From Novosphingobium sp. (GTDB lineage Bacteria; Pseudomonadota; Alphaproteobacteria; Sphingomonadales; Sphingomonadaceae), in contig NZ_JAUYNB010000038.1 in NCBI RefSeq assembly GCF_030699305.1, positions 186,001-250,000 on the forward strand: a stretch of DNA of 64,000 nt. The letters are read 5' to 3'. Position numbers and translations under genes: made by a program. A model generated the notes under the pieces. The model saw only the letters and a program-made list of their open reading frames with translations, did no database searches and was not told where the DNA came from. Positions 1-64,000 of the stretch are shown here, one piece after another (within the stretch, counting starts at the first letter, position 1; every line of letters begins with the position of its first letter).

Positions 1-124
1 CGATGATCTCGCCGGAGCTGTCATTGCTTTCGGCGCTTGGCAAAGCGTCCTGCGCGAGTGCGGTGGTGGCGCCAAATCCCATCAGCATGGTAGCGCCAAG
101 CAGCGTGTTGCGGAACAATTTCAT
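1..124 (-). CDS. TonB-dependent receptor, N-terminal part only (runs off left edge of window)
   Basis: Reverse strand from ATG at 124..122 translates MKLFRNTLLGATMLMGFGATTALAQDALPSAESNDSSGEII: signal peptide followed by the start of a typical receptor plug lead-in. Confidence 0.6.
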   Translation of the reverse strand, partial: MKLFRNTLLGATMLMGFGATTALAQDALPSAESNDSSGEII

Positions 125-532
125 AGTCACTGCAAACCCCCTTATTATGAGCCTGTGGTTGAGTGACACCCTTCTCCCCTGGCGCTCTGGCTAAGCCGGC
201 ACCTTATTGACCGCCGACGCGGCCAGCTTGCTTAAGAATTCCATTCCCCCACCCGCAACTTGCGCTGGGTCTGATCCGGCGCTGCCAATGCGCAGCGTCG
301 TTGTCGTGCAAACCATCAGGGACCGCCGAAAGACCTGCAAGCACTGGCACAGCGACATCGCCGAAAATCGGCATTGCATCGCTTGAAACAGCGGTATTGC
401 AGCTTGGCTCTCGATTCCCGAACCCTCACTTTTTGAATCGGCGATGCCCGTATTGTCACATCGCCGATTGTCGTCCGTCGCCCGCCAGCTTGGGGGCGAT
501 GAGCCATAACGTTATGGATATTACGAAATCCG

Positions 533-690
533 TCAAGCGTAATAATTCCGCACTTGCTCAGTATGACTCGAATTGATGCTGCACCGCACAAATCCGCTGT
601 TTTCGGGGATCATCGGCACGCAAATGGTGCTCGCCTGAAACACGCCCAGGCCCTCCGGCGCGTTGCGGCGGCGAGCAGACATGCGAATCG
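533..690 (-). pseudogene. Possible C-terminal remnant of a BioF/Kbl-type PLP acyltransferase
   Basis: Minus-strand ORF end ...GLGVFQASTICVPMIPENSGFVRCSINSSHTEQVRNYYA resembles the P-x-VP...LR-x-S-x-x-x-x-HT end of alpha-oxoamine synthases; no upstream catalytic part visible. Confidence 0.25.
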
Positions 691-918
691 CATCGTCCGT
701 CACGCGGGCTTTCATCACAGCAGGCCCGGCAGGCCGGGGAATCGGGGATTGCGCGCTACGGGCAGGGATCCGCTGGACCAACCGGGCGCGCAGCGCGGCG
801 ATCGAGGGCTGTCACCCTCAAGGCCGCAACGTTATTACCCTTTCTTGAGATGGTAATATTTTTTGATGGACAAGAGTCAGGACTGTGGTGATGCTGCAGT
901 GCGAAAGGAAATCGAATC

Positions 919-2001
919 ATGATCAAGCTGGTTGGCAAATTCGGCGCTGGGGTGCTGATGGCTGGAGCGCTCATGCTGACAGCCTGTTCGCAGTCGTCCG
1001 CGCCCGAAACGGAGCAGCGCACGGAATTCAACATCGGCTGGTCGATCTATGCCGGATGGATGCCCTGGCCCTATGCCCAGCAAGCCGGGATCGTGAAGAA
1101 ATGGGGCGACAAATACGGCATCAAGATCAATCTTGTGCAGGTCAACGACTACGTTGAATCGGTCAACCAGTACACCGCCGGCAAGTTTGACGGCGTGACC
1201 GTGACCAACATGGACGCCCTCACGATTCCTGCGGCTGGCGGCAAAGACACCAGCGCCATTATTGTCGGCGATTATTCGAACGGCAATGATGGCATCCTGC
1301 TGAAGGACGCGACTTCGCTCAGCGCGATCAAGAACCGCTCGATCTATCTGGTCGAGCTGTCGGTCTCGCACTATCTGCTGGCGCGCGGGCTGGAAAAGGC
1401 CGGTCTGAAATCCACCGACGTCAAGACGATCAACACGTCCGACGCCGACATCGTCAGCGCCTTCGGGTCGCCGGATGTCACCGCAGCCGTGACGTGGAAC
1501 CCGCAACTCTCGGTCATGAAAGCCACGCCGGGGGCGAACCTGGTGTTCAGCTCGGCCGATATTCCGGGCGAAATTCTTGACCTCATGGTCGTCGACACCG
1601 CCACGCTCAAGGCCAACCCGAACCTTGGCAAGGCGCTCGCCGGCATCTGGTACGAGACGGTTGCGCTGATGCAGCGTCAGGATGCGCAAGGCAAGGCGGC
1701 CCGCGCGGCGATGGCCAAACTGTCCGGCGCGACGCCCGAAATGTTCGACGCCCAGCTTGCGACGACATTCCTTTATACCGATCCCAAGGCTGGCGTCGCG
1801 GCCACAGTATCGCCCGCGCTGGTCTCGACCATGACGCTGGTGCGCGATTTCAGCTTTTCGAAGGGCTTGTTCAACGGCGCGACGTCAGCCGACATGGTCG
1901 GAATCGGATTTCCCGGCGGGAAGACGCTTGGCGATCCCCAACGCGTGACGCTCCGCTTTGACGACAGCTTCATGCAGCTCGCCGCCGACGGAAAGCTCTG
2001 A
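919..2001 (+). CDS. ABC transporter substrate-binding lipoprotein (urea carboxylase-region / taurine-nitrate type)
   Basis: Lipoprotein signal (MLTACSQ), NIGWSIYAGWMPWPYAQQAGIVKKWGDKYGIKINLVQVNDYVESVNQYTAGKFDGVTVTNMDAL; first gene of carboxylase operon. Confidence 0.85.
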   Translation: MIKLVGKFGAGVLMAGALMLTACSQSSAPETEQRTEFNIGWSIYAGWMPWPYAQQAGIVKKWGDKYGIKINLVQVNDYVESVNQYTAGKFDGVTVTNMDALTIPAAGGKDTSAIIVGDYSNGNDGILLKDATSLSAIKNRSIYLVELSVSHYLLARGLEKAGLKSTDVKTINTSDADIVSAFGSPDVTAAVTWNPQLSVMKATPGANLVFSSADIPGEILDLMVVDTATLKANPNLGKALAGIWYETVALMQRQDAQGKAARAAMAKLSGATPEMFDAQLATTFLYTDPKAGVAATVSPALVSTMTLVRDFSFSKGLFNGATSADMVGIGFPGGKTLGDPQRVTLRFDDSFMQLAADGKL

Positions 2002-2038
2002 TCGCGTTCTGCCAAGACAGCGAGGTTCAGGAACGATC

Positions 2039-2854
2039 ATGCGTTGGGTAAACCGTCATGCAAGTCGGAGCGAGCGCATCCTGCTGGGTTCGCTGCCGAT
2101 CCTGTCGCTGGTGCTGCTGTATCTGTTCGCGGCGGCCCAGCGCCATGCCGCCAACCCGGTGGACAAGATCCTGCCGCTGCCCGCCAGCATGGCCCGCAGC
2201 ATGTATGCGTTGATGTTCCAGGCTGACCAGCTCAGCGGACAGTTCGTGTTCTGGGTTGATACGCTGGCCAGCCTGCAGCGGCTTGGCCTGGGACTGGGGA
2301 TCGCAACGGTCACGGCGTTGATTGTCGGGCTGGTGCTGGGAGTGCTGCCGCCGGTGCGGGCCACGCTGGGGCCGTTGGTGACGGGCATCGCGGTCATTCC
2401 CCCAATCGCTTTGCTCCCGATCCTGTTTATTGCCCTGGGGCTTGGGGAAACAGCGAAGGTTGCGCTGATCGTCATCGGGATCGCCCCGGTCATGGTGCGC
2501 GACATCGCCGCCCATGTCGCCGCCCTGCCAGCCGAACAGATCGTCAAGGCGCAGACGCTGGGGGCCAGTTCCTGGCAGATCATGATCCGGGTCGCGCTGC
2601 CGCAAGCCATGCCGCGCCTGATCCAGACGGTGCGACTTTCGCTCGGCCCGGCCTGGGTGTTCCTGATTTCGGCCGAGGCGATCGCGTCGGATGTCGGGCT
2701 TGGTTACCGGATATTCCTCGTCCGGCGCTATCTCTCGATGGACGTGATCATCCCTTACGTGGCGTGGATCGCGCTGCTGGCGATCCTGATGGACGTGATG
2801 CTTGCCCGCCTCAGCAAACGCGGGTTTCCGTGGGCGCACGGAGCAAGCCATTGA
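2039..2854 (+). CDS. ABC transporter permease
   Basis: Multi-TM protein with binding-protein-dependent transport motif (EQIVKAQTLGASSWQIMIRVALPQAMPRLIQTVR). Confidence 0.85.
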   Translation: MRWVNRHASRSERILLGSLPILSLVLLYLFAAAQRHAANPVDKILPLPASMARSMYALMFQADQLSGQFVFWVDTLASLQRLGLGLGIATVTALIVGLVLGVLPPVRATLGPLVTGIAVIPPIALLPILFIALGLGETAKVALIVIGIAPVMVRDIAAHVAALPAEQIVKAQTLGASSWQIMIRVALPQAMPRLIQTVRLSLGPAWVFLISAEAIASDVGLGYRIFLVRRYLSMDVIIPYVAWIALLAILMDVMLARLSKRGFPWAHGASH

Positions 2855-3645
2855 GCGACCATCCCGCCCCCATCCTGAGCCTGCAGAACGTCTGGGTCGA
2901 ATATGGCGACAAGATCGTGCTCGAGAAGGTCGACCTTGATATCGCGGAGGGCTCGTTCGTCTCGATCATCGGACCTTCGGGCGCGGGCAAGAGCAGTCTG
3001 CTGCGGCTCATCCTGGGTCAGGAGCGTCCTACCCGGGGGAAGATCATGCTTGATGGCCGGCCGCTCGCCCCCGAATGCGGGCCGGACCGGGGCGTCGTTT
3101 TCCAGCGCTATTCGGTGTTCCCGCACTTGTCGGTGCTGGGCAACACGGTGTTCGGACTGGAATGTGAACAGGCGCCGCTGCTCGCGCGGCTGTTCGGCTT
3201 CGCCCGCCGGGCAGCCACGGCCGAAGCGACCGAGATGCTGAACGCGGTCGGCCTGGGCAATTCCCTGCATCAGTACCCCGCGCAGCTTTCGGGCGGCATG
3301 CAGCAGCGGCTGGCCATCGCGCAGGCCCTGATCAAGCGCCCCCGCATCCTGTTGCTCGATGAACCGTTCGGTGCGCTCGATCCCGGCATCCGGGCCGATA
3401 TGCATGGCCTGATCAAGCAGCTGTGGCGCGATTATGCACTGACGATCATCATGGTAACGCACGATATCCGTGAGGCATTCACGCTTGGTACGCGGGTCCT
3501 CGCGCTCGACAAACGCCGCCACGATCCGCACGCGCCGCATCGCTTCGGTGCGACCGCAGTCTATGATCTTGCCCTGCGCGGCGACGCCGATCCCGCGGCG
3601 GCCGAAGCCTTGTCCGTTTCACTCAACCAAGTTTCCAGCAGCTAG
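2851..3645 (+). CDS. ABC transporter ATP-binding protein (TTG start overlapping upstream stop)
   Basis: Walker A GPSGAGKSS, signature LSGGMQQRLAIAQAL, Walker B ILLLDEPFGALD. Confidence 0.9.
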   Translation: MSDHPAPILSLQNVWVEYGDKIVLEKVDLDIAEGSFVSIIGPSGAGKSSLLRLILGQERPTRGKIMLDGRPLAPECGPDRGVVFQRYSVFPHLSVLGNTVFGLECEQAPLLARLFGFARRAATAEATEMLNAVGLGNSLHQYPAQLSGGMQQRLAIAQALIKRPRILLLDEPFGALDPGIRADMHGLIKQLWRDYALTIIMVTHDIREAFTLGTRVLALDKRRHDPHAPHRFGATAVYDLALRGDADPAAAEALSVSLNQVSSS

Positions 3646-3658
3646 AAGAGGCCCCACC

Positions 3659-4135
3659 GTGAGCACCGAACCTGCAAGCCTCGCCCGGCTCTCGATGAGC
3701 CTCCCCGCCGCACTGTTCCGGCAGCTCGACACCATGGTGGAGGAACGCGGTCTGCCCTCGCGCTCCCAGCTGATCGCCGAACTGATCCGCCATGCCCTGG
3801 CGGAACACGAAGCCTACACCCGTCCGGAAGAGATGCTCGCGGGGACCATCACCATCGTCTACCGCGGCGATCGCGGCCGCGTGCGCCATCAGCTGGCCCA
3901 GACGCAGGCCGAATATCTCAAAGAGGTCATCTCCTCCCAGCACGTCTTCCTTGAAGATGACCAGTCGCTGGAAGTCCTGCTGGTGCAAGCCCCCGCCGTG
4001 CGGCTGAAAGACCTGTGCGATGCGCTGCGCCGGGTGCGCGGGGTGCATCAGCTCCAGCTTGTCACCACCACCGCACTACTGCCGCCGCTGCATGAGCCGG
4101 ACGGCAGCGAACTTGCCGAAGGAGCCGCCGCATGA
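3659..4135 (+). CDS. NikR/CopG-like ribbon-helix-helix regulator with degenerate metal site
   Basis: N-terminal RHH (LSMSLPAALFRQLDTMVEERGLPSRSQLIAELIRHAL) and NikR-like ACT domain; aligns without gaps to E. coli NikR residues 58-101. Confidence 0.8.
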   Translation: MSTEPASLARLSMSLPAALFRQLDTMVEERGLPSRSQLIAELIRHALAEHEAYTRPEEMLAGTITIVYRGDRGRVRHQLAQTQAEYLKEVISSQHVFLEDDQSLEVLLVQAPAVRLKDLCDALRRVRGVHQLQLVTTTALLPPLHEPDGSELAEGAAA

Positions 4136-4956
4136 GTGCCATCCTTGCCGATCCCAAGTCCGCCCGCGATCACGCCCGCAGCATGGCTGGCACCGTGGTC
4201 GATGCCATGCCGGTGCTGCCACCAGTTGCCGATGACTTGCCCGCCGACGTGCCGGCCAGCGAACTGGTGTGGGAAGAGACCATCGCGGCGGGCGGCTACG
4301 CGACCCGGCGGCTGGGGCGGGGCACGCGGCTGCGGCTGATCGACCTGCAGGGCGATGCCTGCGCGTCGCTGCTGTTGTTCAACGCCGAACTGCCGAGCGA
4401 ACGGCTCAACGTCGCTGACACGGTCAAGGTCCAGTGGAACGCCTATCTTGGGCAGGGCAAGCTGCTGCTGTCCGATATGGGCCGCGTGCTGATGAGCTTT
4501 CTTGAGGACAGCGCAGGCACGCACGATGCGTTCTGCGGAACGTCCAACGCGGCAACCAACGCTGCGAAATATGGTGAAGGCCGCAACAGCGGCTCCTGTC
4601 CCAGCGGACGCGACCGCTTCCTCCTCGGCGCGGCAAAGCATGGGTTGCAGCGCCGCGATGTCCATCCTTGCGTGAACCTGTTCAAAGGCGCGGCAATTGC
4701 GGCGGACGGCACGATCGTTCCGCAGGTCGGTCCGTTTGCACCGGGCCGCAGCGTCATTCTGCGCGCCGAGATGGATGTAATCGTCGTGATCGCCAATTGC
4801 CCGCACGTGCTGGACCCGCGCGCGGCCTGGACGGTGTCGCCGCTGCGGGCGACCGCCTGGCGCGGACCGGCAACGCCTGAAGACGATCCTGTCCGGATGG
4901 CGACACCCGAAGGGCTGCGTGCCTTCCTGAACGTCGAAGACTATTTCCGCCGCTGA
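4132..4956 (+). CDS. DUF1989 / urea carboxylase-associated protein; likely carboxyguanidine deiminase subunit (CgdAB type)
   Basis: GTRLRLIDLQGDACASLLLFNA..., CPSGRDRFLLGAAKHGLQRRDVHPCVNLFKG; paired with downstream DUF1989 gene and carboxylase. Confidence 0.8.
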   Translation: MSAILADPKSARDHARSMAGTVVDAMPVLPPVADDLPADVPASELVWEETIAAGGYATRRLGRGTRLRLIDLQGDACASLLLFNAELPSERLNVADTVKVQWNAYLGQGKLLLSDMGRVLMSFLEDSAGTHDAFCGTSNAATNAAKYGEGRNSGSCPSGRDRFLLGAAKHGLQRRDVHPCVNLFKGAAIAADGTIVPQVGPFAPGRSVILRAEMDVIVVIANCPHVLDPRAAWTVSPLRATAWRGPATPEDDPVRMATPEGLRAFLNVEDYFRR

Positions 4957-4988
4957 CCTTTCCGCTGCTGAAAAGGAAACATTCCGCC

Positions 4989-5624
4989 ATGAGCGCCGAT
5001 CCCCATCTCTCCGGCCTGTCCGGCTCCGTTCTTCACGATGTGATCGTGCCCGCGCGGGCACCGTGGCTGCATCATCTCGCGGCCGGGCAGACGCTGCGGA
5101 TTGTCGATCTGGAAGGCAACCAGGCCGTCGATTTCCTGCTTTACGCCACTGCCGATGATGCCGAGCGATACAGCGCCCAGGACACAGTGGCAGCGCAAGG
5201 CAACCTGTTCCTGCGCAAAGGCACGGTGCTGCGATCGAACGAAGGCCGGCCGATGATGGTCATCGCCGCCACGTCGGTCGATTACCACGATACCATCGGC
5301 GGGGCTTGCTCGTGCGAGTCCAACACGCTGCGTTACGGCCACCACACCAAGGCCGAGCACGCCTGCGTCGAGAACTTCCTGGAGGCGAACCTGCGGGAAG
5401 GGCGCGGCAAACGCGACATCGTCTCCAACATCAACTTCTTCATGAACGTGCCGGTCGAACCGGATGGATCGCTGGGCATTGTTGACGGGATTTCCGCGCC
5501 GGGGCTTACCGTGGACTTGCGCGCCGAGATGGACGTCACCGTGGTCGTGTCCAACTGCCCGCAGATCAACAACCCCTGCAACGGCTTCAATCCAACCCCC
5601 GTCCGCATGATTGTCGCCGCATGA
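4989..5624 (+). CDS. DUF1989 / urea carboxylase-associated protein; likely carboxyguanidine deiminase subunit (CgdAB type)
   Basis: LAAGQTLRIVDLEGNQAVDFLLYATADDAERYSAQDT..., CVENFLEANLREGRGKRDIVSNINFFMNVPVEPDG. Confidence 0.8.
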   Translation: MSADPHLSGLSGSVLHDVIVPARAPWLHHLAAGQTLRIVDLEGNQAVDFLLYATADDAERYSAQDTVAAQGNLFLRKGTVLRSNEGRPMMVIAATSVDYHDTIGGACSCESNTLRYGHHTKAEHACVENFLEANLREGRGKRDIVSNINFFMNVPVEPDGSLGIVDGISAPGLTVDLRAEMDVTVVVSNCPQINNPCNGFNPTPVRMIVAA

Positions 5625-8600
5625 GCTTCGACACGGTTCTCATTGCCAACCGCGGCGCAATTGCCACGCGGATCATTCGCACCTTGCGGCGCATGGGGCT
5701 GCGCTCTGTCGCGGTCTATTCGGACGCCGATGTGGACTCGCTGCATGTGGCCCTGGCGGACGAAGCCGTATGCATCGGCGGCGCCCGGGCCACGGAGAGC
5801 TATCTCAACGTCGCCGCGATCCTTGACGCAGCGCGCAAGACCGGCGCCGGGGCGATTCATCCCGGCTATGGCTTTCTGGCCGAAAACGCCGAATTTGCCG
5901 AGGCTTGCGCCGGGGCGGGGATCGTGTTCATCGGCCCGACGCCGGACAACATCCGCACCTTCGGCCTGAAGCACAGCGCGCGCGCGCTCGCCGCTGCCCA
6001 CGGGGTGCCGCTGGCACCGGGCACCGACCTGCTCACCGATGAAGCCGAAGCGGCCCGCGCCGCGCAGGAGATCGGCTTCCCGATCATGCTGAAAGCAACC
6101 GCAGGCGGCGGCGGCATCGGCATGCGCATTTGCGAGAACGAAGCCGACGTCCGCGAAGGCTTTGCCGCCGTCGCCCGTCAGGGGCTGGGCAACTTCGGCG
6201 ATGCCGGGGTGTTCCTTGAACGCTATATCCGCAAGGCCCGGCACATCGAGGTCCAGATCTTCGGTGACGGCCAGGGCCGGATCGCGGCGCTTGGCGAACG
6301 CGATTGCTCGCTCCAGCGCCGCAACCAGAAAGTGGTTGAAGAGGCCCCGGCGCCGCTGCTGCCGCCCGCCGTGCGTGCCGGGCTGATTGCCGCTGCGATC
6401 CAGCTGGGCGAGGCTGCGCGCTATCAGTCGGCCGGCACGGTCGAGTTCCTGTACGACGCCGAGCGCCAGGAGTTTTTCTTCCTTGAAATGAACACCCGCC
6501 TGCAGGTCGAACACGGCGTGACCGAAGAGGTCATGGGTATCGACCTGGTCGAATGGATGGTGCGCGGCGGGCTGGCGGATTACAGCTTCCTGGACACCGC
6601 CCCGACAGAACCGGTCGGCCATTCGGTGCAAGTGCGGCTGTACGCCGAAGATCCCGCGCTCGATTATCGTCCGACATCGGGCACGCTGACCGCCGTGGAT
6701 TTTCCCGCCAACATCCGTGCGGAAACATGGTGCATGGCCGGTAGCACCGTCAGCATCTGGTATGATCCGATGCTGGCCAAGCTGATCGTTCACGCGCCGA
6801 CCCGCGAAGCAGCCGTGACGGCCATGCAGACCGCGCTGGAGCACAGCCGGGTCGATGGCATCGAAACGAACCTGCGGTGGCTGCGCGATGTGGTCCGATC
6901 GCCCGCGTTCGTCAGCGGCGAGGTGTCCACCCGCGCGCTTGATACGGTCGCCTATCAGCCCCGCAGCATCCAGGTGATCAGCGGCGGCACTGCCACGACC
7001 GTGCAGGATTGGCCGGGCCGGCAGAGCCTCTGGTCGGTCGGGGTTCCGCCGTCCGGGCCGATGGACGATCAATCGTTCCGGCTTGGCAACCGCCTGCTGG
7101 GCAATCCCGAAGGCACGACCGGGCTTGAAGTAACGATCACCGGGCCGACGCTTCTGTTCAACGCGCCGGGCTCCATTTGCCTGACGGGCGCCGATTTCGG
7201 GGCAACGCTGGACGGCGAACCGGTTCAGCGCGGTGTGCCGATTGCGGTCGCCGCCGGTCAGACGCTGGCGCTTGGCCGGATTTCGGGCGGCGGTATGCGC
7301 GGCTATATCCTGTTCGCGGGCGGACTGGACATTGCGCCTTATCTCGGTAGCCGCAGCACTTTCGAGCTTGGGCAATTCGGTGGCCATGCCGCGCGCCGCC
7401 TGCTGGCGGGCGATACGCTCCATCTGGGCAGTGAGCGCACGGCCAGCGCGCTGGACGCGGCGGCGGCTCCGCTGCTCGCGAATGAATGGACCTTGCGCGT
7501 CCTCTATGGTCCGCACGGCGCGCCCGACTTTTTCACCGATGACGATGTCGACACTTTCGTCGCGGCCGAATGGCAGGTCCACTACAACAGCAATCGCACC
7601 GGCGTGCGCCTAATCGGCCCCAAGCCGCAGTGGGCGCGCAAGGACGGCGGCGAGGCCGGGCTGCATCCGTCCAACATCCACGACAATCCCTATGCCATTG
7701 GCGCGGTGGATTTCACCGGCGACATGCCGATCATCCTTGGTCCGGATGGCCCGTCGCTGGGCGGCTTTGTCTGCCCGTTTGTGGTCATCGCCGCCGATCG
7801 CTGGAAAATCGGCCAGCTGTCACCGGGTGACAAGCTGCGCTTCGCCCCGGTCAATGCCGAGGATGCTGTTGCAGCGGACACCCAGCAGCGCAGCCTGCTG
7901 GCGACCGGGAAGGGCTGCGTCGCCAGTCCGGCCCGGCCCATCAGCACGCTGTCACCGATCCTCTGCGAGATCGCAGCCGCGCAGCAGCGCCCGCGAACCG
8001 TCTATCGCCAGCAGGGTGATCGCAACATCCTGGTCGAATACGGGCCGATCGTGCTCGATATCGAGCTGCGCATCCGCGTGCAGGCACTGATGACCGAGCT
8101 TGAGCGGCTCGCCCTGCCTGGCGTGATCGACATCGTGCCGGGTATCCGCTCGCTGCAGTTCCATTTTGACGGCCAGACCATGACCCAAGGCGCGGCACTG
8201 GCCGCGCTGATCGCCGCCGAGGAGCGGCTGGGCGATCTGGAGGATTTCACCATCCCTTCACGCATCGTCCATCTGCCGCTCAGCTGGCGCGATCCGGCGA
8301 CGATTGAAACGATCGAGAAGTACATGGGCGCGGTGCGCGACGATGCGCCGTGGTGCCCGGACAACATCGAGTTCATCCGGCGGATCAACGGCCTGCCCGA
8401 TGTGGCGGCGGTCGAGAACCTGATCTTCGAGGCGAACTATCTCGTGCTGGGCCTGGGCGACGTTTACCTCGGCGCCCCGGTGGCAACGCCGGTCGATCCG
8501 CGCCACCGGCTGGTGACGACCAAGTACAACCCCGCCCGCACCTGGACGCCGCCCAATGTCGTCGGGATCGGCGGCGCCTATATGTGTATTTACGGCATGG

Positions 8601-9214
8601 AAGGTCCGGGCGGCTATCAGCTGTTCGGGCGCACGCTCCAGGTGTGGAATACCTATCGCCAGACCGATGCCTTCATCGAAGGCAAGCCGTGGTTGCTGCG
8701 CTTCTTCGACCAGATCCGGTTCTACCCGGTAAGCGCCGAAGAGCTGGCCGACTGGCGGCGGGACTTCCCCAGCGGACGGCGCTCGATCCAGATTGAGCCA
8801 AGCGAGTTCCGCCTCGCCGACTATCGGGCCTACCTGGCCGAAAATGCCGCATCGATCGCGACTTTCGAAGCCCGGCGGCAGGCCGCCTTTGACGAGGAAC
8901 GGGCCGAATGGCAGCGGCGCGGCGAGTTTGACCGCACCGACAGCGCCGAGGTCGAAGTGGTGGAAACTGGCGTGGTCGATGTGCCGGACGGTGCCGATCT
9001 GGTCGAAGCGCCGTTCGGCGGCAGCGTCTGGAAGATGCTGGTGGCGGTTGGCGACGTAGTGGCAGCTGGCGAGACAATCGCCATCATCGAGGCGATGAAG
9101 ATGGAATGCCGGATTGAAAGTCCGGGGGCAGGGACTGTCGCGGCGCTGTACGCTCAGGAACGCCAGCCGGTGCAACCCGGCGCGCCGATCCTCGCGCTGA
9201 CGAGGCACGCATGA
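5621..9214 (+). CDS. Urea/guanidine carboxylase (biotin carboxylase + KipI/KipA-like carboxyltransferase + biotinyl domain)
   Basis: 1197 aa; biotin carboxylase motifs (ANRGAIATRIIRTLRRMGL, EMNTRLQVEHGVTEEV), AHS1/AHS2 domains (GPSGPMDDQSFRLGNRLLGN; RQQGDRNILVEYG), C-terminal EAMKMECRI biotinylation motif. Confidence 0.93.
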   Translation: MSFDTVLIANRGAIATRIIRTLRRMGLRSVAVYSDADVDSLHVALADEAVCIGGARATESYLNVAAILDAARKTGAGAIHPGYGFLAENAEFAEACAGAGIVFIGPTPDNIRTFGLKHSARALAAAHGVPLAPGTDLLTDEAEAARAAQEIGFPIMLKATAGGGGIGMRICENEADVREGFAAVARQGLGNFGDAGVFLERYIRKARHIEVQIFGDGQGRIAALGERDCSLQRRNQKVVEEAPAPLLPPAVRAGLIAAAIQLGEAARYQSAGTVEFLYDAERQEFFFLEMNTRLQVEHGVTEEVMGIDLVEWMVRGGLADYSFLDTAPTEPVGHSVQVRLYAEDPALDYRPTSGTLTAVDFPANIRAETWCMAGSTVSIWYDPMLAKLIVHAPTREAAVTAMQTALEHSRVDGIETNLRWLRDVVRSPAFVSGEVSTRALDTVAYQPRSIQVISGGTATTVQDWPGRQSLWSVGVPPSGPMDDQSFRLGNRLLGNPEGTTGLEVTITGPTLLFNAPGSICLTGADFGATLDGEPVQRGVPIAVAAGQTLALGRISGGGMRGYILFAGGLDIAPYLGSRSTFELGQFGGHAARRLLAGDTLHLGSERTASALDAAAAPLLANEWTLRVLYGPHGAPDFFTDDDVDTFVAAEWQVHYNSNRTGVRLIGPKPQWARKDGGEAGLHPSNIHDNPYAIGAVDFTGDMPIILGPDGPSLGGFVCPFVVIAADRWKIGQLSPGDKLRFAPVNAEDAVAADTQQRSLLATGKGCVASPARPISTLSPILCEIAAAQQRPRTVYRQQGDRNILVEYGPIVLDIELRIRVQALMTELERLALPGVIDIVPGIRSLQFHFDGQTMTQGAALAALIAAEERLGDLEDFTIPSRIVHLPLSWRDPATIETIEKYMGAVRDDAPWCPDNIEFIRRINGLPDVAAVENLIFEANYLVLGLGDVYLGAPVATPVDPRHRLVTTKYNPARTWTPPNVVGIGGAYMCIYGMEGPGGYQLFGRTLQVWNTYRQTDAFIEGKPWLLRFFDQIRFYPVSAEELADWRRDFPSGRRSIQIEPSEFRLADYRAYLAENAASIATFEARRQAAFDEERAEWQRRGEFDRTDSAEVEVVETGVVDVPDGADLVEAPFGGSVWKMLVAVGDVVAAGETIAIIEAMKMECRIESPGAGTVAALYAQERQPVQPGAPILALTRHA

Positions 9215-10980
9215 CAATGCTGGACCGCCGCAGCGCAACAGCCATTGCCGCAGCCGTCAGCGCCGGACAGACCACTGCCGTCGCCGTGGCCGAGGAGACG
9301 CTGGCGCGCCTTGCCGCCTATGACCGCGTCCAGCCGCAGATCTGGATCAGCCGGGCGACGCCGGACGAACTGATCGCGGCCGCGCGCGCGATCGATGCCC
9401 GGATCGCGGCCGGCGAAGTGTTGCCGCTGGCCGGTGTCCCGTTTGCCGCGAAAGACAACATCGACGTTGCCGGATTTGAAACCACAGCGGCTTGCCCGGC
9501 CTTCGCCTATCGGCCCGAAGCGTCCGCCACGGTCATTGAACGGTTGCTGGCCGCTGGCGCATTGTGCGTGGGCAAGACCAATCTCGATCAGTTCGCCACT
9601 GGCCTGAACGGAACGCGCAGCCCCTATGGCAGCCCGCGCAACGCCTATAATCTGGCTTACGTCAGCGGTGGTTCAAGCTCAGGCTCTGCCTCCGCCGTGG
9701 CGGCGGGACTTGTCGCCTTCGCGCTGGGCACCGACACGGCGGGATCGGGCCGGGTTCCTGCAGCGTTCCAGCATCTGATCGGATTCAAGCCCAGCAAGGG
9801 GCGGTGGAGCAATCGCGGTCTGGTCCCGGCCTGCCGCACGCTTGATTGCATCACGATTTTTACCGACGATACCGCCGACGCGCGGCTGCTTGACCTGACG
9901 CTGGCCGGGTTCGATGCCGCCGACCCGTTTTCCAAGCCGCTGGCCAACCGCCCGCGCGGGCACAAGATGATCGGCGTCCCGCGCCGTGACCAGCGGATGT
10001 TTTTCGGCGATGCCGAAGCCGAATACCTGTATGATCGCGCGCTCGAAAAGTTCGCCGAACTCGGTGAACTGGTCGAGATCGATTATCAGCCGCTGCAAGA
10101 GGCGGCGCAGCTGTTGTACAGCGGGCCGTGGGTGGCCGAACGCACCGCTGCGACGGCCAGCATACTGGCTGATAACCCCGGCGCGATCGATCCGACCGTG
10201 CGCGAAATTGTCGCGGCTGGGCTGGATGTCAGCGCGGTGCAGTTGTTCGGCGGCATCTATCGCCTCGCCGAACTCAAGCGCCATGCCGACCAGTTGTGGG
10301 AAAGCATCGACCTGATGGTCTTCCCGACCACGGGCACGACATACCGCGTGGCCGAACTGCAAGCCTCGCCCATCGCACTCAATAGCGCGCTGGGGTTCTA
10401 TACGAACTTCGTGAACCTGCTCGACATGGCGGCAGTGGCGGTACCCGCCGGGAGCAGGTCGAACGCCACTGGTTTTGGCATCACCCTGATCGGTCCGGCC
10501 GATTCCGACATCGCCCTGCTCGGTGCAGCCGATGCCTATCTCTCGGTGGCCGCACTCCCCGCGCCGCCGCCACTCGATCTGGAGGGTAAAATGCAGACTG
10601 TGAAACTCGCCGTTGTCGGGGCGCACCTGAAGGATATGCCGCTGCACTGGCAACTGACCTCGCGCGGGGCAAAGTTCGTTGGCGCGTTCGAAACCGCGCC
10701 GACGTACCGGCTTTACGCCATGGCGGACAGCGTGCCGCCCAAGCCCGCGCTGGTTCACAGCGATGATGGCGGCGCGATCGCGGTCGAAGTCTACGAACTC
10801 GGCATCGCGGAATTCGGCAGCTTCGTGGTCGAAGTCCCGGCCCCGCTGGCCATCGGCACAGTGACGCTGGCCGATGGATCGAGCGTGAAGGGATTTGTCG
10901 CCGAGCCGCGCGCCTTGACCGGCGCACAGGACATTACCGACTTGGGCGGGTGGCGCGCCTACATTGCGCAGCGCACCTGA
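9211..10980 (+). CDS. atzF: Allophanate hydrolase (amidase-signature family)
   Basis: Amidase signature (AAKDNIDVAGFETTAACPAF, GGSSSGSASAVAAGLVAFALGTDTAGSGRVPAAF) plus C-terminal domain; translationally coupled to the carboxylase. Confidence 0.9.
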   Translation: MTMLDRRSATAIAAAVSAGQTTAVAVAEETLARLAAYDRVQPQIWISRATPDELIAAARAIDARIAAGEVLPLAGVPFAAKDNIDVAGFETTAACPAFAYRPEASATVIERLLAAGALCVGKTNLDQFATGLNGTRSPYGSPRNAYNLAYVSGGSSSGSASAVAAGLVAFALGTDTAGSGRVPAAFQHLIGFKPSKGRWSNRGLVPACRTLDCITIFTDDTADARLLDLTLAGFDAADPFSKPLANRPRGHKMIGVPRRDQRMFFGDAEAEYLYDRALEKFAELGELVEIDYQPLQEAAQLLYSGPWVAERTAATASILADNPGAIDPTVREIVAAGLDVSAVQLFGGIYRLAELKRHADQLWESIDLMVFPTTGTTYRVAELQASPIALNSALGFYTNFVNLLDMAAVAVPAGSRSNATGFGITLIGPADSDIALLGAADAYLSVAALPAPPPLDLEGKMQTVKLAVVGAHLKDMPLHWQLTSRGAKFVGAFETAPTYRLYAMADSVPPKPALVHSDDGGAIAVEVYELGIAEFGSFVVEVPAPLAIGTVTLADGSSVKGFVAEPRALTGAQDITDLGGWRAYIAQRT

Positions 10981-11017
10981 ATCCAGACCATTCATCAGCA
11001 CGACGAAAGGGCAATTG

Positions 11018-11947
11018 ATGCAAAAGCTTCAGAACATCGCCACGGCAATTGCGGCAGGCATTTCCGCGATCTCAGGCCCTGCGCTGGCACAGCCGGAAAA
11101 AGTGATCGAGGTTCCCGGCTTCGCGGACTTTCTGGCGGTTGACGGTGACAGTGTCTGGGCGACGAACGATGGCCGGGTCGAGCGTTGGTCGCGTGAGGGC
11201 AAAATTGCCGGGGTGGTCATGTCCAAACCCTGCGGCGCGATGACCGTTTCCGAAGGCAGCCTGTGGGTCGCCGATTGCAAGGAAGGCGCGCTTGTCCGGA
11301 TCGATACGCAGAAGGCCGAAAAGATCGCCACGATCCCCACCGGCATCGCCAATCCCAAGGGCGAGCTGAACGTCGTTGCCGGGGCGGGATCGATCTGGGT
11401 GGCCAGCGATCAGCGAGGGACCGTGGCACGGGTGGATCCCGCAACCAACGCGGTCATCGCGTCGATCGCGGTCAATCCCGGCACGCACTATCTGACTTTC
11501 GGCTTTGGATCGCTGTGGGCGGTCAGCAGTGAGAGCGGCGCGATCCAGCGCATCGATCCCGCGACCAACGCCGTCGTCAAGACGACCGCGCTGGGCAAGG
11601 AGCCCGGCTTTCTGGCTGCTGGCGAAGGCGCAGTCTGGGTTCAGGAACAAGGTGATGGCACCGTTGCGCGGATCGACCCGCACAGCGGCGATGTCACGGG
11701 CCGGGTCAAGGTTGGCGCCGTGCTGAAATACGGGGACATCGATACCGGCGCGGGCATGGTGTGGCTGCGCACCACCGAGGAGCAGACTTTCGTGGCGATC
11801 GATCCGCAGACGCTGGCGATCCGGGCGCGGGTGGGCAAGGCGGAAGGCAGCGGTGCGCTGCGCTTTGCCTGCAGCGGCGTGTGGACTTCGGCCCACGATG
11901 TGCACACCCTGACCTGGTGGCCGGATCCGCTTCAATACACGAAATGA
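11018..11947 (+). CDS. Exported beta-propeller (Vgb/NHL-like) protein
   Basis: Signal peptide, repeated SVWATNDGRVERW / SLWVADCKEGALVRID / SIWVASDQRGTVARVDPATNAV blades. Confidence 0.75.
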   Translation: MQKLQNIATAIAAGISAISGPALAQPEKVIEVPGFADFLAVDGDSVWATNDGRVERWSREGKIAGVVMSKPCGAMTVSEGSLWVADCKEGALVRIDTQKAEKIATIPTGIANPKGELNVVAGAGSIWVASDQRGTVARVDPATNAVIASIAVNPGTHYLTFGFGSLWAVSSESGAIQRIDPATNAVVKTTALGKEPGFLAAGEGAVWVQEQGDGTVARIDPHSGDVTGRVKVGAVLKYGDIDTGAGMVWLRTTEEQTFVAIDPQTLAIRARVGKAEGSGALRFACSGVWTSAHDVHTLTWWPDPLQYTK

Positions 11948-11959
11948 TTTCAGCCGGTT

Positions 11960-12000
11960 AACCTGTTCCGCGGCGGTGGCTGCCGGCCGCGGAACAGGTT
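11960..12000. terminator. Perfect 15-bp inverted repeat, likely terminator between convergent genes
   Basis: AACCTGTTCCGCGGC (11960-11974), 11-nt spacer, GCCGCGGAACAGGTT (11986-12000). Confidence 0.6.
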
Positions 12001-12027
12001 TGAAAGCTCAGCAACGCTCAGCGCGGT

Positions 12028-12369
12028 TTAGCGCAGCGCTGCGAGCTTTACGGCAACACCGCCGGCCTTGCTGGCCAGCCGGGTTTCGATCTGGGCGCGG
12101 ACATCGGCCACCACTGCGGTCCGGCATTCCTGCGCCTTGTGTTCCAGCGACAGGTGCACGCCGGCAACCCGATCCCCGCACACAGCGCGCGCGGCCTGAT
12201 CGAGCCGAATGGCCAGACGCTGCTGGCCGTCAGCCGACGAGAGGTCGAGCCCTTCGAGGTCAAGGACGGCCTGGTCCTGGGCAAAGGGGTTCTGGTTCGC
12301 GGGTGCGGCAGACGCCGAGGCTGCGAAAGCGAGAGTGGCAAGCGACACGAGTGCAATTTTCAAGATCAT
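12028..12369 (-). CDS. UrcA-like small exported protein
   Basis: MILKIALVSLATLAFAASASAA signal, DLSSADGQQRLAIRLDQAARAVCGDR...ECRTAVVADVRAQI. Confidence 0.65.
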   Translation of the reverse strand: MILKIALVSLATLAFAASASAAPANQNPFAQDQAVLDLEGLDLSSADGQQRLAIRLDQAARAVCGDRVAGVHLSLEHKAQECRTAVVADVRAQIETRLASKAGGVAVKLAALR

Positions 12370-12486
12370 CTCCTGCGGAAAACGGACGCCGCTCTGTGGC
12401 AGCTGCCATCTCAATAGCAACAGGAGTTGAAAGTTTCAATACTAAACCAGCAATTGTTGTTTTATTACTCTACTGCACAAGGGTTA

Positions 12487-12861
12487 TTACTTCACCCGAA
12501 CAATCACCATCGCCAGGTTCTCTGCCTTGCCGAGCAAACCGATCGGCAATCTGGCATCGCGCGACACGCCTGCGACCGACACCGTGAGCGTCCGCGCATA
12601 AGGTACGGACCATGCGCGAACCGTCTCGACGGGTACGCGGACCCGCCAGCGGCGCGCGCCTTCGGCTGCCACCACATGGCCGTTTATGCTGATCGACGCA
12701 GTCGTGTCAGCGCGGCGGCCAGAGATCAGCAGGCAGCTTTCCGAACCACATTCGACCAGCCGCGCACTGGGTGCAGCGGGGTCTGTTGCCAATGCAGGCG
12801 CGGCGCTGGCGGCCGCCAGCAGTCCGCTCAGCACCAGCATGTTAAATCGTGCCATTGGCAT
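12487..12861 (-). CDS. Hypothetical exported protein
   Basis: Signal peptide MARFNMLVLSGLLAAASAAPALA; no family recognised. Confidence 0.5.
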   Translation of the reverse strand: MPMARFNMLVLSGLLAAASAAPALATDPAAPSARLVECGSESCLLISGRRADTTASISINGHVVAAEGARRWRVRVPVETVRAWSVPYARTLTVSVAGVSRDARLPIGLLGKAENLAMVIVRVK

Positions 12862-12870
12862 GGGCTCCTT

Positions 12871-14448
12871 TCATTCGGTGGCGATCCCGGCTTGTGCAAA
12901 GAAGCGCTGCACCGGCGCGAGGATCTGGGCATGGCGCTTCCAGCGCCCGACGGATTCCGAGAAGATCGGACGGCGGACCTGGGCGGCGCTGGGCGTCGAA
13001 ACCGGGGCGTCGTTGGTGTGGAAGGCAAGGCAGTCATCCGCCCAGTCGAGCCCGCAATGGTCCAGCAGCAGGCGCGTCTGGCCTTCCTGATCGGCGATCA
13101 GGTCTTCATAGTGCAGTTCCAGCACGCGCCCCGGCAGCGCCGACCGCCACAGGGCCATCAGCCGGTCAAAGCGGGCATAGTAGGCGGCGATGTCGAGCAG
13201 GTCGTAGCTGTAGTCATAATAGCGCGAGCTGACCGCAAACAGGTTGCGGAAGTTGCTGAGCACCGTGTCCATGGGATTGCGGCGCAAACAGACGATCCGC
13301 GCCGATGGCAGCGCCCGCGCAATGAAACCGGCATAGTGGAAGTTGCCCGGAAACTTGTCGGTAAAGCGCAGCGCCGGATCGCGCCGGTGGTGGCTGGCCC
13401 GCTGCAGGAAATCGCGCCCGATATCGCCCATGTCGGCGCGCGCGGCGGCGGCGATCGTTGCCGGATCCATGACCGCCGGATTGCGGGTGCCAGCGGCCTG
13501 TTTCACCGCCAGCGACATGGCCTGCAATTCGCCGGCGCTTTCGACCGCGGGGTGCGACGAGATGATCCGGTCGACCAGCGTCGTGCCGGTCCTGGGCATG
13601 CCGATGATGAAGATCGGCGCTTCGGCGGAAGGGTCGCTCGCCGGTGCCTCCCGCAGCAGCGGCCAGCTCGCTTCGATTGCATCGAACGCCGCTTCATCGC
13701 GCGCGAAAGTATAGGGTAGGCTGCGGCGATGCTCGGCATTGGCCGCGCACAGCGTATCAAGCGCCGCGTCCGGCTCGCCGATATCCTCCAGCTCCTTGGC
13801 CAGCGCATAGCCAAGCAGCAACCGGTCGCGCCCATCGCGTGACCGCGCATGGGTTTTGCCGAGCCGCGCGATGTGGTTGTCTGCGGGGCGTTGCTTGCGC
13901 AGCGCGGAGAGCAGATGGTGCGCGCGGGCCTGGTCTGGTGCCAGCGCGATCAGCGCTTCCAGCGCGGCTTCCGCCTCGTCCGTCCGCCCCAGAAAGTTGA
14001 GCGTGACGGCTTGGTTGTAGCGGTATTCGGTGTTGCCGGGCTGCAACCGCACCGCCTCGGCGAAATGGCCGAGCGCTGCAGCATGATCGCCGAGCCGGGC
14101 ATAGACGCAGCCCATCGTGTCGCGGCTTAACGCATCGGCCGGCGGTGCCTGTTCGGCAGCGTGCAGCGTTGCTGCGGCATCGCCGTCGCGGCGGACCAAA
14201 GTAAACAGCCGGGCGAGCTGGGCGCGGTATTCGCCTTGTGGATCGATCGCGACGGCGTGGTCCAGATAGCGGATGCCAACCTGGATCCGGCCCGCGCTGG
14301 ATTGCGCGATGCCGAGCAGAAAAAGGCCTTCTGCATCCTGCGGATTTTCAGCCAGCACGGTTGCCGCGAACTGCTGAGCTGCGTTCATATCGCCCCGGCC
14401 CAGCGCGTGACGCGCGGCTTCGATCCGTCGGGAGCGGACAGTGCTCAT
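12871..14448 (-). CDS. TPR repeat-containing sulfotransferase
   Basis: N-terminal TPR repeats; PIFIIGMPRTGTTLVDRIISSHPAVESAGEL (5'-PSB) and RIVCLRRNPMDTVLSNFRNLF (3'-PB) of sulfotransferases. Confidence 0.85.
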   Translation of the reverse strand: MSTVRSRRIEAARHALGRGDMNAAQQFAATVLAENPQDAEGLFLLGIAQSSAGRIQVGIRYLDHAVAIDPQGEYRAQLARLFTLVRRDGDAAATLHAAEQAPPADALSRDTMGCVYARLGDHAAALGHFAEAVRLQPGNTEYRYNQAVTLNFLGRTDEAEAALEALIALAPDQARAHHLLSALRKQRPADNHIARLGKTHARSRDGRDRLLLGYALAKELEDIGEPDAALDTLCAANAEHRRSLPYTFARDEAAFDAIEASWPLLREAPASDPSAEAPIFIIGMPRTGTTLVDRIISSHPAVESAGELQAMSLAVKQAAGTRNPAVMDPATIAAAARADMGDIGRDFLQRASHHRRDPALRFTDKFPGNFHYAGFIARALPSARIVCLRRNPMDTVLSNFRNLFAVSSRYYDYSYDLLDIAAYYARFDRLMALWRSALPGRVLELHYEDLIADQEGQTRLLLDHCGLDWADDCLAFHTNDAPVSTPSAAQVRRPIFSESVGRWKRHAQILAPVQRFFAQAGIATE

Positions 14449-15404
14449 GTCGCGGGCGCGCCTCCAGCGTTGATCTGCGCCGGGTTGGTGGCCAGGTCGC
14501 CCGACTGGGCTTGCCCGTCCGTGGCTTCACCTGCCGCGCGCCGGGCCTTGTACTTGTCGATCAGGGGCTGGAACGGGAAGATCGTCTGTTCCCAGATGGT
14601 CAACCGCTTGCGGTCATCCTGGCCCACAACCACGCCTTCCCCTTCGCGGTAGGTGCCAAAGATGCGATCGAGCAGGATCAGCGAGTTGCCGTAATTGCAG
14701 CGGGTGTTCTCGTAATCGGTCGAATGGTGCAGGCTGTGATGCCGGATCGTGGTGAAGAAGAAGGAATACCAGATCGGCGGGTTGGACCGCACGTTGGCAT
14801 GGGCGAAGACCGCGATCGAGCCCATGGTGTTGATTCCGGCGAACAGGGCGGTCTTGTCGAAGTCGAACAGCGCGAGGACACTCAGGCTGATCAGGAAGAG
14901 TTCGATCGGGTTGCCGACCGCGCCCTTGGCGGCGTTAAGTTGGGTCAGGTGGTGATGCGGTGCATGCGTCAGCCAGAACGGCGTCGAATTGTGCATCAGC
15001 CGGTGCATCCAGTACTGCCCGAACTCAAGAATGACGATGACCATGGCAACCTGCGCCAGCCACGGCATCTGCGTGATCCATTGGGTGGTGATGCCAAACT
15101 GCGCCTTGATCGCCAGCAGCGGATCTTCGGCCAGGGTCTGCGACAGCCACGCGATCACCGTTGCGCTCAACACGACATAAAAAAGGTCGGTGAAGAACTC
15201 CTGCCGGTTCATGCGCCAGCCGGAATGGCGCTCGTGGACCATTTCAAGCAACAGCACGACGACCACGATCAGCGGTGAGGTGATGGCAAGCGCCCAGGGA
15301 TGATCGGTCAGCGCCTTTGGCCCAAACGCCCAGAACATCAGGATAACCGCGATCATCGCGGGGGGAATCAGATTGAAAACCTTATCCTTGACGCTCGTGT
15401 TCAT
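14445..15404 (-). CDS. Sterol desaturase / fatty acid hydroxylase family membrane protein
   Basis: His-box pattern HRLMHN, THAPHHHLTQLNAAKGAVGNPIELF, HHSLHHSTDYENTRCNYGN. Confidence 0.85.
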   Translation of the reverse strand: MNTSVKDKVFNLIPPAMIAVILMFWAFGPKALTDHPWALAITSPLIVVVVLLLEMVHERHSGWRMNRQEFFTDLFYVVLSATVIAWLSQTLAEDPLLAIKAQFGITTQWITQMPWLAQVAMVIVILEFGQYWMHRLMHNSTPFWLTHAPHHHLTQLNAAKGAVGNPIELFLISLSVLALFDFDKTALFAGINTMGSIAVFAHANVRSNPPIWYSFFFTTIRHHSLHHSTDYENTRCNYGNSLILLDRIFGTYREGEGVVVGQDDRKRLTIWEQTIFPFQPLIDKYKARRAAGEATDGQAQSGDLATNPAQINAGGAPAT

Positions 15405-15491
15405 GCTGCAACTCCGTTCAGTCTCTGAACTCTGCGCTGCAGCGCGTCATACGGGCAGGGGTAAATCCTCGATGAAAGGCATAGATTTTAG

Positions 15492-16430
15492 CTATGTCCT
15501 GCGCAGCGCGCGGACGCGGCGAAACACTTCATCCCAGAACAGCTGTGTTGCTGTGTCGCGGGCGGGGTCGGCGCGGGCCAGCAGATAGATGTCGTACGAC
15601 GGCTCGAAATCGGGGTCGAGCATGGGCCAGAGCCGGCCTTTGGCGACTTCGCCCTCGGCCGCGAGGACGGGGAGAAAGCCGATGCCGACGCCATGCGTGA
15701 TCAGCCGCCGCGCCTCATTGATGTCTTCCGCCAGCCCGCCGACCCTGGTTCCCAGTCGATAGCGTCGGCGCAAGTTCGTGATCAGTTCGATCTCGTCCTG
15801 GCCGGTCAGCACGAACGGTTCGTCCTTGAGCTCGCTCAACCGGCTGACGCGGTATCCGAAGTAGGGGCTGCTGCGCGAGCAGTAGAGCTGCTGCCGCTCC
15901 ACCAGCAACGGCTCGTACATCAGATTGCCGCGCACGCTGCTGTCATAGCTGACGCCGATCTCCACTTCGCCCTGCTCCAGCGCATCGAGCACGGCGCGCC
16001 ACGGCGAGACACGGATTTCGATATGGATGTTGGGATTGCGGCGGTGGAAGCTGGCGATCGCCTCGTCGAATTCAGGCGAAACGAGCCCGGATACGATCTG
16101 GATGCGAACCAGCCCTTCGACGCGCTTCGTCGCCTGGGCGATCTGGTGCGGCATCATCCGCGCCGATTCGAGCATGTCCTCGCACAGTGCCATCATCGCC
16201 TTGCCGGCCGGGGTCATCTCCACGCCGGTTGCGGTGCGGATCAGCAGGGTGGCGCCGACGTGATCTTCCAGCCGCTTGAGCGCGGCGCTGATGCTGGGCT
16301 GCTGCCGGTTGATCTGGCGGGCCGCCGCACCAATGCCGCCCGCCCGGACGATGTCGACGAACGTGCGCATCAGGTTCCAGTCGACCCGGCTGGCGAACTT
16401 CTTGTCGATCAGTGGCACGCGGTCACTCAT
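15492..16430 (-). CDS. LysR-family transcriptional regulator
   Basis: MRTFVDIVRAGGIGAAARQINRQQPSISAALKRLEDHVGATLLIRTATGVEMTPAG HTH. Confidence 0.85.
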   Translation of the reverse strand: MSDRVPLIDKKFASRVDWNLMRTFVDIVRAGGIGAAARQINRQQPSISAALKRLEDHVGATLLIRTATGVEMTPAGKAMMALCEDMLESARMMPHQIAQATKRVEGLVRIQIVSGLVSPEFDEAIASFHRRNPNIHIEIRVSPWRAVLDALEQGEVEIGVSYDSSVRGNLMYEPLLVERQQLYCSRSSPYFGYRVSRLSELKDEPFVLTGQDEIELITNLRRRYRLGTRVGGLAEDINEARRLITHGVGIGFLPVLAAEGEVAKGRLWPMLDPDFEPSYDIYLLARADPARDTATQLFWDEVFRRVRALRRT

Positions 16431-16583
16431 GCCGAGGTTGCTCCTGCGCAGTTGGGGGCGTGCCCGTTGCATGGCACGGTTCGCCTGATTAGCGGCTTTG
16501 GCCGGTGGTCATAGATCAAATCGATGAAAAATGTAAAATTCGGATGTCCGGCGATATGCCCCCGTGGACTGTCACCTTCGTCC

Positions 16584-16690
16584 GGAGGTGTCGGCCTGAT
16601 CCGAACTGTTCCATGCGGGCCAGAGCGTCCCTTTTGCCCGCGCTGAGACTGAGGGCATGAGGCATTGCCACTCGGCCAGCGCGCCCTGCT
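16584..16690 (-). mobile_element. Degenerate IS6-family end remnant (terminal repeat + transposase 3' tip)
   Basis: GGAGGTGTCGGCCTGATCCGAACTGTT...GGCATGAGGCATTGCCACTCGGCCAG; same layout as the better-preserved copies at 38712 and 63615. Confidence 0.55.
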
Positions 16691-16916
16691 CGTCATCGGG
16701 AAATACTTGCCGATTATTATGGGCGGGTGCTGTGCGATTCCTGTGGTAAGCATTCGCCAGCCTTGCTGGGGGAGGCCCTGTTCTGGCGCCAACGCTTCAT
16801 CGCGGCTGGTTCCATCCAATTCTTCCCGGGACAGTGAGGTTCCAAGGGCCGCATCCGTTCGGCCGGGAAAGGATAGAGCAGGGGGGCAAGGGCGTCTAAG
16901 CCATCAACCAAGGAAG

Positions 16917-18479
16917 ATGACCCCTGTGCCGTTAAGACTCATCCAGATTTTGCCGGTGATCCTTGTCCTGACTGCCGGGTGCAGCGGTTCAGAGGTTGCG
17001 GAACCCGAAGCTCAGTCAAAACTTTCTGACGTCCCCCCAAGCATTTCAGCTGCGGAATTGGAAGGAGAGTCCCAAGCCTTACACGTCCGCGACTTCTACG
17101 CAAAAGCCGGCTGGGCGGCCATTTGGTCGCCGCGTACAGAGCAGGCATTGACGACCGCGCTCGAACAGCGGTCAGGACACGGGCTGGACCGGGTGCAATT
17201 CCTGCCGGACCTGTCAAAGCGCTCCGCCGCAGCACGCGAGATTGCGCTGACCGGGGCTGCGCTGATGTTCGCAGACGCGCTGGCTCGCGGTGTGGCTGAT
17301 CCGGCAAAGCTCTACAAGAACTATACCCATCCCCGCCCTGAAGTGGATCTCGCATCCGGGCTGGTCACAGCGGTTCGCGCAGGACGTGTGGCTGCGTGGC
17401 TGGATAGCCTCACGCCGGATACCGCCGAGTATCGCGCTTTGGCGGACGCTTACCGGCAGCAGCAAAAGGCGGCATCCCAGGAGAACGTTGCGCGAATCGC
17501 CAGCGGCGACCTGATCCGTCCGGGCGACCGCGATCCACGCATTGCCCAGATCGTGACCGCGCTCGTCGAAAATCGCTACCTGGCCGCGCCGGGAGCGGCC
17601 AGCGAGCCGCCGCCGCAGGCCGGAGATGGCGCCGTTTACAGCGCTGATATCGTGACTGCCGTGAAGGCCTTTCAGCACGACTACGACATCGCTGATGACG
17701 GGGTTATCGGCGCCGATACGCTGGCCATTCTCAATGTTCGGCCTGGCGACCGGGCGCGGTCGATAGCGGTGGCGATGGAACGCTTGCGCTGGCTCACGCG
17801 GGAACCCGCAGCGACGCGCATCGACGTGAATACGGCGGCGGCCGAACTCACCTATTTCCGTGACGGCAAACCCGTCGATCAACGCAATGTCGTGGTCGGC
17901 AAGCCGGGCAATGAAACGCCGCAGTTATCCACTTCGATGTTCCGACTGGTTGCCAATCCGACCTGGACCGTGCCGAAATCGATCCAGCAAGGTGAACTGG
18001 CCGGAAAAAGTGCAGCCTATTTCCGGCGCAACAACATGAGCTGGCGCAACGGCTGGATCGTTCAAGGATCTGGCCCCCGCAACTCGCTTGGTCTGGTCAA
18101 GTTCGACCTGCAGAACAGTCTGGCGATCTATCTGCACGACACGCCCGCCAAATCGCTGTTCGACAGGCACCAGCGTCAATTGAGCCATGGCTGCGTGCGG
18201 GTCAGTGACGCACTGGGCTTCGCGCAAATGCTGGCCGAACAGCAGGGCATAACGGCCCAATGGTCGCGGGCGCGTGCGACCGGCAAGATCGCGTATGTAA
18301 AGTTCCCGCAGGCAATACCGGTCCGGCTGCTCTACCGCACGGTCTATGTGAGCAAGGCCAATCAGGTGACGTATCGAACCGATCCCTATGGCTGGAATGT
18401 TGCCGTGGCAGAGGCGCTCGGCTTTGGCAAAAATGCCGGCAAGCGGTTCAGGAGCGAGATCGACGACATCGGGCCGTGA
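16917..18479 (+). CDS. L,D-transpeptidase (YcbB/LdtD-like with peptidoglycan-binding domain)
   Basis: YkuD catalytic motif HDTPAKSLFDRHQRQLSHGCVRVSD; upstream peptidoglycan-binding-like YSADIVTAVKAFQHDYDIADDGVIGADTLAILN. Confidence 0.88.
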   Translation: MTPVPLRLIQILPVILVLTAGCSGSEVAEPEAQSKLSDVPPSISAAELEGESQALHVRDFYAKAGWAAIWSPRTEQALTTALEQRSGHGLDRVQFLPDLSKRSAAAREIALTGAALMFADALARGVADPAKLYKNYTHPRPEVDLASGLVTAVRAGRVAAWLDSLTPDTAEYRALADAYRQQQKAASQENVARIASGDLIRPGDRDPRIAQIVTALVENRYLAAPGAASEPPPQAGDGAVYSADIVTAVKAFQHDYDIADDGVIGADTLAILNVRPGDRARSIAVAMERLRWLTREPAATRIDVNTAAAELTYFRDGKPVDQRNVVVGKPGNETPQLSTSMFRLVANPTWTVPKSIQQGELAGKSAAYFRRNNMSWRNGWIVQGSGPRNSLGLVKFDLQNSLAIYLHDTPAKSLFDRHQRQLSHGCVRVSDALGFAQMLAEQQGITAQWSRARATGKIAYVKFPQAIPVRLLYRTVYVSKANQVTYRTDPYGWNVAVAEALGFGKNAGKRFRSEIDDIGP

Positions 18480-18584
18480 TCTGCTGCCAGAACGATGTGA
18501 TGATCGGTTGAAGTGCCGCCTGAAAGCCGCTCCTGACATCAGGGGCGGCATCATGATCGGGGCGCGGCCCCTTCCGGCCACCTC

Positions 18585-18720
18585 GTGGTTAGCATGGCGG
18601 CTCATTATCCAGACCTGGTCGCAAAACGCCTGCTCAATGGCGTTGGTCACGGCGCACCAGAGGAAAGCCCCGATGCCGTGTCAGCCGAACTGATCGGGTT
18701 CCTCAACGCGCTAACCGGTC
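18585..18720 (+). pseudogene. C-terminal remnant of an alpha/beta hydrolase
   Basis: HYPDLVAKRLLNGVGHGAPEESPDAVSAELIGFLNALTG matches the GxGH-x-x-x-EE-P-x-x-V-x-x-x-L-x-x-FL tail of epoxide-hydrolase-like proteins; no N-terminal part upstream. Confidence 0.55.
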
Positions 18721-19713
18721 GCGGTGGGTCCGGCGGATCGCCCGTGGCGAAAGACCAGACCAGCGGCGCACTGCACGGGTAAGCGCGCTGGTTTCGGAAT
18801 ACTGGAGGATCTCTGCGATCTCGGCGACCGAGAGGTCGGATTCGGCCAGATAGGATCGCGCCAGTCCGGCGCGGACCTGGTCCAGGATGACTTCGTAACT
18901 GGTGCCGCATTCGGTCAACCGGCGTTGCAGGGTGCGGCGCGAAAGGCGCAGCAGCCGGGCCGCAATGGCCAGATTGATCGGCGCGAACGGCAGCATCGCC
19001 CGGACCAGCGCTTCGGTCCGCAACCCGTCCAGCCCCGGCGCCAGCCGGGCCGCATCCCCAAACCGCGCCGCCAGCGAATCGTGGATCGCATGATCCCCTT
19101 CAACCGTGCGCATCGCCAGCAGGACAGGATCAAGCAGCATGGCGTTGCGATCAGCGTTGAACACCACATGCTCGCCCAGCAGGCGGCGGTGCCAGGATCG
19201 GTCCGGTGGCGGGGAATGCCGCAAATAGAGTGTTTCGGGCCGCCAGTCCGGCATGTGACGGCGGATTTCCCGGATGATCACGCCAAACCCCAGCTCGATC
19301 ACATGGCGCTGATATCCCACGGTGTCGGCGGCCAGCTCATACGTCAGCAAAGTGCCGGCCGCTTCCTTGTGCAGTCCGACAATCGTCCCCTGGGTATGGA
19401 GCGGGAAGTAATCGACCAGATCGCCAAGCAGCTCGTCCACGGTTGCGGCGCTGTTGAGCAGGGGGGCCATCGCACCGAACAGCGACAGGCTCTGGCGTAA
19501 GCCCAGCCGCAGGCCGAACGCCGGTTCCGCCAGTTTTCCCGCCGCCAGCTCCAGCAGCGCGACCACGCCTTCAACCCGCATCGGCAGATCGGGATTGGCC
19601 AGCGGACGCAGCGGCGCACCCGCTTTTCGGGCCAGCGCGCGGTAATCGCCGCCCAGTTCGGCAACCAGTTCCGGCGCCACTTCCAGCACCCCGCTGCGGA
19701 CCCACCTGACCAT
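18703..19713 (-). CDS. AraC-family transcriptional regulator (arabinose-binding-like N-terminus)
   Basis: C-terminal HTH NLAIAARLLRLSRRTLQRRLTECGTSYEVILDQVRAGLARSYLAESDLSVAEIAEILQYSETSALTRAVRRWSGLSPRAIR. Confidence 0.9.
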   Translation of the reverse strand: MVRWVRSGVLEVAPELVAELGGDYRALARKAGAPLRPLANPDLPMRVEGVVALLELAAGKLAEPAFGLRLGLRQSLSLFGAMAPLLNSAATVDELLGDLVDYFPLHTQGTIVGLHKEAAGTLLTYELAADTVGYQRHVIELGFGVIIREIRRHMPDWRPETLYLRHSPPPDRSWHRRLLGEHVVFNADRNAMLLDPVLLAMRTVEGDHAIHDSLAARFGDAARLAPGLDGLRTEALVRAMLPFAPINLAIAARLLRLSRRTLQRRLTECGTSYEVILDQVRAGLARSYLAESDLSVAEIAEILQYSETSALTRAVRRWSGLSPRAIRRTHRDRLAR

Positions 19714-19807
19714 CGCCCGAGCAAAGCATTTTGGCGCGCAAAGTCAACTTTTCTGTGCGTCGCTACAGTATCCCTGATGCCAGAGACGATTCTGGAGGGG
19801 ATGTCTG

Positions 19808-20206
19808 ATGGCTTTACCAACGCGACCGGCTGCGGCCTGGTTGTTCGCCGTGCTGTTGTTGATTGGCGCGGGCCTCACCGCCTTTTTTGGCCTGAGCGCC
19901 AATGGGTATCTGGTCCCGGCCGCGATGCTGGCGATCATGGCGGCGCTGCTGTGGCTGGGCCGGGCCGGTGGGCTGTTCAAGGCCGTCGCGATCATCAATT
20001 TGATCAGCGGCGCGGTGCTGGTGCTGACCCTGGCCTTTGGCGACGTTCTGGGTGACCGCAAGCTTGATGTGTCAGGCGTTGCGCTGCTCGTCAATCTGCT
20101 GACCGGGGGGCCGTTGCTGGGTTTGCTCGCGCCCGGTCTGTTGCTGGGCCTGCGCACCGGCAAGGCCCTGAACCAGTGGTTCAACCCCGCTGCAATTGCG
20201 GCCTGA
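19808..20206 (+). CDS. Small hydrophobic membrane protein
   Basis: Four hydrophobic segments; divergent from AraC gene. Confidence 0.6.
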   Translation: MALPTRPAAAWLFAVLLLIGAGLTAFFGLSANGYLVPAAMLAIMAALLWLGRAGGLFKAVAIINLISGAVLVLTLAFGDVLGDRKLDVSGVALLVNLLTGGPLLGLLAPGLLLGLRTGKALNQWFNPAAIAA

Positions 20207-20220
20207 GGGGAGTGCAAGCG

Positions 20221-22005
20221 ATGAAGAAAGTTGTCACCACGCTGGTCGGTTTCACCGTCCTGATGCAGCCGCTGCTGGCGCAGGCCGCCGCTTTTTCCGG
20301 CAAAGTCACGCTGGCCGATGGCCAGCCCGCCTATGGCGCCATGGTCACGGTGTTCGATGCCGCCGGGGAAAGCCGCCAGACAGTCTATACGGCGGCTGAC
20401 GGATCTTACGCCATCCGCACGCCCTATGCCGGCAAGCTCAAGGTCCGGGCGCGTCTGGCCGGTTCCCCGGACACGCTGAGCGAGCAGCAGGCGAGCGCCA
20501 CCGGTTCGGCCCGGCTCGATCTGGCGCTGGGCAAGTTTGCCGACCAGACCGCGATGAATGAAAGCCTGTCGGCTTCGGCCTTCAACGCCCGGCTGCCCTG
20601 GCCCGATGTCAAACGCGATCGTCCGGCATTTGTCAGCCAGTGCAATTATTGTCACCAGATGGGCAATTCGTGGACCCGCATTCCGCGCGACCACGAACAG
20701 TGGATTGCCGAAGTCGACAAGATGGAAGGCCTGTTGGCGATGCCTTCGCGGGCGCAGTCTGCGACAATCGCGCAAACGCTGTGGAAGGGTTTCGATGGCA
20801 AGCCATTTGCCGCCCAGCAGAACTATGGCGCCAGCGCCGAGCTATCCCGCGGCAAGGTTCGTGAATGGCTGGTCGGCGATGGCTATACGTTCATTCATGA
20901 TGCGGACGTCGCCAAAGACGGGCTGCTGTACGGCACCGATGAAGGGCACGACATCCTGTGGACGCTTGACCGCGCCACCGGCAAGATCGAACGCTATCCG
21001 CTGCCTGACATCGACTTGCCGCGCGGCGGGATTTTCTCTGGCATGAAGCTGCCGATTGGCCAGTTCACCGGCAAGCACGGGCCTCATTCAATGGCCCAGA
21101 CCAGTGACGGTCGAATCTGGATCACCAACGCGCTGTCGAGCACGTTGATGTCGTTCGATCCTGCAACCAAGCAGTTCAAGACCTATCAGGTCGGTCACGA
21201 TTCGCTCTATCCGCACACTGTCCGGGTGGATCAGGATGATATCGTCTGGTTCACGATCGTGGCGTCCAATCAGATGGGCCGGTTCGATCCCAGGACCGAA
21301 GAGATGACCGTGATGCGGCTGCCGCACAACGGCTTCATCCGGTGGACCACCGATATGCTGTTCCCGACCCTGATGCGGATCGGCAGCTGGTTCCCCGATC
21401 AGGCGGTGCACCTCAACCTTTCCACGCATCGCTTCTTCGGAGAGCGCATCCTGGCCTTTCCCTATGGGATCGATGTCAATCCGGTTGATGGCAGCATCTG
21501 GTACGCCAAACTCTATGCCAGCAAGATCGGGCGGATCGATCCCAGGACGATGGAAGTGCGGGAATGGGATACCCCCATGCTCGGTCCGCGCCGACCACGG
21601 TTTGATGCCAAGGGCATATTCTGGATCCCGGCCTTCGATGAAGGCGGGCTGATGCGGTTCGACCCCAAATCGGAAACGTTCGAAACCTTTCGTATCCCCG
21701 TGGTCGGCAAGGATGAATACGAAACGCCCTATGCGCTCAACGTCGACAAGAAGACCGGGCAAGTGTGGATGGCGGCCAACAATTCGGACCGGATCATCCG
21801 GTTCGATCCGGCGACCAGGACGTTCTTCACCTATCCCAGCCCGACCCGCGTAACGGTGCTGCGCGACTTTTCGTTCACCGAAGACGGGCAGGTCTGCTCA
21901 TCCAGTTCGAACATGCCAGCCGCTGCAATCGAAGACGGGCGGCCCAACTTCGTCTGCATCGAGCCGGAAGGCGGCGCGGCCGATCGCGCCGCGTTGGGGA
22001 GCTAG
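20221..22005 (+). CDS. Exported carboxypeptidase-regulatory-like + CxxCH + Vgb-like beta-propeller protein
   Basis: Signal peptide; FSGKVTLADGQPAYGAMVTVFDAAGES (CarboxypepD_reg-like); CNYCHQMG heme-binding motif; repeated GRIWITNALSSTLMSFDPATKQF / GSIWYAKLYASKIGRIDPRTMEV blades. Confidence 0.8.
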   Translation: MKKVVTTLVGFTVLMQPLLAQAAAFSGKVTLADGQPAYGAMVTVFDAAGESRQTVYTAADGSYAIRTPYAGKLKVRARLAGSPDTLSEQQASATGSARLDLALGKFADQTAMNESLSASAFNARLPWPDVKRDRPAFVSQCNYCHQMGNSWTRIPRDHEQWIAEVDKMEGLLAMPSRAQSATIAQTLWKGFDGKPFAAQQNYGASAELSRGKVREWLVGDGYTFIHDADVAKDGLLYGTDEGHDILWTLDRATGKIERYPLPDIDLPRGGIFSGMKLPIGQFTGKHGPHSMAQTSDGRIWITNALSSTLMSFDPATKQFKTYQVGHDSLYPHTVRVDQDDIVWFTIVASNQMGRFDPRTEEMTVMRLPHNGFIRWTTDMLFPTLMRIGSWFPDQAVHLNLSTHRFFGERILAFPYGIDVNPVDGSIWYAKLYASKIGRIDPRTMEVREWDTPMLGPRRPRFDAKGIFWIPAFDEGGLMRFDPKSETFETFRIPVVGKDEYETPYALNVDKKTGQVWMAANNSDRIIRFDPATRTFFTYPSPTRVTVLRDFSFTEDGQVCSSSSNMPAAAIEDGRPNFVCIEPEGGAADRAALGS

Positions 22006-22010
22006 CACCC

Positions 22011-22829
22011 GTGCAGCGCCAGTTGCGCATCAACGGGCTGATGTTCAACGTCCTTGACGAGGGCGAGGGGGAACCCGTGCTGCTGGTCCACGGCTTTCCC
22101 GATGATCATACCGTCTGGCGCAAGCAGATCCCGGCGTTGGTTGCCGCGGGCTACAGGGTGATTGCGCCCGACACCCGGGGCTGCGGGCAAAGCGATATGC
22201 CGCCGCAGACCCGTGACTATGCGCTCGGCAATCTGGTCGCGGATCTGATCGGCATTCTTGATGCGCTGGAAATCGGCAAGGTCACACTGGTCGGCCACGA
22301 TTGGGGCGCGATCATCGCCTGGACTCTCGCGGCGCGGCATCCGGAGCGGGTTGAGCGCTATGCCGCACTGTCGGTCGGACACCCGGCTGCCTATGCATCC
22401 GGGCCGATCGAACAGAAACTGAAAGGTTGGTATGTCCTGATGTTCCAGCTTCGCGGCATTCCGGAGTGGCTGAGCAAGGCGGGCAACTGGTGGTTCTTGC
22501 GCAAGTTTACCGCCCAGCCAGAGGAAATCGGCCACTGGATTGCCAATCACCGGCGGCCTGGACGGCTGACTGCCGGGATCAACTATTACCGCGCCAATTT
22601 CAGCCTGTTGCTGCGGCCCGACAAAACCAGCGTCCGGATGCCGGTTCTGGGCATCTATAGTGACGGCGACCGCTATCTGGCTGCGGAACAGATGCGCAGC
22701 AGCGCAGCCTATGTTGATGCCCCGTTCCGGTTTGAAATCATCAAGGGCGCCGGACACTGGCTACAGATCGATGCGCCAGACCGGGTCAACGCCCTGCTGC
22801 TGGCATTCCTCAAGGAACCCGTGAAATGA
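22011..22829 (+). CDS. Alpha/beta hydrolase (epoxide hydrolase-like)
   Basis: VLLVHGFPDDHTVWRKQIPAL, LVGHDWGAIIAWTLAARHPERV, GAGHWLQIDAPDRVNALLLAFL; GTG start. Confidence 0.88.
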   Translation: MQRQLRINGLMFNVLDEGEGEPVLLVHGFPDDHTVWRKQIPALVAAGYRVIAPDTRGCGQSDMPPQTRDYALGNLVADLIGILDALEIGKVTLVGHDWGAIIAWTLAARHPERVERYAALSVGHPAAYASGPIEQKLKGWYVLMFQLRGIPEWLSKAGNWWFLRKFTAQPEEIGHWIANHRRPGRLTAGINYYRANFSLLLRPDKTSVRMPVLGIYSDGDRYLAAEQMRSSAAYVDAPFRFEIIKGAGHWLQIDAPDRVNALLLAFLKEPVK

Positions 22830-23491
22830 TCAAGCGCTTCCGGTTTGAACTGATACTCGCCGTGGTTTTGATGCTGTTTGTTGCCTGGACATGGCACAAG
22901 CAGGAACCAAACGCGGCGCTGACGAGGGCTGAAACCGATCGTTACCTGGCCATCGTCAGCGCGAAGTTTCCGATGCCCGACCGCATGGACAGGCCCGCAA
23001 CTCTGGCGCGCCTGCGGGCTTTCGCAGAAGGCGATGACGGGCGCGACGTCTATATGCTGAACCTGCTGCGCTTCAATGACCGGATGGCGTCAGGCCCGGC
23101 CCCGGCGGGACGGTTCAAGGGAACCCCGGAAGAAGCCAACGCGATCTACGAAGACAATGCCAAGCCGGTCCTGATGAAAAGCGGGGCATTTCCGATCTTT
23201 TCCGGCAAAGTCGAAGAAGCCAACGCGATCGGCGGGTTCGACCGCGCTGAAGATAACTGGACCCGCGTCCTGATCGTTCACTACCCCAGTCGCCGCCACT
23301 TCTTTGACCTGCTGACGGACCCGGAATACCTCAAAAAGGCCGACTTCAAGAGCTATTCCATGCACATGGCCCTGGTTCCGGTGAAGCGCGAACTGGTCGT
23401 GCCGGACTTTCGCCATCTCGCTCTGGCCGGAGCGATCATCCTGTTCCTGCTCATCGCCCTGATCCGGGCGCTGCGGAGTGCGCGCCGATGA
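22826..23491 (+). CDS. Membrane-anchored DUF1330-like protein
   Basis: N- and C-terminal TM segments flanking DVYMLNLLRFND...YPSRRHFFDLLTDPEY. Confidence 0.5.
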   Translation: MIKRFRFELILAVVLMLFVAWTWHKQEPNAALTRAETDRYLAIVSAKFPMPDRMDRPATLARLRAFAEGDDGRDVYMLNLLRFNDRMASGPAPAGRFKGTPEEANAIYEDNAKPVLMKSGAFPIFSGKVEEANAIGGFDRAEDNWTRVLIVHYPSRRHFFDLLTDPEYLKKADFKSYSMHMALVPVKRELVVPDFRHLALAGAIILFLLIALIRALRSARR

Positions 23492-24663
23492 AAGCCGTTA
23501 TTTGCCAGAACGCCGAACTGCGGGTCGAAGTGGTTCCTGATCCCGTCCCTCAGCATGGTCACGCGCTGCTGAAGGTCCTGCGCTGCGGGATTTGCGGATC
23601 GGACCTGCATATGCGCCATCACTGTGACGCAATGAAAGCCGTCAACGACCGGCTGGGCTATCCAGCGCTGCCCAGGGCCAGCGATGCCTTTGTCTTTGGC
23701 CATGAAATCTGCGCCGAAGTGCTCGACTATGGGCCGGGCACGACGCGGAAGCTCAAACCGGGCACGCGGGTTGTCGCGCCGCCGATGGTGCGCTGGGGCA
23801 GGGACATCGACATGGCGGGGCTCTCGGCCCGGTCGAACGGCGGCTATGCCGAACTGATGCTGCTGGACGAACTGGTGCTGATGCCGGTGCCCAACGGCCT
23901 CTCCGCCGACAGGGCAGCGCTGACCGAGCCGATGGCCGTGGCCTGGCATGCGGTGCGCCGGTCTGAAGTGAAGAAAAAGGACGTTGCGGTCGTGGTGGGC
24001 TGCGGGCCGGTCGGCCTGGGCGTCATCGCGATCCTCAAGGCGCGCGGCGTTGGGACCGTAATCGCCAGCGATTTCTCGGCCGGCCGCAGGGCGCTGGCGA
24101 AAGCTTGCGGAGCCGATGTGGTGATCGATCCGCGCGAGGGTTCGCCTTATTCCAGCTGGGAAGACTATGGCTGGGTAACCAGTTTCGGGGGCCTGCTCGA
24201 ACTGGCGGTCGGCACGCGTGAGGCGCTGGAGAAGCTGCCGGTGCCGTGGTGGACCGCATGGCGTCTGGCCGAAGCGCTGGGTCAAACCCCCAAACGGCCG
24301 GTCGTGTTCGAATGCGTCGGGATGCCCGGTGTGATCAATTCGATCATTGACGGCGCCCCGCTGTTTTCGCGCATCGTGGTGGTCGGCGTGTGCATGCAGG
24401 AAGACCGGATCGAACCGGCCATCGCGATCCAGAAGGAAATCGATTTGCGGTTCGTCTTCGGCCATTCGCCGCTGGAGTATCGCGATGCGCTGCACATGAT
24501 CGCCGACGGCAAGGTGCAATGCGCCCCGCTGGTGACCGGCGTGGTCGGGCTGGACGGCGTCGAAGCCGCCTTTGCCGCGCTCGGCGATCCGGAAACGCAC
24601 GCCAAGATACTGATTGATCCGGCCAGTGCAGCCACCGAGCCAGTATCAACCGGGATTAAATAA
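23488..24663 (+). CDS. Zinc-binding medium-chain alcohol dehydrogenase
   Basis: LRCGICGSDLHMR, GHEICAEV, VVVGCGPVGLGVIAIL Rossmann motif. Confidence 0.85.
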   Translation: MKAVICQNAELRVEVVPDPVPQHGHALLKVLRCGICGSDLHMRHHCDAMKAVNDRLGYPALPRASDAFVFGHEICAEVLDYGPGTTRKLKPGTRVVAPPMVRWGRDIDMAGLSARSNGGYAELMLLDELVLMPVPNGLSADRAALTEPMAVAWHAVRRSEVKKKDVAVVVGCGPVGLGVIAILKARGVGTVIASDFSAGRRALAKACGADVVIDPREGSPYSSWEDYGWVTSFGGLLELAVGTREALEKLPVPWWTAWRLAEALGQTPKRPVVFECVGMPGVINSIIDGAPLFSRIVVVGVCMQEDRIEPAIAIQKEIDLRFVFGHSPLEYRDALHMIADGKVQCAPLVTGVVGLDGVEAAFAALGDPETHAKILIDPASAATEPVSTGIK

Positions 24664-24934
24664 TATAATGAAATCATGTGATTATGCCGCACCTATGCAG
24701 CATGATCCGATCACGGCAAACGCAATGCTGGCCAACTGCCAGCACCCGATACTCTCGGCCCGGCGCAGCGCATCCGGGAGGTTGGCATCCCCGCCGCCGT
24801 CAAGCAAGGCCGCCACATCCGCAGCCCGCTCCAGAACCGGAGCGGGATCGGCGATCCCGTCACCACGCGCCGGATCGGGCACGGCCTGCGCACCCGGCCA
24901 ACGCCGGTCCCGCGCCCCAATTTGGTAAACTGAT

Positions 24935-24994
24935 ACCGTAATGCGTGGCACCGTAATGCGTGGCACCGAAATGCGATCCACCGTAATGCGATGA
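24935..24994. repeat. Tandem 15-bp repeat, four units
   Basis: ACCGTAATGCGTGGC / ACCGTAATGCGTGGC / ACCGAAATGCGATCC / ACCGTAATGCGATGA. Confidence 0.85.
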
Positions 24995-25058
24995 TTGTCA
25001 TTGATCGCGGTCATCCTGTCGGCTTGGTGGCAATCGCCCCCTGTATCGGACAAGACGC

Positions 25059-25886
25059 ATGAACCCGAATGACATCATCCAGATCGGCCCGCTGGTGATG
25101 GCGCTTGATCGCCTTGTGGCGATGGCGCTCATCCTCGGCTTCCTTGCCGGGATGGACTGGATCGTGCGTCGGTTTTCCATCGCGGGCTGGCAACCGGCTG
25201 GGCTGGCGCTGCTGGCCGGCCTTGTCGGCGCACGGGCAGCCTATGTCTGGATCCATCGCGAGAGCTTCGCGCTCGATCCGGTTGTCGCGCTACAAGTGTG
25301 GCTGGGAGGCTGGGTATGGAGCGCGGGCGTGGCGACAGCGGCGGTGACGCTGGTCGTGCTCCTGCGCAGACCTCGCCCGATTGCGGCGGGACTGGCGCTG
25401 CTGGGCATGCTTTCTGCGGTGTGGTGGGCCTTTGCCGAGCGACCGGCGCCGCGTTCCGCGATCCTGCTTCCCGCAAGCTTGCGCATCGACACAGTGCAGG
25501 GCAGCAGCATCACGGCAGGCGATCTGCGCGGCCGACCCGCGGTGCTGAACCTCTGGGCCAGTTGGTGCCCGCCCTGCCGCCGCGAGATGCCGATGCTGAT
25601 CGACGCAGCAAACCGGGAACGCCGCGCAGCGGTGCTTCTGGTCAACCAGGGTGAACTGCCGGCCACGGTTCACGCCTTCCTTGAAGGCTCGGGCCTTTCG
25701 GCGCGCCACGTAGCGCTCGATCAGGATGGCATACTGGGCGCAATCGCCGGTTCCCCAGCCCTGCCGACGACGCTGTTTGTCGCCGCTGACGGCACCATCC
25801 GGCAAGCCCATGTGGGAGAGATTTCGCGGGTTCAGCTCGATATCGCGATCCGCGCGCTGTCGCGGGCAGATGGACCGCAGCAGTAA
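25059..25886 (+). CDS. Membrane-anchored TlpA-like thioredoxin-fold protein
   Basis: Multiple N-terminal TM segments; PAVLNLWASWCPPCRREMPML. Confidence 0.85.
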   Translation: MNPNDIIQIGPLVMALDRLVAMALILGFLAGMDWIVRRFSIAGWQPAGLALLAGLVGARAAYVWIHRESFALDPVVALQVWLGGWVWSAGVATAAVTLVVLLRRPRPIAAGLALLGMLSAVWWAFAERPAPRSAILLPASLRIDTVQGSSITAGDLRGRPAVLNLWASWCPPCRREMPMLIDAANRERRAAVLLVNQGELPATVHAFLEGSGLSARHVALDQDGILGAIAGSPALPTTLFVAADGTIRQAHVGEISRVQLDIAIRALSRADGPQQ

Positions 25887-25958
25887 ACGCACGGGATTAC
25901 GGTGACACTGCACTAAATCCCGCTCTGGCGTCATCGGCCAGCGGATCGCCGCGCCGCG

Positions 25959-26609
25959 CTAGGCGTTTGACCGCTCGGCCAGCAGCAGCCGACCCGGACC
26001 AAGCAGCGCCAGCACGTCGCCGATGTCATCGTGCGAAACGGTGAAGCAGCCCAGGCTGCGCCCGACCCGGCCCGATGACCGGGCCATGCCTTCGCTGACG
26101 TAATCCGCGCTGTGGATCACGATCGCGCGGGCCAGCGCCTGATCGTTCTGCGGCTCAAGCCCCAGCACCCGGCGCGAACGGCCATACTTGCCGATATAGG
26201 TATCGCCGATCACGAAGCTGCCGCCGGACGAGGCGTTCGAGCCGGGGCGGTTGGAAAAGCGTTGCAGCACGCCGGTATTGGCCGGATCGGACCCCCGCCC
26301 ATGCGCGACCAGCAGGTCTGCCAGCACCCGCCCATTGCCGATATCGACGATCTGGAAGCGCGGCACGCCCGATGCGGCACTGAAATCAACCAGCCCGATC
26401 CGGTCGCGATACGGCACCCGTGCCCCATGCGTCAGCAATGCGGACCTTGCCCGCGCCAGCAGAGTTGGCATTGTGTCCACCCGGACGGAAGCGGAGGCGG
26501 ATGCGGAAGCGGACGGTGCGGCGGGGATGATTGCGCTGAGGCCGATCGCACTGACGCCCACTGCACCCAAGCCAAGTCCGCCGATAAAACGACGTCGGTT
26601 TATTGTCAT
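25959..26609 (-). CDS. Murein L,D-transpeptidase catalytic-domain family protein
   Basis: VDFSAASGVPRFQIVDIGNGRVLADLLVAHGRGSDP..., VGRSLGCFTVSHDD catalytic SxGC; Tat-like RRRFIGG signal. Confidence 0.8.
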   Translation of the reverse strand: MTINRRRFIGGLGLGAVGVSAIGLSAIIPAAPSASASASASVRVDTMPTLLARARSALLTHGARVPYRDRIGLVDFSAASGVPRFQIVDIGNGRVLADLLVAHGRGSDPANTGVLQRFSNRPGSNASSGGSFVIGDTYIGKYGRSRRVLGLEPQNDQALARAIVIHSADYVSEGMARSSGRVGRSLGCFTVSHDDIGDVLALLGPGRLLLAERSNA

Positions 26610-26684
26610 GCGAAGCTAACCCGTATTATTGTTTGACCTGATCTGGGAACGGTCGCTGCAAATTTCAAACGGAAGAATCAAAAA

Positions 26685-27812
26685 ATGCGAAAAAAGTTCG
26701 GGTTCTCGGGGGTGATTTCCATAATTATATCAATCGCTACTGCGCCGCATGTGCAGGCTGCGGAATGGAATGTCGAACAGGCCCGCCAGCTGCGTGAATT
26801 GACTTCGGCCGCTTTTGAAGATGCGCTGCCGATACTGGATACCACCTCGCTCAGCCGCGCCATCGAACAAGGCCGCGGCCCGGCGCTCGACGTGGTGGCA
26901 ACCGACCTGGCGCTCCGCCTCGCCCAGGCCCACCTGCTCGGCACCGCCACCCCTGCGCAGCGCAGCGGCTGGCAAATCCCCGACACCGACCGCGCCATCA
27001 ACCTCGCCGACTGGCTGGAACGCGCCCTGGCCGCCGATGGCTTGCGCACCTTCTTCGCCGCCCTGCGCCCGGCCCACCCCGACTACGCTGCCCTGCGTAC
27101 GACTTTCCTCAACGAACGCGATCCCGACCGCAAACTGGCACTGGCCCGCAACATGGAGCGCTGGCGCTGGCTTCCCCGCCAGCTGGGCGAAGAGCATGTG
27201 CTGGTCAACGCCCCCGCGTTCGAAGCACGCCTCCTGCGCAGCGGCAGGATCGCCGGGACCTGGCGGGTGATTGTCGGCAAGAGCTCGACCCCCACGCCGG
27301 TCTTCGCGGCGAAGATCACCGGGGTCACGATCAACCCGTGGTGGAACATCCCGGCCAGCATCGTGCGTGAAAAGCGCGGGCGCTTTCCCGCCAGTCAGGG
27401 CTATGTCCACACCGGCGGACAATGGCGTCAAAAGCCGGGCCCCGGTAACGCGCTGGGCCAGATGAAGCTGGTCATGCCCAACCCCTACACCGTCTATCTG
27501 CACGATACCCCGTCCCGCCAACTGTTCGAGCGGGACGTCCGCGCCTTCAGCCACGGCTGCGTCCGCACCGGCGATGCGATGGGCTTTGCCGCCGCCCTGC
27601 TGGAAGGCACGGCGACCCGCGCCGAACTCGACGCGACCGTCAGGTCGCTGAAGACGGTGACCATTGACCTGCCCCAGCCGCTACCTGTCTACATCACCTA
27701 TTTCACCGCCGCTCCTGCCGCCGACGGCACGGTCACCTTCTACCCGGATATCTACCGCCGCGACGCCCGCGTCGGACCCGTCACCGCACCGGGCGGAACC
27801 TGCGGAGTATAG
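26685..27812 (+). CDS. L,D-transpeptidase (YkuD family)
   Basis: WNIPASIVREKRGRFPASQGYV, YLHDTPSRQLFERDVRAFSHGCVRTGDAMGFA. Confidence 0.88.
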   Translation: MRKKFGFSGVISIIISIATAPHVQAAEWNVEQARQLRELTSAAFEDALPILDTTSLSRAIEQGRGPALDVVATDLALRLAQAHLLGTATPAQRSGWQIPDTDRAINLADWLERALAADGLRTFFAALRPAHPDYAALRTTFLNERDPDRKLALARNMERWRWLPRQLGEEHVLVNAPAFEARLLRSGRIAGTWRVIVGKSSTPTPVFAAKITGVTINPWWNIPASIVREKRGRFPASQGYVHTGGQWRQKPGPGNALGQMKLVMPNPYTVYLHDTPSRQLFERDVRAFSHGCVRTGDAMGFAAALLEGTATRAELDATVRSLKTVTIDLPQPLPVYITYFTAAPAADGTVTFYPDIYRRDARVGPVTAPGGTCGV

Positions 27813-27820
27813 GTAGGGTG

Positions 27821-27900
27821 GGAGGTGCCAGTCTGATGCGAACCGTTCTCTGCCGGTCAAACCGCCACGCTGAAGCCATGAGGTTTTGCCGCACCGCCAA
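27821..27900 (-). mobile_element. IS6-family end remnant (terminal repeat + transposase 3' tip)
   Basis: GGAGGTGCCAGTCTGATGCGAACCGTTCTCTGCCGGTCAAAC...CCATGAGGTTTTGCC, near-identical to the copy at 63615. Confidence 0.7.
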
Positions 27901-28086
27901 AGTGGCAGGGCCGAGAACTCCCGCCAGCCGTTTCGCCGAAGAGAGCGGGCGATGCAGCGACAGCGGGAAGCGGATAACCATCAATGGCAGTGGGAAACTA
28001 CCCACAATCGAAGGCCGGAGACATGACACTGCTGAACCGCATAGTGTCCATTTCGCCAGCAGCGCTTTCATGCCATTACTGCGCCG

Positions 28087-28989
28087 ATGCGTTTCAACGG
28101 CCTTGATCTTAACCTGCTATCCGCTTTGCACGTCTTGCTGGAGGAGGGCGGCGTTTCCCGCGCGGCCCACCGGATGAACGTCAGCCAGCCCGCAATGAGC
28201 GCGGCGCTGGGCCGATTGCGCGAGTTCTTCGATGACGAATTGCTGGTTCCGGTCGGTCGCCGCATGGTGCCCACTGCCCGCGCCGAAGGGTTGCGGCCGC
28301 TGCTGACCCAGTTTCTGGGCACTGCGGAAGAAATGATTGCCGCATCGAGCAAGTTCGAACCCGCCGTCGCCAGCCGCCGGTTCCGCATCAGCGCATCAGA
28401 CTACATGGTCACTGTACTGATCGGGCCACTGCTGGAACGCCTCGCGGCCTGCGCGCCCGGTATCCAGCTGGATTTGTTCCCCACCGGTCCGGAGCAGACG
28501 CAAGGGCTGGAAAAGGGCGAGATCGACCTGGTGGTCAGCCCGGCCAACTTCCTGTCGCGCGCGCATCCGAGCGAACTGCTGCTGGTGGATGAACATGTCG
28601 TGCTGGGCTGGAACGGCAATCCGGCGCTGGCGCGTCCGCTGGACCGCGCTGCCTTTCTGGCGCTTGGCCAGGTGGTGACCCGCTTTGGCGGCGGGCGCGA
28701 AAAGTCGTTTGCCGAGCAGCAACTGGGCGAATTTGCCCGGCTGCTGCGGATCGAAGTCACGACGACCAGTTTTTCCAGCGTGCCGCGGTTGCTGGTCGGG
28801 ACACAGCGGATCGCGGTGCTGCAAAAACGGCTGGCCGATGCGTTCTTGCCGACGTTGCCGATTGTGGCCCAGCCCGTGCCGTTTGACCTGCCGCCCTTGA
28901 CGATGATGGTGCAATACCATTCCGCCCGCGCGTCCGATCCGGGCATCGCTTGGCTGGTGCGCCAGATGCAGGCAGCGCTGGCCGATTGA
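28087..28989 (+). CDS. LysR-family transcriptional regulator (NodD/NahR-like)
   Basis: MRFNGLDLNLLSALHVLLEEGGVSRAAHRMNVSQPAMSAALGRLREFFDDELLV. Confidence 0.9.
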   Translation: MRFNGLDLNLLSALHVLLEEGGVSRAAHRMNVSQPAMSAALGRLREFFDDELLVPVGRRMVPTARAEGLRPLLTQFLGTAEEMIAASSKFEPAVASRRFRISASDYMVTVLIGPLLERLAACAPGIQLDLFPTGPEQTQGLEKGEIDLVVSPANFLSRAHPSELLLVDEHVVLGWNGNPALARPLDRAAFLALGQVVTRFGGGREKSFAEQQLGEFARLLRIEVTTTSFSSVPRLLVGTQRIAVLQKRLADAFLPTLPIVAQPVPFDLPPLTMMVQYHSARASDPGIAWLVRQMQAALAD

Positions 28990-29111
28990 TTGCAATCAGT
29001 TTTGGTTATGGAATCCTATTCGATCAATTCATTTTCTCTATGAAATGCCGTCGGGCATAACCAGCGCCAAGTCAGGGCAGCGATTCTGACTGGATTTCTG
29101 GGGAGAGTGCA

Positions 29112-31442
29112 ATGCGATCGAAGGCCATTCTGCGGGCGACCGTCCCGCTTTCCGCCCTGTCTGCCGCTATGTCTGCCGCGCTGTGTTTCGCCATGCCGGC
29201 GCAGGCGCAGGAAACTGCGGCAGCGGATAACGGTGGCATCGCGGATATCGTGGTCACCGCGCAGCGGCGTGAGGAAAGCCTGCAGCGCGCCGCCGTGGCG
29301 GTAACCGCCGTCACCGGTGAAACGCTGACCAATGCCGGTATCACCGACATCGCCGATCTGCAGAAGCTGGTCCCGGCGCTCGCCATTTCGCCGACCGGGG
29401 GCACGACCAGCTTTTTCCTGCGCGGGGTTGGCACCAATTCGCAGAACTCGTTTTCGGAAAACGCGGTCGCGTTCAATTTCAACGGTGTCTATGTCGCCCG
29501 TCCGTCGGCGCCCGCCGGGGTGTTTTACGATCTGCAGCGCGTCGAAGTGGTCAAGGGGCCGCAAGGCACCCTGTATGGCCGCAATGCCACTGGCGGTGCG
29601 ATCAACGTCCTGCCGCGCAAGCCTGAACTGGGCGCAGTCAGCGGCAATGTCATGGCCGAAGTCGGCAATTACGACAGCCGCAAACTGTCTGCTGCGCTGA
29701 ACGTTCCGCTGGGCGGATCGGCCGCGCTGCGGGTTGCCGGGCAAGTTGTGAACCGCGACGGTTATCTGTCCGATGGCTACGACGATGAAAAGGGCGAAGG
29801 GGTACGCGCCTCGCTGCTGGTCGAACCGGCGGATGGCTGGTCAGTGCTGGTCGTCGGCGATTATTTCAACCAGCACGGCAAGGGGGCCGGCGCCGTACTG
29901 CTGCCGAATGCCGCGTTCGCGGTGCCCGCGCTGGAAGACCGGATCGGGATTTCCGGCAATCCGGCCAAAGCCGCGATCAGCGCTCTGGCGGCGACCCGCT
30001 TCGCACCGCCGTTCTGCGGTGGAATGGGCGGGTTCGTTACCAGCGGCTGCATCGATTTGCCGGCGGACACGGGCTTTCTGGACAACGAGTTCTACGGATT
30101 GAGCGCGACGGTCGAGGGCGACCTGGGCTTCGCCACGCTGACCGTACAGCCGGCCTGGCGCAAATCGGACATCAATTTCGTCACGTATCTGCCGGGCTTC
30201 CGCGGCGAAGTGGTTGAACAAGCCGAACAGTTCTCGCTCGAAACGCGGCTGGCATCGAACGGCACCGGGCCGCTGTCGTATGTGCTGGGGGCGTTCTATT
30301 TCAAGGAAGACCAGACCGCGCTGAACTTTTTCCGGCAGGGCGATCTGTCGACCACACGGTTCACGCCCAACATCACCACCGAAAGCATCGCGGCGTTCGG
30401 CCAGCTGACCTACGGCCTGAGCGACAGCCTGCGCGCCGTACTGGGTGGGCGTTATACCCGCGAGACCAAGAACCAGCTGACCGCAACCATTTCGGGCGGT
30501 CGCCCCGGCCCGGTCAACCCACCGCTGGGCGCACCGTTCACCGGCGCGCTGGAATTTGACAAGTTCACCTGGAAGGCCGGGCTGGAATGGGACGCGGGGC
30601 CAGCGTCGCTGGTCTATGCCAACGTGGCGACCGGCTTCAAATCAGGCGGATTCTTTGTCGCCGCGCCGCCGGCCAACACGTTCGCGCCGGAAGTTCTGAC
30701 GGCCTATACCGTCGGCACCAAGAACCGTTTTTTCGGCAACAAGCTGCAGGTTAACCTGGAAGCGTTCTACTGGGATTATACCGACCAGCAGATCACGTTT
30801 GTGGGCGGGGTTGCGACCGGAACCGGGGTTTTCGCGCAAGGATCGCGCACCGAAAACGCTGGAAAATCACGCATTTATGGGGCAGAACTGGAAATCCGGT
30901 TCGCGCCGTCGCGCAACGATCAGTTCGACCTGAGCGTGCAGTACCTGAACGGCAAGTACAACAGCCTGCAAACCGCCAACTTCTCGGCCACGGGCGCGCC
31001 GGTCGCAACGGGCTGCACTGTGCTGGGCAGCCGCCTGGCCAACCCCACTGTGCCGGGCAACAACGCCCGGTTCTATGACATCGACTGTTCGGGAAAACCC
31101 GCCGTGAACGCGCCCGAATGGGCCTTGTCGGCGGGCTATCAGCGCGGGTTCGACCTGACCGACAATGTCCGTCTGCTGCTGGGCGCGCGGACCACGATCG
31201 AGGCCGGGCGCTATCTCAACGCCAACTTCCGGCTGGATGAGCGGCAGGGCAGCTTCATGATGTCCGACGTCTATGCCACGATCGACGTCGGTGACGGCAA
31301 GTGGACGCTGACCGCGTTCGTCAACAATCTGGAAGACGCCGAAGTCCTGCAGCGGGCCGGCACGCGCCCGATCCTGGATTTCCCGGTCGGCAAACTGGCT
31401 CCGCCGCGCACCTATGGGCTGCGCATGGGATACCGGTTCTGA
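29112..31442 (+). CDS. TonB-dependent receptor
   Basis: Signal peptide, DIVVTAQRREESLQRAAVAVTAV, VKGPQGTLYGRNATGGAINVL, C-terminal GLRMGYRF. Confidence 0.93.
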   Translation: MRSKAILRATVPLSALSAAMSAALCFAMPAQAQETAAADNGGIADIVVTAQRREESLQRAAVAVTAVTGETLTNAGITDIADLQKLVPALAISPTGGTTSFFLRGVGTNSQNSFSENAVAFNFNGVYVARPSAPAGVFYDLQRVEVVKGPQGTLYGRNATGGAINVLPRKPELGAVSGNVMAEVGNYDSRKLSAALNVPLGGSAALRVAGQVVNRDGYLSDGYDDEKGEGVRASLLVEPADGWSVLVVGDYFNQHGKGAGAVLLPNAAFAVPALEDRIGISGNPAKAAISALAATRFAPPFCGGMGGFVTSGCIDLPADTGFLDNEFYGLSATVEGDLGFATLTVQPAWRKSDINFVTYLPGFRGEVVEQAEQFSLETRLASNGTGPLSYVLGAFYFKEDQTALNFFRQGDLSTTRFTPNITTESIAAFGQLTYGLSDSLRAVLGGRYTRETKNQLTATISGGRPGPVNPPLGAPFTGALEFDKFTWKAGLEWDAGPASLVYANVATGFKSGGFFVAAPPANTFAPEVLTAYTVGTKNRFFGNKLQVNLEAFYWDYTDQQITFVGGVATGTGVFAQGSRTENAGKSRIYGAELEIRFAPSRNDQFDLSVQYLNGKYNSLQTANFSATGAPVATGCTVLGSRLANPTVPGNNARFYDIDCSGKPAVNAPEWALSAGYQRGFDLTDNVRLLLGARTTIEAGRYLNANFRLDERQGSFMMSDVYATIDVGDGKWTLTAFVNNLEDAEVLQRAGTRPILDFPVGKLAPPRTYGLRMGYRF

Positions 31443-32416
31443 TGCGGCGGGCGGTCATTGGCCTGGGCACTGCCCTGACGCTGTTGGCCGCCGCGCTGCC
31501 AGCAGCGTCACCATCGGGCGTAAAGGGCAGCCTGTTTATCACCTTGGGCACAATGGGCGGACCAGTGCCGGATGGCCTGCGCTCACAGCCCGCCAATGTC
31601 CTGATCCATGCGGGTCAGGCCTATCTGATCGATGCGGGCGACGGCGCGGTGCAGCAACTGGCCAAGGCCGGGATTGCGCTGCCGCAAGTCAGGGCGGTGT
31701 TCCTCAGCCACTTGCACGCCGATCACACCGGCGGCCTGTCTGCGGTACTGGCGCTGCGCAACCAGACCAAGGTCGCCGGACAGCTCATCGTCTATGGACC
31801 GCCGGGAACCCGGGAACTGGTTGCGGGAATCACCTTGTCGATGCAGCCCGCCGCGCGCGCGGGCTATGGCATTCCAGGGCAGCCGTGGGCGCCGCCGGAC
31901 AGCACCGTCACGGTGGTGGAACTGGTGGATGGCAGCAGCGCCGAGCTGGGGTTGATGCGCGTGCGAGCTGCACAGAACAGCCATTACGATTTTGCCCCCG
32001 GCAGCGCAGAGGACCGCGCCCATAAATCGCTGTCCTATCGGTTCGACTTGCCGGGACGCAGCATCGTCTACACCGGCGATACCGGGCCGAGCGCAGCGGT
32101 TGAGCAGCTGGCGAGGGGCGCGGATCTGCTGGTCAGCGAAATGATCGATCTGGATGCGACCATGGCAACCGTGGCGCGCAATTCACCGAACATGCCCGAA
32201 CCGGCGCGGCGCGATCTGCTGCAGCACCTGTCGACCCACCATCTGACGGCGATAGATGTCGGGCGGCTGGCCAGCCGGGCCGGGGTCCGTGCAGTGGTCA
32301 TCACGCATTTCGCGGGCGGCACCGGGCAGGCTCGCAGCACGCGCGGTTATGTGCGGCAAGTGCGGCAAAACTTCACCGGACCCGTGGCCATCGCCAACGA
32401 CCTTGACCGCTTCTGA
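31442..32416 (+). CDS. Exported metallo-beta-lactamase-fold hydrolase
   Basis: Sec signal; VFLSHLHADHTGGL, SIVYTGDTGPSAAVEQLARGADLLVSE. Confidence 0.85.
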   Translation: MRRAVIGLGTALTLLAAALPAASPSGVKGSLFITLGTMGGPVPDGLRSQPANVLIHAGQAYLIDAGDGAVQQLAKAGIALPQVRAVFLSHLHADHTGGLSAVLALRNQTKVAGQLIVYGPPGTRELVAGITLSMQPAARAGYGIPGQPWAPPDSTVTVVELVDGSSAELGLMRVRAAQNSHYDFAPGSAEDRAHKSLSYRFDLPGRSIVYTGDTGPSAAVEQLARGADLLVSEMIDLDATMATVARNSPNMPEPARRDLLQHLSTHHLTAIDVGRLASRAGVRAVVITHFAGGTGQARSTRGYVRQVRQNFTGPVAIANDLDRF

Positions 32417-32436
32417 AAGGGCGCTGCAGCACTACC

Positions 32437-33552
32437 ATGCAAGATCTCGACATTCTGATCATCGGCGGCGGCATCGGCGGCCTGACTTCGGCCATTGCCC
32501 TGCGCGAACGCGGCTTTGCCGTTACGGTGATCGAGCGCGATCCGGACTGGACCGTCTATGGCGTCGGGATCATCCAGCAGGGCAACGTGCTGCGCGCGGC
32601 GGAAACGCTGGGCATCCTGGGCAGTTATGCAGCGGCCGGGGTCGGGTTTGACGCGGTGGAAGTCTATGCGCCAAATGGGACGATGGTGGCGCGTGTGCCA
32701 TCGCCGCGCCTGCTGCCGGATTATCCTGCCAACCTTGGCGTTGGCCGCCGCCAGTTGCAGAAAGTGCTGGCGGATGCCGCCCGTGATGCCGGGACCGTGA
32801 TCCGGCTGGGGCTGACGGCGAGCGCGATCGATGACGATGGGGAAGCGGTGCAGGTCACGTTCTCGGACGGCAGCACGGACCGTTTCGACATCGTGATCGG
32901 CGCGGACGGGGTCTATTCCCAGACCCGCGCCATGATCCTGCCCGATGCGGAGCAGCCGCAGTTCACCGGACAGGCGGTGTGGCGGTACAACCTGCCGCGT
33001 CCGGCCAACCTGGATGCGCTCAACGTCTATAACGGACCGACTGGTGTCGGGCTGGTGCCGATCAGCGACGATCTGATGTATATCTATGTGACCACCCCCG
33101 AACCAGGCAATCCGCGCTATCCGCGTCAAGGGCTGGCCGCCGCGATGCGCGCCAGAATGGCCGGTTGCGCCCCCGCCATCCGCGAACTGGGCGAACAGAT
33201 CACCGATGACGACGGCGTGGTGTACCGCCCGCTGGAAGGCATGCTGGTCGAAGGACCGTGGCATAGCGGCCGCGTGGTGCTGCTGGGCGATGCGGTCCAT
33301 GCCACCACGCCGCATCTTGGCCAGGGCGCGGGCATGGCGATCGAGGACAGCATCGTGCTGGCTGATGAACTGGCCCGCCATGACACCGTGGCCGAAGCAT
33401 TCGCCGCCTATCGCACCCGCCGGTTTGACCGCTGCGCCTATATCGTCCGGTCCAGCCTGGCGATTTGCATGGGCCAGCTGGGCAAAGGCCCGCCGGTCGA
33501 CAACGCCCAGGCCACCGCCGAAATGTTCGCGCTGACCGCGCAGCCCATCTGA
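32437..33552 (+). CDS. FAD-dependent aromatic-ring monooxygenase
   Basis: IIGGGIGGLTSAIALRERGFAVTVIERDP, IGADGVYSQTR, GRVVLLGDAVHATTPHLGQGAGMAIEDSIVLADEL. Confidence 0.88.
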   Translation: MQDLDILIIGGGIGGLTSAIALRERGFAVTVIERDPDWTVYGVGIIQQGNVLRAAETLGILGSYAAAGVGFDAVEVYAPNGTMVARVPSPRLLPDYPANLGVGRRQLQKVLADAARDAGTVIRLGLTASAIDDDGEAVQVTFSDGSTDRFDIVIGADGVYSQTRAMILPDAEQPQFTGQAVWRYNLPRPANLDALNVYNGPTGVGLVPISDDLMYIYVTTPEPGNPRYPRQGLAAAMRARMAGCAPAIRELGEQITDDDGVVYRPLEGMLVEGPWHSGRVVLLGDAVHATTPHLGQGAGMAIEDSIVLADELARHDTVAEAFAAYRTRRFDRCAYIVRSSLAICMGQLGKGPPVDNAQATAEMFALTAQPI

Positions 33553-33566
33553 AAAGGACGCACCCC

Positions 33567-34469
33567 ATGATCCGCGTTAATGAAATCCGTTATGTCGGGT
33601 ATGCCGTGACTGACCTTGCGGCGGAGCAGAATTACTATCAGGAAAAGTGGGGCCTGGACCTTGTCCCGTCGGACGACGGCATGGTCCGGTTCAAGGCCGC
33701 TGGCCATGATGAGTACCACGTCGTGCGCCTGCGCCAGGCCGATGAAAACCGCATTGACGTGATCGCACTGGCCGCTGCCAGCCGGGCCGATGTCGATGCG
33801 CTGTGCGGACAAGTCCGCGCGGCCGGTGCAAAAGTCGTCAGCGAACCGGCCGAGCTGGCCACGCCCGGCGGCGGCTATGGCTTCCGGTTCTTCACGCCCG
33901 ATGGAATGCTGCTGGAAATTTCGTCAGACGTGGCCCGCGGCAACGCGCGCGCCATTGGCCGGTGGGAAGGCGTTCCGGTCAAGATCAGCCATATCGTGCT
34001 GCATTCGCCCGATCACACGGCGCTGGTGCGGTTCTTCACCGACGTGCTGGGCTTCAAGGTATCGGACTGGCTGGGCGATTTCATGTGCTTCCTGCGCTGC
34101 AATTCCGCGCATCACCGGATTGCCATCCTGCCGGGGCCGCCATGCCTGAACCATGTGGCGTATGATATGACCGGCGTGGACGGGATGATGGCCGGGATCA
34201 ACCGGCTCAAGCAGAAGCAGGTTGATATCCGCTGGGGTCCGGGCCGCCATACGGCGGGTGACAACACGTTCAGCTATTTCGTCACGCCGTGCGGCTTTGT
34301 CACCGAATACACCGCCGAGCTGGAGGAAGTGGATTTCGACGCACATCAGGCCACCGTCTATGCCCCCGCGCCCAAAGTCATGGACCAGTGGGGCATCGGC
34401 ATTGGCGGGCCGCAAACCATGCCGCACGCTGCCGCCAACCCCGGCCTGTTTGTTGCGGTGGAGGGCTGA
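33567..34469 (+). CDS. Two-domain VOC protein, type I extradiol ring-cleavage dioxygenase-like
   Basis: HIVLHSPDHTALVRFFTDVLGFKVSDW, PPCLNHVAYDM, GFVTEYTAELEEV (His-His-Glu pattern). Confidence 0.82.
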   Translation: MIRVNEIRYVGYAVTDLAAEQNYYQEKWGLDLVPSDDGMVRFKAAGHDEYHVVRLRQADENRIDVIALAAASRADVDALCGQVRAAGAKVVSEPAELATPGGGYGFRFFTPDGMLLEISSDVARGNARAIGRWEGVPVKISHIVLHSPDHTALVRFFTDVLGFKVSDWLGDFMCFLRCNSAHHRIAILPGPPCLNHVAYDMTGVDGMMAGINRLKQKQVDIRWGPGRHTAGDNTFSYFVTPCGFVTEYTAELEEVDFDAHQATVYAPAPKVMDQWGIGIGGPQTMPHAAANPGLFVAVEG

Positions 34470-34472
34470 GCC

Positions 34473-35630
34473 ATGGCGCTGTTCGAATATTTTCCGAACT
34501 ATATCTGGAATCTGTCAGTTGCGATTGCGCTGGAAAGCGGGGGGCGGATCGGCGAAATCGTCGACATGTGTCAGCCAATCCGCGATGCGGCAGCGGGCGG
34601 CGCCGATGCCGGAACGCCGCAGTTCATGGCGCAGTGGGTGCGCGTGGCCGATACGCTGATCGAACTGGCCGATGAAGACCGCGCGCGCGGCCGCAGCTTT
34701 TCCGCTTCGGACAAGCTGGAACGCGCATCGCTGTATCTGCTGGTGGCGGAACGGATGCAGGCACACGGATCGCCGGGGCGTGAACAGACGTATGCCCGCG
34801 CGCTGGATTGCTTTGCCCGCTCTACCACGCTGGGCCGGATCGACCGTGAATGGGTGGAAATCCCGCTGGCCACCGGCTCGATGGCGGCGCTTTACACCTG
34901 CGCGCCGGGGCCGGGACCGCGCCCGGTAGTCGTCTATTGCAACGGCCTCGATAGCTGCAAGGAACTGCTCTATTGGTCGCGCCTGCCGCAGGCGCTGGCC
35001 CGGCGCGGCATTTCCACGTTGTGCGTTGATCAGCCGGGCACGGGTGAAGCCCTGCGCCTGCAAGGCCTGCCGGTCGATCCACATAGCGAAAACTGGGCAT
35101 CGCGCGCGGTCGACTGGCTGGAAGGTCAGCCCGATGCCGATCCGGCCCGCATCGGCATGACCGGCATTTCGCTGGGCGGCCATTTCGCCCCGCGCGCGGT
35201 GGCTTATGAACCGCGCTTCGCCAGCGGGGCCTGCTGGGGGGCCAACCACAACTGGCGCGAAGTTCAGGACAAGCGGATGCGCCGCGAGGGGGAAAACCCC
35301 GTGCCGCATTACTGGGCGCATGTGTTCTGGGCCTTCGGCGCAACCGACATGGATGATTTCCTGGCGAAGTCGGCCGACATGAACCTCAACGGGCACATGG
35401 ACCGCATCCGGGTGCCGTTCCTCGTCACGCACGGCGCGCAGGACCGGCAGATCAGTGTAGAATATGCCCATCAGGCTTATGCCCAGCTGGTCAACAGCCC
35501 CAAGGCCGAACTCAAGATCTTCACGCCGCGCGAAGGCGGGGTGGAACACGTCGGTGCGGACAACATGTCTTACGGCTGCGATTATCTGGCTGACTGGTTC
35601 GCTGAAACACTGGGCGGGCAGATCGGGTGA
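34473..35630 (+). CDS. Alpha/beta hydrolase resembling 2,6-dihydroxypseudooxynicotine hydrolase / FrsA-like family
   Basis: PRPVVVYCNGLDSCKELLYW, GMTGISLGGHFAPRAVAYEPRF, C-terminal EGGVEHVGADN. Confidence 0.75.
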   Translation: MALFEYFPNYIWNLSVAIALESGGRIGEIVDMCQPIRDAAAGGADAGTPQFMAQWVRVADTLIELADEDRARGRSFSASDKLERASLYLLVAERMQAHGSPGREQTYARALDCFARSTTLGRIDREWVEIPLATGSMAALYTCAPGPGPRPVVVYCNGLDSCKELLYWSRLPQALARRGISTLCVDQPGTGEALRLQGLPVDPHSENWASRAVDWLEGQPDADPARIGMTGISLGGHFAPRAVAYEPRFASGACWGANHNWREVQDKRMRREGENPVPHYWAHVFWAFGATDMDDFLAKSADMNLNGHMDRIRVPFLVTHGAQDRQISVEYAHQAYAQLVNSPKAELKIFTPREGGVEHVGADNMSYGCDYLADWFAETLGGQIG

Positions 35631-35689
35631 CCGAGCGCGCGTGCACTGGTTCGCCAGTGCAGGATCGGACCGACTGTTGGGAGAATACC

Positions 35690-36256
35690 ATGACAATGCA
35701 AGAAACCCCCGTTCGCCGGATTGTGACCGGGCACGATGCGCAGGGCCGCGCGATCATTCAGGAAGAAGGGCCGGTGCCCCGCGTTCAGCGGATCGGCGGC
35801 GAAACCGGGCCGCTGTTCCACGAAGTCTGGAACACCACCGCCACGCCGGCCCCGATCGATGCTGCATCGGGTGAGCCGGAAGAGGCTGGCATCCGGCTGG
35901 CCCCGCCAACCAACGGCACCCGCATTCGCGTACTGGATATCCCGCCCGAAGGCGACCAGCTGGAGGGCATTTCCGAAGCTGAACGCCGCGCCCATTTTGC
36001 CGAAGTCGGGGCCGCCGACGCCGTCGCCGACAGCAATCGCCATGCCTATATGCATCGCACGGAGACCATCGATTACGGCATCGTGCTGGACGGTGAAATC
36101 ACGCTGGTGATGGACGAAGGCGAAACCCTGTGCCGCGCCGGTGACATTATCGTGCAGCGCGGCACCAATCATGGCTGGGCGAACCGGTCAAACGCCAATT
36201 GCCGGATCGCGTTCGTCCTGATCGATGGCCGGTACACCGGCGATCTGGCGGGCTGA
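35690..36256 (+). CDS. Cupin-domain protein
   Basis: HRTETIDYGIVLDGEITLVMDEGETLCRAGDIIVQRGTNHGWANRS. Confidence 0.85.
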   Translation: MTMQETPVRRIVTGHDAQGRAIIQEEGPVPRVQRIGGETGPLFHEVWNTTATPAPIDAASGEPEEAGIRLAPPTNGTRIRVLDIPPEGDQLEGISEAERRAHFAEVGAADAVADSNRHAYMHRTETIDYGIVLDGEITLVMDEGETLCRAGDIIVQRGTNHGWANRSNANCRIAFVLIDGRYTGDLAG

Positions 36257-36286
36257 GCGGGCGGGGCGGCTGAGCGGGCGGCGCTG

Positions 36287-37189
36287 ATGCGGATCATCGT
36301 GACCGGGGCCAGCGGCTTTCTGGGGCAAGCCGTGCTGCCATTGCTGGCTGGCCATGATGTCGTGGCGACCGACCTGATGCTATCCCCCGGCGTCATCGGC
36401 GTGCCGGGTGATATTGCCGATCCGCAGTTGCAGGCGGCGCTGTTTGCGGACGGCTGCGATGCGGTGCTGCATCTGGCATCCATGCCGGGGGCAGCCGTTG
36501 CCGCCAATCCGGCACGCGGCTGGCAAGTCAACCTGCACGCCGCGCACGATCTGGCCGCGCAGGCTGCGCGCGCCGGTAACCGGCCGCGCTTTGTGTTCGC
36601 CAGTTCCATTGCGGTGCTGGGTGAACTGCCGCCTGACCGGTCGGTTGACGATGCGACCCCGCTGGCGCCCGTGTCGGACTATGGCGCGCTGAAGGCGATG
36701 GCGGAATGCTGGCTGGCCCGGCAGCACCGCACGGGCGCGCTTTCGGTGATCAGCTTGCGGTTGCCGGGGCTGGTGGCGCGTCCGGGGGCGGGCGAGGGGT
36801 TCGGCTCGGCGTTCCTCAGCACGATGTTCGGCGCGATTGCGGCGGGACGGCACGTGGAACTGCCCGTGTCGGCAGCAGCCACGCCGTGGCTCATGTCGGT
36901 GCGGATTGCAGCGGACAACATGGTTCATGCCCTTGGCGTGCCAGATCTGACCCTGCCGGACATCCGCGCGCTGACCCTGCCCGCCTTGCGGCCCCGGATG
37001 GCCGAGCTGGTCGCCGCAATTGCCGCTCACGCCGGAACGCAGCCGCAAGTACACTATAACCGGCAGGCCGCCGTCGAGCAGGCCTTCGCCGCTTACCCGC
37101 CGCTGTGCAGCCAGGCGGCAATTGCTGCGGGTTTCCGCAGCGATGAAACACTGGCGGCCCTTGTCGCCCATGCAATGGAGCTATCCTGA
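36287..37189 (+). CDS. NAD-dependent epimerase/dehydratase family protein
   Basis: MRIIVTGASGFLGQAVLPLL; RFVFASSIAVLGELPP, DYGALKAMAECWLA. Confidence 0.85.
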   Translation: MRIIVTGASGFLGQAVLPLLAGHDVVATDLMLSPGVIGVPGDIADPQLQAALFADGCDAVLHLASMPGAAVAANPARGWQVNLHAAHDLAAQAARAGNRPRFVFASSIAVLGELPPDRSVDDATPLAPVSDYGALKAMAECWLARQHRTGALSVISLRLPGLVARPGAGEGFGSAFLSTMFGAIAAGRHVELPVSAAATPWLMSVRIAADNMVHALGVPDLTLPDIRALTLPALRPRMAELVAAIAAHAGTQPQVHYNRQAAVEQAFAAYPPLCSQAAIAAGFRSDETLAALVAHAMELS

Positions 37190-38172
37190 TGAAACTTGCC
37201 ACACTGCGCGACGGAACGAAGGACGGCCGGCTGGTGGTCGCGTCGCCTGCCGGAACCCGCTTTGCGGATGCGCCGGTCGGCACCCTGCAACACCTGCTGG
37301 AAGACTGGGATGCGCTCGCCCCGGCAATGACGCGGGTTACCGAGTTTCCGAACGCACTCGATCCGGCGCAGTGCATGGCACCGATGCCGCGTGCGTGGCA
37401 GTGGCTGGATGGATCGGCCTTTGCAGCGCATGCACGGCTGATGGAAGTCGCCTTCGGGACTGACCCAATCGCGACCGACAAGCCGCTGATGTATCAGGGC
37501 TTGTCCGACCGGTTCTATGGTCCGTTCGACGATATCCCGTTCCGCAGCGAAGCCGATGGCATCGATTTTGAAGGGGAATTTGCCGTCATTGTCGACCATG
37601 TCCCGATGGGCACCACCGCGTCTGAGGCGATACGTCACATCCGGCTGGTGGTCCAGGTGAACGACTGGTCGCTGCGCGCGCTGGCCGTGCCAGAAATGAA
37701 AACCGGCTTTGGCTGGGTCCAGGCCAAACCGGCCTGTTCGATGGCCCAGTTTGCCGTGACGCCGGACGAACTGGGCGCCGGCTGGCACGATGGCCGCGTC
37801 TGCCTTGATCTTCTGGTCGATTGGAATGACCAGCACTTCGGCCACGCCAACGGCGCGCAAATGGCCTATGGCTTCCACGAATTGATTGCCCATGCCGCCG
37901 CAACCCGTGATCTTGTCGCCGGTACGATCATCGGTTCCGGCACGGTCGCCAACGACGACCACGCCGTGGTTGGTTCAAGCTGCATTTCCGAGCGGCGCGC
38001 AATCGAGATCATCGCATCCGGTCAGCCGCAGACCACTTTCATGCACTTTGGCGACCGCGTGAAAATGGAGGCACGCTCGGCCGATGGCACCAGCCCGTTC
38101 GGAGTATTGGATCATACGGTGCTGTCATCTGTGGATGGCCCCTGCGCTTCAAGAGGGATTTTGGATTGGTGA
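37189..38172 (+). CDS. Fumarylacetoacetate hydrolase family protein, C-terminus possibly extended by a junction
   Basis: FEGEFAVIVDHVPMGT, VQVNDWSLRAL, GTVANDDHAVVGSSCISERRAIEII; tail SPFGVLDHTVLSSVDGPCASRGILDW runs past the usual end. Confidence 0.82.
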   Translation: MKLATLRDGTKDGRLVVASPAGTRFADAPVGTLQHLLEDWDALAPAMTRVTEFPNALDPAQCMAPMPRAWQWLDGSAFAAHARLMEVAFGTDPIATDKPLMYQGLSDRFYGPFDDIPFRSEADGIDFEGEFAVIVDHVPMGTTASEAIRHIRLVVQVNDWSLRALAVPEMKTGFGWVQAKPACSMAQFAVTPDELGAGWHDGRVCLDLLVDWNDQHFGHANGAQMAYGFHELIAHAAATRDLVAGTIIGSGTVANDDHAVVGSSCISERRAIEIIASGQPQTTFMHFGDRVKMEARSADGTSPFGVLDHTVLSSVDGPCASRGILDW

Positions 38173-38310
38173 TCTGATCTGACAGGGTGCGGTCATCTGT
38201 CCGGCCGGAGCGAGCAGCAGTCGAACCTAAAGTCTATTTGGAAAACAGCATAACCGTAATCAGCACTGCGCCGGACATTAGTTGGTAGCGACAGTGGGAA
38301 GCGGAGGAGG

Positions 38311-38566
38311 GGAGCTGTCAGTCTAATGCGAAACGCTCTACGTTGGTAAGGGGAGGGTGATGCAACAGATATCCTTCAGGCGGCACCGGTTCTCCCCGGA
38401 TGTGTCCGATATGCGGTTTGGCTCTATTATCGTTTCACGATGAGCCTGCGCGATGTCGAGGACTTGCTGGCGGAGCGCGGGATCGATGTGAGCTACGAGA
38501 CCGTAAGGTGCTGGGCGAACAAGTTCGGCCCGGCTATCGCGGCCAACATCCGCAAGGCGCGCGGGC
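38311..38566 (+). pseudogene. IS6-family 5' part: terminal repeat + frameshifted transposase N-terminus
   Basis: GGAGCTGTCAGTCTAATGCGAAACGCTCT end; MQQISFRRHRFSPDV then, in another frame, VWLYYRFTMSLRDVEDLLAERGIDVSYETVRCWANKFGPAIAANIRKARG. Confidence 0.8.
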
Positions 38567-38702
38567 GCGGATCATCGCGGTCAATCCGGATGGCGATGCG
38601 CCGATCTTCGGCTTTGCCGAAGCTGGCGCCGTTGCGGATGCCCGCCAGTTGCTGCCTTTACTGGCTGCTGTACTCGAACGGATGGAGAAAGAGCCCGCAT
38701 AA
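38567..38702 (+). pseudogene. etfA: 3' remnant of electron-transfer flavoprotein alpha subunit
   Basis: RIIAVNPDGDAPIFGFAEAGAVADARQLLPLLAAVLERMEKEPA* matches the (I)AIN-x-D-x-x-APIF-x-x-AD-x-G-x-VGD C-terminus of EtfA; joined directly to transposase sequence. Confidence 0.65.
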
Positions 38703-38711
38703 TGTTTTCGC

Positions 38712-39120
38712 GGTGCCAGTCTGATGCGAAACGTTCTCTGTCGGTCAAACGACCCCTTACCACTGCAGCCCGTCAGGCCATGAGGTTTTGCCACTCGGCC
38801 AGGGCGGCCGAGCGGCGAAGCTTGGAAGTCTGACGAACGACGAGATGGCGCTCCTGGTTAAAGTGGTTGTACACTGAGCCGTGGGCGGAGGCGAATTTCT
38901 GTAGTGATTTCATCTACCGGAATCGCTGCATGGCTCGCTCTCGCCGTCGGAAAGGGCAGGTCTGAATTCTCCGCCCGATTGTTGGCGTGCCGGCCGACCT
39001 CGCGGTGGGCCTCATTGCCAAGCTCGCGCATCGCGGCAGGATAGGATTTCAGGCCGTCGGTGACAATGGATTCGGCTCTGGCATGGCGCTTCAAGGCCTT
39101 GCGAAGAAACCGCAAAGTCG
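38712..39120 (-). mobile_element. Truncated, frameshifted IS6-family element (transposase C-terminal half)
   Basis: GGTGCCAGTCTGATGCGAAACGTTCTCTG end; TLRFLRKALKRHARAESIVTDGLKSYPAAMRELGNEAHREVGRHANNRAENSDLPF. Confidence 0.85.
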
Positions 39121-39260
39121 CGGGTTTGGCGGGTTTGGCGGGTTTGCGGGGGCGGGGCATGGTCGCACTTGACCCATCGCGCCGCTCCATCGCAAGCGGT
39201 GCAATCCCTCTGACACTGGCTTTCAACTGGATTGTGAGTTCGGTTTGCGCGCACAGGATG

Positions 39261-39277
39261 TGTCCAGACTACGGACA
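39261..39277. promoter_or_regulatory. Palindromic operator candidate, site A
   Basis: TGTCCAGACTACGGACA upstream of TonB receptor gene. Confidence 0.6.
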
Positions 39278-39345
39278 ATTCGTCGAAAGGGCGCTGGATC
39301 GGCTGGTTGGTCCGTTGACGCCTATGAGCGCCGAAATTATGCATC

Positions 39346-39360
39346 ATCTAGTTTCTAGAT
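39346..39360. promoter_or_regulatory. CTAG-containing palindrome
   Basis: ATCTAG-TTT-CTAGAT perfect inverted repeat. Confidence 0.45.
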
Positions 39361-39502
39361 TTTTCATTCAATGAAACGACACGGCGAGGCAATTGAATTT
39401 CGATCACCACGATTGGATTCAGGCCCGGACAAAATAATAAGAATTCCGTTCAAAATCAGAACTGAATTCAAAAACACTGGGATCGAAATTGGGGAGGATG
39501 GT

Positions 39503-41983
39503 ATGAAGCTTGATCTGAAGAGTCTTGCACGAATTGGGGCGAGCAGTGGCGCCATGATGCTGGCGCTGGTTAATTCCGCCGCGATGGCGCAGCAAAGCGA
39601 ACAACAGGATGATGCGGCCGGTAATACGGGGATCGCGGAAATCATCGTTACCGCACAGCGGTCCGAAACGAAGCTTCAGGATACACCGCTGTCGATCGTG
39701 GCCGTGGGCGGCCCCGAACTGGAAAGTCAGGGCACCGATAGCCTGAGCGGTTTCGATACGTTCATTCCCAACGTCACCATCGGCGGCACTGCGGCCCAGG
39801 GCAACGCGATCATCAACGTCGCGATCCGCGGCATCGGCGGCGCGCCGCAAGGCTTCATCACGCAGGAAGGGTCCGTCGGCATCTATGTCGATGACATCCT
39901 GTTTGCCCGTCCCAACGGTGCGCTGCTTGAACTGCTCGACGTTGAACGAGTCGAAGTGCTGCGCGGACCGCAAGGCACGCTGTTCGGTCGCAACACGGCA
40001 GGCGGTGCAATTCGCTATGTGACCAAGCAGCCCGCCGACAAGTTGGAAGGCGCGATCAAGGTCGTTGCCGGCCAGCGTGACCGGTTTGACGTATCGGGCA
40101 TGCTGAACCTGCCGCTGGCCGATACGCTGGCCGCGCGCTTCTCGTTCGCGAAGAAAAGCCGCGATGGCTACGTCCGCCGGATCATCGACAACACCTATGT
40201 TGGCGGCGGGGATTCCACCACGCTGCGCGGCCAGCTCAGCTGGAAGCCGTCCAGCCGCCTGGAAGTTGGCTTGTCAGCTGACCTGATCCGCACCAGCGAC
40301 AACGGGCAACCGTCGCTGTCAGTCAATTTCTCGCCGACCGATCTCTATCCCGCCGCGCTGTATGGGGTGAGCATTCCGGGCGATCCCCCGCCAAGCCCGG
40401 CTGCCTACAATTCGCTGCGCGCCACTGCGCCAGCGTCGGTTTCGCCTTCGGGTTATACCAATGCGGCTGCGGACTTTGCGCATTACTATAGCCAGGTTCG
40501 CGGTCCGTATGAAATCTACGGCGGACTGACGCCCGATCTGAACAAGTTCAAGAGCTATGGCCTGACCGGGACCATCGCCTATGAACTGACCGACACCCTG
40601 ACGATTAAGTCGCTGACGGGTTATCGCGATATCGATCAGCTCCAGAATCAGGATTGGGACCGCACGCCGATCCCGTTGGTTCAGCTGAACGACACGACCA
40701 ATATCGAATACTTCACGCAGGAACTGCAACTGAACGGTTCGTTCTTCGACAACAAGTTCAAGTGGGTTGCGGGCGCGTTCTATTACTGGGACGATTCTAC
40801 CAACACCCGCCGCCGGTTTGATCCCTCGGCTGGTGCGAACAGCGCCTCGCAGGGCGATGTGGGCAAGGGCAGCTTTGAATCCAAGCACATCAAGACCGAA
40901 AGCATCGCGTTCTTCACGCAAGGTACGCTGAGCGTCACCGATGCCCTGAGCGTGACCGGCGGATTGCGCTGGGGTGAGGATACCAAGACCTTAACCTCGT
41001 TCCGGGAAGGTCGCGGGCAGGTCTGCCTGGCAGGCGGCGTGCAGGTGGCTGCGGTCGGCACCCCGGCCAGCTGCCCGGCAGGTTCGGTTTCGACCCCGGC
41101 TGCGCAAACGGTGACCGGCAAGTGGTCCAGCATTTCGCCGCGCTTCAGCGTGGACTACCGCTGGTCGCCGGAAATCATGACCTATCTGTCGGCAGCAAAG
41201 GGTTACAAGGGCGGCGGTTTCAATGACGGGATCCAGACCCGCTGCTATCGTTCGCCGTTGCCCGTATGCGGGCTGAACGAATACAAGCCGGAAAACCTGT
41301 GGACCTATGAATTCGGCATCCGTACCGACTTGTTCGACCGGCGCGTTCGCCTGAACCTTACGGCGTTTCTGACCAAGTACAAGGACCAGCAGATCCAGCT
41401 GGCTGACCCCGGCCCGCCGCCCCTGGTTTACACCGTCAACGGCGATTCCACCGTCAAGGGGTTCGAGGCCGAGTTTCTGGCCAGCCCGGTTGAAAACCTG
41501 ATGCTGAAAGCCAGCGTTGGTTACGTCGATGCCAGTTATGACAAGGATATTCGCGGAGCCAGCGGCGCCGTGGCGGTCACCCCGGCAGTACCGTTCTATC
41601 GCAGCCCGAAGTGGTCCTACACGCTGGGTGCCAGTTACAAGGTGCCGGTTGGCGAAGCGGGCGATCTGGCGTTCGACCTGAACTGGGGTTGGAAGGACAA
41701 ACAGCTCAGCTATCCAAGCCCGACCAACTTCATTACGTTGCCCGCTTACGGCTTGCTCAACGGCCGGATTTCGTTCGCGGCAGAAGCGGGCTGGTCGCTG
41801 GCGGTGTTCGGCAACAACCTGACCAACAAGTATTATCTGACCGGTGGGTTCGATCCAAGCGGGCCGTCCTCCAAGCCCACGCCGGGCCTGACCGGCGTCG
41901 CACATGACCGCGTGTTCGGCTTCACCATGCTGGACGTGGGCCGCCCGCGCGAAGTGGGTGTGGAACTGAGCTACAAGTTCTGA
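39503..41983 (+). CDS. TonB-dependent receptor
   Basis: EIIVTAQRSETKLQDTPLSIVAV, VLRGPQGTLFGRNTAGGAIRYV, C-terminal VGVELSYKF. Confidence 0.93.
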   Translation: MKLDLKSLARIGASSGAMMLALVNSAAMAQQSEQQDDAAGNTGIAEIIVTAQRSETKLQDTPLSIVAVGGPELESQGTDSLSGFDTFIPNVTIGGTAAQGNAIINVAIRGIGGAPQGFITQEGSVGIYVDDILFARPNGALLELLDVERVEVLRGPQGTLFGRNTAGGAIRYVTKQPADKLEGAIKVVAGQRDRFDVSGMLNLPLADTLAARFSFAKKSRDGYVRRIIDNTYVGGGDSTTLRGQLSWKPSSRLEVGLSADLIRTSDNGQPSLSVNFSPTDLYPAALYGVSIPGDPPPSPAAYNSLRATAPASVSPSGYTNAAADFAHYYSQVRGPYEIYGGLTPDLNKFKSYGLTGTIAYELTDTLTIKSLTGYRDIDQLQNQDWDRTPIPLVQLNDTTNIEYFTQELQLNGSFFDNKFKWVAGAFYYWDDSTNTRRRFDPSAGANSASQGDVGKGSFESKHIKTESIAFFTQGTLSVTDALSVTGGLRWGEDTKTLTSFREGRGQVCLAGGVQVAAVGTPASCPAGSVSTPAAQTVTGKWSSISPRFSVDYRWSPEIMTYLSAAKGYKGGGFNDGIQTRCYRSPLPVCGLNEYKPENLWTYEFGIRTDLFDRRVRLNLTAFLTKYKDQQIQLADPGPPPLVYTVNGDSTVKGFEAEFLASPVENLMLKASVGYVDASYDKDIRGASGAVAVTPAVPFYRSPKWSYTLGASYKVPVGEAGDLAFDLNWGWKDKQLSYPSPTNFITLPAYGLLNGRISFAAEAGWSLAVFGNNLTNKYYLTGGFDPSGPSSKPTPGLTGVAHDRVFGFTMLDVGRPREVGVELSYKF

Positions 41984-42004
41984 TCGAACTGGCTTGAATG
42001 CACC

Positions 42005-42042
42005 AAAAGGGGCGGGGCTTTTTGTGAAGCCCCGCCCCTTTT
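42005..42042 (+). terminator. Rho-independent terminator after TonB receptor gene
   Basis: AAAAGGGGCGGGGCTT - TTTGTG - AAGCCCCGCCCCTTTT, 16-bp perfect stem. Confidence 0.9.
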
Positions 42043-42065
42043 CGTTGCTGACAGAAAGGAACGCC

Positions 42066-43541
42066 ATGCTGGATCGCCGTTTATTCATGGGTGCCGCCCT
42101 GACGAGCGGGCTGCTTGCCTCTGCGTCGGCGCGGGCCGCGACCGCTGCTCCGCCGCCAGACGATGCCATCGCGGTGCTGGTAGCGCATATGCTGAACGCC
42201 CGATTTGAAAACCTGCCCGCGTTTGCTCTGGATACGACCCGAGCGCAATTGCGCGACACGGTTGGCGTTGCGCTGGCGGGCCGGGGCGAGAGCGGGGTGC
42301 GTGAACTGCGCGAGCTCGCGGCCACAATTGGCGGCAAAGGCGAGAGCACCGTCTGGGCCAGCAAGTTGCGCCTGCCCAGCCACGATGCCGCACGAATAAA
42401 CGCGGTGATGGTTCACGCGCTGGAATACGATGACACGTTCGGGCCTGGCTTTCTTCATCCATCGGCGATCACGCTCCCCGCCGCGCTGGCGGTGGCGGAC
42501 ATGGTGGGCAAAGTCAGCGGGCGGGAATTACTGGCTGCGGTCACGTTGGCGAACGACATCGCCTGCCGCCTTTCCATCGCGGGGCAGCCGGGGGTCGATG
42601 GCTTTGCCATCGGCTGGCACAACACGACGCTGATTGGCTACCTCTCATCCGCACTGGTTGCAGGGCGGCTGATGCGACTGAACCGGGACCAGTTAGTCCA
42701 TGCAGCCGGAATCGCGGCACATCAGGCCGCAGGCAATGCGCAGTCGCATATCGATGGTGCGCTGACCAAGCGGATGGGGCCCGGCTTTGCCTCTGCCGCC
42801 GGGGTTCTGGCGGCGCGGCTGGCGGCGCGCGAGGTGACCGGTCCGCGCGGCGTGCTGGAGGGCAGAAAAGGCTGGTTCACCCAGTATCACAAAGGTATTT
42901 ATTCGCGCGATCTGCTGTTGGACGGGCTGGGGAGCGAGTATCCTGGCGCGGCGATGTCGTTCAAACCGTGGCCGTCCTGTCGGGGATCGCATACCTCTGC
43001 CGATGCCGCGCTCCAGATCGCGGCGGTAATGGGGCCGCGCGCGGGCGCGATCACGCGGATCGTGATCCGCAATGGGCCAGCTGAATGGGGCTTTCTGACC
43101 ACACCGATAGAGCGCAAGCGCCACCCTGCCACCACGGTCGAGGCGCAGTTCAGCGTGCCCTGGGTGGTCGCCGCTGCACTCACTGACGGTAAGGTCGGGA
43201 TCGCCCACTTTACCCTGGAAGCACTGCTCCGCGACGATCTGCGGGCCATGGCCGCGCGGATCGAGACGGTGCAGGACGACGGCCTGGCTCACCCATCTGG
43301 CGGGCCAGGGGCAGCGGTGGTCGAAGTGACGTTGCAAGACGGGCAGACCCTGCGCCGCCATGTTGCGGCCGCAAAGGGCGATCCGGACGTGCCGATGAGC
43401 GCGGCGGAAGTGACCGCGAAGTTCGATGACTGTCTGGACTATGCCGGGATCGGACCCGCCCGGCAGGCCCGCTTGCGTGCCCTGCTGAACGGGGTGGATC
43501 GCCTGCCGGACGTATCCCGCCTCACCGCGGCGATGGCTTGA
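42066..43541 (+). CDS. MmgE/PrpD family protein with apparent Tat signal
   Basis: MLDRRLFMGAALTSGLLASASARA leader; ALEYDDTFGPGFLHPSAITLPAALAVADMVGKVSGRELLAAVTLANDIACRLS. Confidence 0.85.
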   Translation: MLDRRLFMGAALTSGLLASASARAATAAPPPDDAIAVLVAHMLNARFENLPAFALDTTRAQLRDTVGVALAGRGESGVRELRELAATIGGKGESTVWASKLRLPSHDAARINAVMVHALEYDDTFGPGFLHPSAITLPAALAVADMVGKVSGRELLAAVTLANDIACRLSIAGQPGVDGFAIGWHNTTLIGYLSSALVAGRLMRLNRDQLVHAAGIAAHQAAGNAQSHIDGALTKRMGPGFASAAGVLAARLAAREVTGPRGVLEGRKGWFTQYHKGIYSRDLLLDGLGSEYPGAAMSFKPWPSCRGSHTSADAALQIAAVMGPRAGAITRIVIRNGPAEWGFLTTPIERKRHPATTVEAQFSVPWVVAAALTDGKVGIAHFTLEALLRDDLRAMAARIETVQDDGLAHPSGGPGAAVVEVTLQDGQTLRRHVAAAKGDPDVPMSAAEVTAKFDDCLDYAGIGPARQARLRALLNGVDRLPDVSRLTAAMA

Positions 43542-43548
43542 TCGCTCC

Positions 43549-44112
43549 CTACACGCCTGCCCAGGGTAGCGGCTTCTTCCATGGGACCATGGTGCGATCC
43601 CAGGTGGAGATGCTGAACCGGCGGAACTTCCATTCCCCGCCGTCCGGCACGCATTCGCAGGTAAAATAGCCTAAGCTGCGCACCCCGCGCGACGCTTTCG
43701 CGGAATTGGCGTTGAAATGGGTAGCATAGGCGTGGACCACGCAGCTTTGTCCGGTGGGGATGAAGCGAAACTGCCCGGCCTCGTGCATCCAGATGTCATC
43801 GCCTTCACGCTCGCGCAGCGCGATCAGCGTGCGGAACCAGCCAAGGATCGCAGCCTTGTCGCGGTAGGCGTTGCCTTTGCCTACGACCAGCGCGTCGACC
43901 GTGAACAGCGCGAGGAATTCATCCTCGTCCGAACAGTCGTAGGCCCAGAGGTAGCGGGTGAACAGATCCTCGATCCCGGCGCGGTCTTCCAGCGTCAGGC
44001 GGCCTTTGCTGCGCCGGGGTTTTGCAGCCGCCGGGGCCAGCGCCGCAGTCGCCGCCGCCCCCAGCCCGGCCAGCGCTAGCCCGCGCCGGCTGACTTTGCC
44101 TGCACCGCTCAT
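43549..44112 (-). CDS. Exported SnoaL-like (NTF2-fold) protein with Tat-like signal
   Basis: SRRGLALAGLGAAATAALAPAAA; LEDRAGIEDLFTRYLWAYDCSDEDEFLALFTVDALVVGKG. Confidence 0.75.
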   Translation of the reverse strand: MSGAGKVSRRGLALAGLGAAATAALAPAAAKPRRSKGRLTLEDRAGIEDLFTRYLWAYDCSDEDEFLALFTVDALVVGKGNAYRDKAAILGWFRTLIALREREGDDIWMHEAGQFRFIPTGQSCVVHAYATHFNANSAKASRGVRSLGYFTCECVPDGGEWKFRRFSISTWDRTMVPWKKPLPWAGV

Positions 44113-44774
44113 GACCGGTCCGCCAGTGCGGGGCGGGCGATGCGCTGAAACCCCAGCATCAGGACGAACGATGCCAGCGGCGGCAGCCAGTCACGCGGCG
44201 GCAAGCGGCGGTCCGCCGAACCCGTGAACCACGATGCAGCCATGATGATGACCATGAGACCTGCGAAGAACAGCCAGATCGGCAGTACGCTGCCGCTGGA
44301 CTCTGCGGTCGGCGCCGGTGCGGGCGCGCTGTCAGGCGCTTCCCACAGCCAGCGTGGCTGATTACGCATATTGAGCATCGATCGATAATAGGCCCCGTAG
44401 CCCAGCAGTACCATGCCGTTGATGACCAGTTCCTGCACCCCGGTGTAATAGTGCCGCGCCCCATGCGTCCCTTCGACCACGATGTTGAGATAGGCGATCA
44501 TCACCGTGATCGGGAACTCCATCACTGCCACCAGCGGGGTGAACCGGTTGACCAGCGCCAGCAGGCCCAATGCAAATTCGATGTATTTCACCAGCGGGTA
44601 AAGTCCGACTTTGTCCAGTTCCGCCATGAAATGCCCGACCGGGGATGCTGGGTTGTAGAAAGCGGATGGTACCCAGCCGAAAAAGATATAGGCCCCGCCC
44701 GAATAGAGCAGGTGACTGGCAAAGAGGATCCGGAAGAAGGTGACGACCTGCCATTGGAACGTTCTCGATTGCAC
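44109..44774 (-). CDS. DoxX-like membrane protein
   Basis: FFRILFASHLLYSGGAYIFFGWVPSAFY...KYIEFALGLLALVNRFTPLVAVMEFPITVMI; GTG start with GGAGAA upstream. Confidence 0.7.
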   Translation of the reverse strand: MQSRTFQWQVVTFFRILFASHLLYSGGAYIFFGWVPSAFYNPASPVGHFMAELDKVGLYPLVKYIEFALGLLALVNRFTPLVAVMEFPITVMIAYLNIVVEGTHGARHYYTGVQELVINGMVLLGYGAYYRSMLNMRNQPRWLWEAPDSAPAPAPTAESSGSVLPIWLFFAGLMVIIMAASWFTGSADRRLPPRDWLPPLASFVLMLGFQRIARPALADRS

Positions 44775-44855
44775 GGCTTCTCCCCTTTTTTTGATCCTCG
44801 TTAGCCCGCGAAGCTGGACAAAGAACTCGTCCGCGCAAAGCACAATGGGTGCGCC

Positions 44856-44870
44856 GTCCGATTTTTGGAC
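44856..44870. promoter_or_regulatory. Palindromic operator candidate, site B
   Basis: GTCCGATTTTTGGAC (followed by A) in divergent intergenic region. Confidence 0.55.
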
Positions 44871-44890
44871 AGCGGCTGATCGGCGGCCTG

Positions 44891-44907
44891 TGTCCGAGAA
44901 ACGGGCA
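44891..44907. promoter_or_regulatory. Degenerate copy of the operator candidate, site B'
   Basis: TGTCCGAGAAACGGGCA, one mismatch in the outer arms. Confidence 0.4.
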
Positions 44908-45020
44908 GCGCCGGGAAAGGCCATTTATCGCCGCGTGGGATTGGTGCTAGGCCTCGCCCCAACAAGGACCGGATGGTCGGCGATGCAGTTTGCAAGCGCA
45001 CCAATGCCGGAGGAGGGGAT

Positions 45021-45455
45021 ATGATCACGGCGAGCCGTCGCAGCCTGAAGCTGTTGTCGATCGGGATCGGGCTGCTGTTCACTGGTGCTGTCTATTACAC
45101 CATGCACAACAACCCGCGCTGGGATTGGACTGCGCCGGGCGTGGGCAAGTTGCCTCGCGATATCGTGGCTGAGTTCATGGATCAGGCCTATACCAAGGGG
45201 CAGGGCGGCACCGCGCAGCAGAGCTATTTCGCCAAGGGCGCGTTCGACAACGCGCCCGCAGCAAAGGACCGCCGCGATGGCGCGCCTGTGCCGCACCAGA
45301 TCCGCCAGGTGATCGCGCAGGGCATGACCGTGGCCGTGATTCACCGCATTGCTCCGGCGCGCGGCGAGCCGGGGGTGGACGTGATCGACGTGTTCACGAT
45401 CAAGGAAGGACGGATTGCGCGGCGTGACCGCTATCCGACCCACTTCACACAGTAA
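45021..45455 (+). CDS. Membrane-anchored SnoaL-like protein
   Basis: N-terminal TM (LKLLSIGIGLLFTGAVYYTM); C-terminal VIDVFTIKEGRIARRDRY typical of SnoaL-like folds. Confidence 0.6.
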   Translation: MITASRRSLKLLSIGIGLLFTGAVYYTMHNNPRWDWTAPGVGKLPRDIVAEFMDQAYTKGQGGTAQQSYFAKGAFDNAPAAKDRRDGAPVPHQIRQVIAQGMTVAVIHRIAPARGEPGVDVIDVFTIKEGRIARRDRYPTHFTQ

Positions 45456-46045
45456 TGGCAGGAGAAGGCCCCGTGGGACTCGACAGCAACACCGGCCCTG
45501 CCAGCGCGGGTGCAGCCGCCGACCGGGTGGAAATCGCGCTGACCGCCGGAACGCTCTGGCGCGGGGTGATCACGCTGCTGCGCCTGTTCCTGGGCGCGTG
45601 GATGCTCAACAGCGGTTACAGCTATTGGGCGCAGGAATTTGGCTGGCCGCCCGCCTTTCCGCAGCCGTTCGGCACGCTGCCCGCATCGAACCAGATGCTG
45701 GTGACGATGGTGGAAGTCGGCCTGTTCGATTTCGTGAAGACGGTCGAAGTGATCGGCGGGCTGTGCCTGATCTTCGGTGTGTTCGTGCCGGCGGCCACGT
45801 TGCTGCTGCTGCCGGTGTCGGCGGTGGTGTTCTATAACGCGGTGTTCCTGAACCTGCGCACCGATCGGCTGTTCAGCCCGAACTACATGGGCGTGTCGTG
45901 CCTTTACATCAACGTGATCGTCGCGCTGGCCTATATCCGGCACTACCTGCCGCTGCTGGCGCTGCATTCGGCGCCGGGCAGCCTGCGCGATCTGGCGGAG
46001 CTGCCGACGGTCCTCAGTAAACCAGACAACAATCCGCACCACTGA
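45455..46045 (+). CDS. DoxX-like membrane protein
   Basis: ITLLRLFLGAWMLNSGYSYWAQEF, four TM segments. Confidence 0.65.
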   Translation: MAGEGPVGLDSNTGPASAGAAADRVEIALTAGTLWRGVITLLRLFLGAWMLNSGYSYWAQEFGWPPAFPQPFGTLPASNQMLVTMVEVGLFDFVKTVEVIGGLCLIFGVFVPAATLLLLPVSAVVFYNAVFLNLRTDRLFSPNYMGVSCLYINVIVALAYIRHYLPLLALHSAPGSLRDLAELPTVLSKPDNNPHH

Positions 46046-46091
46046 CGGGGTCGCACAGCGCACCGCGTCAGGGTCTATGGGGAGAACGGGC

Positions 46092-46568
46092 GTGGCCCAG
46101 AACAAGACGATGTACTACATCATAACGTGGATCCGCCTGTTCTTCGGCGCGCATCTGCTGTTTTCCGGCGGGCGCTACATCCTGACCGGCTATATGCCCG
46201 CCATCCCGGGGATCGGCGGCGAATGGGCGTCAGCCAATGCCGCGCTCGGGCTGTATCAGGCGGTCAAGTACATGGAATTCGTGTTTGGCGTCATGCTGCT
46301 GACCAACCGGTTCGTGCTGCTGGCGCTGATTCTGGAAATGCCCGCCACGGTCAACATCTTCTGGCTGAACACCTTCATCGTCGGCACGCCGCGCCAGCTG
46401 TTCACCGGCCCGCAGGAACTGTTCCTGAACGGCGTGCTGCTGCTGGCTTACAGCGGCTATCTGGGCGCCGCGCTGAGACCCCGGCTGGAGCCGCTGTGGC
46501 TGTGGAATTCACACCGCGCCTACAAGGACAACTATGCGGAGCAAATCCGCGCTGAGGGAGGACTGTGA
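46092..46568 (+). CDS. DoxX-like membrane protein, paralog of 44109..44774
   Basis: IRLFFGAHLLFSGGRYILTGYMPA...KYMEFVFGVMLLTNRFVLLALILEMPATVNIF aligns with the minus-strand paralog. Confidence 0.7.
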   Translation: MAQNKTMYYIITWIRLFFGAHLLFSGGRYILTGYMPAIPGIGGEWASANAALGLYQAVKYMEFVFGVMLLTNRFVLLALILEMPATVNIFWLNTFIVGTPRQLFTGPQELFLNGVLLLAYSGYLGAALRPRLEPLWLWNSHRAYKDNYAEQIRAEGGL

Positions 46569-46750
46569 TGCGCAAGCCTGAATGGATCGCGATCATCGCC
46601 TGCATCGTGCTGAGCCTGACGGTGTTCGTCGGCTCGACCGGGCTGGGTTACGCCGTGTACCGCCCGCTGCGGTATTACGACATCTTCTCGCTGGTGATCG
46701 CCTGGACGGGCCTTGCCTATCACTTGTGGCGCGGTCACCGCGCGGGTTGA
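46568..46750 (+). CDS. Small two-TM membrane protein
   Basis: MRKPEWIAIIACIVLSLTVFVGSTGLGYAVYRPLRYYDIFSLVIAWTGLAYHLWRGHRAG. Confidence 0.5.
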   Translation: MRKPEWIAIIACIVLSLTVFVGSTGLGYAVYRPLRYYDIFSLVIAWTGLAYHLWRGHRAG

Positions 46751-46764
46751 GGGGGAGAACGCCG

Positions 46765-47070
46765 ATGACCATGAAAATCGCCATGACCGCAGCCGGTGCC
46801 GTCCTGCTGTTGGCAGGCTGCAAGGGTGGCGATCTGCCGCCCGAGAACCGCTGCGCGATGTACTGGGATTATTACTACAACGCCGGGCTGGGCAAGCCGC
46901 CAGCCGAGCGGCAGAGCGCGGCGGGGGTTGAGTTCGATGACATTCGCGCGATCGTGAAGGCCGATCCTTCGGACAAGACCGAGGTCTGCCAGAAGATCCT
47001 GAACGATGCCTTCCCCGGCGATCCGGCCTTGCAGGGCGTCACCGGGCCGATCCCGCCCGCGTCCGAGTAA
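46765..47070 (+). CDS. Small lipoprotein
   Basis: MKIAMTAAGAVLLLAGCKGG lipobox. Confidence 0.65.
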   Translation: MTMKIAMTAAGAVLLLAGCKGGDLPPENRCAMYWDYYYNAGLGKPPAERQSAAGVEFDDIRAIVKADPSDKTEVCQKILNDAFPGDPALQGVTGPIPPASE

Positions 47071-47112
47071 ACCTCTGAAATTCAACACCCCAGCCTGAAC
47101 GCTGGCGCGCCA

Positions 47113-47129
47113 AATCCGATTTTCGGACA
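47113..47129. promoter_or_regulatory. Palindromic operator candidate, site C
   Basis: AATCCGATTTTCGGACA upstream of extradiol dioxygenase gene. Confidence 0.55.
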
Positions 47130-47164
47130 GCGCCCGCGATAATACTGGCGGGGCGCTATTTTTC

Positions 47165-47189
47165 ATTCTCTAGAATGGAGAATCTAGAG
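47165..47189. promoter_or_regulatory. Overlapping inverted repeats with CTAG cores
   Basis: ATTCTC-N7-GAGAAT overlapping CTCTAG-N10-CTAGAG. Confidence 0.45.
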
Positions 47190-47215
47190 TATTTATAAAT
47201 CAGGGAGAAGAAGAG

Positions 47216-48106
47216 ATGATTCGGTCAATGGCTTATCTTGGGCTGACCACGCCGGCTGTGGCCGAATGGCGCGGTTTCGGGTCCGACATTCTGGGGCTTC
47301 ACCTGATTGACGATGGCGCCGATGGCGCGGCGCGGTTCCGCATGGACGATGCCGATTGCCGCCTGTGGGTGCATCCCGGCGCGCAGAACGACATTGCCTA
47401 TATCGGCTGGGCTTTGTCCGGCGAGGCCGAGGCGCTTGCCCTGAAAGCCCGGATCGAGGCGGCGGGGCCAGTGCTGACCAAGGCCAGCGCGGACGAAGCC
47501 GCCGCACGACGGGTTGCGGGCTTTTATTCGTTCACCGATCCGATGGGCTTTCGCCACGAACTGGCTTGGGGTCAGTTTGTTTCCCCCGCCAGCTTCACGC
47601 CGGGCTGGCCGATGAGCGGGTTCAAGACCGGCGATCAGGGCATGGGCCATATCGTCCTGCTGGTGCCGGATCTGGCAGCGGCGGACCGGTTCTACCGCGA
47701 TGTGCTGGGCTTCAACCAGTCGGATCGGATCACCGACGGCGGGCGGGAACTGCTGTTCTATCACTGCAACGGCCGCCACCATTCGCTGGCCATCGGCAGC
47801 CCGGCACCGGGGATGCGCGGCGCGCACCACCTGATGCTGGAAGTCAATTCGCTCGACGATGTCGGCATCGCGGTCGATCGCTGCGCGGAGCTGGACGTGC
47901 CGGTCAGCAAGTCGATCGGGTGTCACACCAACGACCGGATGGTGTCGACCTACATCTTTTCACCGTCGGTCCTGCGGATCGAATACGGCTTTGGCGGGCT
48001 GGCCATCGACGATTTGTGGGAGCCGAAGAGCTACACCCGCACGTCGATCTGGGGGCACAAGGAACTGCGTCCCGACCTGCCGCCCGCGATGATCGTCGGA
48101 AACTGA
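47216..48106 (+). CDS. Type I extradiol dioxygenase (two-domain VOC, BphC/HsaC-like)
   Basis: GHIVLLVPDLAAADRFYRDVLGFNQSDRI, GAHHLMLEVNSLDDVGIAVDRC, LRIEYGFGG. Confidence 0.88.
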   Translation: MIRSMAYLGLTTPAVAEWRGFGSDILGLHLIDDGADGAARFRMDDADCRLWVHPGAQNDIAYIGWALSGEAEALALKARIEAAGPVLTKASADEAAARRVAGFYSFTDPMGFRHELAWGQFVSPASFTPGWPMSGFKTGDQGMGHIVLLVPDLAAADRFYRDVLGFNQSDRITDGGRELLFYHCNGRHHSLAIGSPAPGMRGAHHLMLEVNSLDDVGIAVDRCAELDVPVSKSIGCHTNDRMVSTYIFSPSVLRIEYGFGGLAIDDLWEPKSYTRTSIWGHKELRPDLPPAMIVGN

Positions 48107-48159
48107 AGCAAGCCGCGTCCGGTCCATCCGGCGCCCAATCGAAGCAAGAGGACAGCAGC

Positions 48160-49377
48160 ATGCAGGTATCGAAAATCACCGCAGCGGGAGAAGCTGAAGT
48201 CACCAATGTCGCCGATGTCCGCGCGCGGATCGAAGCGGCGATGCCGGTGCTGGCGGAAGAAGCGCTGACCAGCGAGGAACTGGGCAAGCTGACGCCCAAG
48301 ACCCATGAAATCCTGCGCGACAGCGGCATCATCCGCATTTTTCAGCCCAAGGAATACGGCGGGCTGGAAGGCAACCCGGTGGAATTCGCCCGGTTGATCA
48401 TGGACCTGGCGTCAAACGCCCCGTCGGCGGGCTGGGTCTGCGGCGTGGTCGGGCTGCACAGCTTCGAATTCGCGCAGACCGATCCGCGCCTGCAGGAAGA
48501 AGTCTGGGGCAAGGACGTCGATACCTGGACCGCGTCGCCCTATGCGATGTTCGGCCGCGCCACCAAGGTGGAGGGCGGCTGGCGGCTGACCGGACGCTGG
48601 CCGTTCTCGTCGGGCACCGACTATTGCGAATGGGCGGTCGTCGGCGGGCTGGTGGAACTGGAACCGGGTTCGGGCCAGTTTACCGAGCCGCACCACTTCA
48701 TCATGCCGCGCAGCGACTATGAAATTCACCACGACAGCTGGGACACGATGGGCCTGCGCGGCACCGGGTCCAAGGATATCGAGGCTCAGGACATCTTCGT
48801 GCCGGATTACCGCGTGCTGGGCGTGAAGAAGCTGAACGCGCGCGATTATCACCGCGCCAACCGCCCGGATTCGCGGCTCTACGAAGTGCCGTTCGATTAC
48901 CTGTTCCCCGGCGTGATCTCGGCCTCGACCATTGGCATCGCCGAGGGCGTTGTGCGCAGCTATCAGGAATATTCGGCGGAACGCGTCAACCGCGGCGGGA
49001 TCAAGTCGATCGATAACCCCTACCAAATGGCTGCGCTGGGTTCGGCGCTGGCGGATATCGCAGCATCGCGCCTGCAACTGCTCGACGGTTTGCAGCAAGC
49101 CTATGACATCGCGATGGCGGGCGGCACCGTGCCCAATTCGCTGCAACACGAAGCCCGCCGCAACCAGGTCCGCGCGGTCCGCCGCGCCGCCGATGCTGCG
49201 CGTACCGTGTTTGACACCGTGGGCGGCAACGTGGCGCGCGTGTCCAACCCGATCCAGCGCTTCTATCGCGATATGTCGGTGGCGATGTGCCACGCCTGTA
49301 ACGTGGATGAGCCGGTCTATGCCGCGCAGGCCGCCTATATGTTCGGCAAGCCCATCCCGGCTGGCGTGATCGTCTGA
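48160..49377 (+). CDS. Flavin-dependent monooxygenase oxygenase component (acyl-CoA dehydrogenase-fold, HsaA/HpaH C2-like)
   Basis: GIIRIFQPKEYGGLEGNPVEFARLIMDLASNAPSAGWVCGVVGLHSFEFA; LTGRWPFSSGTDYCEWAVVGG; DTVGGNVARVSNPIQRFYRDMSVAMCHA. Confidence 0.85.
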   Translation: MQVSKITAAGEAEVTNVADVRARIEAAMPVLAEEALTSEELGKLTPKTHEILRDSGIIRIFQPKEYGGLEGNPVEFARLIMDLASNAPSAGWVCGVVGLHSFEFAQTDPRLQEEVWGKDVDTWTASPYAMFGRATKVEGGWRLTGRWPFSSGTDYCEWAVVGGLVELEPGSGQFTEPHHFIMPRSDYEIHHDSWDTMGLRGTGSKDIEAQDIFVPDYRVLGVKKLNARDYHRANRPDSRLYEVPFDYLFPGVISASTIGIAEGVVRSYQEYSAERVNRGGIKSIDNPYQMAALGSALADIAASRLQLLDGLQQAYDIAMAGGTVPNSLQHEARRNQVRAVRRAADAARTVFDTVGGNVARVSNPIQRFYRDMSVAMCHACNVDEPVYAAQAAYMFGKPIPAGVIV

Positions 49378-49408
49378 TCCGGCAACCGGACTGAAAGGGG
49401 AGGCGGGC

Positions 49409-50416
49409 ATGGCGTCTGACGCGATCGATCAAGCGGTGCTGGACCAGTGGCGCGCACACAACCTTGCGCCGTTGTGGCTCAGCCCCACCGCGCACAAGCC
49501 GCCCGCGCCGCCGCAGGCCGCGCACTTGTGGGAATGGGCCAAGACTCGCCCGCTGCTGGAGCACGCCTTCAGCGCGACCTCGCCCGACGTGGTGGAGCGG
49601 CGCGTGCTGCAATACCTGACGCCCTATGCGAAGGGGCCGGAGGATGAATACACCGTCGGCACGATGCTGGCCTGCGTGCAGTGCCTGCTGCCGGGTGAGA
49701 CCGCGCGCCCGCATCGCCATTCGATGGGCGCACTGCGCTTCGTGCTGGAAGGCAGCGGCGCGACCACCTTCGTCAACGGCAAGCCCTGCCCGATGGAATA
49801 CGGCGACCTGATCCTGACGCCCGCATGGTGCTGGCACGAACACCGCCACGAAGGCGATGCGCCGGTGCTGTGGCTCGATGCGCTGGACGTGCCGCTGCAC
49901 GGCTATCTCGGCACCGGCAAGTTTCAGCCGCCGCCGGTCATGGACCTGCCCGAAACGCTGCCCGATGCGGCGCTCTCGGCGGTCGGCTTCCTGCCGGCCG
50001 AGGGCGTGCCGGAAGCGAGCCATTCGCCGGTGTTCCGCTATCCCTATGCCGACGCGAAACGGGCGCTGGCGAGCACCCCGCCTGCGGCCGATGGCTCACG
50101 CACGATCCGTTATTCCAATCCGGCTACGGGCGGGCAGGCTCAGGCGCTGCTCGACTGCACGATGGTTGCGCTGGAGCAGGGCCGCCCCACCACGGCCCGG
50201 CGCAGCAATGCCAGCACGGCCTGCCTCGTCGTGGCCGGATCGGGCCGCTCGACGATTGGCGACAAGGTGATCGAGTGGGGCGAGAAGGACTTCTTCACGA
50301 TCCCGCAGGGCAATTTCGCCAGCCACGAAGCGACCAGCGGCGAGGCCCACCTGTTCATGCTGTCCGACCGCGACGTGATGCGGCGGCTGGGCGTGCTGAC
50401 CGAAGAAACCGCCTGA
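49409..50416 (+). CDS. Bicupin dioxygenase, gentisate 1,2-dioxygenase-like
   Basis: CLLPGETARPHRHSMGALRFVLEGSGATTFVNGKPCPMEYGDLILTPAWCWHEHRHEGDAPVLWLDALDVPL. Confidence 0.88.
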   Translation: MASDAIDQAVLDQWRAHNLAPLWLSPTAHKPPAPPQAAHLWEWAKTRPLLEHAFSATSPDVVERRVLQYLTPYAKGPEDEYTVGTMLACVQCLLPGETARPHRHSMGALRFVLEGSGATTFVNGKPCPMEYGDLILTPAWCWHEHRHEGDAPVLWLDALDVPLHGYLGTGKFQPPPVMDLPETLPDAALSAVGFLPAEGVPEASHSPVFRYPYADAKRALASTPPAADGSRTIRYSNPATGGQAQALLDCTMVALEQGRPTTARRSNASTACLVVAGSGRSTIGDKVIEWGEKDFFTIPQGNFASHEATSGEAHLFMLSDRDVMRRLGVLTEETA

Positions 50417-50434
50417 ACGGGAACGGCCCAGACG

Positions 50435-51322
50435 ATGAAAATTGCGATTTACGACGATGGCCAGCTGGGCCTGGTGCAGGACGGCATGGTTCACGATGTC
50501 AGCGCGGCGCTGGCCGTGCTGCCGCAGGGGGACAAGCCCTGGCTGGCGACCCACGGCGACCCGCTGATCCGGCACCTCGACGTGCTGAAGGACGCGATTG
50601 CCGCCGCCCTGCCGGGCGCAGCGGCCAAGCCGGTGGCCGAGGCGAAGTTCCTGTCGCCCGTGCAGCGCCCCAGCAAGATCATCGGCGTGCCGGTCAACTA
50701 TCACGAACACGTGGTGGAGGCGGAATCCGATGTCGCCACGTTCTCCGACCGGTTCCGGGGCAGCATCGAGCAGCAGGGCTTCTTCCAGAAAGCGGTCAGC
50801 GCGCTGGTCGGGCCGGGCGAGGGGATTGCCTTGCGCTTTCCGGACCGCCGCAACGATCACGAGATGGAACTGGGCGTGGTCATCGGTCGCACGGCCAGCA
50901 ACATTGGCGTGGACGAGGCGCTGTCGGTGATCGCGGGCTATGCCATCGCGCTCGACATGGTGGTGCGCGGGCCGGAAGATCGCAGCTTGCGCAAGTCGGG
51001 TGACAGCTTTGCCGTGCTGGGTCCATGGCTGGTCACGGCGGACGAAGTGGCCGATCCGCAGGCGCTGGATTTCTTCCTCAACGTCAACGGCGAACCGCGT
51101 CAGGCGTCGAACACCGGGCGCATGATCATGTCGATTGCCGAGCAGATCGCTTATGCCTCGCGCTTCTACACGCTCCATCCGGGTGACATCATCATGACCG
51201 GCACCTGCGAAGGCGTCGGCCCGGTTGTGCCGGGCGATACCATCACCTGCGGGATCACCGGCGTGGCCGACATGACGGTCGCCATCCATCCCGCCTATGC
51301 CGACAAGAGGGTCCTGAAGTGA
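50435..51322 (+). CDS. Fumarylacetoacetate hydrolase family protein (fumarylpyruvate hydrolase-like)
   Basis: IIGVPVNYHEHVVEAE, HEMELGVVIGRTASN, HPGDIIMTGTCEGVGPVVPGDTITCGI. Confidence 0.88.
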   Translation: MKIAIYDDGQLGLVQDGMVHDVSAALAVLPQGDKPWLATHGDPLIRHLDVLKDAIAAALPGAAAKPVAEAKFLSPVQRPSKIIGVPVNYHEHVVEAESDVATFSDRFRGSIEQQGFFQKAVSALVGPGEGIALRFPDRRNDHEMELGVVIGRTASNIGVDEALSVIAGYAIALDMVVRGPEDRSLRKSGDSFAVLGPWLVTADEVADPQALDFFLNVNGEPRQASNTGRMIMSIAEQIAYASRFYTLHPGDIIMTGTCEGVGPVVPGDTITCGITGVADMTVAIHPAYADKRVLK

Positions 51323-52305
51323 GCAAGCTGCAACTTTCCGTCGCCGTCGGCAATTACGACCGCTGCCGTCCGCTGTTTGACGGGGATGTGCAGATCGATG
51401 GCGTCGATCCGGTGTTCATGCGCCTTTCGCCAGAGGAAATCTTCTTCCGCGCGTTCCGGCAGGCCGAGTTTGACATTTGCGAACTGTCGTTGTCCTCCTC
51501 GACCGTGAAAGCGGCGAACGGCACGCTGCCCTATGTCGGCGTGCCCGCGTTCCTGTCGCGGATGTTCCGCCATTCGGCGTTCTATGTCCGCAAGGACCGG
51601 ATCAAGCGGCCCGAAGACCTGAAGGGCAAGAAAGTCGGCCTGCCCGAATACCAGCTGACCGCGATGGTCTGGATTCGCGCGTTTCTGGAACAGGATTACG
51701 GCGTGGCGCCCGAAGACATAACCTGGGTGCGCGGCGGGATTTCCGATGCGGACCGGCCGGAAAAGATCAAGCTCGACCTGCCGGAGGGCATCCGCCTGAT
51801 CGACGCGCCGGAAGGCAAGACGATTTCCCAGTTGCTGGCCGAGGGCGAGATCGACGGCTACATCGCCCCGCGCGCGCCGGATCTGCCCGCTGGCACGCCC
51901 AACATCGGCTGGCTGTTCGACGACCCGATGGTCGAGGCGATGTCCTATTACCAGCGCCGCCAGATCTTCCCGATCATGCACATCGTCGGCGTGCGCCGGT
52001 CGATTGCCGATGCCCATCCGTGGCTGCCCGGCGCGGTGCTGAAGGCGTTTACCGAGGCCAAGGACCAGTGCCTGGAACACTTGCGCGAAACGTCGGCCTG
52101 CAAGATCACCATGCCGTTCGTGGATGAACGCCTGCACGCCGACATGGCGCTGATGGGCGAGGATTTCTGGACTTATGGCATCGAAAAGAACCGTCACGTG
52201 CTGGAGGACTTCTTCGCCCAGCATCACCGCCAGGGCCTGTCCTCGCGGCTGGTGACGCCGGAAGACCTGTTCCACCCGGCGACGTTCGAGCAGTTTACGA
52301 TCTGA
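51319..52305 (+). CDS. 4,5-dihydroxyphthalate decarboxylase-like protein
   Basis: LSVAVGNYDRCRPLFDGDVQIDGVDPVFMRLSPEEIFFRAFRQAEFDICELSLSS; PVFLSRMFRHSAFYV-like segment. Confidence 0.82.
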   Translation: MSKLQLSVAVGNYDRCRPLFDGDVQIDGVDPVFMRLSPEEIFFRAFRQAEFDICELSLSSSTVKAANGTLPYVGVPAFLSRMFRHSAFYVRKDRIKRPEDLKGKKVGLPEYQLTAMVWIRAFLEQDYGVAPEDITWVRGGISDADRPEKIKLDLPEGIRLIDAPEGKTISQLLAEGEIDGYIAPRAPDLPAGTPNIGWLFDDPMVEAMSYYQRRQIFPIMHIVGVRRSIADAHPWLPGAVLKAFTEAKDQCLEHLRETSACKITMPFVDERLHADMALMGEDFWTYGIEKNRHVLEDFFAQHHRQGLSSRLVTPEDLFHPATFEQFTI

Positions 52306-52323
52306 TTTTTCGGGACCAGTCCC

Positions 52324-52365
52324 AAAAAAAGGGCCACCTGCCGATCCGGCGGGTGGCCCTTTTTT
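52324..52365. terminator. Bidirectional rho-independent terminator between convergent operons
   Basis: A7-GGGCCACCTGCCG-ATC-CGGCGGGTGGCCC-T6, 13-bp stem with one G-T/mismatch. Confidence 0.9.
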
Positions 52366-52379
52366 CGTGTGCCTTGCGA

Positions 52380-53519
52380 TCAGGCTGTGAAGCCGAACTC
52401 CGCCGCGATGGCGTCCGCATCGGCGTTGAGCACCGGGGGCGGGGGAGGATCGTCGCGGCGCGCGCCGTCGAGGCGGATCGGGCTTTTGATGCCGATCACT
52501 TCGCCCATGTCCGGATGGACCGTGCGGGCGAAGGTGCCAAGGTGGCGGACTTGCGGATCGTCGGCCACTTCGTCCACCCGGTTGACCGGCGCGCCCGGCA
52601 CGCCTTCGGCGGCAAGGCGGCGGGTCCACTCTGCGCGGGGGCGGGCAGCGAACACGTCCAGCAGGATTTCGCGCAGTTCAGGGTAATGCTTCGTCCGTGC
52701 CGTCGGGGTGGCAAAGCGTTCATCGGCGGCCAGATCGGGCCGCTCGATCGCTTTCAGCAGCCCTTCCCAGAACTTCTGCACGGATGAGAAGTGGACCGTC
52801 ACCAGCAGGCCGTCAGCGGCGCGCAGGGTATAGGCCTGCGAAATCCGCACCCGCGTTTCCGGGCCGGAGACGACGCCCGCGCGGGTGAACTGGGCGAAGG
52901 CATCGGGCATGAACGAGATCGCCGCTTCGAGCATGTTGACCTCGACATGGCCGCCCTGGCCCGTGGCGGTGCGGCGCAGCAGCGCGCCGAGGATGCCCTG
53001 CGCGGCGTACATGCCGGTGATGTTGTCGGCGATGGTCGGGCCGGACATCCGGGGTTCGGCCGGGTCCAGCAGCAGCGATGACAGGCCCGACAGTGCCAGC
53101 GGTACGCTGTCATAGGCCGGGCGGTCCTTGTAGGGGCCGTCAGTGCCGAACCCGGTGATCGAAGCGCGGATCAGGCGCGGGTTGAGCGCGCGGAGGGCCG
53201 CGCTATCCAGCCCCAGCTTCTCCATCACGCCGGGGCGGAAGTTTTCCAGCACCACGTCGGCGCGTTCCAGCAGGCGCTTGAGGTTCGCCAGCCCTTCGGG
53301 TGAGCGCAGGTCCAGCTGCACGCTTTCCTTGCCGCGGTTATAGGCCACGAACGGCGGGCTGTAGCGCCCGCCGCCATGCGCGCGGAACGGATCGCCGGTT
53401 TCGGGCAGCTCCACCTTGATCACCCGCGCGCCCATGTCGGACAGCATCATCCCCGCCAGCGGCGCGGTGACCATCGTCCCCAGTTCGACGACCAGCACCC
53501 CGGACAGCACGTCCTGCAT
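52380..53519 (-). CDS. CaiB/BaiF family CoA-transferase
   Basis: MQDVLSGVLVVELGTMVTAPLAGMMLSDMGARVIKVE...NRGKESVQLDLRSPEG. Confidence 0.92.
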   Translation of the reverse strand: MQDVLSGVLVVELGTMVTAPLAGMMLSDMGARVIKVELPETGDPFRAHGGGRYSPPFVAYNRGKESVQLDLRSPEGLANLKRLLERADVVLENFRPGVMEKLGLDSAALRALNPRLIRASITGFGTDGPYKDRPAYDSVPLALSGLSSLLLDPAEPRMSGPTIADNITGMYAAQGILGALLRRTATGQGGHVEVNMLEAAISFMPDAFAQFTRAGVVSGPETRVRISQAYTLRAADGLLVTVHFSSVQKFWEGLLKAIERPDLAADERFATPTARTKHYPELREILLDVFAARPRAEWTRRLAAEGVPGAPVNRVDEVADDPQVRHLGTFARTVHPDMGEVIGIKSPIRLDGARRDDPPPPPVLNADADAIAAEFGFTA

Positions 53520-54691
53520 CAAAGGCCTGCGTTCTTGATGATCGAGCGCGCCATCGTGGTCTTCAGCACTTCGGTCGGCCCTTCGGTGATCCGGAAGCTG
53601 CGCAGGTCGCGCCAATAGCGTTCCAGCGGGGTTTCGCGGGTCAGGCCCATGCCGCCGTGCAGTTGCAGGCAGTCATCGATCACCTTGAAGCCGTTTTCGA
53701 CGCCGGTGATCTTGGCCATGAAGGTTTCGACCCGTGCGTCCTGGCCCAGGTCTGCCTTCGCAGCGGCATCGTGAACCATCAGGCGCGTGGCGTGGAGCGC
53801 CATGTAGCCATCGGCCAGCATCCACTGCACGCCCTGCCGGTCCGCCAGCAGCGCGCCGAAGGTCTTGCGCTGCTTGATGTAGGCGGCGGTCATTTCCAGA
53901 CAGCGCGCCATCGCCCCGCAGGAATGCGCGCCGTGGCGGATGCGGCCGTGGTTGATGTAGTTCTGCGCCAGCGTGAAGCCCATGCCCTCGCCGCCGATCA
54001 GGTTCTCCGCCGGGATTTCCGCGTCCTCGAAAATGATCTCATAAGGGGTGTCGCCCATCATCGTCATTTCCGCCGGGCCGATCTTCACCCCCGGCGTATT
54101 CATGTCGACGATGAAGCAGGAAATGCCCCCGCGCGCCCCCTTGGCCGGGTCGGTCACGGCCATGACTTGCGCGAAGTCGGCGGTGGCGGCCTTGGTGATG
54201 TAGCGCTTGTTGCCGGTGATCTTCCAGCCATTGTCCGTCCGCACCGCGCGGGTCCGCATCGAAGCCGGGTCGGAGCCGGCGTCCGGTTCGGTCTGGGCAA
54301 AGCAGGCCTTCAGTTCCCCGCGCAGCACTGGCATCAGGTATTTGTCCCGCATCTCGCCCTGCAAGGACAGCAGGATCGGGCCGATGGTCGGCCCGAAAAT
54401 GCCGTGATCTCTGGCCGAAACGGCGGTGGTGCGGGCGATTTCCTCCCAGAAGATCGCCAGCGCCAGCAGGCCCAGGTCCGCGCCGCCCAGATCAGCCGGA
54501 ACGTCCATCAGCCAGAACCCCGCCGCCTTTGCCTTGGCCGCGACGGCGTCCTCGACGTCGCGTGGCAGCTTGCCCTCGATCGTGACGTGCTTTTCCAGCG
54601 GGCGCAGTTCGCGGTCCACGAAGCGGCGGATGTTGTCGCGGAACTGGATCAGCTCGTCCGGCAGGTTATGGTCGGGCATGGTTTCGTACAT
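53519..54691 (-). CDS. Acyl-CoA dehydrogenase
   Basis: CFAQTEPDAGSDPASMRTRA, GWKITGNKRYITKA, DDCLQLHGGMGLTRETPLERYWRDLRSFRITEGPTEV. Confidence 0.92.
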   Translation of the reverse strand: MYETMPDHNLPDELIQFRDNIRRFVDRELRPLEKHVTIEGKLPRDVEDAVAAKAKAAGFWLMDVPADLGGADLGLLALAIFWEEIARTTAVSARDHGIFGPTIGPILLSLQGEMRDKYLMPVLRGELKACFAQTEPDAGSDPASMRTRAVRTDNGWKITGNKRYITKAATADFAQVMAVTDPAKGARGGISCFIVDMNTPGVKIGPAEMTMMGDTPYEIIFEDAEIPAENLIGGEGMGFTLAQNYINHGRIRHGAHSCGAMARCLEMTAAYIKQRKTFGALLADRQGVQWMLADGYMALHATRLMVHDAAAKADLGQDARVETFMAKITGVENGFKVIDDCLQLHGGMGLTRETPLERYWRDLRSFRITEGPTEVLKTTMARSIIKNAGL

Positions 54692-54741
54692 GACTTGGCG
54701 CTTCTCCAGGCGGCGGGGCCGGTTCGGTCAGGTGGCAGGGT

Positions 54742-55923
54742 TCAGGAAACGGCTTCGTTGACCTGCTTGGGCATGTGGGCATCGTGTGACAGGCGCTGCC
54801 ACTGCTTGCCCGGCTGGCCCTGCTCGATCGCCTCCATCTCGCGCCAGTAGACGCGGCGCAGCGTGACGATGCCCATATCCGAACGGCCCAGCTTTTCCTG
54901 CGACCGGTCGACAATCGCGCCCTGCCCGACGGCGGCGACATAGTCCTGCGCTGAGGTCAGCTGGACCAGCTTGTCGTCCGGCATCTTGTTCTCGAAGAAC
55001 AGCTCGTCGTGGTGGTCGGCAGGGTTGTATTCGGAATACTTCTCGAAATATTCGCGGATGCGGGCGTCGGTGGCCGGATCGGTCGAGGGGATCGAATAGA
55101 TCAGGAACCGCATGGTGTTCTCATCGTCCACCGGGGTCATCCATACGCCCACGTCCACCCACGGATCGTCGGCTTCCAGCGTCGGGTGGGATACGTGGTT
55201 GTTGTTGGGGAAGGTCCAGTCCGACACGCGGGTCGACCCGGCGGAACGCACGGCGGTCTGGCGGATGCCGGCGTCGGTTTCTTCATACGACAGTGTCGGG
55301 ATGGTCGACGCGACGACTTTGCCAAACGAGCCAACATTGCCCCAGTGGTGGACAAAGCTGACATGGACCGCGTCGAGCGAGTTTTCGACCTGTTGCAGCC
55401 AGTTGCACGGCCAGGTTTCCAGCCGCGCGAATTGCAGCGCGCCGGGGCGTTCGAACACCGACTTGCGCGGCAGTTCAAATTCCGGCGCCTCGCCTTCGCC
55501 CATATAGGCAAAGATCAGCCCGGCGTATTCGTGGGTGGGATAGCTGACCACGCGGATGTTGGGCTGCTTGGTGTCCGGTTCCGCCGGGCGGTGGGTGCAC
55601 TGGCCCGTGCCATTGAACTGCCAGCCGTGATAAAGGCAGCGGATCTCGTCCCCATCGACCCAGCCATTGGCGAGCAGCGTCAGCCGGTGCGGGCAATAGC
55701 CACCGACCAGATAGGCCTGGCCGCTGTCGCCGCGATAGAGCGTCAGGGTTTCGCCCATGACCTTCACGGTCTTGGCCTTGCCCGCGACCAGCGCCTCGGC
55801 AATTGCGACGGGCTGCCAGAACTTGCGCAGCAGCTTGCCCATGCTGGTAACCGCGCCGGTCAGGTGCAACTGGCGCAGGCGTTCCGCCATGGGAAGGGGA
55901 GTGGTGGCATCGCTCATCGTCAT
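54742..55923 (-). CDS. Rieske non-heme iron oxygenase, catalytic subunit
   Basis: Rieske CPH...CLYH in GGYCPHRLTLLANGWVDGDEIRCLYHGWQF. Confidence 0.92.
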   Translation of the reverse strand: MTMSDATTPLPMAERLRQLHLTGAVTSMGKLLRKFWQPVAIAEALVAGKAKTVKVMGETLTLYRGDSGQAYLVGGYCPHRLTLLANGWVDGDEIRCLYHGWQFNGTGQCTHRPAEPDTKQPNIRVVSYPTHEYAGLIFAYMGEGEAPEFELPRKSVFERPGALQFARLETWPCNWLQQVENSLDAVHVSFVHHWGNVGSFGKVVASTIPTLSYEETDAGIRQTAVRSAGSTRVSDWTFPNNNHVSHPTLEADDPWVDVGVWMTPVDDENTMRFLIYSIPSTDPATDARIREYFEKYSEYNPADHHDELFFENKMPDDKLVQLTSAQDYVAAVGQGAIVDRSQEKLGRSDMGIVTLRRVYWREMEAIEQGQPGKQWQRLSHDAHMPKQVNEAVS

Positions 55924-56852
55924 TTCTCCTGACTGATCGGATCGGGGTGCTGCTCTGGCACCAGCTTTTCCTGCGGTTCGCCAAAGCGGGTGATGCGGGT
56001 TTTCGCCGCGAAATCGCGGATGTTGACGCCGGTGTGATCGCCGGGCGTCCAGGTCGGGTATTTGTGGCGCAATCCGGCATCGACCGGGATGTCGATCCCG
56101 GTGATGATCTGCGCCTCGTCAGAGGCCAGGAACACCGTCGCCCAAGCGAGGTCCGACGCGCGCGGGAACCGTTCCAGCGGCAGCATCTTCAGGTAATCGT
56201 CGCGTGAATAGAACCCGCCGCGGGTGGGCTTTTCCCAGTTGGGGTCCAGCACTTCGTCGCGCATCAGCGTCCACAGCTGGTGCTCCATCGCGCAGGGTGT
56301 GACCGTGTTCACCCGGATGCCGAAATGCGCCAGATCCATCGCTGCGGACCGCGCGAAGCTGAGCAGCGCGGCCTTGGACGAGGTATAGGCTGTGCCGTCT
56401 GCCTCGCCGAAATGTGCGGCGGTCGACAGCAGGTGGATGATCGACCCGCCGTGTCCGCCATCGATCATCGCCTGCGCGGTAAAGCGCGTGGTCAGCAAGC
56501 CGGCCGTGGGAAAGCTGAGAACGGAATCGTTCCAGTCGTCCATGTCCATGTCGAGCAGGTGCGACCAGTGCACCCGCCCGGCCATGTTCACCGCGATATC
56601 GACCCGGCCATACGTTTCGACTGTTTCCGCGACGATCCGGCGCACGTCGTCCTGCACCGTGGCGTTGCCCTGCACCGGATGGGCGGTGAAGCCCTTGTCG
56701 CGGATAAACGCCACGGTTTCCTCGGCGGCGGGCAGGCTGATGTCGGACACCACCACGCTGGCCCCTTCGCGCGCCAGAAAGTGGGCAATGGTGCCACCGA
56801 TATTCGGCCCAGCGCCAAAAACGATCGCCACCTTGTTGGCCAGCCTGTCCAT
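55920..56852 (-). CDS. Short-chain dehydrogenase/reductase
   Basis: KVAIVFGAGPNIGGTIAHFLAREGASVVVSD; YTSSKAALLSFARSAAMDLAHFGIRVNTVTP. Confidence 0.92.
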   Translation of the reverse strand: MDRLANKVAIVFGAGPNIGGTIAHFLAREGASVVVSDISLPAAEETVAFIRDKGFTAHPVQGNATVQDDVRRIVAETVETYGRVDIAVNMAGRVHWSHLLDMDMDDWNDSVLSFPTAGLLTTRFTAQAMIDGGHGGSIIHLLSTAAHFGEADGTAYTSSKAALLSFARSAAMDLAHFGIRVNTVTPCAMEHQLWTLMRDEVLDPNWEKPTRGGFYSRDDYLKMLPLERFPRASDLAWATVFLASDEAQIITGIDIPVDAGLRHKYPTWTPGDHTGVNIRDFAAKTRITRFGEPQEKLVPEQHPDPISQEK

Positions 56853-56954
56853 CTCCGCCCCTTGTTTAGTGTTCCGCACGAATCAGGCTGCGCCGGGTCG
56901 TGCTCTATGCTGTTTGTTCAATCGCCCGGCCGCGCGAAACAGGCGCGGACCGGG

Positions 56955-56971
56955 CGTCCGTAGTTTGGACA
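56955..56971. promoter_or_regulatory. Palindromic operator candidate, site D
   Basis: CGTCCGTAGTTTGGACA upstream of SDR-Rieske-ACAD-CaiB operon. Confidence 0.55.
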
Positions 56972-56987
56972 AGCCCGGACCCGTGGT

Positions 56988-58340
56988 TCAGGCCCCGGGC
57001 TTGCCGCCGTTCGGTTCGGTCGTGGTCACGGCCAGCGTCTTGCGGAAGCTTTCCGGGGCGAACAGGATCGCCACGATCGAGATCACGCAGAGCGCGATGA
57101 AGAACAGGCCGACCTTGGTGGGATCGGTCCCGCCGCCGCGCATCAGCAGCCAGGTGGCGACCAGCGGGGCGAACCCGGCGCTGATCGTGGAGCCGACCTG
57201 GAACGTCACCGCCATGCCGCTGTAGCGGATGTCGGCGGCGAACTTTTCGCCCAGCCATGCGCTCAGCGGGCCGCCCATCATCGCGTGGATCACCGGGTTG
57301 GCCAGCGCCAGCGCCAGCAGCAGCGCCCAGGGGCTGCCCATTGTCAGCAGGTGGAAGATCGGGAAGATCAGGACCATGCCGGTGACCGCCCCGGCCAGCA
57401 TCACCGGCTTGCGCCCGATCCGGTCGGACAGGATCGCAAAGGCGGGGATCGCGAAGATATGAACCACGTTGACCAGCGTCAGCAGCCCCAGCGCGGTCGA
57501 TTGCGCATGGCCGCCAACGTTGATCGCGAAGTTGATCATGAAGGTGGCGGTCAGAGTGGTCATCGCCAGACAGGCCAGACTGCCCAGCACGCCGTTAAGC
57601 AGCGGCCCGGGATAGCACCGCAGCACGACCAGCAGCGGAATTTCGCGTTTTTGCTGGGGCTCGGCCTTGCGCGCTTCCTGCATCGCCAGAAAGTCTGGCG
57701 TTTCCTCCACCGAACTACGCAGCCATGCGGCCAGCACGACCAGCACCGCGCTGAGCAGAAAGGGTATGCGCCAGCCCCAGGTCAGGAACTGGTCCTGCTC
57801 CATCGCGGCAAACGGCATCAGCGCCAGCGTGGCCATGACCGCGCCCGACGGTGCGCCCGATCCGACGATCGAGGCAGCGAACCCGCGCGATTTCTTGCCC
57901 GCGTGCTCCATCGACAGCAACGTGGCCCCGGCCCATTCGCCGCCGACGGCAAAGCCCTGAACCAGCCGCAGCGCGATCAGCGCCAGCGGCGCGGCCACCC
58001 CGATCATGCTGTAGGACGGCAGCAGGCCCATCAGGAAGCTGGACACGCCCATCAGGTAGAGCGTTACCATCAGCATTTTCTTGCGGCCGATCCGGTCGCC
58101 GTAATGGCCGAAGAAGATCGCGCCGAGGGGGCGGGCGACATAGCCGACCGCCAGCGTGGCGAACGACGCCAGCGTGGCGACTTTCGGATCGAGCGCGAAA
58201 AAGACCTTCGGGAACACCAGCGTTGCGGCGATGCCATAGAGCAGGAAGTCATAGTATTCGACCGCCGAGCCAAGATAGCTCGACCACATGGCGCGGCGGC
58301 GCATGACCGATGCCTGCGGCAGATCTGCCGGTTGCGTCAT
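56988..58340 (-). CDS. MFS transporter (metabolite:H+ symporter type)
   Basis: YYDFLLYGIAATLVFPKVFF, RPLGAIFFGHYGDRIGRKKMLMVTL, RLVQGFAVGGEWAGATLLSMEHA. Confidence 0.92.
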   Translation of the reverse strand: MTQPADLPQASVMRRRAMWSSYLGSAVEYYDFLLYGIAATLVFPKVFFALDPKVATLASFATLAVGYVARPLGAIFFGHYGDRIGRKKMLMVTLYLMGVSSFLMGLLPSYSMIGVAAPLALIALRLVQGFAVGGEWAGATLLSMEHAGKKSRGFAASIVGSGAPSGAVMATLALMPFAAMEQDQFLTWGWRIPFLLSAVLVVLAAWLRSSVEETPDFLAMQEARKAEPQQKREIPLLVVLRCYPGPLLNGVLGSLACLAMTTLTATFMINFAINVGGHAQSTALGLLTLVNVVHIFAIPAFAILSDRIGRKPVMLAGAVTGMVLIFPIFHLLTMGSPWALLLALALANPVIHAMMGGPLSAWLGEKFAADIRYSGMAVTFQVGSTISAGFAPLVATWLLMRGGGTDPTKVGLFFIALCVISIVAILFAPESFRKTLAVTTTEPNGGKPGA

Positions 58341-58545
58341 TGCTCTGTTCCCTCTCCCGTCGCCGATGCCGGGCCGTCTTCACCCCGGTCGCTGGCATCG
58401 AATTTTTGTTGAACCATCATTCTGGAACCTGCTATCGTCATTACACGTTCGGGGGTGATTGTCACCTTGCGTCTGGGTTTTATGGACCCGCGTTTCGGGC
58501 CTCTGGCCAGCGCAGACCGGCAATCCGAACGAAAAAACAGCAACG

Positions 58546-58562
58546 CGTCCGAACTACGGACA
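58546..58562. promoter_or_regulatory. Palindromic operator candidate, site E
   Basis: CGTCCGAACTACGGACA 21 bp before meta-cleavage hydrolase start. Confidence 0.6.
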
Positions 58563-58583
58563 TGGGTAAGGGAGAGGGATATC

Positions 58584-59426
58584 ATGGTCGAATTGACCTT
58601 CGAAGGCACCAGCAAGCAAGTCCGCACCAAGAACTGGGACATCCATTACAACGATGCCGGTTCCGGGCATCCGCTCGTGCTGGTTCACGGCGGCGGGCCG
58701 GGGGCTTCGGGCTGGAGCAATTACAACCCGAATATCCCCTATCTGTCAGAGCATTTTCGCGTCATCGCGGTGGATCTGCCGGGTTGGGGACGTTCGCAGC
58801 CGGTCGCTTATGAAAGCCGCGACAACTCCGGCGCGCTGGCCGAACTGCTTGATACTCTAGGGATCACCCGGGCGGCAGTCGTCGGCAACTCGATGGGCGG
58901 GGCCTCGGTTATCCGCCTGGCTTATGAACGGCCCGACCTTGTTTCGCACCTGATCACGATGGGGTCGCCGTCAGGCGTTCCGGGCATGTTCGAACCGGCC
59001 GGGCTGACCGAAGGCGTCAAAGTGCTGGAGCGCGCCTATTTCGAACCCAGTCTGGAAACGATCCGGGCGCTGACCAACATCATGACATTCGATACCTCGA
59101 ACGTTACCGATGAACTGATTCAGGAACGGCTGAACAACACGCTGGCGCAGAAGGCCCACGTGGACAACTGGATCGGCGGACACGGCAAGGGGCCGATGGT
59201 ACGCCTGAACCAGGACCAGATCCCGTCAATCGCCGCACCGACGTTGCTGATGCATGGCCGTGATGACCGGGTGACGCATTTCACCCATGCGATCCGGCTG
59301 GCAGGCATGATCCGCAATTCGCGCGTGCTGATCGTCAATCGCTGCGGCCACTGGTTGCAACTGGAGCACGCCAGAGAGTTCAATTCGATGGTTCACCGCT
59401 TCATGGCGGATAATCCCGAAGGCTGA
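58584..59426 (+). CDS. Meta-cleavage product hydrolase (alpha/beta hydrolase, MhpC/BphD-like)
   Basis: LVLVHGGGPGASGWSNYNPNIPYLSEHFRVIAVDLPGWGRS, VVGNSMGGASVIRLA, NRCGHWLQLEHAREFN. Confidence 0.9.
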   Translation: MVELTFEGTSKQVRTKNWDIHYNDAGSGHPLVLVHGGGPGASGWSNYNPNIPYLSEHFRVIAVDLPGWGRSQPVAYESRDNSGALAELLDTLGITRAAVVGNSMGGASVIRLAYERPDLVSHLITMGSPSGVPGMFEPAGLTEGVKVLERAYFEPSLETIRALTNIMTFDTSNVTDELIQERLNNTLAQKAHVDNWIGGHGKGPMVRLNQDQIPSIAAPTLLMHGRDDRVTHFTHAIRLAGMIRNSRVLIVNRCGHWLQLEHAREFNSMVHRFMADNPEG

Positions 59427-59574
59427 ACTGTTCGGCCGATGCGGGTCGGTGCTGCCGCGACCACAAAATGCAGGCGCGCATCATCGCCGGGGTCATAGTA
59501 TGGTGCGCGCCTGGGTCTTGCAGGCCACCTAAAAAAGGCCCTTGAACAGGGGCACCACGGGAGAGGATGGGGAG

Positions 59575-60333
59575 ATGGCGATTGACGGGCGGCTGCTGGC
59601 AGTCATCGAATCGATCAACGATCTGGGAATCTGCACGGTCGTGGATTTGCACCGGGCAACCGGCATTTCGCGCCCGGCGGTGCACCGGATTATCGATAAC
59701 CTGTGCAGTTTTGGCTATATCGAGCGGGTCGATGGACACAGTTCGGTGCGATTGACCTCGCAGATCCTGTCGCTGAGCGCCGGATACAAGCCCGAACACC
59801 GGATGGCCGAACAGGCTATGCCGGTGCTGCAACAATTGCAGCAGCGCATCCGCTGGCCCCACACCTTTTCCACGCCTGAAACCGACATGATGGTCATTCA
59901 GGCGACCACCCGCCACCACAACCCGTTCGTGTTCGACCGGGGGCGGACCGGGCTGCGCCTGCCGATCCTGTCGACCGCCACAGGCTGTGTCTATCTGGCG
60001 CACTGCGGGGTAGATGAGCGCGAGGCGATCCTGTCGCGCCTGCAATCGCACCAGTTGCGCGATGAGACGTTTGACGAGACATTCGAGGAAATGCTGAACG
60101 CCGCGCGCGACCGGATCGCGATCGCAGCCGAAAAAGGCTATGCCCTGCGTTCGGGCGGCGAGCCTGAGCGAACGACCACCATCGCCGTGCCGGTCATCGT
60201 CTTTTCGACGGCGGTGGGGGCGCTATGCACATCGTTCCCGACCTCTGCCATGGCGCTGGAGGAAGCCTGCGCCAAGTATGTGCCCGCATTGCGCAGCGCT
60301 GCAGAAAGCATCGCCGCTCTGTTCGAAAAATAG
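59575..60333 (+). CDS. IclR-family transcriptional regulator
   Basis: LLAVIESINDLGICTVVDLHRATGISRPAVHRIIDNLCSFGYIERVDGHSSVRLTSQIL. Confidence 0.9.
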   Translation: MAIDGRLLAVIESINDLGICTVVDLHRATGISRPAVHRIIDNLCSFGYIERVDGHSSVRLTSQILSLSAGYKPEHRMAEQAMPVLQQLQQRIRWPHTFSTPETDMMVIQATTRHHNPFVFDRGRTGLRLPILSTATGCVYLAHCGVDEREAILSRLQSHQLRDETFDETFEEMLNAARDRIAIAAEKGYALRSGGEPERTTTIAVPVIVFSTAVGALCTSFPTSAMALEEACAKYVPALRSAAESIAALFEK

Positions 60334-60346
60334 GGACTCGGCAGGA

Positions 60347-60994
60347 TCAGAAAGTGCCAGGGGCCGCTTCTGCGAGTGCAATCAAGCTTATTCCTGCCAT
60401 TCGCAAGTAGCCTGGAAGGTGATCGCCTGACGCGTTCATGATCAGGTTTCCGTCCGCGCAGACCAGCGTGAACTTACCCATCTGAAAGGCGCGGTCCGGG
60501 CAGCGGGTCTGCACGTCGGCGGGCAGGGTCTGGCGATACCACGCGGTATATTCGTCCATCACCGCTTTGCGCAGATCGAGAAACCGCTGGCGCGAGATTT
60601 GCTCGCGAACCGACTGGTCGACGCTGAGAATTACACCCAACCGCCAGAAGTCCTGGGTGATCAGTGCTTCGTTTTCAGGAGCGCTGCAATAGATCCGTTC
60701 CAGATGCTGGCGTGTTGTTTCCCCCGCCAGCGGGCGGCGCTTGCGATGGAAGCCTTCCAGCCATTCACGGCTCTGGTCCATCAGTGAGGCAAACAGGATG
60801 TCCTTGCTTTCGAAATGCCAATAGACGCTTCCGGTTGGCAATTGTGCTTTCAGCGAGACGCGTGGAATGGTCGTGCCCTGATAGCCGTATTCCTGAGCGA
60901 CCTGGAGCGTTGCTTCGAGGATCTTTTGCCGGTTGGCGGCAGACGTGCGATGCTCCCCGCGCGGTCGCTCCCGCTTTTTTGCTTCTGCGTCCAT
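60347..60994 (-). CDS. TetR-family transcriptional regulator
   Basis: NRQKILEATLQVAQEYGYQGTTIPRVSLKAQLPTGSVYWHFESKDILFASLM. Confidence 0.9.
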   Translation of the reverse strand: MDAEAKKRERPRGEHRTSAANRQKILEATLQVAQEYGYQGTTIPRVSLKAQLPTGSVYWHFESKDILFASLMDQSREWLEGFHRKRRPLAGETTRQHLERIYCSAPENEALITQDFWRLGVILSVDQSVREQISRQRFLDLRKAVMDEYTAWYRQTLPADVQTRCPDRAFQMGKFTLVCADGNLIMNASGDHLPGYLRMAGISLIALAEAAPGTF

Positions 60995-61033
60995 TTGCAA
61001 CTCCCTCGACTGTCGCCGTATTACTGTGCTGCT

Positions 61034-61051
61034 TTGCCATGGCAATGGCAA
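61034..61051. promoter_or_regulatory. Candidate TetR autoregulatory operator
   Basis: TTGCCATGGCAATGGCAA containing 12-bp palindrome TTGCCATGGCAA upstream of the TetR gene. Confidence 0.4.
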
Positions 61052-61084
61052 CGCGCACCGGATACGGCATTTTTGCGGGGCTGA

Positions 61085-61507
61085 TCACGCGTCCCGGATC
61101 GCGGATTTGGCCAGCGCCAGGAAAGCTGCCCGATCATCCGGGGGCAGATTGCCAAGAATGGCGGATTGCAAGTCGCTGACGATCGGCAGCAGCCGCTGGA
61201 ACACGTCCAGACCGTCCGGCGTCAGTCGCAGCACGCGGGCGCGACGGTCGGCATCGTTGATCGCCCGCTCTACCAGCCCTTTTGCGACCAGTCTGTTGAT
61301 CACCTCGCCAATGGTCGGGCGGTCATAGGCGATTAGCGCTGCTACTCCGGCCTGGTCGATCCCGGGATTGGCGCTTATCGCATCAAGCGCGGCGAACTGC
61401 ACCGACGTTATATCGAACCCAGCTTCGCGCGTGCGGGCGGTGTAAATCTGTGTCGACAACTGGTGCAACCTGCGGATCAGGTGGCCAGCCATGTCTTGTG
61501 CCTGCAT
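61085..61507 (-). CDS. MarR-family transcriptional regulator (MobR-like by context)
   Basis: ITSVQFAALDAISANPGIDQAGVAALIAYDRPTIGEVINRLVAKGLVERAINDADRRARVLRLTPDG. Confidence 0.88.
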   Translation of the reverse strand: MQAQDMAGHLIRRLHQLSTQIYTARTREAGFDITSVQFAALDAISANPGIDQAGVAALIAYDRPTIGEVINRLVAKGLVERAINDADRRARVLRLTPDGLDVFQRLLPIVSDLQSAILGNLPPDDRAAFLALAKSAIRDA

Positions 61508-61582
61508 CCAAATCCCTTCCTGCCTGCGAACTGCACCGACCAAGCCCGGCCCGTAACCCAGTCAGCGTGAATTAGAAAGTTC

Positions 61583-61632
61583 ACTTATCTTTTTGATTGA
61601 CTTGAAATGATAAGTACACATATCAAATTGAT
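61583..61632. promoter_or_regulatory. Candidate MarR operators in divergent promoter
   Basis: ACTTATC-N19-GATAAGT (61583-61615) and ATCAA-A-TTGAT (61622-61632). Confidence 0.45.
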
Positions 61633-61686
61633 GCGGCGGCCGAAGCCATCAGTGTGTTTGAGCCAACAAGTTTGGGAGAATTGGCG

Positions 61687-63597
61687 ATGCAGTATCACCT
61701 CAATGGATTCCGCCCTGGCGACCCTGAGGTTGCAGAAACCGTGTCTGAGGTGCGGGACCGCTCCGGTTCGTTGCCGGACACCATTGATGTACTGATCGCG
61801 GGCTGCGGCCCCGCCGGGCTGTGCCTTGCCGCGCAGCTCGCGCGCGAACCTTCGATCCGGACGATGATCGTGGAACCCAAACTGGCCCCTATGGAAAAGG
61901 GTCAGGCCGACGGGATCAATGTCCGCTCGATGGAAATGTTCCAGGCGTTCGGCTTTGCCGACAAGGTCAAGCGGGAGTCGGTCTGGATCAACGAAACTAC
62001 GTTCTGGAGCCCGGACCCGGACAGGCCTGAGCAGATCCGGCGCGTCGGGCGGGTGCAGGATGTCGCCGACGGACTGAGCGAGATGCCGCATGTGCTGATT
62101 AACCAGGCCCGTGTCCACGACATGTTTCTGGACGTCATGCAGAATTCGCCGACGCGCCTGGAACCGGATTACGGACTGAAAGTCGCCGATCTGACGGTTG
62201 ACCCGGTCGCCGCCGACTTTCCCGTGACGGTCATGCTGGAACATACTGCACCCGGCCGCGAGGGTCAGCGGCAGACGGTGCGTGCCCGCTACGTGATCGG
62301 CTGCGATGGCGCGCGATCGAGCGTGCGGCAGGCAATTGGCGGCGCGCTGCACGGCGATGCCGCGCATCAGGCCTGGGGCGTGATGGACATTCTGGCCGTT
62401 ACCGATTTCCCCGATATCCGGATGAAAGCGATCATTCAGTCTGCGGGCGAAGGAACTATCCTGTTGCTCCCGCGTGAGGGCGGCTATCTGGTGCGCCTCT
62501 ATGTCGAGCTTGATCAACTGGCCGCAGATGAGCGCGTGGCCGACCGGGGGATGGGAGTGGAAGACATCATCGCCAAGGCCCAGCGGATACTCGCTCCCCA
62601 TACGCTGGATGTGAAGGAAGTGGTGTGGTGGTCGATCTATGAAATTGGCCACCGGCTGACCGACCGATTCGATGATGTCCCGGCTGACCAAACGGCCATT
62701 CGCGCGCCGCGGGTTATGCTGGCGGGGGATGCCTGCCATACCCACAGTCCGAAAGCCGGACAGGGGATGAACGTGTCGATGGGCGATGCGTTCAACCTGG
62801 GGTGGAAGTTGATTGCGGTACTGACGGGGCGCGCTGCACCGGATTTGCTACACAGCTATACCGCTGAACGCCGCGCGGCGGCCAAAAGTCTGGTCGATTT
62901 TGATCACCGCTGGTCCCGCGTGGTTGGTAACCGGTCGGCTGACGATACCGACAGCGCGATGCCGCGCGTCCAGCGCGAATTCATTGCCAATGGTGAATTT
63001 ACCGCCGGGCTTACTGTCCGTTACGAACCATCTGCCCTGACCGGTAACGGGCAGTATCAGGTGCTTGCACAGGGTTTTCCCGTGGGCAAGCGATTCCATT
63101 CCGCGCCGGTTATCCGGCTGGCCGATGCCATGTCGATGGAACTTGGCCAGACAATCGAAGCGGATGGGCGCTGGCGGATGTTCCTTTTTGCCGGTCAAGC
63201 TGATGTCGGCCAGCCGGGCGGAGCAGTGCAGCGCCTGTGTGAATTCCTCGAAACGTCGGACGTATCGCCATTGCGGCGGTTCACGCGGCCGGGCGAGGAC
63301 AGCGATGCCGTGATCGATGTCCGGGCCGTGTTCCAGCCGGCTTTCCGCGACCTTGCCTTCCAGTCGATGCCGCCCTTGTTGCGCCCGCACAAGGGGCGCT
63401 ACGGCCTGTGTGATTACGAAAAGGTGTTCTGCGCCGACATCAAGAGCGGGCATGACATTTTCGCGATGCGCGAAATCGATCGGACTGAGGGCTGTGTCGT
63501 TCTGGTCCGTCCGGACCAGTATGTGTCGGGAGTTATGCCGCTTGATGATTATGATGGAATTGTCCGCTTCTTCAGCGGCTTCCTCATGCCTGCCTGA
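61687..63597 (+). CDS. FAD-dependent phenol-hydroxylase-family monooxygenase, 3-hydroxybenzoate 4-monooxygenase-like
   Basis: DVLIAGCGPAGLCLAAQLA, GCDGARSSVRQAIGG, RVMLAGDACHTHSPKAGQGMNVSMGDAFNLGWKL; C-terminal VLVRPDQYVSGVMPLDD thioredoxin-like domain; 637 aa. Confidence 0.88.
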   Translation: MQYHLNGFRPGDPEVAETVSEVRDRSGSLPDTIDVLIAGCGPAGLCLAAQLAREPSIRTMIVEPKLAPMEKGQADGINVRSMEMFQAFGFADKVKRESVWINETTFWSPDPDRPEQIRRVGRVQDVADGLSEMPHVLINQARVHDMFLDVMQNSPTRLEPDYGLKVADLTVDPVAADFPVTVMLEHTAPGREGQRQTVRARYVIGCDGARSSVRQAIGGALHGDAAHQAWGVMDILAVTDFPDIRMKAIIQSAGEGTILLLPREGGYLVRLYVELDQLAADERVADRGMGVEDIIAKAQRILAPHTLDVKEVVWWSIYEIGHRLTDRFDDVPADQTAIRAPRVMLAGDACHTHSPKAGQGMNVSMGDAFNLGWKLIAVLTGRAAPDLLHSYTAERRAAAKSLVDFDHRWSRVVGNRSADDTDSAMPRVQREFIANGEFTAGLTVRYEPSALTGNGQYQVLAQGFPVGKRFHSAPVIRLADAMSMELGQTIEADGRWRMFLFAGQADVGQPGGAVQRLCEFLETSDVSPLRRFTRPGEDSDAVIDVRAVFQPAFRDLAFQSMPPLLRPHKGRYGLCDYEKVFCADIKSGHDIFAMREIDRTEGCVVLVRPDQYVSGVMPLDDYDGIVRFFSGFLMPA

Positions 63598-63614
63598 TAG
63601 CGGGCGCGCCAGAA

Positions 63615-64000
63615 GGAGGTGTCAGTCAGATGCGAACCGTTCTCTGCCGGTCAAACGCCCCCTTACCCGCGCAGCACCTCAGGCCATGAGGTTTTGCCAC
63701 TCGGCCAGGGCGGCTGAGCGGCGAAGCTTGTAAGTCTGTCGGTCTACGAGATGACGTTCCTGGTTGAAGTGGTTGTAGATCGAGCCGTGGACCGCGGCGA
63801 ATTTCTGTAGCGACTTCATCTGGCGGAAACGCTGCATTGCCCGTTCTCGTCGGCGGAAGGGTAGGTGGGAGTTCTCGGCTCGGTTGTTGGCGTGCCGGCC
63901 GACTTCCCGGCGCGCCTCGTTTCCCAGTTCACGCATCGCGGCGGGATAGGATTTCAGCCCGTCGGTGACGATGGCTTCAGCCCTGCCAAGACGTTTCAAT
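63615..64000 (-). mobile_element. IS6-family insertion sequence, truncated by window end
   Basis: End GGAGGTGTCAGTCAGATGCGAACCGTTCTCTG; transposase C-terminus RAEAIVTDGLKSYPAAMRELGNEARREVGRHANNRAENSHLPFRRRERAMQRFRQMKSLQKFAAVHGSIYNHFNQERHLVDRQTYKLRRSAALAEWQNLMA. Confidence 0.92.

Follow-up and report, generated by a model that had tools for sequence, protein, structure and literature searches.

Introduction

What does a NikR-like regulator sense when its gene lies within an operon that needs biotin, not nickel? The question is raised by a gene of Novosphingobium sp. located in a 64,000-nucleotide stretch of contig NZ_JAUYNB010000038.1, the whole of which is called the window below. The ligand roles of the residues of the nickel site and the low-affinity site of NikR have been described, and the E. 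coli NikR box is GTATGA-N16-TCATAC (PMC7055735). NikR of H. pylori is both an activator and a repressor (PMC9860126). The guanidine-I riboswitch is specific for guanidine (PMC12508155). A preliminary description of the window had proposed that the regulator senses a signal linked to its pathway (guanidine, urea, carboxyguanidine or a nitrogen signal) and not nickel. Here, the regulator, its operon and its putative DNA sites are compared with those of their relatives, and the candidate ligands are weighed.

Results

Genetic context of the NikR-like gene

The gene order of the operon is SBP, permease, ATPase, regulator, two DUF1989 genes, biotin carboxylase and allophanate hydrolase. The features of the locus, in window coordinates, are as follows.

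1 to 124, minus strand: TonB-dependent receptor, divergent, N-terminus (800 aa; extends left of the window)
519 to 544: predicted operator copy 1, TATTAC-N14-GTAATA (TATTACGAAATCCGTCAAGCGTAATA), towards the divergent TonB-dependent receptor gene
833 to 858: predicted operator copy 2, TATTAC-N14-GTAATA (TATTACCCTTTCTTGAGATGGTAATA), 86 bp upstream of the SBP start
867 to 895, plus strand: conserved promoter-like element TGGACA-N17-GATGCT, directly downstream of operator 2
919 to 2001, plus strand: ABC transporter substrate-binding protein (SBP) of urea/guanidine carboxylase operons (TIGR03427)
2039 to 2854, plus strand: ABC transporter permease (Pfam)
2851 to 3645, plus strand: ABC transporter ATPase
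3659 to 4135, plus strand: NikR-like RHH/NikR_C regulator (A84, H95, F97, S103), 158 aa, single ORF with a GTG start
4132 to 4956, plus strand: UAAP1/DUF1989, carboxyguanidine deiminase subunit type
4989 to 5624, plus strand: UAAP2/DUF1989, carboxyguanidine deiminase subunit type
5621 to 9214, plus strand: biotin-dependent carboxylase, annotated as urea carboxylase and of the guanidine-carboxylase type by its Asp
9211 to 10980, plus strand: allophanate hydrolase (AtzF)
11012 to 11947, plus strand: secreted beta-propeller protein, which adjoins the operon or the receptor gene in most Sphingomonad loci

The DUF1989 pair (CgdA/B) and the allophanate hydrolase gene adjoin that of the carboxylase. 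The carboxylase reads GAVDFTGD where the urea carboxylase of K. lactis reads GAINFTGD, and the Asp/Asn column is presumably the K. lactis N1330 position. According to a 2025 review, Asp marks guanidine carboxylases and Asn marks urea carboxylases (PMC12186494). Because of its Asp, the window enzyme was assigned to the guanidine type, and a urea-type carboxylase was rejected. This position is Asp in all 77 family loci, and the operon is conserved in all 77 regulator loci found in genome contigs, as far as the contigs reach. No urease alpha subunit was found in the genome of the window.

Linkage of the regulator to the pathway was also examined by gene content. Of 37 genomes in the genus of the window, 19 have both the regulator and the DUF1989 marker TIGR03424, and 17 lack both. 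The last genome, G014, has the DUF1989 pair only and no regulator. This UAAP1/UAAP2 pair (L186:14842-16311, minus strand) has no carboxylase, transporter or NikR-like gene nearby; with no carboxylase adjoining it, G014 was rejected as a DUF1989 carboxylase locus that lacks the regulator. Beyond the Sphingomonads, the regulator lies inside guanidine operons of Asticcacaulis, Acinetobacter, G343 and G725, and in those of six out of seven additional genomes, all of one other class. SMR transporter and 2OG oxygenase genes lie near the Acinetobacter operon, as is the case for methylguanidine operons (compare PMC12508155).

Nearly all members of the regulator clade are encoded in guanidine-carboxylase operons. 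The NikR-like gene of G774 lies beside a creatininase gene and a glutamine-synthetase-like gene, away from the carboxylase operon, and there is no carboxylase in the stretch read around the NikR-like genes of G765 and G1002. Given these three, ligand specificity may vary within the clade, and guanidine need not be what every member senses.

Several further observations were made at these loci. Seven of them (L152, L160, L161, L222, L223, L224 and L225) encode a creatininase-family hydrolase (PF02633), a type III glutamine-synthetase-like enzyme (TIGR03105) or both, either in the interval from the ABC transporter to the NikR-like gene or adjacent to the latter; most of these genes were confirmed by profile, and those of L222 and the creatininase of L161 were recognized by sequence motif only. 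The TonB-dependent receptor and the secreted beta-propeller protein travel with the guanidine operon in Sphingomonads, which suggests that guanidine or a guanidino compound is taken up across the outer membrane. Downstream, at 12464-12487 of the window, a direct repeat (TTATTACT-N14-TTATTACT) lies near two small minus-strand ORFs, and it recurs at a similar distance in many relatives; it is probably the site of another regulator.

Fold and former nickel site of the regulator

The window protein scores 70.3 bits against Pfam NikR_C (cut-off 22) and 26.1 bits against RHH_1 (cut-off 20.5). All NCBIfam NikR models match it, each below its own cut-off (92.8/105, 88.5/111, 61.1/119, 58.9/83 and 53.5/175 bits). 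In phmmer searches, its closest solved relative is P. horikoshii NikR (2bj1, 2e-24), and the NikRs of H. pylori and E. coli give poorer alignments. An AlphaFold model of moderate confidence (pLDDT 67), which informs the fold and not the ligand, has a C-terminal domain that matches NikR C-terminal domains with a TM of 0.85-0.91 and an rmsd of 1.5-2.0 Å. By these profile and model comparisons, the RHH DNA-binding domain and the NikR_C fold are retained. The preliminary description had likewise stated that the RHH domain is kept, in agreement with the RHH_1 score above the Pfam cut-off.

H76, H87, H89 and C95 of E. coli NikR align without gaps to A84, H95, F97 and S103 of the window protein, and the columns were confirmed by PDB alignments and by the HHHC of true NikRs. 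The same gapless alignment, with A, H, F and S in the ligand columns, had been given before and therefore holds. It had also been concluded that three of the four nickel ligands are lost, which proved to be an understatement, since the loss runs through a whole subfamily (118 aligned sequences, Sphingomonadales). In these, position 84 (the H76 column) is A, S, V, T, G or L and never His, position 95 (H87) is His in 118/118, position 97 (H89) is F or V, and position 103 (C95) is Ser in 118/118. The low-affinity (K+) site E30/D34 is Q/E in the window protein. The E30 column is Gln in all but one of the 118 sequences and Q, A or S across the clade, where K102 is replaced by Q.

More distant relatives (30-71% identity) have AHFS, GHFS, LHFS, YHHT, RHHT, QHQV, QHQI, HHHT, YNNT, SNNI, YHNT, HNNT or HQQT in the ligand columns, and the ligand Cys is absent from every one. 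True NikRs retrieved in the same searches keep HHHC, and nearly all of the 22 HHHC matches retain E30. Two distant members are HHHT (three His and Thr) and, judged from these residues, might bind metal weakly. The alignment was also checked for His/Cys ligands placed elsewhere, and no replacement set was found in the subfamily: conservation is limited to H50, H95 and, in most sequences, C120, of which only H95 is widely retained in distant clade members. An alternative conserved His/Cys metal site was accordingly rejected. The NikR_C sensory domain and the region of the former pocket are among the best conserved parts of the subfamily.

Relatives of the regulator and order of ligand losses

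In a tree of 61 proteins, built with the ligand columns left out, 21 NikR-like proteins from several proteobacterial groups form a single clade (support 100/96), whose sister is P. horikoshii NikR (support 98/86). The tree and alignment indicate that the Cys ligand was lost once in this clade and that further nickel ligands were then lost stepwise; the His losses are probably later than the Cys loss, because HHHT forms survive. Two NikR-like genes, one before and one after the transporter genes, are present in 21 of the 77 loci (including L035, L037 and L038), and the second copies show 75-85% identity to the window protein. A second NikR_C subfamily of the same genus (L156, L157, L158 and L177) also lacks the nickel ligands (H-T/A/L-V/R-S/T/G); its genes have no carboxylase neighbours, and some of its members have His-rich tails.

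Predicted operator

The divergent TonB-dependent receptor gene and the SBP gene are separated by an 800-bp region that holds two perfect palindromes, TATTAC-N14-GTAATA. Allowing at most one mismatch, these two copies are the only ones in the 3.36-Mb genome, and a chance origin was rejected by this whole-genome count and by shuffles. The site before the transporter (SBP) is exact in 76/77 related loci, its distance to the start codon is mostly 84-88 bp, and many related loci have an operator near or ahead of the regulator gene itself. Within the genus of the window, exact sites occur in 18/19 regulator-positive versus 0/18 regulator-negative genomes, and none lies more than about 10 kb from the regulator. 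Distant clade loci have a site within one mismatch in 12 of 14 cases (17 sites; about 0 expected by shuffling), and none of 16 true-NikR loci has it. Since the presence of the sites follows that of the regulator, whatever the species, the regulator very probably binds this palindrome. Both predicted operators fall within region 124-919, which had been proposed earlier for EMSA. The operators, and hence the putative regulon, are confined to the guanidine locus and include no nickel import or nickel-enzyme genes.

The NikR-like gene locus of G774 (L161) carries an exact E. coli-type box, GTATGA-N16-TCATAC, at 9869-9898. On this basis, the new operator may be seen as a NikR box in which the half-site geometry has been kept and the bases have changed. 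The G774 protein has Thr at the position of E. coli T5, and other clade members have Ser together with TATTAC boxes; this RHH-strand residue possibly covaries with the type of box. Two further operators were observed directly upstream of the beta-propeller gene at locus L190 (G015).

Promoters and sign of regulation

Downstream of the SBP operator, TGGACA-N17-RATGNTG was seen in 62/68 loci, with a spacing of 17 in all 62. A generic sigma-70 scan of 400-960 detected no promoter there, and the element is visible only by comparison across loci. The sign of regulation was inferred from promoter geometry. In the transporter promoter, the -10 element is poor and the operator centre lies at about -56 relative to the expected start near 902; together, these suggest activation by the regulator. 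On the receptor side, the spacer of operator 1 contains a TTGACG hexamer (minus strand); since the operator covers this hexamer, repression or autoregulation is suggested.

Distribution of guanidine riboswitches

At Rfam gathering scores, no riboswitch was found in the window, and a known RNA sensor at its operon was rejected. Neither guanidine-I nor guanidine-II was found in the genome of the window. For comparison, 19 genomes of Alphaproteobacteria were collected in which the urea/guanidine carboxylase is full-length or nearly so and a NikR-like gene is absent; 18 of them have a guanidine-I riboswitch (one just under the gathering score), and the exception, G296, has an Asn-type (urea) carboxylase. 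Guanidine-I or guanidine-II was found in 0/24 genomes with the Sphingomonad-type regulator, most of which belong to one family (Sphingomonadaceae), so that the comparison is not statistically independent. Four distant regulator operons have guanidine-II directly before the enzyme genes, and no guanidine-I was found in them. In G774, both riboswitches are on the carboxylase operon and the NikR-like gene is elsewhere. Because the distributions of the regulator and of guanidine-I are largely complementary, the regulator seems to fill, at the start of the operon, the role that guanidine-I has elsewhere.

Discussion

These comparisons support the earlier proposal that the regulator senses something linked to its pathway and not nickel: the Cys ligand was lost once, the gene is linked to D-type carboxylases, the operator is dedicated, the riboswitch distribution is complementary, and there is no urease alpha subunit. 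Among the ligands proposed at the time, guanidine is probably the best candidate. We propose, with a probability of about 0.7, that this descendant of NikR works independently of metal, serves as a transcription factor devoted to guanidine uptake and assimilation, has replaced the guanidine-I riboswitch and responds to guanidine or a derivative. In this model, a NikR-type tetramer would bridge the two half-sites of the operator and act ahead of the transporter gene, the divergent TonB-dependent receptor gene and, in many relatives, its own gene. Its activity would be set not by nickel but by guanidine or a closely related derivative, bound at the former nickel pocket or next to it, and the regulator would stand in for guanidine-I at the operon head. 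We lean, by a narrow measure, towards a bolder statement: that the clade comprises the first protein transcription factors to bind guanidine directly, its nickel pocket having become a pocket for guanidinium or a guanidino compound, and that these have replaced guanidine-I in Sphingomonads and some other proteobacteria.

The most serious alternative is that the regulator senses not guanidine but a pathway intermediate or the nitrogen status (carboxyguanidine, allophanate, urea, ammonium or glutamine). The members of G774, G765 and G1002 speak for it, as they lie beside a type III glutamine synthetase gene with no carboxylase in the stretch read; a creatininase-family gene is also present in G774 and G765, and a transporter in G765 and G1002. 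However, the regulator occupies the place of a guanidine-specific riboswitch, and its putative regulon is one uptake-plus-degradation operon, not a set of nitrogen-control genes; we therefore regard this alternative as rather unlikely. It is improbable that the protein is a ligand-free autorepressor that only sets the operon level while another factor provides induction. Operators near the regulator gene in many loci and the putative status of the pocket would fit such a role, but the sensory domain and the region of the former pocket are among the best conserved parts, and no other regulator or known riboswitch was found at the window operon. Least probable of all is a regulator that still responds to nickel through altered ligands, or to another ion, with an indirect link to guanidine: H95 is invariant in the subfamily and HHHT is kept in two distant members, but the Cys ligand is missing throughout the clade, the window subfamily has lost two of its three His columns and has a changed E30, no alternative His/Cys set is conserved, no urease alpha subunit was found in the genome, and the operon depends on biotin rather than nickel.

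Thus, the preferred reading is a NikR descendant dedicated to guanidine. It shares with the NikRs of P. horikoshii, E. coli and H. pylori the RHH and NikR_C architecture and fold, its nearest neighbour in the tree is the P. horikoshii protein, and its operator has half-site geometry like that of GTATGA-N16-TCATAC. It differs from them in lacking H76, H89 and C95, in the changes at E30 and K102 (to Q), in a C-terminal A-x-x-P tail, in its TATTAC-N14-GTAATA operator and in its putative targets, which are guanidine genes. Like the guanidine-I (ykkC) riboswitch, it is found with guanidine carboxylase operons and would act at their head; it is a protein, whereas guanidine-I is an RNA aptamer that is absent where the Sphingomonad-type regulator is present. 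The window operon has the gene set of known guanidine carboxylase operons (gca, cgdA/B, atzF and an ABC transporter) and the specificity Asp, but it contains a NikR-like gene in place of a guanidine-I riboswitch, and a TonB-dependent receptor gene and a beta-propeller gene are linked to it in Sphingomonads.

No paper connecting NikR with guanidine was found in literature searches that covered few subscription journals. Reviewers have deemed the existence of a protein guanidine sensor possible, and the clade described here is a concrete candidate, with an operator, a regulon and a path from a metal sensor. As far as sequence comparison can tell, it is a real and widespread branch of NikR that has lost the metal site and is devoted to the assimilation of guanidine; its predicted operator is very well defined, and it is a strong candidate for the first known guanidine sensor that is a protein and not an RNA. 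If so, a metabolite sensor would have been swapped from RNA to protein at the same operon, a metal site would have been turned into a site for an organic ligand or into another site, and the regulator could serve as a part for guanidine biosensors. The clade also cautions against annotating NikR_C proteins as nickel regulators. For Sphingomonads that carry no guanidine riboswitch, this regulator could be the means by which the use of guanidine is controlled.

Follow-up and report, generated by a model that had tools for sequence, protein, structure and literature searches.

A conserved envelope gene module linked to an aromatic catabolic cluster in Alpha- and Betaproteobacteria

Background

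In the usual picture of aerobic aromatic-acid degradation, transport into the cell is followed by the work of cytoplasmic enzymes. The locus analyzed here, part of a 64,000-nt stretch (the window) of the 3.36-Mb genome of a Novosphingobium sp., raises the question of why a cluster of this type should also carry a set of predicted membrane and exported proteins, and what part these could play in the pathway. An initial annotation, made from the sequence alone, had described seven open reading frames (ORFs), here called A to G, as an envelope module embedded in the catabolic regulon; all seven were recovered at their positions. No description of the module was found in the open-access PMC papers searched, which covered DoxX proteins in connection with SnoaL-like proteins, Rieske oxygenases, TonB receptors, MmgE or aromatic clusters. 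The folds of the individual proteins are already known; what these papers were not found to describe is the way they are combined, along with the E-F unit and a PrpD that is exported.

Results

Gene content of the locus

The features of the locus, in window coordinates, are the following:

39261..39275, minus strand: operator upstream of the TonB receptor-PrpD operon (motif count)
41994..43541, plus strand: MmgE/PrpD-family enzyme, predicted Tat-exported (Pfam MmgE_PrpD_N/C, RR motif, active-site equivalents)
43549..44112, minus strand: A, SnoaL_4-like, predicted exported, with a twin-arginine motif, sphingomonads only (Pfam, invariant residues)
44109..44780, minus strand: B, four-helix DoxX-like protein with a C-terminal two-helix F-like tail (profile comparison, model, paralogy with E)
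44857..44871, plus strand: operator TCCGATTTTTGGACA, between B and C (motif count)
45021..45455, plus strand: C, SnoaL/NTF2-like with an N-terminal transmembrane anchor, core (predicted fold; 20/21 loci)
45455..46045, plus strand: D, DoxX protein, core (Pfam; 20/21 loci)
46077..46568, plus strand: E, DoxX-like four-helix protein, core (similarity, paralogy with B)
46568..46750, plus strand: F, 60-aa two-helix protein with the loop GSTGLxYxxxRPxRxxD, core (fused to E in Comamonas; 21/21 loci)
46765..47070, plus strand: G, small lipoprotein, sphingomonads only (lipobox LLLAGC by eye)
47115..47129, plus strand: operator TCCGATTTTCGGACA, upstream of the extradiol dioxygenase operon (motif count)
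56957..56971, plus strand: operator upstream of the SDR-Rieske-ACAD-CoAT operon (motif count)
58548..58562, plus strand: operator between divergent MFS transporter and hydrolase genes (motif count)

The likely starts of C and B were revised to 45021 and about 44780, respectively. The coordinates of the PrpD gene are those of the listed ORF, whose likely start, MLDRRLF..., lies at residue 25. The genome encodes three E-like proteins, all within this locus, and a single copy of C. The extent of the module as first drawn has to be modified, its unit reaching upstream to the exported PrpD (41994-43541), which had been overlooked.

Distribution and core of the module

With E as query, a survey of 85,462 species, each represented by a single genome, retrieved 21 related loci, E being present in all of them by construction; as exact peptide patterns were used, this number is an undercount. 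The nearest loci, from three Novosphingobium and two Sphingomonas, share 84-94% identity at E, those of Massilia, Bordetella, Comamonas, Advenella and other Alcaligenaceae 64-72%, and those of Cupriavidus 54-66%. The neighbourhood had been expected to occur in this strain only if the proposal of a module was wrong; it is found at these 21 loci in two classes, Alpha- and Betaproteobacteria, with a gene order rearranged between lineages, so that the linkage does not merely reflect recent copying. The anticipated co-occurrence with a TonB receptor and aromatic genes recurs in the sphingomonads, a porin taking the place of the receptor in Betaproteobacteria.

F was present in all 21 loci, directly after E in each case; 20 of them also have C and D, and the contig of the remaining one ends inside E. 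The core of the module is thus C-D-E-F. PrpD was identified in 16 of the 21 loci and lies next to E-F in those of Massilia, Bordetella, Comamonas and Alcaligenaceae. It is not a fixed partner, since Cupriavidus keeps C-D-E-F without PrpD in the stretch examined: in this variant, C-D is followed by three E-like genes, each with an F-like gene behind it, and accompanied by a KSTD-like flavoprotein and a mandelate-racemase-family (MR_MLE) enzyme. A, B and G had initially been counted as equal members, although A and G are specific to the five sphingomonad loci and stand outside the core. Full-length B with its two-helix tail occurs in the three Novosphingobium loci and in Comamonas (only such matches were counted, because looser B-like scores take in the E paralogs).

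The module is rare in the sampled genomes. A sample of 300 further genomes from the family of the window yielded nothing closer than weaker relatives, in six genomes and with 47% identity at best. In the order that includes Bordetella hinzii, F occurs in two of 399 genomes, and the search was centred on one of these two. In one genome (G1120), E-F is located near 1.18 Mb, about 2.5 Mb from C, D, the pathway genes and two PrpD, which lie near 3.72-3.75 Mb. Of 251 genomes in its family, the two that encode full-length C are also the two that encode E-F; another two matches to C cover the generic SnoaL part only. Since G595, one member of this pair, was the sample centre, chosen for having the module, the independent coincidence amounts to one genome in 250.

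DoxX-like proteins and the E-F unit

The description of three DoxX-like proteins remains apt as a likeness, with only D reaching the level of a Pfam call: it scores 25.4 bits against DoxX (PF07681; cut-off 23.6), while B (16.9 bits) and E (11.2 bits) fall below. The two paralogs noticed initially are B and E, with 40% identity over 144 aa (E-value 3e-31). The model of B displays four helices plus two at a moderate overall confidence (pLDDT 74), within which helices 8-34, 60-76, 81-103 and 111-136 form a four-helix membrane bundle with a core pLDDT of about 90. Four polar residues of E (K64, E67, E114 and N118) are invariant. No match to the E/B profile was obtained among sequences of solved structures, nor to E in the plasmid collection. 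Two assignments were discarded: D as the HvfX Cu-RiPP maturation protein (NF050144; 18.3 against a curated cut-off of 80) and B as MrpD, whose weak matches were taken as hydrophobic background. A PRWxW motif that follows the helix of C and also helix 4 in both E and B was not used as evidence of a common interface, because by the positive-inside rule its occurrences would sit on opposite membrane faces.

The small transmembrane protein and the lipoprotein reported initially correspond well to F, 60 aa long with two hydrophobic stretches, and to G with its lipobox; neither matched a family in the libraries searched. Profile comparison aligned F in the same register with two-helix tails such as the C-terminus of B (E-value about 1e-4). 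In Comamonas sp. NoAH, E and F are fused into one 216-aa ORF (L063:10329-10979), with an E part 61% identical to the window protein (151 aa) followed by an F part at 44% identity (48 aa) whose loop reads GSTGLFYAEYRPIRNRD; a second, fused E-F in Comamonas adjoins housekeeping genes. On this evidence, E and F are one unit, fused or split. From a by-eye reading of the positive-inside rule, we infer that the conserved loops of both face the periplasm.

SnoaL-like proteins

Two SnoaL-like proteins had been proposed, and the designation suits them on different grounds. A passes Pfam SnoaL_4 (48.7 bits, cut-off 24), and its twin arginine (R9 R10) together with Y54, D59, H110 and R145 is invariant in nine homologs; it had no match among sequences of solved structures. 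C stays below the cut-off of SnoaL_2 (21 against 27), but it is predicted to consist of one transmembrane helix and an NTF2/SnoaL alpha+beta cone fold (Foldseek E-values down to 6e-5). Its conservation revealed no obvious conserved catalytic His/Asp pair, so that C may bind rather than catalyse.

The MmgE/PrpD-family enzyme and its predicted export

The clearest enzyme of the module is PrpD, predicted to be exported, in which the MmgE_PrpD N and C domains of Pfam score 190 and 113 bits (cut-off 32.1). In all 19 PrpD of the clusters, a hydrophobic stretch comes after a twin arginine, and alignment with the best plasmid-borne relatives begins only at about residue 65. The active-site residues named for Bacillus subtilis IRG1 are D91, H102, H151, K200, K266 and C271, among them the substrate-docking D91, H102, K200, K266 and C271 (PMC7347537). 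Correspondence with PrpD was derived from sequence alignment with the family: the equivalents of D91, H102, K200, K266 and C271 (D146/D147, H155, K259, K324 and C329) are invariant in the 19 sequences, and at the equivalent of H151, residue 209, eight sequences have H and eleven have D. Bordetella has two copies, one with H and one with D at this position, and the enzymes fall into two subfamilies on this basis. The window enzyme remains under the equivalog cut-offs for 2-methylcitrate dehydratase (50.7 bits against 950; 29.7 against 575).

Shared operator and surrounding pathway genes

That the module shares the operator of the catabolic cluster is borne out by the motif TCCGN6GGACA, which occurs at six sites in the window against 0.9 expected, a number reached in none of 100 shuffles. 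Five of them precede operon starts (39261, 44857, 47115, 56957 and 58548), the site at 44857 being that of C-D-E-F-G and the four others those of pathway operons; the sixth (62748) falls within a coding region. Three other loci (L025-L027) have similar dyads, differing in the spacer, upstream of C and upstream of BphC. Genes for an IclR (59542-60333) and a TetR (60347-61051) regulator also lie in the window.

The neighbours common across loci encode an SDR, a Rieske oxygenase, an acyl-CoA dehydrogenase, a CoA transferase, a gentisate-type dioxygenase and an FAA hydrolase, together with HsaA- and BphC-like enzymes, an alpha/beta hydrolase, a hydratase, an aldehyde dehydrogenase, an aldolase and an MFS transporter; the labels hydratase, aldehyde dehydrogenase and aldolase reflect sequence resemblance judged by eye. 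One further neighbour, for which Pfam gives only NMT1, is presumably akin to 4,5-dihydroxyphthalate decarboxylase. The aldolase homolog of this strain lies on the same contig, about 115 kb upstream of the left end of the window. The outer-membrane entry gene varies with lineage, a porin in Betaproteobacteria and a TonB receptor in sphingomonads. The extradiol dioxygenase (47216-48106) is under the curated cut-offs of HsaC (262 against 366) and BphC (212.5 against 450). The Rieske, decarboxylase, gentisate-type and HsaA/BphC-type enzymes point at most to a multi-ring or substituted aromatic acid as the substrate.

Discussion

The original proposal is supported in part: a conserved envelope module tied to the catabolic regulon is borne out by the neighbourhood kept in Alpha- and Betaproteobacteria, the fused or split E-F pair and the shared operator, and the membrane complex for substrate conversion, uptake or redox coupling stays a conjecture. 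We hold with moderate confidence, leaving about equal room for doubt, that C-D-E-F and the exported PrpD are an accessory module of one aromatic pathway, acting where the inner membrane faces the periplasm. This reading is supported by conservation, the E-F fusion, co-inheritance, the shared operator, Tat motifs and kept active-site residues. Weighing against it are the Cupriavidus loci with no PrpD in the stretch examined, the missing catalytic pair in C, the single independent genome in the co-inheritance sample and the second, fused E-F of Comamonas next to housekeeping genes. It is very improbable that the genes are hitch-hikers travelling with the catabolic cluster and taking no part in the pathway, given their conservation in two classes despite a shuffled order, the retention of E-F where it is unlinked (G1120) and the operator common to module and pathway operons.

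As an accessory module, the proteins could operate in the following way, in which the topology (a positive-inside reading), the physical association, the order of steps and the chemistry are all conjectural. The substrate would enter the periplasm through the TonB receptor in sphingomonads or the porin in Betaproteobacteria, where PrpD, whose fold is that of lyases, isomerases or decarboxylases acting on carboxylic acids, would alter it or an early intermediate; the anchored C, and the exported A in sphingomonads, may act on the same compound. The membrane part holding or supporting this PrpD/SnoaL-like chemistry would consist of D, the E-F unit and, in loci that have it, B; the product would then be imported through the MFS transporter. 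Members of the MmgE/PrpD family catalyse dehydration, epimerisation or decarboxylation of carboxylic acids, and a step of this type is therefore our first choice. Together, these features suggest an unrecognised step of the aromatic pathway outside the cytoplasm. Only tentatively do we go as far as an undescribed extracytoplasmic stage of aerobic aromatic catabolism, in which a membrane assembly of DoxX-like proteins and E-F carries out or supports lyase/isomerase chemistry by the exported PrpD and SnoaL-like proteins before uptake.

The main rival is redox coupling through quinone, followed by uptake and then by assembly. Known associations of DoxX proteins include thiosulfate:quinone oxidoreductase as well as the catDE and mhqNOP operons that quinones induce in B. 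subtilis, and DoxX relatives are also linked to ring-cleaving dioxygenases. The DoxX-like proteins might bind quinone or a quinol-like intermediate in the membrane and relay the electrons released by an exported dehydrogenation into the respiratory chain, or shield the cell from autoxidising catechols and hydroquinones of the pathway. The catechol- and gentisate-type ring-cleaving enzymes of the cluster, the four invariant polar residues of E and a weak structural resemblance to GGCX, the vitamin K carboxylase, agree with such a role, but no haem, flavin or metal motif was recognised in C to G, the GGCX matches are not significant (E-values 6.5-8.2), and we know of no redox chemistry for PrpD and SnoaL folds. 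Even with the ties of DoxX proteins to oxidoreductase complexes such as the M. tuberculosis MRC, as summarised in PMC10943396, we judge this reading rather unlikely.

Uptake would make D, E-F and C an unrecognised permease, or a system handing the substrate across the inner membrane. Every part is predicted to be membrane-bound or periplasmic, and the module sits with a receptor, a porin and a solute-binding DctP beside which no TRAP permease was seen. The clusters nevertheless already have an MFS transporter (11 of 11 Massilia, Bordetella, Comamonas and Alcaligenaceae loci; 56988-58340 in the window), PrpD is left unexplained and no DoxX relative is, to our knowledge, an established transporter, all of which makes uptake unlikely.

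A role of E-F and D in folding or holding PrpD, the transporter or the receptor seems decidedly unlikely. It is prompted by NACHO/TMEM35A, which helps receptors assemble and gave the strongest structural match to the B model (Foldseek probability 0.96, TM 0.65 by target); yet the E-value of 0.97 is not significant, the confidence of the model is moderate, and the match reports a common four-helix fold and not a role.

If the accessory-module reading is true, a periplasmic step would be added to aerobic aromatic catabolism, a function would be given to DoxX-like proteins and to the two-helix F, which no family library recognises, and the MmgE/PrpD family would extend beyond the cytoplasm. The module is small and occurs in cultivated genera (Novosphingobium, Sphingomonas, Massilia, Comamonas and Cupriavidus).

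Comparison with known systems

The pathway enzymes resemble those of HsaA/HsaC- and gentisate-type routes, with neighbours scoring against the HsaA, BphC/HsaC and gentisate 1,2-dioxygenase models; all these scores are below the NCBIfam equivalog cut-offs, so that the substrate may be a different one, and none of the open-access papers found describes an envelope module alongside such pathways. The DoxX family (PF07681: DoxX/DoxD, DoxX of the M. tuberculosis MRC, B. subtilis CatD, MhqP) consists of four-helix membrane proteins, as here, but E and B are under its cut-off and E is paired or fused with a two-helix protein, F, unmatched by any library. C shares the SnoaL/NTF2-like fold of limonene epoxide hydrolase and ketosteroid isomerase, and A passes SnoaL_4; C differs from these enzymes in its membrane anchor and conserved NPRW...PGxGKLPR linker, and A in its predicted Tat export. 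Both Pfam domains and the active-site positions are common to PrpD and to the MmgE/PrpD family (2-methylcitrate dehydratase, IDS epimerase 2hp3, IRG1 7bra). We know of no characterised member of this family exported via Tat, whereas a predicted Tat signal distinguishes all 19 members from the clusters.

Additional features of the cluster and of related loci

Window 38858-39226, minus strand: IS6/IS240-type transposase remnant (DDE_Tnp_IS240 match)
Window 47165-47195, also L025-L029: conserved element TCTAGAATGG[AC]GAATCTAGAGTA, 5' of the BphC/HsaC-like extradiol dioxygenase gene
L039:3697-4785, plus eight other loci: DctP-type solute-binding protein
L063:10329-10979, Comamonas sp. NoAH: fusion of E (DoxX-like, four helices) and F (two helices)

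The transposase remnant sits at the left edge of the cluster. The element upstream of the dioxygenase gene, the second one conserved there and present in variant forms in Sphingomonas, is probably a site for a further regulator. The Tat-exported MmgE/PrpD enzymes (window 41994-43541 and homologs in L025-L040) form two subfamilies, with H or D at residue 209, both present in Bordetella. No TRAP permease genes were seen near the solute-binding protein gene in L039 and the eight further loci.

The Comamonas fusion gene is located outside the catabolic cluster, beside what looks like gatB. In another genome (G1120:C1:1859904-1860524), a reading frame resembling B, the DoxX-like protein with an F-like tail, is interrupted by one internal TGA and may be a decayed copy. 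More distant DoxX-like genes, with neither F nor the MmgE/PrpD gene beside them, occur in other genomes of the window's family (L016-L022), adjoining Rieske and HsaA-like oxygenases in several of these loci. DoxX-like proteins may represent a broader theme of aromatic clusters.
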